Origin: Thermoleophilia bacterium
Lineage (GTDB): Bacteria > Actinomycetota > Thermoleophilia > UBA2241
DNA length: 38,017 bases
Direction of reading: 5' to 3'
Assembly: GCA_016933475.1 (NCBI GenBank)
Contig: JAFGAW010000066.1
Coordinates: forward strand, 1-38,017
Numbering within the stretch: position 1 is the first letter of the stretch; every line of letters starts with the position of its first letter. The notes below the pieces were generated by a model, which ran no database searches, was not told the origin of the DNA, and worked only from the letters and a program-made list of their open reading frames with translations. A program made the translations under genes and the position numbers. Positions 1-38,017 of the stretch are shown piece after piece.

Positions 1-126
1 CGACCGGGACACTCGAGATGCAGGGTGCCCGTGTGGCGGGCCGTGCCCAGCATCTGAAGCAGCTCGACGATGCTGAAGCTCTCCAGTGTCCCCTGCATGG
101 CAGCCGCAAGTGTATACTCGGGCCCG

Positions 127-780
127 ATGCTGGTCGACCTCCACACGCACACCTACCCGGGGTCGAGCTGCTCGGCCATCACCTACCGCGAGTACGTCAA
201 CTGGTGCGTGGACGCCGACGTCGAGGCCATCGCGCTCACCAACCACGGCGACACCGGTGACCTCCGCAAGCTCGGGCCGGCCCTCGCCGCTGAGGGCATC
301 CTGCTTCTCCACGGCGTCGAGATCTCGACCTTGTTCGGCGACTTCGTCGTCTTCTCGCCCGACCTCGACTACCTGGGCACGCTTCGCGCCGTGCAGGACG
401 CGCTGCGGCCCGGCGAGGTGCCCGACCACGCGGCCGTCGTGTGGGTGCACCCTGTCGCCGGCGGCGGGCGCAGCGGCTCCGCCTACTACCCCGGCCTCGA
501 GCGCTCCGTGGCGGCGACGATCGAGGGCATCGAGGTCTTCAACGGCAACTGGCTCGCCGACCGCTACGTGTCCCAGGCGCAGGCGATCGCCCGCGATCTC
601 GGGCTGGCGCAGACAGGCGGCAGCGACGCGCACCGGGTCGAGGCCCTCGGCCGCTGCGCCACGCTGCTGCCCGACCCGGTGCGCTCCACAGCCGACCTGG
701 TCACGGCGCTGAAGGCGCGCGTCACCGTCCCCCACCGCACCGACACCGAGCGCCGCCGCAAGCGCTTCGGGCTCTTCTAG
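127..780 (+). CDS. PHP-domain metal-dependent phosphoesterase
   Basis: N-terminal MLVDLHTHTYPGSS plus NHGD and GGSDAH motifs typical of PHP domains; ORF could open at 70 but the internal ATG at 127 fits the domain start. Confidence 0.85.
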   Translation: MLVDLHTHTYPGSSCSAITYREYVNWCVDADVEAIALTNHGDTGDLRKLGPALAAEGILLLHGVEISTLFGDFVVFSPDLDYLGTLRAVQDALRPGEVPDHAAVVWVHPVAGGGRSGSAYYPGLERSVAATIEGIEVFNGNWLADRYVSQAQAIARDLGLAQTGGSDAHRVEALGRCATLLPDPVRSTADLVTALKARVTVPHRTDTERRRKRFGLF

Positions 781-791
781 GGGAGGGAACC

Positions 792-1187
792 ATGCAGAGC
801 TTCGAGCTCCAGACCCCCGGCCGCGCCGCGTTCGTCGACGTGACGGCGCAGGTCCAGGCCGCCGCCCGCGCCTCGGGTGTGCCGGAAGGAGTGGTCGTCG
901 TCTCCGTCCCGCACACCACGGCCGGCGTCACCATCAACGAGAACGCCGACCCCTCGGTGCGCGCCGACCTCCTGATGGCGCTTGGTCGCCTGGTACCGGC
1001 GACGCTGCCCTTCACTCACGCCGAGGGCAACGCCGACGCGCACGTCAAGGCGAGTCTTATGGGCGGCAGCGTGCAGGTGCCGCTCATCGGTGGCCGCCTC
1101 AAGCTGGGCACCTGGCAGGGCGTGTACTTCTGCGAGTTCGACGGCCCCCGGCGCCGGCGCGTCGATGTCGTCGTGCTGCCGGCCTGA
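792..1187 (+). CDS. YjbQ / UPF0047 (secondary thiamine-phosphate synthase-like) protein
   Basis: SVPHTTAGVTINENADPSV, HAEGNADAHVKASLMG and LGTWQGVYFCEFDGPR are characteristic of the YjbQ family; RBS-like ggggaggga upstream. Confidence 0.9.
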   Translation: MQSFELQTPGRAAFVDVTAQVQAAARASGVPEGVVVVSVPHTTAGVTINENADPSVRADLLMALGRLVPATLPFTHAEGNADAHVKASLMGGSVQVPLIGGRLKLGTWQGVYFCEFDGPRRRRVDVVVLPA

Positions 1188-1270
1188 CGAAACACGCCGT
1201 CCGCTGCGGGACTGACGAGACGCGCCGTCGCACCGCCAGCGTAACGAAACGCGCCGTCGTAGCGGCGGCG
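1184..1270. repeat. Three diverged ~28-29 bp direct repeats (ctgacgaaacacgccgtc.../ctgacgagacgcgccgtc.../gtaacgaaacgcgccgtc...) starting at the yjbQ stop codon
   Basis: Repeat starts at 1184, 1212 and 1241; each begins with TGA/TGA/TAA, the first being the real stop codon. Confidence 0.8.
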
Positions 1271-1320
1271 TGAGTGGGCGCCACATGTGTCTGCGTGAGC
1301 GGGCGCCGCACGTGCTTGCG
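1271..1320. repeat. Two 25-bp direct repeats tgagtgggcgccacatgtgtctgcg / tgagcgggcgccgcacgtgcttgcg
   Basis: Direct inspection; lies in the convergent yjbQ/peptidase intergenic region next to the repeats at 1184-1270. Confidence 0.8.
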
Positions 1321-1334
1321 GGGCGCCGCCGGCG

Positions 1335-2831
1335 TCAGCGCCCGAGCGCGCGCTCCATGTGACGCCGGAGCGGGTCGAAGTCGAGGCGCCCGCCACCCTT
1401 CTTGAGCAGCAGTTGGCCGGCGCGGAAGTGCTGGCCGAAGGCCCACAGCTCTTTGAGCCACTGGGCGGCCGCGGGGCTCTGGAACCATGCGATGCTGAAG
1501 CGGTCCTGCAGGATCATTCGGAAGGCGCCCTCGAGCATCCACGCCTGGAGGTAGCTCGCGACGTAGAGCCCGGGGTCGACGTCGACGAGGTAGTTCTCGG
1601 CGGGGACCTCGACCATGAGCGCGTCGCTGAGCCGCCGGCTGTAGCGCTGCGCCATGCCGGCGATGTCGTCGCTCGCGTGCAGCTCGGTCTCGTAGGCGAC
1701 CTTGGCCGCGTAGCGGCGGATGAGGAACAGCTCGGCCACGTTGGCGAAGAACAAGTAGTCGTCGGCCTCGTCGTAGTCGAGCAGCTCGGCCAGCCAGCGG
1801 CGGTTGAACGACAGGTGGTCGAAGAGGAAGGCGAAGGCCTCGGTGACGGCGTTGTCGCCGAGGTGTCGGTACTCGAAGGGCAGACCGGGATCGGTGTGAG
1901 CGAAGTGCTCGGTGTGGCCGCCCTCGTGCAGCAGCGCCGAGTAGTCGTCGGCGCCACCCTGGGGCAGCACGCAGAGGTAGATCTCGTCGGGCACGCGCAC
2001 CGGGGCGCAGAAAGCGCGTGGCGTCTTGAGCTCACGCACCTCGGTATCGAGGTGCACGTTGGCCTGGGCGCCGAGGTCGATGCCGAGGCCGGCCAGCGTG
2101 CGCTCGAAGGTGGGCAGCAGGCGGTCGGCGGTGAACACATCGTCGTAACCCGGGGCCCTGAACAGGTACGAGAGATCGGAGAACCACAGGTCTTCGAGCG
2201 CGATGCCCAGCTTGTCGCGGACGAGACGCTCCATCACGCGGTGGTAGAGACCGGAGGTGTCCTGGAGGAAGCGCTCGGCCTGAGCGCGCAAGAGGAGGTG
2301 GTCGAGCCCCCGGATCTCGGTGTACAGCGCGAGATAGTGTGGGTAGCCGAGGTCGCGGGCGAGCCCGTGGGCCTGCCCCCAGAGTCGCAGCAGCAGCGGG
2401 TCGAGGTGTGCGGTCGTGGCCTCGAGCCGCGCCCGCTGGATGCGGGCCCGGCGCTCGCGGTCGGCCTCGTTGGCCTGCACGACGCTGGAGACGCGCAGGC
2501 CGATCTGCTCGCCGTCGACCTCGATGGTAGTGCGGCTCTCGGTGTTGGCGACCTGGTCGCTCAGGTGGCGTGTCGCGGCACTGAGGTATCCGTCGGTCGT
2601 GAACGCGATGAGGTACGCCAGCTGCCGCTTGGGGTCGTCGGTGACCGTCGGGTAGCGCTCGTTGAGCTCGGTCACCGCGGCGCGGGTGAAGAGCTCGGGG
2701 TAGCGGTCGTAGACCGCGGCGGTGTCACATGTCTCCTTCTGGCCCGAGAAGTGGAGGTACGCCTCCTTCTCGAGCTCGGCGGAGAAGGCCTCGGCCCGCC
2801 GCCGGTACTCGTCGAGATCGAGGGTATGCAC
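1335..2831 (-). CDS. Gluzincin-type metallopeptidase-like protein (M3-like)
   Basis: LLHEGGHTEHFAHT (HEXXH) followed by NAVTEAFAFLFDHL supplying a downstream Glu; GTG start; about 498 aa. Confidence 0.75.
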   Translation of the reverse strand: MHTLDLDEYRRRAEAFSAELEKEAYLHFSGQKETCDTAAVYDRYPELFTRAAVTELNERYPTVTDDPKRQLAYLIAFTTDGYLSAATRHLSDQVANTESRTTIEVDGEQIGLRVSSVVQANEADRERRARIQRARLEATTAHLDPLLLRLWGQAHGLARDLGYPHYLALYTEIRGLDHLLLRAQAERFLQDTSGLYHRVMERLVRDKLGIALEDLWFSDLSYLFRAPGYDDVFTADRLLPTFERTLAGLGIDLGAQANVHLDTEVRELKTPRAFCAPVRVPDEIYLCVLPQGGADDYSALLHEGGHTEHFAHTDPGLPFEYRHLGDNAVTEAFAFLFDHLSFNRRWLAELLDYDEADDYLFFANVAELFLIRRYAAKVAYETELHASDDIAGMAQRYSRRLSDALMVEVPAENYLVDVDPGLYVASYLQAWMLEGAFRMILQDRFSIAWFQSPAAAQWLKELWAFGQHFRAGQLLLKKGGGRLDFDPLRRHMERALGR

Positions 2832-3032
2832 CCGGGCTCCTTGGTCGCATGGGCAGCGCCGGCGCCGTGACGCCGCCGGGACTCTATCAGACGGCTCGCG
2901 GCCGGCGCCCGCACCTCAGGCCACCCCGGGGTGGACAATCACCTGCGTCCGGAGAGGCGCCGCGCCCGAGGCGACGGTCGCCCAGGCCGGGGGACGGTCG
3001 CCGCGCCTCAGGGGCCGGGGTACACTCGCCCG

Positions 3033-4625
3033 ATGCCCCCCAGACCTGGTGACATGCTCGACCTCGAGGTCACGACGCTCGCCTACGGCGGGCGCGGCGT
3101 CGCCCGCGTCGACGACTTCGTCGTCTTCGTCCGCGGCGCCCTGCCCGGCGACCGGGTGCGCGCCCGCGTGACCAAGCGCAAGCGGCGCCACGCCGAGGCG
3201 CGCGCCGTCGAGCTGCTCCGGCCCTCAGCCGAGCGCGTCGCCCCGCGCTGCCGGCACGCCGGCGAGTGCGGCGGCTGTGAGTGGCAGTCACTGGCCTACG
3301 AGCGCCAGCTCGAGGCCAAACAGTCGCAGGTGGTCGAGGCCCTCGCCCACCTCGGCGGGCTCGATGACTATGAGCTCGAGCCGATCCTCGGCATGCCGGA
3401 TCCTTGGCGCTACCGCAACAAGATGGAGTTCTCGTTCGGGGTGGAAGAGAGCCGGCTCGTACTCGGCCTGCATCGCAAAGGCTCGTGGAGCGAGATCGTC
3501 GAGGTCGAGGACTGCCTGCTGGCCTCGGAGCGCATGAACACCGCCCGGGCCGCGGTGGCCGCGGCCGCACGAGAGCTCGGCCTCACCGCCTACGACCGCG
3601 GCCGCGGCGCGCGCCCCGGGCAGGATGGTGCCGCGAACCCGGCGCAGGGAGCGGCCGAGGCCTCGTCCAGCGTCGAGACCGCAGACGCGCCGCGCGAGAC
3701 CGCAGACGCGCCGCGCGAGACCGCAGACGGCACCGCCGCCCAGACCGTCGACGCGTCATCCGCCGCCGAGACCGTCGACGCGTCATCCGCTGCCGAGGCC
3801 GCCGACGCCTCGGCGGAGACCGATACCGGCCTCCTGCGCCACCTCGTGGTGCGTGAGGGTCGCACAAGCGGCGACCTCCTCCTCAATCTCTACGTCCGGC
3901 GCCGCTTCCCCAAGGAGGAGGCCCTGGTCGAGGCGGTCATGGCCCGCTGCCCCGTGACGTCGTTCGCCGTGACGGTGAACGCCAGCCCGGCCGACGCCGC
4001 CGTCGGCGACGGCCCCCACATGCTCGCCGGCCCGCCCTCCGTCCGTGAGCGGCTCGCCGGCGTCGACCTGCGGGTGCCGGCAACGGCCTTCCTGCAGACC
4101 AACACGCAGATGACCGACCTGCTCTACGAGACGGCGGCCGGGTTCGCCGGCCTGTCGCCGGCAGCGCACGCCGTCGACCTCTACTGCGGCATCGGTTCGT
4201 TCTCGTTGCGTCTCGCCCGTGACGCGGCGCACGTCACCGGCATCGAGCTGCAGCCCGAGGCTGTCGAGGCGGCGCGGGTGAACGCGGAGCTGAACGGGAC
4301 AGCGCACGTCGCCTTCTTCGCCGGCGACGTGCGCCGCCTGCTTAAGGACCCGTCGGCCGTCGACCTCGACCCAGCTGCGACGCCGCTCGACGTGGTCGCC
4401 GTCGACCCCCCGCGCGCGGGGCTCGTGCGCAAGGCGCTGCAACGCGCGGCGGCACTCGGAGCGGAGCGCTTCGTCTACATCTCCTGTAACCCGGCGACCC
4501 TGGCCGGCAACGCCCGCGAACTGAGCGATGTCGGGTATCGGTTGAGCCGCGTGCGGCCGGTCGACATGTTCCCGCACACGCACCACGTCGAGACGGTCGC
4601 GCTCTTCGTCCGCAAGGAGACCTGA
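3033..4625 (+). CDS. 23S rRNA (uracil-C5)-methyltransferase / TrmA-RlmD family with TRAM domain
   Basis: TRAM-like N-terminus, CRHAGECGGCEWQ Fe-S motif, LDLYCGIGSFSLRLA-type SAM motif (VDLYCGIGSFSL), VDPPRAG and YISCNPATLAGN catalytic motif. Confidence 0.92.
   Translation: MPPRPGDMLDLEVTTLAYGGRGVARVDDFVVFVRGALPGDRVRARVTKRKRRHAEARAVELLRPSAERVAPRCRHAGECGGCEWQSLAYERQLEAKQSQVVEALAHLGGLDDYELEPILGMPDPWRYRNKMEFSFGVEESRLVLGLHRKGSWSEIVEVEDCLLASERMNTARAAVAAAARELGLTAYDRGRGARPGQDGAANPAQGAAEASSSVETADAPRETADAPRETADGTAAQTVDASSAAETVDASSAAEAADASAETDTGLLRHLVVREGRTSGDLLLNLYVRRRFPKEEALVEAVMARCPVTSFAVTVNASPADAAVGDGPHMLAGPPSVRERLAGVDLRVPATAFLQTNTQMTDLLYETAAGFAGLSPAAHAVDLYCGIGSFSLRLARDAAHVTGIELQPEAVEAARVNAELNGTAHVAFFAGDVRRLLKDPSAVDLDPAATPLDVVAVDPPRAGLVRKALQRAAALGAERFVYISCNPATLAGNARELSDVGYRLSRVRPVDMFPHTHHVETVALFVRKET
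3675..3716. repeat. In-gene 21-bp tandem repeat (gagaccgcagacgcgccgcgc x2, plus partial third), encoding ETADAPR
   Basis: Identical copies at 3675-3695 and 3696-3716, partial at 3717. Confidence 0.95.
3741..3794. repeat. In-gene 27-bp tandem repeat (agaccgtcgacgcgtcatccgc core x2), encoding [QE]TVDASSAA
   Basis: Near-identical copies at 3741-3767 and 3768-3794, decayed third copy after 3795. Confidence 0.92.
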
Positions 4626-4635
4626 GCCGGGGAGA

Positions 4636-4678
4636 CCGCCCCGGGGACGGGGCGGGCGCCGCCGGTACGGTCGGCGGC
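4636..4678. terminator. Two adjacent GC hairpins between convergent genes
   Basis: ccgccccg-ggga-cggggcgg (4636-4655) and gccgccg-gtacggt-cggcggc (4658-4678); no U-tract, so the mechanism is uncertain. Confidence 0.5.
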
Positions 4679-4709
4679 CGCACCGCGGAGCCCTCGCAGT
4701 CCACTTCGC

Positions 4710-5489
4710 CTAGAGCCCATGGGGCGTCTCGGCCCGTCCCCCGCCCCTCAATCGCACCCACAGCAGGTCGGCGTTGACGAGCAGCACGGCGGCCGAGAGC
4801 AGCGGGAGCGCCGGCACGGCGGTCAACCAGAAGCCGGCCCCGATGCTCAACGCGAACGAGAGCGTCATCGCGACCGCCGTCCACCCGGCGCGCAGACCGA
4901 AGCGCCGTGCCGCGCCGAGGTAGAGGGCGAAGAAGATGAAGTCGGCCACACCCAGCGCGGTGTAGGCCTCGTCCGGCCGGTAGCCTGGCCAGGCGAGCGC
5001 CACGGTGAAGGCGCCGATGACCCGGGGCCCTTGCGCGATCAGCACCTTGGTCGGGCCGAAGTAGACGCTGACCACGTCGGTCACGGTCACCACGGCAGCG
5101 ATCAGGACCACCCAGCTGACGCGCTCGAGCGCCCCGGCGAGCAGGAGACCCGCCGCAGTGGCGAAGAGCACCTTGCCGACGTTGGCTCCGGGGACCCAGC
5201 CGGCGAGGCTGCAGGCGACCGCGGCGGCGAGCCCCGCGGCGAGCAGGACCACCAGCAGGCGGCGGACACCGGGCCGCCGGCGGGCGCCGGGCAGCGCGGC
5301 GAGATCCCACTGCACGAGCGCGGCGAGCGCGGCGGCGAAGCCGGAGGCGAGCACGGCGCCCAGCGTCGTCTCCACCGCGGGCAGGTAGCGACTCAGCCCG
5401 GTGTAGGCCGCGAAGAGTGCCGCCGCGACCGCCGCACGCACGAGTGCGGTGGACGGGTCAGTACGGAGGGATGGCGTCGTACCACTCAC
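4710..5489 (-). CDS. Polytopic membrane protein; candidate presenilin/signal-peptide-peptidase-like (A22) intramembrane aspartyl protease
   Basis: Several hydrophobic segments; VTVTDVVSVYFGPTKVLI (cf. YD motif), ALGVADFIFFALYLGAA (cf. GxGD motif) and AVPALPLLSAAVLL (PAL motif) in the correct order; GTG start overlapping the upstream gene by 32 nt. Confidence 0.6.
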   Translation of the reverse strand: MSGTTPSLRTDPSTALVRAAVAAALFAAYTGLSRYLPAVETTLGAVLASGFAAALAALVQWDLAALPGARRRPGVRRLLVVLLAAGLAAAVACSLAGWVPGANVGKVLFATAAGLLLAGALERVSWVVLIAAVVTVTDVVSVYFGPTKVLIAQGPRVIGAFTVALAWPGYRPDEAYTALGVADFIFFALYLGAARRFGLRAGWTAVAMTLSFALSIGAGFWLTAVPALPLLSAAVLLVNADLLWVRLRGGGRAETPHGL

Positions 5490-6060
5490 CGAGCCGGCGG
5501 AAGGCCCGCCAGAACGCGGCCTTGAGCCGCTGCTCGTCGAGGGACGCGTCGATGTCGGGCGTGACGAGGATCTCGGTGCCCGGGGTGAACTCGACGATCT
5601 CGCCCGGCTCGTAGGCGATCTCGCGGGCCATCGGCACGGCGGCGGCGTTGAGCGCCGCGACCGTCTCCTCGCCCATGGCGACGACGATCTTGGGCTCGAC
5701 CACGGCCAGCTCGCGGCGCAGGTGCTCCAGGCAGCGCCCTTCGGACTGCGCCTCCTGCACGTCGCCGCACTTGATCACGTTGGTGCCGTAGAGCTGCAGC
5801 GGGTCGATCTTGAGGCGCTGGCAGCTCTTCATCAGTGCCGTGCCGCTGCGGCCGAAGAAGGCGACCCCCTCATGGCACTCGCTCGGCCTGGCCTGGTACT
5901 TCAGCATGAAGATGTCGGCCAGCGGGTGGCCGGAGCCGATGACCGGCATGGTGCGCGCGTGACGGCAGCCGCGGCAGCGCAGGATCTCGCCGGTCAGCTC
6001 GTTGATCTCCGAGATGGCCCGGGTCAGGTACTTGTCGTAGATCTCGTTCGGTTGTGCCAC
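5458..6060 (-). CDS. Uracil-DNA glycosylase family 4/5-like Fe-S protein, divergent catalytic motifs
   Basis: CRGC near N-terminus, GVAFFGRSGTALMKS, TNVIKC...GRCLEHLRREL typical of [4Fe-4S] UDGs; canonical GExPG and HPS motifs not recognisable. Confidence 0.7.
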   Translation of the reverse strand: MAQPNEIYDKYLTRAISEINELTGEILRCRGCRHARTMPVIGSGHPLADIFMLKYQARPSECHEGVAFFGRSGTALMKSCQRLKIDPLQLYGTNVIKCGDVQEAQSEGRCLEHLRRELAVVEPKIVVAMGEETVAALNAAAVPMAREIAYEPGEIVEFTPGTEILVTPDIDASLDEQRLKAAFWRAFRRLGEWYDAIPPY

Positions 6061-6243
6061 GGAGTACCTCGGCAGGAAGCGGTCGTCTGCTTGTTCGCCT
6101 CGCCCTGATGAATCCCTCGTAAGGTACCCTCGATCGTCGGCCGATGCGCGACGTTATCGCTTTGAGCAGGGGAATCCCCCTGCCCTGCCAGGCCCGCGCC
6201 GGTCGTGACCGCCGGGCGGCACGGGATTGCTGTTGTCATGGAA

Positions 6244-6279
6244 GCGACCGCGCGCGATCGCCGAGCCGCGCGCGGTCGC
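6244..6279. repeat. 12-bp perfect inverted repeat (gcgaccgcgcgc ... gcgcgcggtcgc)
   Basis: Arms 6244-6255 and 6268-6279, 12-nt spacer. Confidence 0.7.
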
Positions 6280-6350
6280 CGACGCCGTGGGCGGTCGCCG
6301 TCGCCGTGGGGACGGCCGCAGGCCGACGGAGGGGGGCCGGGGCCGGAGAC

Positions 6351-6390
6351 GCCGCCGGGGCGCAGCGCTCTCGCGCTGCGCCCCGGCGGC
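6351..6390. terminator. Perfect 18-bp stem, TCTC tetraloop hairpin, downstream of the inositol-phosphate synthase gene
   Basis: gccgccggggcgcagcgc-tctc-gcgctgcgccccggcggc; 43 nt past the stop codon of the minus-strand gene; no U-tract. Confidence 0.7.
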
Positions 6391-6432
6391 TGCGACCCGG
6401 TGCTCGGCCCTGACGGCCGACGGGCGCGGTGC

Positions 6433-7536
6433 TCAGCCCTGAAGGACGGCGGTCGCCCCGCGGCCCTCGCCGGCGATGAACTCCTCGGTGAGGCGCCGGC
6501 AGAGATCGTCGGGGTGCTGGACCGGCGGCGACTTCATGAAGTAGGAGCTCGGACCCTCGAGCGAGCCCGCGAGGCCGCGGTCGAGGGCGATCTTGGCGCA
6601 GCGCACGGCGTCGATCACGATGCCCGCCGAGTTGGGCGAGTCGACGACCTCGAGCTTGAGCTCGATGTTGAGCGCCGAGTCGCCGAAGCTGCGACCCTCG
6701 AGGCGGATGTAGGCCCACTTGCGGTCCTCGAGCCAGGCGACGTGGTCGCTGGGCCCGATGTGGACGTTGTCGGCGCCCATATCGTAGTCGAGCTGACTGG
6801 TGACGGCGTTGGTCTTGGAGATCTTCTTCGACTCGAGGCGCTCGCGCTCGAGCATGTTGAGGAAGTCGGTGTTGCCGCCGACGTTGAGCTGGCTCGTGCG
6901 CTCAAGGCGGACGCCGCGCTCCCTCATCAACCGGGTGAGCACGCGGTGCACGATGGTGGCCCCGACCTGGCTCTTGATGTCGTCGCCGATGATCGGCACG
7001 CCGGCCTCGGAGAAACGCCGCTGCCAGTAGGGCTCGCGGGCGAGGAACACGGGGATGCAGTTGACCATGGCGCAGCCGGCGGTGAGGATCTGCTCGGCGT
7101 ACCACTTGGTCGCGTCTTCGCTGCCCACGGGCAGGTAGTTGACGACGACGTCGGCCTGCGTCTCCTTGAGGATGCCGACGATGTCGTCGGTCGGGCCCGG
7201 CGCCTTCTCGATGATCTGCGAGAGGTACTTGCCCAGCCCGTCGTGGGTCATGCCGCGCGCGACGGTGACGCCCTTGGCCGGGACGTCACAGAACACCGGC
7301 GTGCAGTTGGGCTTGGTCTTGATCGCCTCGGAGAGGTCTTTGCCGACCTTGTTCTTGTCGATATCGATGGCGGCGACGAACTCGATGTCGCGGATGTGGT
7401 AGCCGCCCACGACCGGGTGCATGAGGCCGGGCACGAAGTCGGACTTCTTGGCGTTCTTGTAGAACTCGACGCCCTGGATGAAGGACGAGGCGCAGTTGCC
7501 CACGCCGATGATCGCGACGCGCACTGGATTGGCCAA
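6433..7536 (-). CDS. ino1: Inositol-3-phosphate synthase
   Basis: [79 protein letters not shown]: classic actinobacterial Ino1. Confidence 0.95.
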
Positions 7537-7638
7537 GGTCGGTCTACCTCCACTGGGATCGGCCGCGTGACCGGCCGGTCAGCTTGGTGCCGCAGACCCG
7601 CTCGTACGGGGCGGTCTGGGCTCAGACGAATGCGCGAG

Positions 7639-7644
7639 AGTATA
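7639..7644 (-). promoter_or_regulatory. Extended -10 element TGA-TATACT, putative ino1 promoter
   Basis: Minus strand reads ctgTGATATACTctcg about 100 nt upstream of ino1; no convincing -35. Confidence 0.45.
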
Positions 7645-7759
7645 TCACAGGGGGTCGGCGCGACCGGGGCGGCTCGAACGGGCCTGAGGGCGGGACCGGA
7701 GCCCGGCGGCCCCGGCTCGCCGGGTGCCGTCGAGGGCCACCGGGCGCGCCGCGCCGCCG

Positions 7760-8377
7760 TCAGAGCCCGGCGGCGGTGCGCTCCTCGGCACGCAGCTTGC
7801 GCATCACGTGGACGAGCCGGTGGACGACGGTCATCGGCGTGAGGACGGCGATCAGGACGAGCATGAACGGCAGCAGGCCCCACGGCTCGAAGACGAACCC
7901 GATGGCCAGCCCCACCAGTCGCTCGGGCCGCGACATGAAGCCCACCTTGCAGTCGGTGCCGAGCGCCTCGGCGCGGGCCCTGGCGTACGACACCATGAGG
8001 GCCGAGCCCAGGCAGACGAGCACGGCGACGAGCTCCCACAGGCGGCCCTCCCGGGCCATGTAGAACGCCAGCGCGCCGAAGGTGATGATCTCGGAGACGC
8101 GGTCGAGCGTCGAGTCGAGGAAGGCCCCCGACCTCGTGGGGCCCCGCCCGGCGCGGGCCACGGCGCCGTCGAGGGCGTCGCAGACCGCGGCGATGAGGAA
8201 GGTGAGCGCGGCCCAGAAGAAGTGCCCGCTCACGATGAGGCCCGCGGCGACGACGCTGAGCGCCACCCCCGCCGCGGTGAGGACGTCGGGGGTGACGCCA
8301 CGGGCGGCGAGGATCACGCCGAGCTTGTAGAAGCCGCGCCGAGCGCCGAGGGTGTAGGTGGTCTTGAGGTTGACCAC
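7760..8377 (-). CDS. CDP-alcohol phosphatidyltransferase (probable phosphatidylinositol-phosphate synthase)
   Basis: CDALDGAVARAGRGPTRSGAFLDSTLDR matches D-x2-D-G-x2-A-R-x8-G-x3-D-x3-D. Confidence 0.9.
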   Translation of the reverse strand: MVNLKTTYTLGARRGFYKLGVILAARGVTPDVLTAAGVALSVVAAGLIVSGHFFWAALTFLIAAVCDALDGAVARAGRGPTRSGAFLDSTLDRVSEIITFGALAFYMAREGRLWELVAVLVCLGSALMVSYARARAEALGTDCKVGFMSRPERLVGLAIGFVFEPWGLLPFMLVLIAVLTPMTVVHRLVHVMRKLRAEERTAAGL

Positions 8378-8448
8378 GGCCGCTCAGCCACCCGCCGTCG
8401 GGCGGGCCGGCGGTGCGGCGCGGGACGCAGCGCGAACGGACACGGCCG

Positions 8449-9252
8449 TCAGCCGCCCTCGCGCTCGCGCACGGCGATGACGGTCTGGAAGCTGGTCGTC
8501 GCCGTCGCTCTCGTGTGCACGGCGGCGTAGTACGCCGCCGCGGCCACCAGACCGCCGGCGACGGCGTCGAGGATGAAGTGATTGCCGCTGATGACGATGC
8601 TGGCGAGGACGGCGAAGGGGTAGGCAGCGGCGAGCCAGCGCACCCAGCGCGGCCGCGCGAGCATGAAGACGGCGATGGCGACGAAGAGCGCGTAGCCGAA
8701 GTGCAGGCTGGGCACGGCGGCGTACGGGTTGGCCAGCGGGCTGGGGCCGGCGACGATGGCGTCGGTCCAGTCGCGCAGGTAGGCCATGTCGACGATGCCG
8801 GACGAGAAGAGCATGCGCGGTGGCGCCGTGGGCAGGAGGGCGAAGACGCTGACCGCCATCAGGTTCATCATCACGAACCAGTTGCGGAACAGGTGCCACG
8901 CCTCGGCGCGACGCATGTACAGCCAGATCAGGCAGCCCACGGTGAGCGGCATGTGGGCGTACTGATAGAAGGCGACCGACCAGGCGACGATGAGGTCGAG
9001 ACGGCTGGCCACCGCCTGGACCCAGGGCTCGATGTAGATGCCGAGGGCCTTCTCGGCTCGGAGGACGGCCATGCCGTTGGCCACGGCGATGTCTTCGCGA
9101 CCGGTGGCCAGACCGTGGCCGACCTCGTAGAACACCAGGCAGACGAGCATCAAGAAGGACTCACGCAGGTGATGGCGAGACCCGCCCTGAGGCAGTGTGA
9201 CCGCGGCTTCGCGCCGCAGGTGCGTGGTGTCGGTCCGCAGCCGCATGATCAT
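8449..9252 (-). CDS. PAP2-superfamily membrane protein (inositolphosphotransferase/Aur1-like subgroup)
   Basis: NPYAAVPSLHFGYALF and GNHFILDAVAGG PAP2 motifs, several TM segments, FALLPTAPPRM. Confidence 0.8.
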   Translation of the reverse strand: MIMRLRTDTTHLRREAAVTLPQGGSRHHLRESFLMLVCLVFYEVGHGLATGREDIAVANGMAVLRAEKALGIYIEPWVQAVASRLDLIVAWSVAFYQYAHMPLTVGCLIWLYMRRAEAWHLFRNWFVMMNLMAVSVFALLPTAPPRMLFSSGIVDMAYLRDWTDAIVAGPSPLANPYAAVPSLHFGYALFVAIAVFMLARPRWVRWLAAAYPFAVLASIVISGNHFILDAVAGGLVAAAAYYAAVHTRATATTSFQTVIAVREREGG

Positions 9253-9364
9253 CGCATCGCTCGGGACACGCGTGTCGGCCGCACTGACCCGGCCCTCCCG
9301 TCCTCGTCACGATACCAGAGCGCTCAGAACCCCGACAAGTGAGCGTGCAAGACAGAAGCGCTGG

Positions 9365-9437
9365 TGGGCCGTGAAGGATTCGAACCTTCGACCTTGGGAT
9401 TAAGAGTCCCCTGCTCTACCAACTAAGCTAACGGCCC
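9365..9437 (-). tRNA. tRNA-Lys (anticodon CTT)
   Basis: Minus strand GGGCCGTTAGCTTAGTTGGTAGAGCAGGGGACTCTTAATCCCAAGGTCGAAGGTTCGAATCCTTCACGGCCCA folds as a cloverleaf; 7-bp acceptor stem; no encoded CCA. Confidence 0.95.
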
Positions 9438-9532
9438 ACGGGTCGGCGAGGCGCAATGGTACCAGCCTCGCCTGCCTCTGCCAAACGTGCCGGGTGCGGG
9501 CGGGTGTCGCCGGCCGCCCCGCGGGAGCCGCC

Positions 9533-9784
9533 TCAGGCGCCCACGGCCTGCTCCCCGGCGACCGTGTAGCCCTCTCCCTCGATCGCCTCCTGTATGGTCG
9601 CGAGCTGGACCGCCGCGCGGTCGAACTCGACGGCGACGGTCTTGGTCGCGACCTCGACCTCGACGCGGGCGACGCCGGGCAGCCGACCGACCGCCTTCTC
9701 GATGGCCATCTTGCAGTGCGCGCACGACACGTCGGGCACGCTCAGGACGGTGTGGACGGTACGCTGCGGCTCGGGCATGCTCAC
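9533..9784 (-). CDS. Heavy-metal-associated (HMA) domain protein
   Basis: VPDVSCAHCKMAIEKAVGRLPGVARVEVEVATKTVAVEF; GTGA overlap with the upstream gene. Confidence 0.9.
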   Translation of the reverse strand: MSMPEPQRTVHTVLSVPDVSCAHCKMAIEKAVGRLPGVARVEVEVATKTVAVEFDRAAVQLATIQEAIEGEGYTVAGEQAVGA

Positions 9785-10593
9785 TCCCCGCTCTCGCTCT
9801 GCACCGGCAGCTCGGCGAGCCGGTAGGTCGCCGTCAGCCCCCCGCCCAGATCGACGGTCACGCTGTCGCTCGCGGCGCTGAGGTCGACGACTCTACCTTC
9901 CCCGCCCGGAGTGGCGATAACCGCACCCTTCCGTGGGGCGCGCTTCTTGAACGACGTGTACACGCCGTGCTCGTACTTGAGGCAGCACATGAGACGCCCG
10001 CAGGCGCCCGAGATCTTGGCCGGGTTGAGCGGCAGGTTCTGGTCTTTGGCCATGCGGATCGACACCGGGTCCTGGTCGCCGGCGAACGTGCTGCAGCAGA
10101 GACTGCGCCCGCAGGGCCCGTACCCGCCCACGGTGCGCGCCTCGTCGCGAGCGCTGATCTGCTTGAGCTCCACGCGCCGGCCGAGCCGGTCGTTGAGACG
10201 GCGCGCCAGCTCGCGGAAGTCGACGCGCTCCTCGGCGAAGAAGGTGACGTTGAGGCGGCCGCCGTCGAAGGAGCGCGTGGCGCCGACCACCTTCATCGCC
10301 AGCCCGAGTTCGCGCGCGAGCTCACGGCAGGCCGTACGCGTCTCCTGCTCGAGGGCGGCCCCCTCGCTCACGGCGGCGAAGTCGTCGGGGCCGGCCTTGC
10401 GCACGACGCGCTTGAGGCCGCCGGGCGCTTGCCCGGCGGCGACCTCGGCGGGAGCGAGAACGACGCGCCCGAAGTCGAGCCCGCGCGCCGTGTCGACGAC
10501 CACGTGGTCGCCGATCTCGAGCTCGAGCTCGCGGGCATCGAACTGGTACACCTTGCCGCCGCCCCTGAAGACGACGCTCACTACTCTCGTCAC
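9781..10593 (-). CDS. PSP1-domain (RicT-like) protein
   Basis: VVSVVFRGGGKVYQFDARELELEIGDHVVVDTARGLDFG..., GGYGPCGRSLCCSTF and SGACGRLMCCLKYEH; GTGA overlap with holB. Confidence 0.93.
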   Translation of the reverse strand: MTRVVSVVFRGGGKVYQFDARELELEIGDHVVVDTARGLDFGRVVLAPAEVAAGQAPGGLKRVVRKAGPDDFAAVSEGAALEQETRTACRELARELGLAMKVVGATRSFDGGRLNVTFFAEERVDFRELARRLNDRLGRRVELKQISARDEARTVGGYGPCGRSLCCSTFAGDQDPVSIRMAKDQNLPLNPAKISGACGRLMCCLKYEHGVYTSFKKRAPRKGAVIATPGGEGRVVDLSAASDSVTVDLGGGLTATYRLAELPVQSESGE

Positions 10594-11747
10594 GCGCCGG
10601 TGACCTCCTCGAAGCGGACCATCATCGCCTGAAGGGCCAGCTTCTGATCGATGTTCAGGTACAGGTCGCCGCGCGTCGCCGCGATGATGCCGAGCAGACG
10701 ACGGTACACCTCGGGAGCGGCGAGGGCGCTCTCCTCGAGGCTCGCCCGCCGGTCCACGTTCAAGATGGTAGCAGGTGCGCCGCAGGAGAGCGCGAGCAGG
10801 TCGCGCAGCCACGACGCCAGCAGGTCGAGTGCATCGAGGGCGGCGAGGCGGCGGCGGCGCAGCTGCTCGCGCTTCGCCCGCGCCTCGACGGCCTTGACCC
10901 GGCGCTCGCGCTCTCGCTTGTCGGAGAACGCCTGCTCGGTCGCGGCGACCTCGGCCGCGGCGCGTGCCGCGACCTCCTCGCCGACGGCCGCGGTCTCGGC
11001 CTCGAGGAGGGCGATGAAGGCCGGCCCCGGGCGCCGCGTCTGCCCGTCGCCGCCGGCCGGGCCGCCGGCCGGGCCGCCGACGAGGCGCGCGGCCTGCACG
11101 AGGTACTGCTCGCGGCGACGCGGTCCGCGGGCGTCGGCCGCCAGCCGCGCCGCCCGGTCGACCGAGCCGCGCGCCAGCCGGGCGAGGGTCGCGGCCTCGT
11201 CGCCGGAGACGCCGTGGACGCGTGCGAGGTGCTCGGCGACCTCGGCCTCGGAGATGGGGGCGAGGTCGATCACCTGACAGCGCGAGACGATCGTCGGCTT
11301 GACCCTCTCGACGCGGTCGCTGACGAGCAGGAAGTGGACGTGCGCCGGGGGCTCCTCGAGGCTCTTGAGCAGCTTGTTGGCGGCCGCATCGTTGATGTAG
11401 CTGAGACGCTCGCACTCGGGGATCACCCACACCCGGCGCGCCGCGGAGAAGGGCCGCAGGGACAGGTCGGCGACCAGGGCGTCGATCTGCTCGATGCGGA
11501 TCTGGTCGCCCTCGGCCTCGATCACCGCGAGGTCGGGGTGCAGGCCGCGGCGCGCGCGCTCGCACTCGTCGCAGGCGCCGCAGCCGGCACAGCTGGTGAC
11601 CAGGGCCACGGCGAGCTCGCGGGCGAGGTCGAGCTTGCCCAGGCCCTCGGGCCCGGCGAACAGGTAGGCGTGACTCAGGCGGTCCTCGCGGAGGGCGCGC
11701 TCGAGCACCCTCTTGACGCGCGCCTGCCCGGCGACGCCCTCAAACAC
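10590..11747 (-). CDS. holB: DNA polymerase III delta' subunit
   Basis: LSHAYLFAGPEGLGKLDLARELA, CAGCGACDEC zinc module, AAANKLLKSLEEPPAHVHFLLVSD, TIVSRCQ. Confidence 0.92.
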   Translation of the reverse strand: MFEGVAGQARVKRVLERALREDRLSHAYLFAGPEGLGKLDLARELAVALVTSCAGCGACDECERARRGLHPDLAVIEAEGDQIRIEQIDALVADLSLRPFSAARRVWVIPECERLSYINDAAANKLLKSLEEPPAHVHFLLVSDRVERVKPTIVSRCQVIDLAPISEAEVAEHLARVHGVSGDEAATLARLARGSVDRAARLAADARGPRRREQYLVQAARLVGGPAGGPAGGDGQTRRPGPAFIALLEAETAAVGEEVAARAAAEVAATEQAFSDKRERERRVKAVEARAKREQLRRRRLAALDALDLLASWLRDLLALSCGAPATILNVDRRASLEESALAAPEVYRRLLGIIAATRGDLYLNIDQKLALQAMMVRFEEVTGA

Positions 11748-12393
11748 GGCGCGCCTCGAGCAGACGGCCGCACTCGGCCTCGATCTCAGCGGCGACGACC
11801 CCGGGGGGCCGCTCGCCGTCGACCAGGCGGAGGCGGCCGGGAAAGCGCGCCGCGAGCTCACGGAATCCGTCGCGTACGCGGCGCTGGAACTCGAGGCCCT
11901 CGCGCTCGATGCGGTCGGGAGCCCCACCCACCCGCGCGAGCCCGGTCGCGGGGTCGACATCGAGCACGAAGGTGACGTCGGGCAGGACTCCCTGCAGACC
12001 CGGCTCGTTCAGCGCGTACACGACGTCGACGCCGAGGCCGCGGGCGTGGCCCTGGTAGGCGAGGGACGAGTCGAGGAAGCGGTCGAGCACGAGCACGCGG
12101 CCGGCGGCGAGCGCCGGCCGCACGACCTCGGCGACGAGCTGGGCACGGGCGGCGGCGTACAGCAAGGCCTCGGTCCACGGCGCCAGGCCGTCGGGACCGT
12201 GGAGAAGCAGGGCACGGATGCGCTCGCCGGCCTCGGTGCCGCCGGGCTCGCGGATCACGGCGGCCGGTGCGCCGGCCGCACCCACCGGGAGCCCGCGCCC
12301 GACGAGCGCCTCGCACAGCAGCTCGGCCTGGGTGGACTTGCCGCAGCCGTCGACGCCTTCGAAGGAGACGAGCAGGCCGGGAAGAGTCGTCAC
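11740..12393 (-). CDS. tmk: Thymidylate kinase
   Basis: LVSFEGVDGCGKSTQAELL P-loop, IREPGGTEAGERIR, DRFLDSSLAYQGHARGLG. Confidence 0.95.
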   Translation of the reverse strand: MTTLPGLLVSFEGVDGCGKSTQAELLCEALVGRGLPVGAAGAPAAVIREPGGTEAGERIRALLLHGPDGLAPWTEALLYAAARAQLVAEVVRPALAAGRVLVLDRFLDSSLAYQGHARGLGVDVVYALNEPGLQGVLPDVTFVLDVDPATGLARVGGAPDRIEREGLEFQRRVRDGFRELAARFPGRLRLVDGERPPGVVAAEIEAECGRLLEARRV

Positions 12394-12430
12394 ACGCCCT
12401 CCTCGAGACTCGCCGATCGGGGCGGCGCGC

Positions 12431-14719
12431 TCAGCCCGTCGTATGCGACTTCGAGCGCGAGCGCGCCTTGTACGCGGCCTTGGTGGGGCAGTCCATGTCG
12501 AGACAGAGCACCCACGGCCGACCGCGGCCGCCCGCGCCCAGCACCTTGATCTCGGGCCATCCGCACTCCGCACAGGTCTTGCCGGTCGGCATGATGGTAC
12601 CGCGCTGGGGGAGCGGGAACGTCTGCCCGCAACCCCGACGGCCGTCGGGACCGGGCGCCTCGCCCTCCTTGCCCACGCAGGCCGCGAAGCGCTTGCCGGT
12701 CTTGCCGCGCAAGACGCGCAGCTGCCCGCCGCAGTTCTTGCAGACGCCCAGCGTGAGGTCTTCGCGCACGCCGCTGCGGATGCGGTCGCGCACCTCGTCG
12801 ATGTGCCTGTCGAGCAGACGCCACGCCTCTTCGAGCATGCGCTGGCTGTCGGCCACGACCTCCTCGCGGCGCAGCTCGCCCTCGCTGATGCGGTCCATCT
12901 CGCCTTCGAGCTCACGGGTCATGGCGCTCGAGGAGATGTCGAGGGGCGCCTCCTGCATCGCCACGTCGAAGGCTGCGATGAGGGCGACGCCGAGCTCGGT
13001 CGGCTCGACCGGGTTGTCGCGCACGTAGTTGCGGTCGTACAGGTGCTGGATGATGTCGGCCCGCGTCGCCTTGGTGCCGAGGCCGAGCTCCTCCATCTTC
13101 TCGATGAGAGGGCCCTGGCCGTAGCGCGACGGCGGCTGGGTCTCCTTGGCGTCGACCTGCAGCTCGAGGACGGGGAATTCGTCGCCGACCGTCACGGCCG
13201 GCAGCGGCCGATCGCGCTTGGCCGCGTAGCGCTCGTAGACCTCGAGGAAACCGGGGCTGGCGACGCGGCTGCCGCGAGCGAGGAACGGCTCGCCGCCGAT
13301 GCCGACGTCGAGCCGCTGCCCCTCGATCACCGCCGCCGGGAGCAGGGTGGCGAGGAACCGGCGCACGACGAGGTCGTAGACCTTGGCGGCGTCGCCGCTG
13401 AGCTCGCCGCGCGGCACGTCGACCGGGTAGATCGGCGGGTGGTCGGTGGTGCGCCGCTTGCCGCGCGTGGGCGTGAGACGCTCCTGCGCAGCGAGGCGCG
13501 CCGCGACCCCCGCCACCGGCTTGTGCGACGAGAGCTGGTGCAGGCTGCCCTTGAGGTCGAGCGACGGCGGGTAGACGGTGTTGTCGGTGCGCGGGTAGCT
13601 GATGAGGCCGTCGAGGTACAGGCTCTCGGCGGCGCGCATGGCGCGCGCCGGCGAGACGCCGACGCCCGAGGCGGCGCTCATGAGCGCGGTCGTGTTGAAC
13701 GGCGGCGGCGGGGCGACCTGGCGCGGCTGAGCCTTGTAACCGGTCACGACGGCGACCTCGGCCGCCGCCGCGCGGGCGCGCGCCGTCTCGGCGGCCTCGG
13801 CGTCGTCGAAGCGACCGCCGGCGTGGGCGACGGCGAGCGGCCCGTCGGCCGTCTCGATCACGGCGCCGAGCTCCCAGTAGGGCACGGGCACGAAAGCACG
13901 GCGCTCGAGCTCGCGGTCGACCACGAGGCGCAGCGTCGGTGTCTGCACGCGGCCCACCGAGAGGAACTCGCTGCCGTAGCGGTAGGAGGCGAGAGACATG
14001 AAACGCGTGAGCACGGCGCCCCAGACGAGATCGATGTCCTGCCGCGAGTGGGCGGCCTCGGCGAGGCTGAAGTCGACGGTGGAGGGCTTGGCGAAGGCGG
14101 CCTTGACCTCTTCGGCCGTGAGGGCGCTGTAGCGCGCCCGGTGGTGCCGATCGACGACGGCGGCCGGGAGCATGGCCTTGACCCTGGGGTCGGCGGAGGC
14201 GGCCGCCGTGGCGGCCGCCTTCGGGGCGGCGGCCTTGGCGCCGGCCGCCGCCTTGCCTCCGGCGGCGCGGCGCCCGCGGCCGGCCTTGCCTCCGTCGGCC
14301 GGGTCGGCCGGGTGCCGCAGGAGCGCATCGCCGCGGAGGATCTCGAGCGCCTCGTGGCCGATGAGCTCGCCCTCGCGGTCGTAGTCGGTGGCGATGATGA
14401 CCTCGTCGGCGCCCTTGGCGGCGGTGCGCAGCGCGGCCAGCGTGGACACGGCGCCACCGTCGACGACCCAGGCGAGGTCGGGCCGGCGGATCATGTCGCC
14501 CAAGGTCTTGAGGCTCCAGCGCTTGTAGCTGCGCGGGAAGACGGTCTCCATGACGTGGCCGCGCAGGCCGATGGCGACGGCTTCGTCGCCTTGCCACTCG
14601 AAGCGGTAGGAGCGCACCTTCTGGCGGCCGCGACCGTGCTCCTTGACCGCGACGGCCTCACCCAGGATCTGGGCGATCTTCTTGGCTGCCGAATCCTTCT
14701 CAGTGACGATCAGTCTCAT
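12431..14719 (-). CDS. topA: Type IA DNA topoisomerase, archaeal-like
   Basis: MRLIVTEKDSAAKKIAQILG, GLRGHVMETVFPRSY, IATDYDREGELIGHEALEI, GLISYPRTDNTVYP active-site Tyr, C-terminal zinc ribbons (CKNCGG...CAECGWPEIK...). Confidence 0.9.
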   Translation of the reverse strand: MRLIVTEKDSAAKKIAQILGEAVAVKEHGRGRQKVRSYRFEWQGDEAVAIGLRGHVMETVFPRSYKRWSLKTLGDMIRRPDLAWVVDGGAVSTLAALRTAAKGADEVIIATDYDREGELIGHEALEILRGDALLRHPADPADGGKAGRGRRAAGGKAAAGAKAAAPKAAATAAASADPRVKAMLPAAVVDRHHRARYSALTAEEVKAAFAKPSTVDFSLAEAAHSRQDIDLVWGAVLTRFMSLASYRYGSEFLSVGRVQTPTLRLVVDRELERRAFVPVPYWELGAVIETADGPLAVAHAGGRFDDAEAAETARARAAAAEVAVVTGYKAQPRQVAPPPPFNTTALMSAASGVGVSPARAMRAAESLYLDGLISYPRTDNTVYPPSLDLKGSLHQLSSHKPVAGVAARLAAQERLTPTRGKRRTTDHPPIYPVDVPRGELSGDAAKVYDLVVRRFLATLLPAAVIEGQRLDVGIGGEPFLARGSRVASPGFLEVYERYAAKRDRPLPAVTVGDEFPVLELQVDAKETQPPSRYGQGPLIEKMEELGLGTKATRADIIQHLYDRNYVRDNPVEPTELGVALIAAFDVAMQEAPLDISSSAMTRELEGEMDRISEGELRREEVVADSQRMLEEAWRLLDRHIDEVRDRIRSGVREDLTLGVCKNCGGQLRVLRGKTGKRFAACVGKEGEAPGPDGRRGCGQTFPLPQRGTIMPTGKTCAECGWPEIKVLGAGGRGRPWVLCLDMDCPTKAAYKARSRSKSHTTG

Positions 14720-14807
14720 GCTTGCTCACTCGTGACGCCGGCGCCGTAGGGCGCGGACAGGGGACCAGTACCACGCGGACCGCAGCTTGTCGAGGTGGAC
14801 GACGCGG

Positions 14808-15158
14808 TCAGCCGAGGCCGGCGAGGGCCTCGTCGCGTGTGCCGTGGACGGTGAAGACCTGGTCGAGACCGGTGACCGACAGGATGCGCTGGACGGGCCG
14901 CGTGGCGACGACCAGCGCGATGGTACCACCGAAGTCGTTGACGCGGCGCACGCCGCCGATCAGGACGCCGAGAGCGGTGGAGTCGATGAAGGTGACGGCG
15001 GAGAGGTCGATCACCATGTCGCGCACGCCGGTCTCGAAGAGCTCGAGCATGTGCTCCTTGAGCCGCGGCGCGGTGTAGATGTCGACCTCGCCGGTCAACG
15101 TGACCAGCCCGACGGTGTCCTGCAGGCGCGCGCTGTCGACACTGAAGGTTGTGCTCAT
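14808..15158 (-). CDS. STAS-domain anti-sigma factor antagonist
   Basis: GLVTLTGEVDIYTAPRLKEHMLEL...VIDLSAVTFIDSTALGVLIGGVRRV; TGATG junction with the upstream gene. Confidence 0.92.
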   Translation of the reverse strand: MSTTFSVDSARLQDTVGLVTLTGEVDIYTAPRLKEHMLELFETGVRDMVIDLSAVTFIDSTALGVLIGGVRRVNDFGGTIALVVATRPVQRILSVTGLDQVFTVHGTRDEALAGLG

Positions 15159-15796
15159 CAGGGTGTTCCCTCGCCGTCGGGGCTGTTGGCTGCGATCCAA
15201 TCCTTCACGAACTCGGCGTCGGCCGAATCGGGCTCGAGCTGGAGGTAGCGCGTGTACGCCAGCAGGGCGCGGTCGGTGTCGCCGATGCTGGCGGCGATCT
15301 CGCCCATGACCAGGAAGTACTTGGCCTCCTTGGGCGCGAGACTGGTGAGCTGGCCGTAGACGTTGACCGCCATCTCGTAGTCCTGCAGGGTGAGGTAGAC
15401 GTCGGCCAGGGTCTCGAGCACCTCGCGGCGCGCGGCCTTGGTCTCGGCCCCCTCCTGCTCCTCGAGGAGCGTGGCCTGGCGCTCGTAGGCGATGACCGCC
15501 TTGCGCCAGTCGGCCTCGCGCGCCTCGAGGTCCTGCTGCGCGTTGCCGCGCGACATCAGGGTGTCGCCCAGCTCGCCCCACAGGGCCACGTCGGTCTCGT
15601 CGGCGCGCAGCTGCTGCTCGAGGGCGGCGATCTCGTCGTCGAGCTGCTCGACCGGGTCGTCGCCGATACCGCCGCCGCGCTGACAGCTCGAGAGCGCCCC
15701 GGAGTAGCCGACGACGAGAAAGGCCGCCATCAGGAACGCCATGCCGCCGAAGATGATGCGCTGCCAGAACTTGACCTTCTTGCGATCGAGAAGCAC
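15158..15796 (-). CDS. Membrane-anchored TPR-repeat protein
   Basis: N-terminal TM segment, then TPR-like helices (ALWGELGDTLM..., VLETLADVYLTLQDYEMAVNVYGQL, YFLVMGEIAASIGDTDRALLAYTRYLQLEP). Confidence 0.8.
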   Translation of the reverse strand: MLLDRKKVKFWQRIIFGGMAFLMAAFLVVGYSGALSSCQRGGGIGDDPVEQLDDEIAALEQQLRADETDVALWGELGDTLMSRGNAQQDLEAREADWRKAVIAYERQATLLEEQEGAETKAARREVLETLADVYLTLQDYEMAVNVYGQLTSLAPKEAKYFLVMGEIAASIGDTDRALLAYTRYLQLEPDSADAEFVKDWIAANSPDGEGTP

Positions 15797-17241
15797 TAGG
15801 CCGTCGCCTCCTCAAGGGCCCCGCCCGTCTGCCACCAGCCGGACTCGACGCTGCCGACGCGCACCAGGCCCTGACGGGAGCGCTCCTGAAGCCGCAACCG
15901 TGCGACCAGGGCCTCGGCGCGGAGGAGCTCGACGTCGAGACCCGGGTGCTCGCCGTCACGATACACGGGCCGGCCGCCGACCACGGTCAGGAAGACGTCG
16001 TCCTGGTTGGCGCCGAAGACGAGGGCCGAGTACGGGTTCTCGACCGGCGCGAAGTGCGAGCTCGAGATGTCGACGGCGATGAGGTCGGCGAGCTTGCCGG
16101 GCTCGAGACTGCCGACCTCGGCCGCCATGCCCAGCGCCTCGGCGCCGCCCAGGGTGGCGAGGCGCACGCAGGTCTCGGCGTCGAGCACCGAGGCGTCGCG
16201 CTCGGTGGCGCGGTGCAGCAGCAGCATGGTACGCATCTCGTCGAACATGTCCATGATGTTGCTGGCCGCGGGGCTGTCGGTGCCGAGACCCACGGTGACC
16301 CCCAGGCGCAGCAGGTCGGGCAGCGGAGCGATGCCGCAGCCGAGCTTGGCGTTGCTCTTGGGGCAGTGGACGATGGGGGTGCCCTTGGCGCGCAGGATGT
16401 GCACGTCGTCGAGCGTCGCCTGGGTGCAGTGCACGGCGAGGAAGTCGGCGTCGAAGACGCCCCACTGCTGCAGGTACTTTATGGGGCTCACCCCGTACGG
16501 CTGCACGAGCATGCGCTCCCAGCCGAGCTTCTCGCGGAAGTCGTGGGCGAATTTGCCCGAGCCCGAGCGCACGTAGGTGAGCTCGTCCTTGCTCTCGGCG
16601 ACGTGGCTCGCCATGGAGATGCCGCGCTCGCGGCTGAAGGCCGCGAGGGTCTGGAAGAGCCGGCTGGAGACCGTGTACGGGGCGTGCGGCATGAGACCCA
16701 CGTCGAAGGTCGGCGGGGCGGCGGCACGCGCCTCGTCGAGCCGCCGCTCGGTGGCGGCGAGGGTCTCGTCGATGCGCGTGTCGTCGATGCCGAACACCTC
16801 GAGATAGAGGCGCCCGCGCAGCCCCGCCTCGGCCGCCGGAGCCATGCTGGTGCCGCCGTAGCAGGTGTCGGCGACGGTGGTGATGCCCGAGGCGACGGAC
16901 TCGGCGGCGCCGAGGCGCGCGCTGAGGGCGTACTCCTCGGGCGTCAGCGACGCCTTGAAGTCGACGAGCTGGAGGATCCAGTCGCCGAACTGGGCGTCGT
17001 CGAGGATGCCGCGGAACAACGTGTACTCGAGGTGGCTGTGGCAGTTGACGAACCCGGGCATGACGATGGCGCGCCCCAGGTCGACGACCTGCGCCCCGGG
17101 GTAGGCCGCGGCGACCTCGGCGGCGTCGCCGACGGCGGCGATGCGCTCGCCGGCGACGGCCACGGCGCCGCCCGCGACGAACGGCCCCGCCACAGGCAGG
17201 ACCCAATCGGCGCGATAGATCGTCGGCTGGTTGTCGGTCAT
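15796..17241 (-). CDS. Amidohydrolase (MTA/SAH deaminase or chlorohydrolase-like)
   Basis: MPGFVNCHSHLEYTLFRG (HxH), ASHVAESKDE, VHCPKSNAKLGCGIAPL, GTDSPAASN. Confidence 0.9.
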   Translation of the reverse strand: MTDNQPTIYRADWVLPVAGPFVAGGAVAVAGERIAAVGDAAEVAAAYPGAQVVDLGRAIVMPGFVNCHSHLEYTLFRGILDDAQFGDWILQLVDFKASLTPEEYALSARLGAAESVASGITTVADTCYGGTSMAPAAEAGLRGRLYLEVFGIDDTRIDETLAATERRLDEARAAAPPTFDVGLMPHAPYTVSSRLFQTLAAFSRERGISMASHVAESKDELTYVRSGSGKFAHDFREKLGWERMLVQPYGVSPIKYLQQWGVFDADFLAVHCTQATLDDVHILRAKGTPIVHCPKSNAKLGCGIAPLPDLLRLGVTVGLGTDSPAASNIMDMFDEMRTMLLLHRATERDASVLDAETCVRLATLGGAEALGMAAEVGSLEPGKLADLIAVDISSSHFAPVENPYSALVFGANQDDVFLTVVGGRPVYRDGEHPGLDVELLRAEALVARLRLQERSRQGLVRVGSVESGWWQTGGALEEATA

Positions 17242-17324
17242 GGTCGTCAAGATGAGGGCGCGGGGTGCCGCCGCGCGTGCGGTGAGTATAGGGACGGGCG
17301 CCGGGCGAGGCAACTGACCCACGC

Positions 17325-17351
17325 TTGACCTGCCGGACGGAGCGCTATACT
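17325..17351 (+). promoter_or_regulatory. Putative sigma70-like promoter TTGACC-N15-TATACT for the Asp23 gene
   Basis: -35 ttgacc 17325-17330, -10 tatact 17346-17351; short 15-bp spacer. A divergent TATACT-like box on the minus strand (17284-17289) may serve the amidohydrolase. Confidence 0.5.
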
Positions 17352-17380
17352 GCCTCGATGGCGACGACGCGAGGTGACGC

Positions 17381-17725
17381 ATGCCCGATCAGCCCAACGC
17401 GAGCTTCACTCCCGAGGTCATCGCGAGCTCGGTCTGGGAGGCGATCAGACACGTCCCCGGCCTCGTTGAGCTCCACCGCACACCGTTCCAGTCCCTGGGC
17501 GAGAAGGCCCACATCGAGCGCCTGCAGGCGGTGCGGCTCGACCGGGCGACCGAGGACGGCCCCACCCTCGACCTCCACATCGTGGTCGACGCCGGGGCGC
17601 ACATCCCGACCGTGGCACGCCAGGTCGCGACCGCCGGCGCCGACTATCTCGCCGGCATGACCGGCACCGCCCTCGCCCACGTCCGCGTCCATGTCGACGA
17701 TGTCGCCGGGCTCGACCAGGAGTGA
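17381..17725 (+). CDS. Asp23/Gls24-family envelope stress response protein
   Basis: FTPEVIASSVWEAIRHVPGLVEL...LDLHIVVDAGAHIPTVARQV...VRVHVDDVAG; gaggtgac RBS. Confidence 0.8.
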   Translation: MPDQPNASFTPEVIASSVWEAIRHVPGLVELHRTPFQSLGEKAHIERLQAVRLDRATEDGPTLDLHIVVDAGAHIPTVARQVATAGADYLAGMTGTALAHVRVHVDDVAGLDQE

Positions 17726-17760
17726 CCCCGCGAGCCTCACGGTGCGGTCGGGCCGGCACT

Positions 17761-17859
17761 GGCGTGCGGCGAACGTGACGGGAGCGCGGTGAGGGTGCTC
17801 GACCTCACCCGGCGTGCGGCGAACGTGACAGGGGCGCCGTGAGAGCGATCGACCTCACC
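17761..17859. repeat. Two 50-bp-period direct repeats spanning the start codon of the GNAT-like CDS
   Basis: ggcgtgcggcgaacgtgacgggagcgcggtgagggtgctcgacctcacc (17761-17809) and the near-copy at 17811-17859; the second contains the GTG start at 17839. Confidence 0.93.
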
Positions 17860-18432
17860 GTCGCCGGGCGCGATGTCATGGCGCCCGTCTGCCGCGGGTG
17901 CACCTGGTGGCAGTCGCCGCACCCGAAAGACGCCGCCCTGCGACCCGGCTGGGAGCGCGCCGTCGAGGAGGAGGCCGGCTTCTTCGGCCGGGCCCTGGTC
18001 GACGGAGACGACGTGATCGGCTGGCTTCAGGCGGCCCCGAGTCGGCTCGTGGCGCACGCGATGTCGCTGCCCGCCGGGCCGCCGTCGCCCGACGCCTGGC
18101 TCCTTCTCTGCGCCTACTTCTACGACGAGGAGTACCTCGCCGGCTTCCAGCGCCTCCTGCTCGACCTCGAAGCCGCGCTGAAGCTGCGCGACGTGCCGGC
18201 CCTCGAGGCCTTCGCCCTGCGGCGCAGCGACCCGGCCGACCGGTTCCGCGGCTACCTGCGCGAGGCCAACCTTTTCAACCCGGAGGTGCTCGAGGGCGGC
18301 GGCTTCCGCACCGTGGCGCGCTGCGGCGACGTGGCCCGCTACCGGGTCGACCTGGCCACAGTGGTCGCGGTCCCGCGCGAGAGCCGCGCCCGCGAGCGCG
18401 TCAAGGTGCCGGCGGCAGCGCAGCCCGTCTGA
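17839..18432 (+). CDS. GNAT-like protein with CxxC N-terminus (actinobacterial CRxCxxWE-type)
   Basis: VCRGCTWWQSPHPKDAALRPGWERAVEEEAGFFGRALVDGDDVIGWLQ...PSPDAWLLLCAYFYDEEYLAGFQRLLLDLE; resembles acetyltransferase-like proteins but lacks a clear acetyl-CoA loop. Confidence 0.6.
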   Translation: MRAIDLTVAGRDVMAPVCRGCTWWQSPHPKDAALRPGWERAVEEEAGFFGRALVDGDDVIGWLQAAPSRLVAHAMSLPAGPPSPDAWLLLCAYFYDEEYLAGFQRLLLDLEAALKLRDVPALEAFALRRSDPADRFRGYLREANLFNPEVLEGGGFRTVARCGDVARYRVDLATVVAVPRESRARERVKVPAAAQPV

Positions 18433-18537
18433 GCGGCAGCGCAGCCCGTCTGACCGGCCGCGCAGCCCGTCTGAGCGGCAGCGCAGCCCGTCTGAGCGGC
18501 AGCGCAGCCCGTCTGAGCGGCAGCGCAGCCCGTCTGA
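18412..18537. repeat. Six tandem 21-bp units (gcggcagcgcagcccgtctga), each ending in an in-frame TGA; first unit is the CDS 3' end
   Basis: Units 18412-18432, 18433-18453, 18454-18474 (variant ccggccgcg...), 18475-18495, 18496-18516, 18517-18537; partial seventh. Confidence 0.97.
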
Positions 18538-18613
18538 CCGGCCGCCCGCGAGCGTGAGCCACTCGCAGCCGGAGTCGATGCAGGACTCCCCCCAGCAGTC
18601 GCGCGGCAGGCGC

Positions 18614-19876
18614 TCAGTGGAAGAGGCGCGGCAGGCGCCGCTTCCAGTCCTCGGGCAGGATCGCGTCGAGGGCATCGTCGAGCGTGACGATGCCGAGCAG
18701 GTGGCGGTCGGGGTCGACGACCGGCAGCGCCAGCAGGTTATAGCGCGTCATGCGACGGCCGACCTCTTCTTCGTCGAGGTCGGCCGTCGCCGTGACCACG
18801 TCGTCCTCCATGATGTCGTCGACCGCGTCGCCGGGATCGGCGAGCACGAGGTCGCGCAGGCTGAGGACGCCGGCGAGGCGCTCGTCGTCGTCGAGCACGT
18901 AGACGTACGTCATCGCGTGCTGGTCGGGCTGGGTGCCGCGGATCCACTCCAGGGCCGCCGCGGCCGTCGTGCCTTTGCGCACGCTGGTGAGCTCGGTCGT
19001 CATCAGCGCCCCGGCGGAGTGCTCGGGGTGGCTGGCGAGCTCGCGCAGGTCGAGCTCCCGTTCGTCGGGCAGGCGGGCGAGGAGCTGCTCGGCGAGCTCG
19101 TCGGGCACGTCGGCGAGCACGTCGGCGGCGGCGTCGGCGTCGAGCTCGCCGAGCACTTTCACGGCGCGCTCGAGCGACATCTCCGCGAGCGCCGCGGCGC
19201 GCAGCTCGGGCTCCATCTCCTGCAGGGTGTCGGCGGCGAGCTCGGTGTTGAGCGCCGCCAGCACTGCGGCGCGCTCGCGTGGGCCCACCTGGCTGACGAT
19301 GTCGGCGATGTCGACCGGGTGCAGCTCGGCCAGCTCGGCGAAGGCCTCGACGAAGTTGAGCCGCGAGAGCCGCAGTGAGATGAGGTTGACGTCGCCCCAG
19401 GGGACGATGTCGCCGGCGCGCGCGGCGAGCCGGCGCGAGAGGAAGCCGAGGCCGAAGCGCCGGGCCAGTGCGCCCCCGCCGGTCGCGACACCGGTCACGA
19501 CCAGGCGGCCGTCGCGCTCCTCGAGCAGCACGTCCTGCACACGCACGAAGGCGCGCCGCGACATGTCGAGCACCTGCTTGTCGAGAACGGCATCGAAGAG
19601 GGCGATCTCGTCGCCGCTCAGGGACGCCGGCTCGAGACGCTCGAGCGGCACGCCCAGCCGCAGGCGCTCACCGTCGATGTCGAGCTCGGCGACCGCGTCC
19701 CAGGCGGCGCGCAGCTGGTCGCCCTCGCGCTCGACGAAGAAACCGGTGACCGGCGGCGTGTGCGGGGAGAAGACGGCGAGCACGTCGACGAGCTCACCGA
19801 CCTCGACGCCGTCGGCGTCGATGACGATGATGCCTTCGAACTCGGAGAGCGGGAACGGCCCTGGCCCGTCGTCCAC
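18614..19876 (-). CDS. PRC-barrel-like + MgtE N-domain + paired CBS domain protein without a transporter domain
   Basis: HPVDIADIVSQVGPRERAAVLAALN...MSLERAVKVLGELDADAAADVLADVPDELAEQLLARLP (MgtE_N), ALMTTELTSVRKGTTAAAALEWIR and TRYNLLALPVVDPDRHLLGIVTLDDALDAI (CBS). Confidence 0.85.
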   Translation of the reverse strand: MDDGPGPFPLSEFEGIIVIDADGVEVGELVDVLAVFSPHTPPVTGFFVEREGDQLRAAWDAVAELDIDGERLRLGVPLERLEPASLSGDEIALFDAVLDKQVLDMSRRAFVRVQDVLLEERDGRLVVTGVATGGGALARRFGLGFLSRRLAARAGDIVPWGDVNLISLRLSRLNFVEAFAELAELHPVDIADIVSQVGPRERAAVLAALNTELAADTLQEMEPELRAAALAEMSLERAVKVLGELDADAAADVLADVPDELAEQLLARLPDERELDLRELASHPEHSAGALMTTELTSVRKGTTAAAALEWIRGTQPDQHAMTYVYVLDDDERLAGVLSLRDLVLADPGDAVDDIMEDDVVTATADLDEEEVGRRMTRYNLLALPVVDPDRHLLGIVTLDDALDAILPEDWKRRLPRLFH

Positions 19877-20123
19877 CGGGGTGGCTCACATCCTTCCCTG
19901 GAGTGGGCAGCGGCGACGATACCGACGGCCCCGACCACTGTCAATCGTCGCCGGCCCCGGACTGGCCGCCGGGGCGCGGCGCCGCGCCGGGTCACGGCTC
20001 CGCGCCGCGGCACGCCGGCCGGCGGCGGGCCGCCGGCCCACCCGGCCGCCGCGTCCAGCCCGGCGCCAGCGCTTCGGCAGCCGGGCAGTCCCGGCGCGCC
20101 GACACGAGCCGACAGGTTCGTAC

Positions 20124-20129
20124 TAGAAT
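20124..20129 (+). promoter_or_regulatory. Putative -10 box TAGAAT upstream of the NCS2 permease
   Basis: gtacTAGAATgcg 60 nt upstream of the start; -35 weak. Confidence 0.35.
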
Positions 20130-20191
20130 GCGCGCGTCGTCTCGCCGGATCCAGGGGGGACCCGGCCTTCGCCGAGCAGAAAGGAGCGCAC

Positions 20192-21640
20192 ATGGCCGCA
20201 GTGGCCGCGACGACCGGGGGCAACGCCCTCGAGCGGTTCTTCAAGTTCCAGCAGTGGGGGACGTCGCTGAAGCGCGACACCCTCGCGGGGCTCACGACGT
20301 TCATCGTCATGGCCTACATCATCTTCGTGAACCCCAACATCCTCGGGCTCGGGGGCGAGGGTCTGCCCTTCGCCGCCGCGCTCACCTCGACGTGCCTCGT
20401 CGCCGGCGTCATGACCATCCTCATGGGGCTGGTCACGAACCGCGCCTTCGCGATCGCCCCCGGCATGGGGCTCAACGCGGTCGTCGCCTTCAGCCTCGTG
20501 CTCGGCCAGGGGCTCAGTTTCGAGAGCGCCATGGGGCTCATCGTCCTCGAGGGCGTCGCCATCACGATCCTCGTGATCACCGGCTTCCGCGAGGCGATCT
20601 TCCACTCGATCCCACTGGAGCTCAAGAAAGCGATCGTCGTCGGCATCGGGTTCTTCATCCTGTTCATCGGTCTCGTCGACGGCGGCCTGATCAACGTCGA
20701 CGGGGGTACGCCGGTCGGGCTCGTCGAGGTGGGCAGCGTGCCGATGGTGCCCCTCGCCGTGACCGTGGTCGGGCTCCTCGCCACGATCGTCATGCTCGCC
20801 CTTCGCTGGCGCGCCGCGATCCTTCTGGGCATCATCGTCGCCACCGTCTTCGGCGTCGTGATGAACTACATCTGGGACAAGGACGCCGGCTTCCTGCCCG
20901 GCACCGCCGTGATCCCCGACAAGGTCTTCGCCTCGCCCGACTTCAGCCTCGTCGGCCAGTTCGACCTCGGCGCCTTCAGCAAGCTCGGCGTCGCCGCCGC
21001 CCTGCTCTGGGTGTTCAGCCTCATGCTGAGCGACTTCTTCGACACGATGGGCACCCTCGTCGGCGTCGGGGGCCAGGCGGGCTACCTCGACGAGAAGGGC
21101 GATCTGCCCGAGGTCAACCGTCCGCTGCTCGTCGACTCTCTGGCCGCCGTGGCCGGTGGCGCGGCCAGCGCCTCCTCGGCCACGACCTACATCGAGTCCG
21201 GCGCCGGCGTCGGCGTCGGCGGCCGCACCGGGTGGGTGGCGGTCGTCGTCGGCGTCCTCTTCCTGCTGGCGATGTTCTTCTCGCCGATCGCCGCGATCGT
21301 GCCCTCGGAGGCGACGGCAGCCGCGCTCATCGTCGTCGGCTACCTGATGATGGCGACGCTGACCAAGGCCGAGGGCGAAGCCGAGCACGAGCGTGGCGAG
21401 GCCAAGGCCTCGATCAACTTCGCCGACCTCGCCTTTGGCCTCCCCGCCGTGCTCATCATGACCATCATGCCGCTCACCTACAGCATCACCAACGGCATCG
21501 GCGCCGGCTTCATCGCCTACGTGCTGATCCGCGTCGTGCAGGGCAGGGGCCGCGAGGTGAACTGGCTGCTCTGGGTGTCGGCCCTCGCCTTCGTCCTCTA
21601 CTTCATCTTCCCGTACCTGGAGGCCAAGGGCCTGATCTGA
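20192..21640 (+). CDS. NCS2-family (AzgA-like) purine permease
   Basis: TFIVMAYIIFVNPNILG, AFAIAPGMGLNAVVAFS, LSDFFDTMGTLVGVGGQAGYLDEKG, ASSATTYIESGAGVGVGGRTG; aaaggag RBS. Confidence 0.94.
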   Translation: MAAVAATTGGNALERFFKFQQWGTSLKRDTLAGLTTFIVMAYIIFVNPNILGLGGEGLPFAAALTSTCLVAGVMTILMGLVTNRAFAIAPGMGLNAVVAFSLVLGQGLSFESAMGLIVLEGVAITILVITGFREAIFHSIPLELKKAIVVGIGFFILFIGLVDGGLINVDGGTPVGLVEVGSVPMVPLAVTVVGLLATIVMLALRWRAAILLGIIVATVFGVVMNYIWDKDAGFLPGTAVIPDKVFASPDFSLVGQFDLGAFSKLGVAAALLWVFSLMLSDFFDTMGTLVGVGGQAGYLDEKGDLPEVNRPLLVDSLAAVAGGAASASSATTYIESGAGVGVGGRTGWVAVVVGVLFLLAMFFSPIAAIVPSEATAAALIVVGYLMMATLTKAEGEAEHERGEAKASINFADLAFGLPAVLIMTIMPLTYSITNGIGAGFIAYVLIRVVQGRGREVNWLLWVSALAFVLYFIFPYLEAKGLI

Positions 21641-21667
21641 GCCCGCGGACGGGGGCGCCGGGAGGGA

Positions 21668-21702
21668 AAGGGGGCGGGCCACCGGCGGCGGCCCGCCCCC
21701 TT
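21668..21702. terminator. Bidirectional hairpin between convergent permease and TerC genes
   Basis: aagggggcgggcc - 9 nt - ggcccgccccctt, 13-bp perfect stem. Confidence 0.75.
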
Positions 21703-21711
21703 CGCGTCGGC

Positions 21712-22476
21712 TCAGTGCTGCGGCTTCTCCCCGACGACACCCGGCAGCGGCGCGCGCTCGCGCATCGCCCAGGCGCCGCCCACGATGAGCACCGCGAAGG
21801 TGACGACCCAGAAGCCGACCTTGGGCAGGTGCACGGCGAGCGCGGGGTGGCCGAGGTAGGTCACCATGCCGGACCAGCCTTCGATCAGCAGCTTCATGCC
21901 GGCCCAGGCCACCAGCGCGTAGGCGACGTGCTCGAAGCGCGGGTGCCGCTCCATGACGCGCACGAACCAGCCGGCCGCCAGACGGAGCATGAGGATACCG
22001 ATGAAGACGCCGATGTAGATGACCCACAGGACGCGGGTGAGCGCGACGGCGACGAGGGCCGAGTCGACGGCGAAGGCCAGGTCCATGAGCTCGACCCTGG
22101 CCACGACCGACCAGAAGCCGCCACTGCGTGCGGTCATCGGCTCGGCCAACTGCCCCGACGCGTCCTGGTCGGGCCCGTGCACGTGGTCGACCGGCACCCC
22201 GCGGCGCACCTGGGCCACGTGGTGCAGGGCGAGGTAGACGAGGTAGCCGCCGCCGATGATCTCGACCCACCAGAGCCCGGCGATCAGCGTGACGAAGAGC
22301 AGCATGAGGCCGCGCATGACGTAGCCGCCGACGAGGCCGTACAGCAGCGCCTTCTTCTGCAGGTGCTTGGGCAGGCGGCGCACGAGCACGGCCAGCACGA
22401 TGGCGTTGTCGGCGGAGAGCAGGCCCTCGAGCGCGATCAACGTGACGATGATGACGAGGGCTTCGGCGGGCGTCAT
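21712..22476 (-). CDS. TerC-family integral membrane protein
   Basis: IALEGLLSADNAIVLAVLVRRLP and MDLAFAVDSALVAVALTRVLWVIYIGVFIGILMLRL. Confidence 0.9.
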   Translation of the reverse strand: MTPAEALVIIVTLIALEGLLSADNAIVLAVLVRRLPKHLQKKALLYGLVGGYVMRGLMLLFVTLIAGLWWVEIIGGGYLVYLALHHVAQVRRGVPVDHVHGPDQDASGQLAEPMTARSGGFWSVVARVELMDLAFAVDSALVAVALTRVLWVIYIGVFIGILMLRLAAGWFVRVMERHPRFEHVAYALVAWAGMKLLIEGWSGMVTYLGHPALAVHLPKVGFWVVTFAVLIVGGAWAMRERAPLPGVVGEKPQH

Positions 22477-22515
22477 GCCCTCATTCTTTCAGGTCGTCCC
22501 GGCCGGGCAAGCCGC

Positions 22516-22584
22516 CGGCGTGACGGGGAGGGTGACGGCCCCTCTCGTCGGCGTGACGGGGAGGGTGACGGTCACCCTCCCCCC
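22516..22584. repeat. Two 23-bp direct repeats (cggcgtgacggggagggtgacgg) with the second forming a perfect 12-bp hairpin with an inverted partial copy
   Basis: Copies 22516-22538 and 22549-22571 (period 33); ggggagggtgac-g-gtcaccctcccc at 22558-22582; lies just after the PASTA kinase stop (minus strand). Confidence 0.9.
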
Positions 22585-22602
22585 AGGGCGGTCAGCCGGC
22601 CG

Positions 22603-24474
22603 TCACTCCGCGACCGTGATCCGCACCGTCGACCCCCAGGCGGCGAGGGTCTCGGCTTCGGGGTCCTGCGCGATCACGGTGCCGTCCGGCTCAGGACTCG
22701 CCTCCGTGCGGACATCGACGACGAAGCCCATGGACTCGAGCCTCTCAGTCGCCGTGGTCAGGTCCATCCCGTACACGCCGGGCACCTGGACAACGGTGGC
22801 CGTCGGCGTAGGCGTGGGCGTGGGCTCGGGACCGGTGGAGAGCACGATGGCGACCCTGCTCCCACGCTCGACCTTCGTGTCGAACGGCGGGTCCTGGGCC
22901 ATGACGCGCCCGGCCTCGATCTCGGTGCTCGCCTGGGTCGTCACCTCGCCGACCGCGAGACCGGCCTCGGTGAGGGCGGCTATCGCGTCGGCCTGGGTCA
23001 TGCCGACGAGGTCCGGCACGACGGCCTTCGGCTCCCCGGTGCTCACCCAGAACACCACCGTGGAGCCGCGCTCGACCGCCTCCCCGGCAGCCGGGTCCTG
23101 GCGGTACACGCGTCCCTCGGCGACGTCGTCCGAACGCCCGGTCTTGCGGTCGCCCTCGAGCCCGTTCTCGCGCAGCCAGTCGGCGACGTCGCCCTCGTCC
23201 CAGCCGCGGAAGTCGGGGAGCTCCACGGTCTGCGACCCGCCGCTCACCCAGACGTCGACGGTCTCGCCCTCGGCCATCTTCGTGCCCCCGGGCGGGGACT
23301 GGCGCGAGACGAACCCGGCGGCGAACTCCTCGGAGAACTCCTCCTGTACGGCGACCTTGAAGCCGGCGTCCTCGAGCCGGCGGACCGCCGCGTCCTCGGT
23401 CAGACCTACCACGTTGGGCACCTCGACCTTGTCGCCGCTCACGCTCGCCCAGGCGAAGTACCCGACGAGGGCGAGCGCGACGAGCGCGCCGAGGATGAGG
23501 AAGAGCGGCCAGCGGCGGCGCTTCTTCTCCTCCTCCGCCGCCTCCGCGGCCGGTGTCATGACGCGCGTCGCCCCGGCCGCGGTCGCCGCGCCGACGAACT
23601 GCGTGCGCTCTGCTTCGGGGTCGAACCCCGCGGCCGCGACCGGCGCCCCCGCACGCGCCGCCCGCAGGTCGGCGGCGAACTCGGCGGCGCTGGCGTAGCG
23701 GTGATCTGGATCCTTGGCGAGAGCCCTGAGGACGATCTGGTTGAGTGAAGTGGGCATGCCCGGGACAAGGGTCACCGGCTCCTCGGGCAGCTCGTTCACG
23801 TGCTGCATGGCGACGTTGACGGCACTGTCCCCCGAGAACGGCACGCGGCCGGTGAGCATCTCGTAGAGCACGACTCCGACCGAATAGAGGTCGGAGCGCT
23901 CGTCGACCGGCAGTCCGCGCGCCTGCTCGGGAGAGAGGTACTGCGCCGTACCCAGGATCGAGCCCGCCTCGGTCATGCCCGAGTCGCCGGCCCGAGCGAT
24001 GCCGAAGTCGGTGATCTTGGCCGCCCCGTTGCGGTCGATGAGGATGTTCTGCGCCTTGATGTCGCGGTGGATGATCCCGTGGCGGTGGGCGAGCTCGACG
24101 CCGGCGAGCAGGCCGAGGGTCAGGTCGACCGCCTCCGCCCCGCCGAGGCGGCCGCGGCGCCGGATGAGGTCCTTGAGGGTCTCGCCCTCGACGTACTCCA
24201 TGACGATGTAGGGCGTACCGCCGACCTGGCCCCAGTCGTAGATCGCCACGATCCCGGGGTGGTTGAGCCCCGCGGCGGCCTTGGCTTCGCGGCGGAAGCG
24301 CTCGATGAACTGCGCGTCGCCGAGGAAACGCTGCAGCAGCACCTTCAGGGCAACGCGCCGGCCCAGCGTCAGGTCCTCGCCGAGGTAGACGTCGGCCATG
24401 CCGCCGCCGCCCAGCTTGCGCAGGACGCGGTACCGCTCGTTGACGACCTGGCCCTCCTGGAACACGTCGCTCAC
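22603..24474 (-). CDS. pknB: PASTA-domain serine/threonine protein kinase
   Basis: LGGGGMADVYLGEDLTLGRRVALKVL, HRDIKAQNILID, DFGIARA, single TM, then four PASTA-like repeats. Confidence 0.95.
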   Translation of the reverse strand: MSDVFQEGQVVNERYRVLRKLGGGGMADVYLGEDLTLGRRVALKVLLQRFLGDAQFIERFRREAKAAAGLNHPGIVAIYDWGQVGGTPYIVMEYVEGETLKDLIRRRGRLGGAEAVDLTLGLLAGVELAHRHGIIHRDIKAQNILIDRNGAAKITDFGIARAGDSGMTEAGSILGTAQYLSPEQARGLPVDERSDLYSVGVVLYEMLTGRVPFSGDSAVNVAMQHVNELPEEPVTLVPGMPTSLNQIVLRALAKDPDHRYASAAEFAADLRAARAGAPVAAAGFDPEAERTQFVGAATAAGATRVMTPAAEAAEEEKKRRRWPLFLILGALVALALVGYFAWASVSGDKVEVPNVVGLTEDAAVRRLEDAGFKVAVQEEFSEEFAAGFVSRQSPPGGTKMAEGETVDVWVSGGSQTVELPDFRGWDEGDVADWLRENGLEGDRKTGRSDDVAEGRVYRQDPAAGEAVERGSTVVFWVSTGEPKAVVPDLVGMTQADAIAALTEAGLAVGEVTTQASTEIEAGRVMAQDPPFDTKVERGSRVAIVLSTGPEPTPTPTPTATVVQVPGVYGMDLTTATERLESMGFVVDVRTEASPEPDGTVIAQDPEAETLAAWGSTVRITVAE

Positions 24475-24536
24475 TGTCAGCTGCCTCTCATCCGTCGTTC
24501 ATGCTGTACGGCACCCACGCCCGTGTCCCTGCCCGG

Positions 24537-25976
24537 TCAGGGCAGCGACACCTGCTCCAGCGCCGCCCGCAGCACGGCGGCGGCGATCGGAGCGGCCACC
24601 TCGCCGCCCGTCGCGCTGACGCCGTCGATCGCCACCGCGACCGCCACCTGGGGGTCGTCGGCGGGGGCGAAGCCGATGAACCAGGCGACGTTGGTGCCGT
24701 CGCCCTTCTCGCCGGTGCCGGTCTTGCCGGCGACCGGTATACCCTCGAGCGCCGCGCCCGTCCCCGTCCCCGCGGTCACGACCCGCTGCATCATCGTGTT
24801 CAGCGTGGCCGCGGTCTGCGGGGTCATCGCCTCGAGCCACATCTCGGGCTCGGCCGTGCTCACCGTCGTCCCGTCGGCGGCGAGCACCTCGTACACCAGG
24901 TACGGCACCATCACGCGACCGCCGTTGGCGACCGCCCCGGCGACCAGCGCCATCTGCAGCGGCGAGGCGAGCGCGTTCTCCTGGCCGCAGGCGAACCACG
25001 CCGTGCCCAGCGGGTCCATGTCCTCGGTCGGCTCGAGCAGCGCGCCGTCGCGGTAGCGGCCGCTGACGGCGACGGCCTTCTCCGGCAGGGCGAGTGGCGG
25101 CCGCTGCCAGAAGCCGAAGGCCTCGGCGCCGGCCGTCAACTGCTTGCGCCCGACGTCGTTGCCGACCTTACCGAACGTGGTGTTGATGGACAGGGTGAGC
25201 GCCGTCGTGAAGTCGTGCAGGCCGTAGACGGCGCCGCCGTAGTTGGTCACCTTGCCGCCGTAGACGACATAGGTACCTGTGTCGGTGAAGCGCGACTCCG
25301 GGTCGACGGCGCCGGCGTCGAGAGCCGCAGCCGCGGTCACCACCTTGAACGCCGATCCGGGCACGAAGAGGCCCTGCAGGGCGCGGTCGAAGAGCGGCGC
25401 CGACGGGTCGCCCGAGTACCTGTCCCAGCGGCTCTCGAGGCGCTCCAGGTCGAAGCTCGGCGCCGACGCCGCGGCGATCACCGCGCCGGTGCCCGGGTCG
25501 AGGGCGACCACCGCGCCCTGCTGCCCCTTCAGCGCCTGCTGCGCGGCGCGCTGCACGGCCGGCACCAGGGTGAGGCGCACGTCGGCGCCGTCCGGGCGCC
25601 GGCCGAGGATGCGGTCGACCCAGCCCTGCGTGCCGAGCTCGAGGCTCTCGCCGGTGAGAAGCTCGTTGAGCTCCGCCTCGAGCCCGGTGCGCCCGTAGCG
25701 CACGCTGTCGTAGCCCAGCAGGTGCGGGGCGAGCGAGCCCTGCGGGTAGCGGCGCCGGTAGTAGCCGGACCGCCGCACCGAGCCGGCGAGAACGCTGCCG
25801 TCGTAGGCGAGCAGATCGCCGCGGGGGTGCTTCATCTCCTGGGCGATGCGGCGGTGGTTCTCGGGTGCGGTGCGCAGGTCCTCGGCGCGCACGACCATCC
25901 AGTACGTCAGATTGACGATGAGCGCGGCGAAGAGCACGGCGGCGATCACGAAGATCCTGGCGACGGCGCGGTTCAC
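24537..25976 (-). CDS. pbpA: Penicillin-binding protein (PbpA/FtsI-like transpeptidase)
   Basis: N-terminal TM, GLFVPGSAFKVVTAAAAL (SxxK), SINTTFG (SxN), AGKTGTGEKG (KTG). Confidence 0.93.
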   Translation of the reverse strand: MNRAVARIFVIAAVLFAALIVNLTYWMVVRAEDLRTAPENHRRIAQEMKHPRGDLLAYDGSVLAGSVRRSGYYRRRYPQGSLAPHLLGYDSVRYGRTGLEAELNELLTGESLELGTQGWVDRILGRRPDGADVRLTLVPAVQRAAQQALKGQQGAVVALDPGTGAVIAAASAPSFDLERLESRWDRYSGDPSAPLFDRALQGLFVPGSAFKVVTAAAALDAGAVDPESRFTDTGTYVVYGGKVTNYGGAVYGLHDFTTALTLSINTTFGKVGNDVGRKQLTAGAEAFGFWQRPPLALPEKAVAVSGRYRDGALLEPTEDMDPLGTAWFACGQENALASPLQMALVAGAVANGGRVMVPYLVYEVLAADGTTVSTAEPEMWLEAMTPQTAATLNTMMQRVVTAGTGTGAALEGIPVAGKTGTGEKGDGTNVAWFIGFAPADDPQVAVAVAIDGVSATGGEVAAPIAAAVLRAALEQVSLP

Positions 25977-25980
25977 GGCC

Positions 25981-27303
25981 TCACCTCAGCTCCGCCAGGC
26001 GCCGGCGCTGGACCTCGTCCCCAGAGTGCACGACGGCGGTGCGGTGGGAGACCATGAGCAGCAGGGCGACGAGGATGAAGTTGGCGACGATCGAGCTGCC
26101 GCCGTAGCTCATGAAGGGCAGGGTCACGCCGGTCAGCGGGATCAGGCGCGTGACCCCCCCGATGATGATGAACGTCTGCAGCCCGAAGGCGGTGGCCAGG
26201 CCGCCGGCGAGCAGCTTGGAGAAGCCGTCGGGGGCCCAGACCGCGATCCTGAAGCCGCGCCACACGAAGAGCAGATAGCAGAGGATGACGGCGACCGCAC
26301 CGAGCAGCCCCATCTCGTTGGCCAGGGCGGTGAAGATGAAGTCGGTCGCCATGTCGGGGACGACGGGGTCGCCGGCCGCGTAGAGCAGGTAGCCGCGCCC
26401 GAAGCCCGCCCCGACGACGCCGCCGTCGGCCATCGTGAACAGCGACTGCAGGAGCTGGTACCCGGTGGTCTCGGCGTAGCGCCAGGGGTCGATCCAGATG
26501 TCGAAGCGGTCGCGCACGTGCGGGACGACGGAGAGCGCGAAAGCGGCGGCGGCGGCGAAGAGGCCGGCGCCGAGCACGACGTAGACGATGCGCGTCGTCG
26601 CCATGTAGAGGAGGGCGACGAAGACGGCCATGAAGAGCAGCGACATGCCGAAGTCCTTCATGAAGACGAGCATGACCAGCGACAGCACCCACATGATCAG
26701 CAGGGGGCCGAAGTACTTGGTCGCCGGCACCGGCACGCCCAGCAGGCGGCGGGTCGGCACCGAGAGCATGACCTTCTTGTCGTCGAGGTAGCCGGCCAGG
26801 AAGACGACGATGGCGAGCTTCGCGAATTCGGAGGGCTGGATCGACATCCCGAAGAGGCGGATCCAGAGCCGGGCGCCGCGCACCTCGGTGCCGGCGACGA
26901 TGGTCAGGACGAGCAGGCCGAGGCCGACGGCGCCGATCACGTAACGGTAGCGATCGAGGCGCAGCGGGTCGCGCACGACGACCACGGTGAGGATGAAGAG
27001 CGCGGCGCCCACGAGCAGCCAGCGGCCCTGCAACTGGGCGAGCCGCGGCTCGAGCCGGTAGATCGCCGTGAGGCCGAGCGCGCAGAGCAGGGCCGTGACC
27101 GGCAGCAGGTAGGGGTCGGCCAGCGGGAGCAGCCAGCGGACGACGAAGTGCAGGACGACGAAGACGCCGACGAAGAACAGCGCATAGACGATCGAGGCCC
27201 GGCTGACCTCGCCGTAGCGCCCGGCGTAGACCGAGACGTAGGCCATCGTCGCCGCTGCGCCGGCGAGGACGAGGAAGAGGAGCTCGACGGTGCGCGGCTT
27301 CAC
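25981..27303 (-). CDS. FtsW/RodA/SpoVE-family peptidoglycan glycosyltransferase
   Basis: GMSIQPSEFAKLAIVVFLAGYL, MKDFGMSLLFM, ATDFIFTALANEMGLLGA, LPFMSYGGSSIVANFI; GTGA overlap with the phosphatase gene. Confidence 0.95.
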   Translation of the reverse strand: MKPRTVELLFLVLAGAAATMAYVSVYAGRYGEVSRASIVYALFFVGVFVVLHFVVRWLLPLADPYLLPVTALLCALGLTAIYRLEPRLAQLQGRWLLVGAALFILTVVVVRDPLRLDRYRYVIGAVGLGLLVLTIVAGTEVRGARLWIRLFGMSIQPSEFAKLAIVVFLAGYLDDKKVMLSVPTRRLLGVPVPATKYFGPLLIMWVLSLVMLVFMKDFGMSLLFMAVFVALLYMATTRIVYVVLGAGLFAAAAAFALSVVPHVRDRFDIWIDPWRYAETTGYQLLQSLFTMADGGVVGAGFGRGYLLYAAGDPVVPDMATDFIFTALANEMGLLGAVAVILCYLLFVWRGFRIAVWAPDGFSKLLAGGLATAFGLQTFIIIGGVTRLIPLTGVTLPFMSYGGSSIVANFILVALLLMVSHRTAVVHSGDEVQRRRLAELR

Positions 27304-28556
27304 GGCAGCGTCTCCAGGCTCTCGAGCAGGCCCAGCGCGCCGTCGCGGCTCTGGAGACGCGCCTCGTCCACGAGCTGCTGCTGCATGGGGGTCAGCGAGT
27401 CGTAGGCCCGCGTGCCGCGCACGTACACGTCTTGGATCTTCAGCGGCCCGAGCGCCCAGGGCAGGCCGCTGAAGACGACGACGTCGCCGTCGTCGACGCC
27501 GACGAAGTAGACGGCCTGCAGGGAGACGGCGGCGCCCACGGCGAGGACGAGCAGGACGAGCAGGACGGCGAGGACGATCTTGAGCCGCCGCATCGTGCGC
27601 GCCTCGCGCTCGGCCGCCGGCGGGGCGGACGCCGCACGCGGCGCCGCCTCCAGGGGAGAAGCAGCCGCGGCGTCGGCAGGGGCGGCCGGGCCACCGGCTC
27701 CGACCGGCTCGGCGACCGGGCCGTCGTCGGCGGCGGTCGCGGGCGCGTCGCCCGGAGTGAGGTCGCCGGTCGCGGCCGTGTCGGCGAGCGCAGCGCCGGC
27801 GGCCGCAGCCGCACCGCTCGAGGCGCCGGCGGCCGCGAGCCCGGCCGCGTCGTCGTCGGCCTCGGCGAAGCACACGACGACGACGGTGATGTTGTCGAGG
27901 CCGCCCCCGCGGCGCGCCTGCTTGACGAGCTCGGCCGCGCTCTCCCCGGGGTCGTCGTGCCGCAGCGCGCGCCGGATGCGCTCGTCCGGCACCATACCGG
28001 TCAGGCCGTCGCTGCACAGCAGGACGACGTCGTCGGCGCGCAGGGCGAGCTCGTAGGCGTCGACCTCGACCGAAGGCTCGGTGCCGAGAGCGCGCGTGAG
28101 GATCGAGCGCATCGGGTGCACCGCGGCCTGCTCGAGGGTCAGCTCGCCGTCGCGGATCATCTGGCCGACCACCGAGTGGTCGACGCTGACCTGGCGCAGC
28201 TCGCCGCCGCGCAGCAGGTAGGCGCGGCTGTCGCCGACGTGGGCGAAGCGCGCCACGTCGCCGTCGAGCACCATGGCCGTCAGCGTAGTGCCCATGCCGG
28301 CCAGGCTCTCGTCGTCGACGGCCGCATCGTAGACCGCAGAGTTCGCGGCGCGGGCCGCGTCGACGACGTCGTCGCCGGCGGCGACCCGTGCGCCCAGCGT
28401 GGAACAGGCGAGATCGGAGGCCACCTCGCCGGCCCGCGCCCCGCCCATGCCGTCGCAGACCGCGTAGAGCGGCGGCCGGGCGACGGCGGCGTCCTCGTTG
28501 GCCTCCCGGTGCAGGCCGATGTCGGTACGCACCGCGTGGCGGGCGACCAGGGTCAC
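27300..28556 (-). CDS. pstP: PP2C-family serine/threonine phosphatase (PstP-like)
   Basis: GLHREANEDAAVARPPLYAVCDGMGGARAGEVAS, FAHVGDSRAYLLRGGELRQVSVDHSVV, LLCSDGLTGMVPDE, DNITVVVV; C-terminal TM segment. Confidence 0.95.
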   Translation of the reverse strand: MTLVARHAVRTDIGLHREANEDAAVARPPLYAVCDGMGGARAGEVASDLACSTLGARVAAGDDVVDAARAANSAVYDAAVDDESLAGMGTTLTAMVLDGDVARFAHVGDSRAYLLRGGELRQVSVDHSVVGQMIRDGELTLEQAAVHPMRSILTRALGTEPSVEVDAYELALRADDVVLLCSDGLTGMVPDERIRRALRHDDPGESAAELVKQARRGGGLDNITVVVVCFAEADDDAAGLAAAGASSGAAAAAGAALADTAATGDLTPGDAPATAADDGPVAEPVGAGGPAAPADAAAASPLEAAPRAASAPPAAEREARTMRRLKIVLAVLLVLLVLAVGAAVSLQAVYFVGVDDGDVVVFSGLPWALGPLKIQDVYVRGTRAYDSLTPMQQQLVDEARLQSRDGALGLLESLETLP

Positions 28557-28563
28557 CGCGGGA

Positions 28564-29106
28564 TCACTCCTCGTAGCGGAACACCGTCTCGCCGATGCGC
28601 AGACGGCTGTCGAGCTTCAGCTGCGCCTCGGTGACGGCGCGCTCGTTCACGTACGTCCCGTTGGTGCTGCCGAGGTCCTCGACGACGTAGATTTGACCGC
28701 GCGTGACGAGCCGCGCGTGGGTGCTCGACACCGTCGGCTCGTCGAGCACGATGCTGCTCGAGGGTGCGCGGCCGATCGTCACCCAGCCCTCGAGCGGGAA
28801 GATGACGCCCGGCGGCACGATGGGGCTCTTCTCGACCACGAGCCGCGGGTCGATGTGCGGGGTGAAGTCGAGCAACTGGCCGTCCATCGTGCGCTCGACG
28901 TCGCGCTGCTCGCGTCGGGCGTCGCGCTCCTCCGGGGACACCGGCGGCGGAGGCACGTCGGCGGTCGGCAGGGCGACGTCGGGCGGCGACGTCGCCGCCT
29001 GCCCGGTCACGGTGTCGCGCACGGTGCGGCGCACCACCCACCAGACGAAGAGGTAGAGCAGCACGAGGATGCCGACCTTCAGGGCCAGCAGCACGGTGTC
29101 GATCAT
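28564..29106 (-). CDS. fhaB: FHA-domain membrane protein (FhaB-like)
   Basis: N-terminal TM; VTIGRAPSSSIVLDEPTVSSTHARLV...VEDLGSTNGTYVNERAV; gggaggtg RBS. Confidence 0.92.
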   Translation of the reverse strand: MIDTVLLALKVGILVLLYLFVWWVVRRTVRDTVTGQAATSPPDVALPTADVPPPPVSPEERDARREQRDVERTMDGQLLDFTPHIDPRLVVEKSPIVPPGVIFPLEGWVTIGRAPSSSIVLDEPTVSSTHARLVTRGQIYVVEDLGSTNGTYVNERAVTEAQLKLDSRLRIGETVFRYEE

Positions 29107-29149
29107 CGGCACCTCCCGGGGCGGACGAAGCCGATCGTGCCCGTCGCCG

Positions 29150-30085
29150 TCACGCCCCTCGCCTCGCGCGGAGCAGGGCGGCCAGGGCGGCGTCGCGGGC
29201 GGCAGAGAGCCGCTCGACGCCGACGTCGCCGACCTCCTCCTCGACGCCTTCGGCGAGGAGGTCGGCGACGTCGGCGGGGAACTCGGTCCAGGTGGCCAGG
29301 TCGTTGAGGACGTCTTCCTTGACGCCGCCGAGACGGCGCAGGTGCCCGCGCACGCCGTCCTCGCCGCCGCCGAGGTAGTAGAGCAGGTGCGGCCCCATGA
29401 CCGCCCAGCGCAGGCCGGGACCGTCGGTGACGGCACGGTCGACGTCGGCGACACTGGCGACGCCGCTGCGCACGAGCTCGATGGCCTCGCGCCACAGCGC
29501 CGCCGAGAGGCGGTTGGCGACGTAGCCGGGCACGTCGCGACGCACGACGACGGGCCGCTTGCCGAGGCTCTCGTAGAAGCCCGCGGCCCGCTCGAGGGTC
29601 TCGGGCGCGGTCTGTGGCCCCCCGGCGAGCTCGACCAGCGGCACGAGGTAGGGCGGGTTGTACGGGTGCGCGGCGAGCGTGCGCTCAGGGTGCGCGGTAG
29701 CCTCCTGGATGGCGCCGATCGAGAGCCCGGATGAGCTCGTCGCGATGAGCGCGGCGGCCGGCGCCAGCCGGTCGGCGAGGGCGAAGACCTCGCGCTTCGC
29801 GGCGAGGTCCTCGGGGGCGCACTCCTGCACCAGCGCCACCCCGGCGAAGGCCGGCGCGGGGTCGGTATGGGTGGTGAGGGCGGCCACCCCGGCCTCGCAG
29901 GCGGCCGAGTCGGCGAGCCCCTGCCCGGCGAGGAAGCGCGCCGCCAGCGGGGCGCGCAGCGCGGCCCGCGCCAGCGCCTCGGGGTCGGGGTCGTAGAGGC
30001 GCGTCTCGAGGCCGTGCGCGGCGAACAGTGCCGCCCAGCCGGCGCCGGTGAGCCCGGCGCCCGCGACCGCCACCGCCTGGGTCAC
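29150..30085 (-). CDS. 3-hydroxyacyl-CoA dehydrogenase family (L-gulonate/carnitine dehydrogenase, lambda-crystallin-like)
   Basis: VAVAGAGLTGAGWAALFAAHG, IATSSSGLSIGAIQ, LAAHPYNPPYLVPLVELAGG, GYVANRLSAALWREAIELV; GTGA overlap with fhaA. Confidence 0.9.
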   Translation of the reverse strand: MTQAVAVAGAGLTGAGWAALFAAHGLETRLYDPDPEALARAALRAPLAARFLAGQGLADSAACEAGVAALTTHTDPAPAFAGVALVQECAPEDLAAKREVFALADRLAPAAALIATSSSGLSIGAIQEATAHPERTLAAHPYNPPYLVPLVELAGGPQTAPETLERAAGFYESLGKRPVVVRRDVPGYVANRLSAALWREAIELVRSGVASVADVDRAVTDGPGLRWAVMGPHLLYYLGGGEDGVRGHLRRLGGVKEDVLNDLATWTEFPADVADLLAEGVEEEVGDVGVERLSAARDAALAALLRARRGA

Positions 30086-30924
30086 GACCGCCTCTCGAAG
30101 CGCAGCTCGGTCGTGCCAAGCTCGACACGGTCGCCGGCACGCAGGGTCGCCTGCTTGACGACCCGCCCGTTGACCCTGAGGCCGTTGGTCGAGTCGAGGT
30201 CGCGAACCACGAACTCGCCGCCCGCACGTCGGACCTCGGCGTGCTGACGCGAGACGTTGGGGTCGGTGAGGACGATGTCGCAGCGGCGGCTGCGGCCCAG
30301 CACGGTGACGTCCTGCGCCAGCTCGAAGACGCCGGCCTCGCCACGCAGCACGCCGCCGGACGCGGCCACAGGCGGGCGCTCGTAGAGCACGGTGTGCCCC
30401 GGACCGAGCGCGGCCCCGGCCGCCATGCCCGCACCGGCCGCCGCGGCGCCCGGCATCGCGGCCCCGGCGGGCACCACCGGTGTGATCGGCGGCGTCGGCA
30501 CCACCGGCGCCGGCCCGCCCGCCGCAGCCGAGGCCGCGTACTCCTCGGCACGCTGCGGGTCGACGGTGCGCGTCGCGATGCCGAACTCACCGACGCGCAG
30601 GTCGTCGTCCTGGCGCAGATCGATGCGCGGCGGCGCCACCATCGTCCAGCCCTCGCGGCGGGCGAAGGCCGAGACGTAGCTCGAGAGCTCGGCCTTGAGC
30701 GAGTCGGCGAACGAGGTCAGGTGCTCGTAGTCGTCGTGCCCGAGGTAGATCTCGAACTCGTTGGGGACGTAGACGTGCGACGGCCCGACGATCTTGTGGT
30801 CGCCGAGCTCCTTGGCCAGCTTGTGGGCGAGCTCGACGGGCTGGACGCTCGCCTTGAAGGCCCGACCGAAGACGCCTTCGACCAGACCCTCGAGCTTCTG
30901 CTCAACCGATTTCAGGATGTTCAT
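30082..30924 (-). CDS. fhaA: FhaA-like protein (DUF3662 + FHA domain)
   Basis: MNILKSVEQKLEGLVEGVFGRAFKASVQPVELAHKLAKELGDHKIVG...YVPNEFEIYLG and C-terminal FHA (VLGRSRRCDIVLTDPNVSRQHAEV...LDSTNGLRVNG). Confidence 0.94.
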   Translation of the reverse strand: MNILKSVEQKLEGLVEGVFGRAFKASVQPVELAHKLAKELGDHKIVGPSHVYVPNEFEIYLGHDDYEHLTSFADSLKAELSSYVSAFARREGWTMVAPPRIDLRQDDDLRVGEFGIATRTVDPQRAEEYAASAAAGGPAPVVPTPPITPVVPAGAAMPGAAAAGAGMAAGAALGPGHTVLYERPPVAASGGVLRGEAGVFELAQDVTVLGRSRRCDIVLTDPNVSRQHAEVRRAGGEFVVRDLDSTNGLRVNGRVVKQATLRAGDRVELGTTELRFERRS

Positions 30925-32605
30925 CAGAGATGTCCTCCGGGTGGGGACCGGGCCACAGGACCAGCGGCAAGAGTACCACGAGGGCGGTGACCGAGACACT
31001 CAGCAGCAGGGCGCCCGGCGTCGCTCGCGTCTCCCAGACGAACAGCGGCAACAGACGGTAGAGGATGAACAGGGTGGCGAAGCTCGCCGCCCAGACCCAG
31101 AGGCGGAGCTCGAGCCGGTCGAGGGCGAGGGCCGTCGCCAGGGCGCCGGCAAGACCGGCGAAGACGCCCATCTGCACGAGGCTCTGCGGGGTCGCGAGGA
31201 CGGCGGCGACGTCGAGCGCCACGTCGAGCGGATCCTCCGCGGCGGCGAGCTCCGCAGCGAGCCGCCCTCGCGGCTGATAAAGCGTGAACGGCCCGCGCGG
31301 CACGCGCTCGAGCAGCAGGACGACGATGAGGACGGCGCCGGTCCAGGCGGCCGTCAGGGCGCCCTTCAGGCGCCCGAACACGGCCGCCAGCGCCGGCGCG
31401 ACCAGCGCGAGACCGAACGGTGCCAGCAGCACCGCGAGCGCCGGCCAGATCGCCAGCACCGGCCGGCGGCCGGCGACGAGGACCACGGCGACGGCGAGCA
31501 CCAGGTAGGCGACGCCGACGCTGAACGAGACGTCGAAGAGCGGGAAGGCGAGCACGCCGAGCAGCCAGGCGAGGCCGGCGCGCGGCAGCACCGCCCAGAC
31601 GGCCACGGTCAGTGCGGCCAGCGGCAAGGTCCAGGCCTCCGGGTACGAAGACAGCTCGCGCACCACGGCGAGACAGACGGCGGCCGCCAGTGCGGCGCCG
31701 CCGCCACGCTCGAGGGCTGCGGCGGCGCGGCCCAGCGGGCGCACTGCGGCACGCGCCCGGTGCAGGGTGCGGCGGCCGAGCTCGCCGCTCTCGAGGAGAT
31801 CCTCGAGCGCGACGGCGACGTCGACCGCCGCCGGGCGGTCGCCGGGCCGCACGGCGCAGGCCGCGTCGACCAGGTCGATGAGCGTCGCCGGAAGGTCCGG
31901 CCGCCACTCGCCGAGCGACGGCAGGCGGCCGGCGGCCACATTGGACAGCGTCTCGGCCGGGGTCTCGCCGCGCACCGGGTTCTCGCCGGCGAGCAGCTCG
32001 AAGAGCACGAGGCCGGCCGAGTAGACGTCGCTCGGCGGCCCGACCCGGCGGCCGGCCGCCTGCTCGGGCGACATGTAGGCGATGGTGCCGATGAGGTCCC
32101 CCTCGCTGGTCAGCGTGTCGGCGTCGAGCAGGCGGGCGATGCCGAAGTCCATGATCTTGACGTGCCCGTGGGCGTCGAGCATGACGTTCTGGGGCTTCAC
32201 GTCGCGGTGGATCACGCCTTGGCTGTGGGCGAAGCCGAGCCCGTCGAAGAGCTCGGCGGCGACCGCCACCGCGTCGGCGTCGCCGAGCTCGCCCTGCAAC
32301 TGGTCGAGGGCCTCGCCCTCGACCAGCTCCCAGACGAGGCACACACGGCGGCCGTCGGTGACGGTGTCGCGGAGGGCGACGATCGCAGGGTGGTCGAGAG
32401 TGCTCGCGGCCTCGATCTCGCGCGCCGCCCGGGCCGGCATCGTGGTGCCCTCACGCAGCACCTTCAGGGCGACGCGTTCCCCCGTCTCGCGGTCGCGCGC
32501 CTCGAAGACGTCGGCAAAACCGCCGCTCCCGAGCCGGCGCAGCACTTCGTACCGCTCGGCCGGCGGGGATGGAGGAAGGCTCGGGTTCTGAAGGGCGACG
32601 GGCAT
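30902..32605 (-). CDS. Serine/threonine protein kinase with polytopic membrane C-terminal domain
   Basis: LGSGGFADVFEARDRETGERVALKVL, HRDVKPQNVMLD, DFGIARLL, GTIAYMSPEQA; followed by about 300 aa with multiple hydrophobic helices. Overlaps fhaA by 23 nt. Confidence 0.92.
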   Translation of the reverse strand: MPVALQNPSLPPSPPAERYEVLRRLGSGGFADVFEARDRETGERVALKVLREGTTMPARAAREIEAASTLDHPAIVALRDTVTDGRRVCLVWELVEGEALDQLQGELGDADAVAVAAELFDGLGFAHSQGVIHRDVKPQNVMLDAHGHVKIMDFGIARLLDADTLTSEGDLIGTIAYMSPEQAAGRRVGPPSDVYSAGLVLFELLAGENPVRGETPAETLSNVAAGRLPSLGEWRPDLPATLIDLVDAACAVRPGDRPAAVDVAVALEDLLESGELGRRTLHRARAAVRPLGRAAAALERGGGAALAAAVCLAVVRELSSYPEAWTLPLAALTVAVWAVLPRAGLAWLLGVLAFPLFDVSFSVGVAYLVLAVAVVLVAGRRPVLAIWPALAVLLAPFGLALVAPALAAVFGRLKGALTAAWTGAVLIVVLLLERVPRGPFTLYQPRGRLAAELAAAEDPLDVALDVAAVLATPQSLVQMGVFAGLAGALATALALDRLELRLWVWAASFATLFILYRLLPLFVWETRATPGALLLSVSVTALVVLLPLVLWPGPHPEDISDEHPEIG

Positions 32606-32632
32606 GCTGGGGTGACCGGTCAGTAGTGGGCT

Positions 32633-32658
32633 TTGCAGGAGTATTCGTGTGGTACAAT
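32633..32658 (+). promoter_or_regulatory. Putative tRNA-Leu promoter (TTGCAG ... TACAAT)
   Basis: -10 tacaat 32653-32658, 21 nt upstream of the tRNA; -35 candidate ttgcag with a short spacer. Confidence 0.45.
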
Positions 32659-32679
32659 CCGAACCCTGTGTGGAGCCGT

Positions 32680-32766
32680 GGGCGAGTGGCGGAATTGGCA
32701 GACGCGCTAGGTTCAGGGTCTAGTGCACTTACGTGCGTGCGGGTTCAAGTCCCGCCTCGCCCACCA
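32680..32766 (+). tRNA. tRNA-Leu (anticodon CAG), CCA encoded
   Basis: GGGCGAGTGGCGGAATTGGCAGACGCGCTAGGTTCAGGGTCTAGTGCACTTACGTGCGTGCGGGTTCAAGTCCCGCCTCGCCCACCA; type II variable arm. Confidence 0.97.
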
Positions 32767-32801
32767 CTGTTCCGTCCGGCCGACTGAGGGGGACCCCGCT
32801 C

Positions 32802-33893
32802 GTGGATTTCTTCGACGACGATGCCCAGGCCGCCCCGTCGCCGACCACCAGCGCCCCTCCCCCGCCACCCCGCCGCCGCCGCGGCAGCCGCTCGCGCCGC
32901 TGGCAGCGCATCGCCGTCGCGGTCGTCGTCCTCGCCGTCGTCGCCTTCGCTCTCACCTGGCTCATCCGCAGCTGCCAGCACAACCGCAAGATCAGCTCGT
33001 ACCGTGACTACATGACCGCGGTCGAGGGCGCGATCACCGACTCCGAGAAGCTCGGCAAGCAGCTCAACGGCATCGTCTCCGACCCCACCAAGCTGAAGCG
33101 CGCCGACCTCATCGCCCGACTCGAGCAGATGGCGGCCACGCAGGCCGAGATCGAGCAGCGCGTGCGGCGCTTCGAGCCCCCCGGCCCCCTCGACGAGCCG
33201 CACGAGGCGCTCATCGCCGGCATGACGGTGCGCACCACCGGCTTCGAGCTCTGGCGCGACGCCATGATCGCCGTGCTCGACAAGCGCGAGGGTGTCGACG
33301 CCACCGCTCTGGCGCGGCTCGAGGGCTACTTCGCCGGGCCCGACGCCTCGTACGCCGAGTTCTTCTACGCGCCGGCGCGCACCATCATGGCCGACGAGGG
33401 CGTGACCGACGTGGCGGTGCCGACCGCCGACTGGTTCCTCAGGACGTCGGCCTTCGAGCGCGCCCGCCTCGACGGCATGATCGAGCAGCTACGCTCCTCG
33501 GCGCGCATGACCGGGGTGCGCGGCGTCGCCCTCGCCAAGGTCTCGGTCGAGCCGGGAGGCACGGTGCTCAAGGCGGGCGAGACCGTCGACGTCCCGGCCT
33601 CGGCGCAGTTCTCCTTCAGGGTGTCGGTCGAGAACCAGGGCAACGTGATCGAGCGCGACGTGCCCGTCACCCTCACCCTCACCGTGCCCGGCGCCGAGGC
33701 CGCCGAGCAGACGACGACCATCGGCGTGATCCGGCCCGGCGAGACGCAGTCCGTCGACGTGTCGGGCTTCTCGATACCGGCCGAAGCCATCTCGAAGACC
33801 TGCACGCTCAAGGTCCAGGCCGGGCCGGTGACCGACGAGAAGGTGCTCGACAACAACCGCGGCACCTTCAAGTTCCTCCTCCAGATCCAGTGA
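32802..33893 (+). CDS. Uncharacterised single-pass membrane protein with C-terminal CARDB-like beta domain
   Basis: Good RBS (gaggggg) before GTG; P/R-rich N-terminus, one TM, helical region, then beta-rich KVSVEPGGTVLKAGETVDVPASAQFSFRVSVENQGN... . Confidence 0.7.
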   Translation: MDFFDDDAQAAPSPTTSAPPPPPRRRRGSRSRRWQRIAVAVVVLAVVAFALTWLIRSCQHNRKISSYRDYMTAVEGAITDSEKLGKQLNGIVSDPTKLKRADLIARLEQMAATQAEIEQRVRRFEPPGPLDEPHEALIAGMTVRTTGFELWRDAMIAVLDKREGVDATALARLEGYFAGPDASYAEFFYAPARTIMADEGVTDVAVPTADWFLRTSAFERARLDGMIEQLRSSARMTGVRGVALAKVSVEPGGTVLKAGETVDVPASAQFSFRVSVENQGNVIERDVPVTLTLTVPGAEAAEQTTTIGVIRPGETQSVDVSGFSIPAEAISKTCTLKVQAGPVTDEKVLDNNRGTFKFLLQIQ

Positions 33894-33896
33894 CAG

Positions 33897-34748
33897 GTGC
33901 AGGCGCTGCGTGACATCGCGCCGTGGCTGGCGCTCTCCGCCGCCGTCCTTGCCCTCATCGCGCTGGTCCTCGCCGGCGTGCTCTGGGCGCGGCTGCGCAG
34001 CGTGCGCCGCGCCCAGGTCGTCGTCATGGGCACCCACGACCAGCGCGACATCGTCGCCCACAGCGAGCAACTCGCCGCGCAGGTCCGCAACCTGCGCCAG
34101 GCGGTAGAGCACCTCACCGACGAGCTCGAGGCCCACAAGCGGCGCCTCGCCAAGACCCTGACCCACCGGGCGCTCGTGCGCTACGACGCCTTCCGCGATG
34201 CCGGCGGGCAACAGAGCGCGACGCTCGTGCTCCTCGACGACTACCGCTCGGGCTTCGTCCTCAGCGCCATCGCGGCGCGCGACTTCGCCCGCCTCTACGT
34301 CAAGACCCTCGACCAGGGCGTCGCCGACCGCGAGCTGTCGCCCGAGGAGCGGCGCGCGGTGGCCGAGGCCGTGCCCGACCCGCTGCCGCCCCAACCGCGG
34401 ACCGGCGTGCCGACGGCGGCGGCCACCGTGACCGAGGCCCCGGGCGTCAGCGTGACGCCCGCCGAGACCGAGGCCGAGAGCGAGGCGGGGGCGAGCGGCG
34501 CGACGGAGAGCGGTACGCGGCCGGCCGGGGACGCAGCGTCCGAGACCGGGCGAAACGGGGCGACCTCGACCGGGAAGGCGACGCCCGGGTCGTCGCCCGC
34601 GCCGCGGCGGCGTTCACCGCTGGCGGTCGAGGACGACTTCGTGTGGGAGTCGCGCCAGCACCGCGGCGGCTCAGCCGAGCCCGGCCCTGGTGCCGACGAG
34701 CCCGGCGCCGGTGCCGACGACCCCGGGTCCGGGCACGACCCGACCTGA
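33897..34748 (+). CDS. DUF4446-like membrane protein with low-complexity C-terminal tail
   Basis: N-terminal TM, then LAKTLTHRALVRYDAFRDAGGQQSATLVLLDDYRSGFVLSAIAARDFARLYVKTLDQG, typical of DUF4446. Confidence 0.8.
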   Translation: MQALRDIAPWLALSAAVLALIALVLAGVLWARLRSVRRAQVVVMGTHDQRDIVAHSEQLAAQVRNLRQAVEHLTDELEAHKRRLAKTLTHRALVRYDAFRDAGGQQSATLVLLDDYRSGFVLSAIAARDFARLYVKTLDQGVADRELSPEERRAVAEAVPDPLPPQPRTGVPTAAATVTEAPGVSVTPAETEAESEAGASGATESGTRPAGDAASETGRNGATSTGKATPGSSPAPRRRSPLAVEDDFVWESRQHRGGSAEPGPGADEPGAGADDPGSGHDPT

Positions 34749-34816
34749 CGCACCGTCCTTTCTTCGCCGCACTCGCAGCCGTCCGACGCTCGCCCCGTTG
34801 CCGACCGCGATCCGCC

Positions 34817-34866
34817 GCATCCGCCGACCGTCGCTTCCGCATCCGCCGACCGTCGCTTCCGCATCC
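34817..34866. repeat. 22-bp tandem repeat (gcatccgccgaccgtcgcttcc x2 + partial)
   Basis: 34817-34838, 34839-34860, partial 34861-34866; between the DUF4446-like gene and pheA. Confidence 0.95.
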
Positions 34867-34978
34867 ACCCGACCTCGCGCCCCATCCCGCTCCGACCGTG
34901 CGCCTCGGGCGCCCCGGTTTCTGATAGCGTTCAGCCGATGGACACGCTCTCGAGACAGCGCCCGCGGAGCACCTCGGG

Positions 34979-35827
34979 ATGACGCCCGCCGGCAACGGCC
35001 GCGTCGCCTTCCTCGGGCCCGAGGGCACGTTCACCGAGGAGGCCCTGCTCGCCAACCTCCCGGACGACGCGCTCACGCCGTTCCCCTACGCCTCGATCCG
35101 CGACGTCATGCAGGCGGTGCGCGACGGCGAGGCCTCGGTCGGCGTCGTCCCCATCGAGAACTCGATCGAGGGCTCCGTCGCCCTCACGCTCGACGCCCTC
35201 GCCTGGGACTTCGAGGACCTCGTCATCACGCGTGAGGTCGTCCACCCCATCCGCCACCAGCTCATCGCCCGCGCCCCGCGCGCGCTCGAGACGGTGACCA
35301 AGGTCATCAGCCACCCGCACGCCTACGCCCAGTGCCGCACCTTCCTGCGCGAGGAGCTCCCCGGGGTCGAGCACGAGGCCGCCAACTCGACCGCCGAGGC
35401 GGTCCGCATGGTGAGCCGCGTCGACCGTCCCTGGGTGGCGATCGGCACGCGCCTCGCGGCCGAGATGTACGAGTGCACCGTGCTGCGCGACGACATCGAG
35501 GACTTCCCCGACAACCGCACCCGCTTCGTCTACCTGGCCAAGGCGCCGGTCGCGCAGGACCTCGCGGCGCCCTACAAGACGAGCCTCGTCTGCGGCATCG
35601 ACCAGGACGAGCCCGGCAGCCTGTTGCTCATCCTCTCCGAGTTCGCCTATCGCCACGTCAACCTGACCAAGGTCGAGTCGCGGCCCTCCAAACAGGCCCT
35701 CGGCCACTACATCTTCTTCATCGACATGGACGGCAGGAGCGGCGACACGCGGCTCGCCCAGGCGGTGAAGTGCCTCACCTGCAAGCTCCCCTGGCTGCGG
35801 GTCCTCGGCTCGTACCCCGTCACCTGA
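34979..35827 (+). CDS. pheA: Prephenate dehydratase
   Basis: VAFLGPEGTFTEEAL, VPIENSIEGSV, ISHPHAYAQCRTFL, NRTRFVYLAK and ACT domain ...NLTKVESRPSKQALGHYIFFIDMDG. Confidence 0.96.
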   Translation: MTPAGNGRVAFLGPEGTFTEEALLANLPDDALTPFPYASIRDVMQAVRDGEASVGVVPIENSIEGSVALTLDALAWDFEDLVITREVVHPIRHQLIARAPRALETVTKVISHPHAYAQCRTFLREELPGVEHEAANSTAEAVRMVSRVDRPWVAIGTRLAAEMYECTVLRDDIEDFPDNRTRFVYLAKAPVAQDLAAPYKTSLVCGIDQDEPGSLLLILSEFAYRHVNLTKVESRPSKQALGHYIFFIDMDGRSGDTRLAQAVKCLTCKLPWLRVLGSYPVT

Positions 35828-35862
35828 AGGACGCCGCCGGCCGCCCCCGCTGGGGCGCGGTG

Positions 35863-35868
35863 TAGAAT
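35863..35868 (+). promoter_or_regulatory. Putative -10 box TAGAAT upstream of the GNAT gene
   Basis: ggtgTAGAATcaccgg about 60 nt before the start; no confident -35. Confidence 0.3.
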
Positions 35869-35927
35869 CACCGGAGAGAGATCGCCGCGGCGGCCCGCCC
35901 GCCCGCGAGCGCCGACGGGAGGTGACG

Positions 35928-36392
35928 ATGGAGCGTCTCAGAGTCACGGTCCGTGAAGCCCGCGCCGAGGACCGCAGCCTGCTCTACCTCATGGCCGAAG
36001 AGACCCTGCACCCGAGAGCCGCGCAGGAGGGCCACCCCGAGCGCTTCGACGAGCGCGCGCTGCTCGACCTGTTCGAGCGCGCCCGCGTCTACGTCGGCGA
36101 GACCGAGAGCGACGACATCGCCGGCTACGTGGCGTTCGACACCGACGACGACACGGTGTGGCTGCGCTGCCTCTGCGTCGGTCCCGCCTACGAGGCGCGG
36201 GCCGTCGGCCGGCAGCTGCTCGACTGGGTCGAGGGCATCGCCTTCGCCGAGGGCCGCGCCCGCCTCAGCGCCTACGTGCCGGCCGACGACCGGCCGTCGC
36301 GGCACCTCTACGAAGGGCACGACTTCGTGCCGGCGCCGGCCGCCGACCGGCCCGACATGATCGTGCTCGAGAAGCGCCTGCCGGCGAAGTAG
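35928..36392 (+). CDS. GNAT-family N-acetyltransferase
   Basis: LRVTVREARAEDRSLLYLMAEE, WLRCLCVGPAYEARAVGRQLLDWVEGIAFAEGRARLSAYV, HLYEGHDF; gggaggtg RBS. Confidence 0.82.
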   Translation: MERLRVTVREARAEDRSLLYLMAEETLHPRAAQEGHPERFDERALLDLFERARVYVGETESDDIAGYVAFDTDDDTVWLRCLCVGPAYEARAVGRQLLDWVEGIAFAEGRARLSAYVPADDRPSRHLYEGHDFVPAPAADRPDMIVLEKRLPAK

Positions 36393-36431
36393 CGCGGCGA
36401 GGCGGCGGCGCCGTCACGCCAGGAGGCCTCG

Positions 36432-37310
36432 ATGAAGCTCACCGTCCTCAGCGTCCCCTACCACCTCGGCCGCGAGGGCGCAGGCATGGCGCTCGGGCCG
36501 GCGCGCTACCTCGAGGCGGGCCTGGCCGCGCGCCTCGAGGCGCGCGGCCACGAGGTCGAGGTCGTCGAGATCCGCCGGCCGGCGCCCTTCGAGGACGAGT
36601 TGCAGGCGGTCGTCGCCGTCAACGAGGCGCTGGCGGAGGCAGTGCGGGCCGCCGTGGACCGCGGCGCACTGCCGGTCGTCGCCGGGGGCAACTGCAACGT
36701 CGCCCTCGGCATGACCGCGGGCCTTGGCGCCGGCGAGACCGCCGTCGTCTGGTTCGACGCCCACGGCGACTACAACACGCCGGCGACCACGCCGAGCGGC
36801 TTCCTCGACGGCATGCCGCTGGCGATCGCCTGCGGTGTCGCGCACCCGGAGGCGTGGGCGCAGAGGCGCGGCGAAGCCGTCGACCCTCGCGCCTGCGTGC
36901 ACGCCGGTAGCCGCGACCTCGACCCGGGCGAGGTGCAGGGCTTCGCCGCGACCGGAGTGCAGGTCGTCGGCGTCGAAGGCCTGCGCAACGACGGGAGCGA
37001 GGGCGGCCTCGAGGCCGCCCTACGCGCCGCCCTGGCCACCGCCCCCCGCGCCGTCCACGCCTACGTCCACGTGGACATCGACGTCCTCGACCCGGTCTTC
37101 GTACCCGGCGTCGACTTCCCGTCGCCGGGCGGGCTCACGCCCGGCGACCTCGTCGCCGCCGTCGGCATCGTCGCCGCACGCATCCCGGTCGCCGGCTTGT
37201 CGGTCACCGCGTACGACCCCGAGCGAGACGACGCCGCCGGGACGACCATGGCTGCCGGGCTCGACCTCATCGAGCGGCTCGTCGACACGGTGGTGACGCC
37301 GACTGCATGA
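36432..37310 (+). CDS. Arginase/agmatinase-family protein (GGNCN variant)
   Basis: VVAGGNCNVALGMTAGL, VVWFDAHGDYNTPATTPSGFLDGMPLAIACG, VHVDIDVLDPVFVPGVDFPSPGGLTPGDL. Confidence 0.9.
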   Translation: MKLTVLSVPYHLGREGAGMALGPARYLEAGLAARLEARGHEVEVVEIRRPAPFEDELQAVVAVNEALAEAVRAAVDRGALPVVAGGNCNVALGMTAGLGAGETAVVWFDAHGDYNTPATTPSGFLDGMPLAIACGVAHPEAWAQRRGEAVDPRACVHAGSRDLDPGEVQGFAATGVQVVGVEGLRNDGSEGGLEAALRAALATAPRAVHAYVHVDIDVLDPVFVPGVDFPSPGGLTPGDLVAAVGIVAARIPVAGLSVTAYDPERDDAAGTTMAAGLDLIERLVDTVVTPTA

Positions 37311-37399
37311 CGGCGGGGGCGGCTGCGCCCGCCGTCGTCGGCCGACAGCCCGCACGGCGGCGGGGGCGGCGGCGCGTCCGCGCCGCCGCCCCCGCCGCC
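37309..37399. terminator. Tandem hairpins between convergent arginase-family and L,D-transpeptidase genes
   Basis: gacggcggg...cccgccgtc (37309-37336) and a perfect 20-bp stem ggcggcgggggcggcggcgc-gtcc-gcgccgccgcccccgccgcc (37356-37399). Confidence 0.7.
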
Positions 37400-37450
37400 C
37401 CGCATCAGGTGTCAGGCGCGCGCACCCGGGCCGACCGACCACCCTCACCC

Positions 37451-38017
37451 TCAGTGGTAGATGTACACCCGCTCGCCGAGGAACGACCGGTCGTACACCC
37501 ACCTGCAGACCCAGACCGGCTCGCGCACGCAGCCGTGGCTCGCCGGGTACGGGGGCACCGACCAGTAGCCGTGGATCGCGTACTCGCCGTAGAACCCCAT
37601 CGTGTACGGCAGCAGGTCGGTGCCGAAGAGGCTCACCGACATGGGGATCTTGCTCTTGATCCTGAAGGCGCCCTCGGGGGTGTTGCCGGTCGCCCCCGTC
37701 GACACGGCGATGAGCCCGGCGGTCTTGCCGTCCCTCACCACCATGAGGATCTGCCGCGTCTTGTCGATCTCGATGTGGACGCTCGGGCTCGCGTACCTCG
37801 GCCTCGCCACCTTGGCGAACTCGAGCTTGCGCCAGTCGGCGTAGTTGACCACGTAGTCACGCGTCAGCCGGTACGCCTTCTGGAACGCCACGACGGCGTC
37901 CTTGTCCTTGACCCCGAAGTACCGGTCGATCGCCGGCACGCGGATGCGCAGCTGACTGAGGCGCGTGAGCAGGCCCTCGACGATGAGCCCGCTGGAGCCG
38001 ACCCTGAGCGTGCGGTA
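37451..38017 (-). CDS. L,D-transpeptidase (YkuD) with N-terminal peptidoglycan-binding repeat, truncated by window end
   Basis: VHIEIDKTRQILMVVRDGKTAGLIAVSTGATGNTPEGAFRI, YAIHGYWSVPPYPASHGCVREP; frame stays open to 38017 (YRTLRVGSSGLIVEGLLTRLSQLRIRVPAIDRYFG...). Confidence 0.92.
   Translation of the reverse strand, partial: YRTLRVGSSGLIVEGLLTRLSQLRIRVPAIDRYFGVKDKDAVVAFQKAYRLTRDYVVNYADWRKLEFAKVARPRYASPSVHIEIDKTRQILMVVRDGKTAGLIAVSTGATGNTPEGAFRIKSKIPMSVSLFGTDLLPYTMGFYGEYAIHGYWSVPPYPASHGCVREPVWVCRWVYDRSFLGERVYIYH

Follow-up and report, generated by a model that had tools for sequence, protein, structure and literature searches.

To our knowledge, enzymes of the presenilin type have until now been described from eukaryotes and archaea. 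Presenilin forms the catalytic component of gamma-secretase, the protease linked to Alzheimer's disease. Homologues have been reported from Asgard and other archaea (PMC7997004, PMC2947513). In presenilin-1 (PS1), helix TM6a (residues 268-277) and the strands beta1 (288-290) and beta2 (377-381, four residues ahead of Asp385) bind substrate (PMC10290658), and the SPP/SPPL proteases are described as having an orientation opposite to that of presenilin (PMC7366577). As for a bacterial presenilin-class enzyme, no paper was found in the open-access literature (subscription journals were not covered).

The window analysed here, a stretch of 38,017 nucleotides, carries a candidate for such an enzyme (Table 1). 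We read this gene as a bacterial member of the presenilin/SPP superfamily of intramembrane aspartyl proteases (GxGD, MEROPS A22-like), with a probability of roughly 0.85, proteolysis itself being inferred. The computation gives presenilin homology, an invariant diaspartyl pair, a PAL motif and eight predicted membrane helices.

Table 1. Coordinates of the presenilin-like gene, its motifs and predicted strands, and the upstream gene.
Feature	Position	Strand	Evidence
Presenilin-like polytopic protein P0001	4710..5489	(-)	259 aa as annotated; homologues and presenilin-only profile matches
Asp138 codon, first catalytic Asp (TD), equivalent of PS1 Asp257	5076..5078	(-)	69/69; aligned to PS1/PS2 'YDLVAV..GPLRMLVE'
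G145-P146-T147 after Asp138 (PS1 KGPLRMLVE)	5049..5057	(-)	G 68/69, P 65/69, T 63/69
Predicted strand beta1, catalytic loop, residues 162-166	4992..5006	(-)	AlphaFold models
Predicted strand beta2, residues 176-180, directly before second Asp (cf. PS1 R377-L381)	4950..4964	(-)	AlphaFold models
G180-V-A-D183, GxGD-equivalent; Asp183 equivalent of PS1 Asp385	4941..4952	(-)	G180, D183 69/69
P226-A-L-P229, PAL motif, start of last helix	4803..4814	(-)	P226 69/69; A/L/P 68/69 each
Divergent family-4-like uracil-DNA glycosylase (UDG), upstream, overlaps annotated start	5458..6060	(-)	PF03167 E=7e-10

The reading frame, its sequence and the codons of Asp138, Asp183 (4941-4943) and Pro226 (4812-4814) all match the initial annotation. 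Homologues are found in the same frame at 18-57% identity across the order, the class and Myxococcota, and between close pairs of family genes most changes fall at the third codon position; for these two reasons we take the frame as coding. High-GC DNA has long open reading frames on both strands, and the real gene might have been the antisense frame at 4719-5525 (+), with the presenilin-like one spurious. The same two observations already refute this, and we regard it as practically excluded. The annotated GTG start at 5489 sits within the 3' end of the UDG gene (stop at 5458-5460). Translation may start instead at a GTG at 5439-5441 (residue 17), just ahead of the first helix, which would give 243 aa.

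Searched against the PDB as a single sequence, the protein had only one match with E<10, the presenilin-1 CTF (E=0.24), in an alignment covering the second Asp and the PAL motif. A Pfam scan of the single sequence gave only DUF2834 below threshold, and an NCBIfam scan gave no match. DUF2834 (E=0.0083, under the cut-off, in 1 of 32 members) was discarded as chance. With profiles of 14, 32 and 66 sequences, the presenilin E-value in the PDB search went from 0.0012 to 2.3e-7 and then to 9e-12. This last value is for presenilin-2; presenilin-1 follows at 2.8e-9, and presenilins are the only significant matches of the 66-sequence profile among 177,635 PDB sequences. Below them, SPPL2A is at 0.035 and the best unrelated entry at 0.17, and the PSH entries of the PDB were not matched by this profile. 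The alignment to presenilin takes in the first-Asp region and then the region from GxGD to PAL, in order, with both the 32- and the 66-sequence profile; with the former, the HMM alignment starts at presenilin TM2. Profile-profile comparison (hhalign) with PS1/PS2 gave P=4.9e-8. Furthermore, a profile of Myxococcota members only matched PS2 at 2.4e-7, PS1 at 6e-7 and SPPL2A at 7e-4. Made from disjoint sequences, it is, at the sequence level, an independent replicate of the presenilin match.

The resemblance had been judged hard to explain by chance, and the fall in E-value from single sequence to 66-sequence profile, together with the invariance of D138, D183, G180 and P226, bears this out. An unrelated polytopic membrane protein that mimics the presenilin motifs, by chance or convergence, would agree with the insignificant single-sequence match and with the modest TM-scores given below. 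It would not account for significant matches limited to presenilins, for the agreement of the disjoint Myxococcota profile and of two fold libraries, or for invariant residues that are exactly the catalytic ones. We hold this explanation, already disfavoured, to be very improbable, and homology to presenilin to be almost certain. Profile search, hhalign and fold search all point to the presenilin/SPP/PSH group and nowhere else; the profile searches do give matches to the A22 family, and there is no confident match to another fold.

In terms of curated models, none of 199 class genomes has a protein above the PF01080 (Presenilin) cut-off, the best reaching 21.3 bits vs 34.3, and individual members reach this model only below the cut-off (best hmmscan E=0.0028). 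PF04258 (SPP) matches weakly (0.079), PF06550 (archaeal SPP/PSH) has no match in 21 genomes, and no family member reaches a curated NCBIfam cut-off. The suggestion of an under-annotated bacterial branch is borne out by the PF01080 result and by the lack of a fitting NCBIfam model. In public domain databases, archaeal A22 models may already cover some sequences from bacteria.

Considering the 69-sequence alignment of the family, D138, S141, G180, D183 and P226 are invariant, and A227, L228, P229, G145 and F186 are kept in 68 sequences. The survey of both aspartates across orthologues thus leaves no exception. The Asp-to-PAL spacing is 43-48 residues in the family, vs 48 in PS1. The residue before Asp138 is V, A, I, S, L or T and in none of the 69 sequences Tyr; the Thr that was noticed in place of the Tyr of YD is confirmed, and Tyr is replaced in every member. 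As for the residue before Asp183, the 56 Actinomycetota members have S (32), P (13), A (6) or T (5) and never G, whereas 11 of the 13 Myxococcota members have the G of canonical GxGD. Because of this distribution we take the replacement as a trait of the actinobacterial lineage. The change likened to PS1 G384A is therefore real, but it is not peculiar to this gene. One member from Myxococcota, whose branch is very long (L095:1462-2244), has PVLP for PALP and GVTD for GxGD, with both aspartates kept.

The loss of this Gly in all actinobacterial members, with Pro in its place in 13, and the missing Tyr of YD count against an active protease, and Ala at the same Gly position (G219A) slows the archaeal enzyme MCMJR1 (PMC2947513). 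The protein could then have a presenilin fold with very little or no proteolytic activity left, acting as a channel, a scaffold or a chaperone-like membrane protein; presenilin-like proteins are cited with dual protease and channel roles (PMC7997004). A pseudoenzyme would, however, be expected to lose some of its aspartates, and here both of them, with S141, G180 and P226, are kept in all sequences across two phyla, and Myxococcota members keep GxGD. A protein without proteolysis is in our view unlikely. That the family is an active protease we infer, in the absence of an assay, to be quite likely.

Two AlphaFold models (pLDDT 89.0 and 92.7, pTM 0.88 and 0.90) have eight long helices, one N-terminal helix fewer than the nine of presenilin. 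The fifth helix contains D138, and helices 6 and 8 begin with D183 and PALP, respectively, so the two conserved aspartates are in adjacent helices. The initial annotation had YD, GxGD and PAL on consecutive transmembrane segments; their order is that of presenilin TM6/TM7/(TM8)/TM9, but they are not strictly consecutive, as helix 7 intervenes before PALP. The catalytic loop is modelled with two short helices and two strands, and the predicted beta2 ends three residues before Asp183. The counterparts in PS1 are TM6a, beta1 and beta2.

In Foldseek searches of the PDB, the first 13 matches of one model and the first 15 of the other (pLDDT 92.7) are presenilin/PSH chains. Presenilin chains come at the top with probability 1.00, and PSH (4hyg/4y6k) has 0.93-0.98. 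Against the viral library, the first and sole credible match is an SPP. TM-scores to presenilin/PSH are only 0.34-0.48 and the global rmsd is near 19 A over all columns, and because of this the superposition on presenilin is only partial. Judging from the models, the absent first helix and a flexible arrangement may explain the low TM-scores. Of the two lines of evidence, sequence is the stronger and fold the weaker.

Lys and Arg are rich at the N-terminus, in loops 2-3 and 6-7 and at the C-terminus (means 1.7-3.5), and poor in loops 1-2, 3-4 and 7-8 (means 0.25-0.7). Counted over loops defined on the model, and omitting the long loop and the C-terminus, the pattern is positive-inside in 67 of 69 sequences, and in 66 with these two included. 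This distribution predicts cytoplasmic termini at both ends and an extracytoplasmic catalytic loop. Three class members (L059:4731-5774, L062:1435-2502 and L076:1435-2502) have an FN3-like insert of about 100 residues in this loop, for which the best PDB match is a Centyrin (E=0.23). FN3 is a domain type usually found outside the cell, and the insert fits an outside location of the loop. Intramembrane proteases do not usually carry a domain of this kind between the two Asp helices.

The profile scores presenilin far above SPPL2A, and this could suggest a presenilin-like orientation, with a cytoplasmic catalytic loop, cutting of type I (N-out) helices and release of cytoplasmic fragments for signalling. 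The charge distribution, contrary in 67 sequences, and the FN3-like inserts both speak against it, and we find it improbable. An SPP-like orientation with an extracytoplasmic catalytic loop is, on charges and models, the probable one.

Of the 15 genomes of the order, 14 carry the gene, each as a single copy, and in one genome it is split across two contig ends. It was also found in about half (18 of 37) of the other sampled genomes of the class (Thermoleophilia, Actinomycetota), and f19, another actinomycetotal family, has it as well. In f31 and f52, also actinomycetotal families, there were two marginal partial matches that are probably chance. Named records with homologues are MAGs of Thermoleophilia or other Actinomycetota and one Myxococcales MAG, and because of the latter Myxococcota were searched. 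There, 13 of 242 genomes (about 5%) have the gene; a wider profile finds it in 18 of 196 genomes of the same Myxococcota class, one of them marginal. A single-sequence search of genome contigs gave no match, whereas a profile search of contigs did find relatives. A plasmid search with a Myxococcota member as query gave none.

In the tree, sequences cluster by taxonomic family, and Myxococcota split off (support 85), as does f19 (100). The outgroup consists of PS1/PS2 fragments only, with no archaeal PSH included, and this is not a rooted tree of the superfamily. Since clades follow taxonomy and genomes have a single copy, we consider the gene to be old, vertically inherited and maintained.

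In class loci, the presenilin-like gene follows the UDG gene (here NCBIfam Arch_udg 52.5 bits vs a cut-off of 250) and is convergent with RlmD. The UDG linkage is near-universal in the class. It is absent in f19 and Myxococcota; for this reason it was rejected as a functional clue, and probably reflects operon history only. A glycosyltransferase-PHP metallohydrolase fusion gene is found directly upstream of UDG in most class relatives. It is missing here (6061-6432), between UDG and inositol-3-phosphate synthase (6433-7536, -). Further along the window, 22603-32605 (-) has genes for two Ser/Thr kinases, one of which bears four PASTA repeats, for a PBP transpeptidase and for an FtsW/RodA protein, which together are an ordinary actinobacterial cell-division cluster.

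In terms of other proteases, Peptidase_S49 (SppA) gave no match in any of the 15 genomes of the order, and none either across most of the class. All 19 class genomes that have no presenilin-like gene lack it too, and it is present in 2 carriers, so replacement of SppA was rejected and no compensation can be claimed. The protein is not the sole intramembrane protease, since S2P proteases are found in 19 of 20 carriers.

Activity, orientation and substrates are inferred only. In the proposed mechanism, Asp138 and Asp183 would face each other (their distance being inferred) and activate a water that cuts peptide bonds of a substrate helix within the membrane. As happens in gamma-secretase, the substrate would unwind and be held by the PAL loop together with the sheet of two strands that precedes Asp183. 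With cytoplasmic N- and C-termini and the catalytic loop outside, the enzyme should accept N-in helices (signal peptides left behind, type II anchors and membrane remnants), in which it would resemble SPP and differ from presenilin. Given such substrates, the most likely role would be membrane clean-up or fragment release, as a single-copy housekeeping enzyme without gamma-secretase partner subunits. The clean-up role remains a tentative inference, rated somewhat below even, with no substrate identified.

That bacteria own a vertically inherited and active presenilin-class family, with presenilin sequence, SPP orientation, eight helices and no need of the second Gly, is for us an even bet. If true, the presenilin/SPP split or their common ancestor would be in bacteria too, and the family would offer a minimal single-subunit model of gamma-secretase. 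By profile it is nearer to presenilin than to archaeal PSH, with PAL and with natural substitutions at the G384 position. A small, partner-free model of this kind could inform on the residues needed for catalysis, on orientation vs substrate choice and on the age of the superfamily.

Among the known systems, type IV prepilin peptidases/FlaK (A24) are likewise diaspartyl GxGD enzymes of bacteria and archaea. Theirs is a catalytic Asp outside the membrane and no PAL motif, and Pfam A24 had no match in any family member searched. With archaeal PSH/MCMJR1 (PF06550), the family shares a prokaryotic host, a short loop and the fold match, and differs in having no sequence-profile match (PSH in the PDB; PF06550 in relatives). 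PALP is present in nearly all bacterial members, whereas no PAL motif is obvious in MCMJR1 (PMC2947513). With SPP/SPPL (PF04258, A22B), it shares PAL, the GxGD of Myxococcota members and the predicted orientation, with weak matches only (SPPL2A with the Myxococcota profile, and PF04258). SPP/SPPL are more distant in sequence than presenilin, and unlike them the family has fewer helices and lacks an extra N-terminal domain.

Lastly, presenilin (PSEN1/PSEN2, PF01080, MEROPS A22A) is the closest match in sequence and comes top in fold. Shared with it are D..V..GP-[LT]-[RK] after the first Asp, LGxxDfiF at the second, PALP and the predicted beta1/beta2. The family differs in its Asp-Asp spacing, mostly 41-50 residues vs 128 in PS1, in TD/VD/AD for YD, in the GxSD/PD/AD/TD of Actinomycetota, in the predicted inverse orientation, in showing no partner subunits and in scoring under the Pfam cut-off. 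Because YD and, in Actinomycetota, the second Gly fail, and because the helices are eight and not nine, we consider the family a new variant branch and not presenilin proper.
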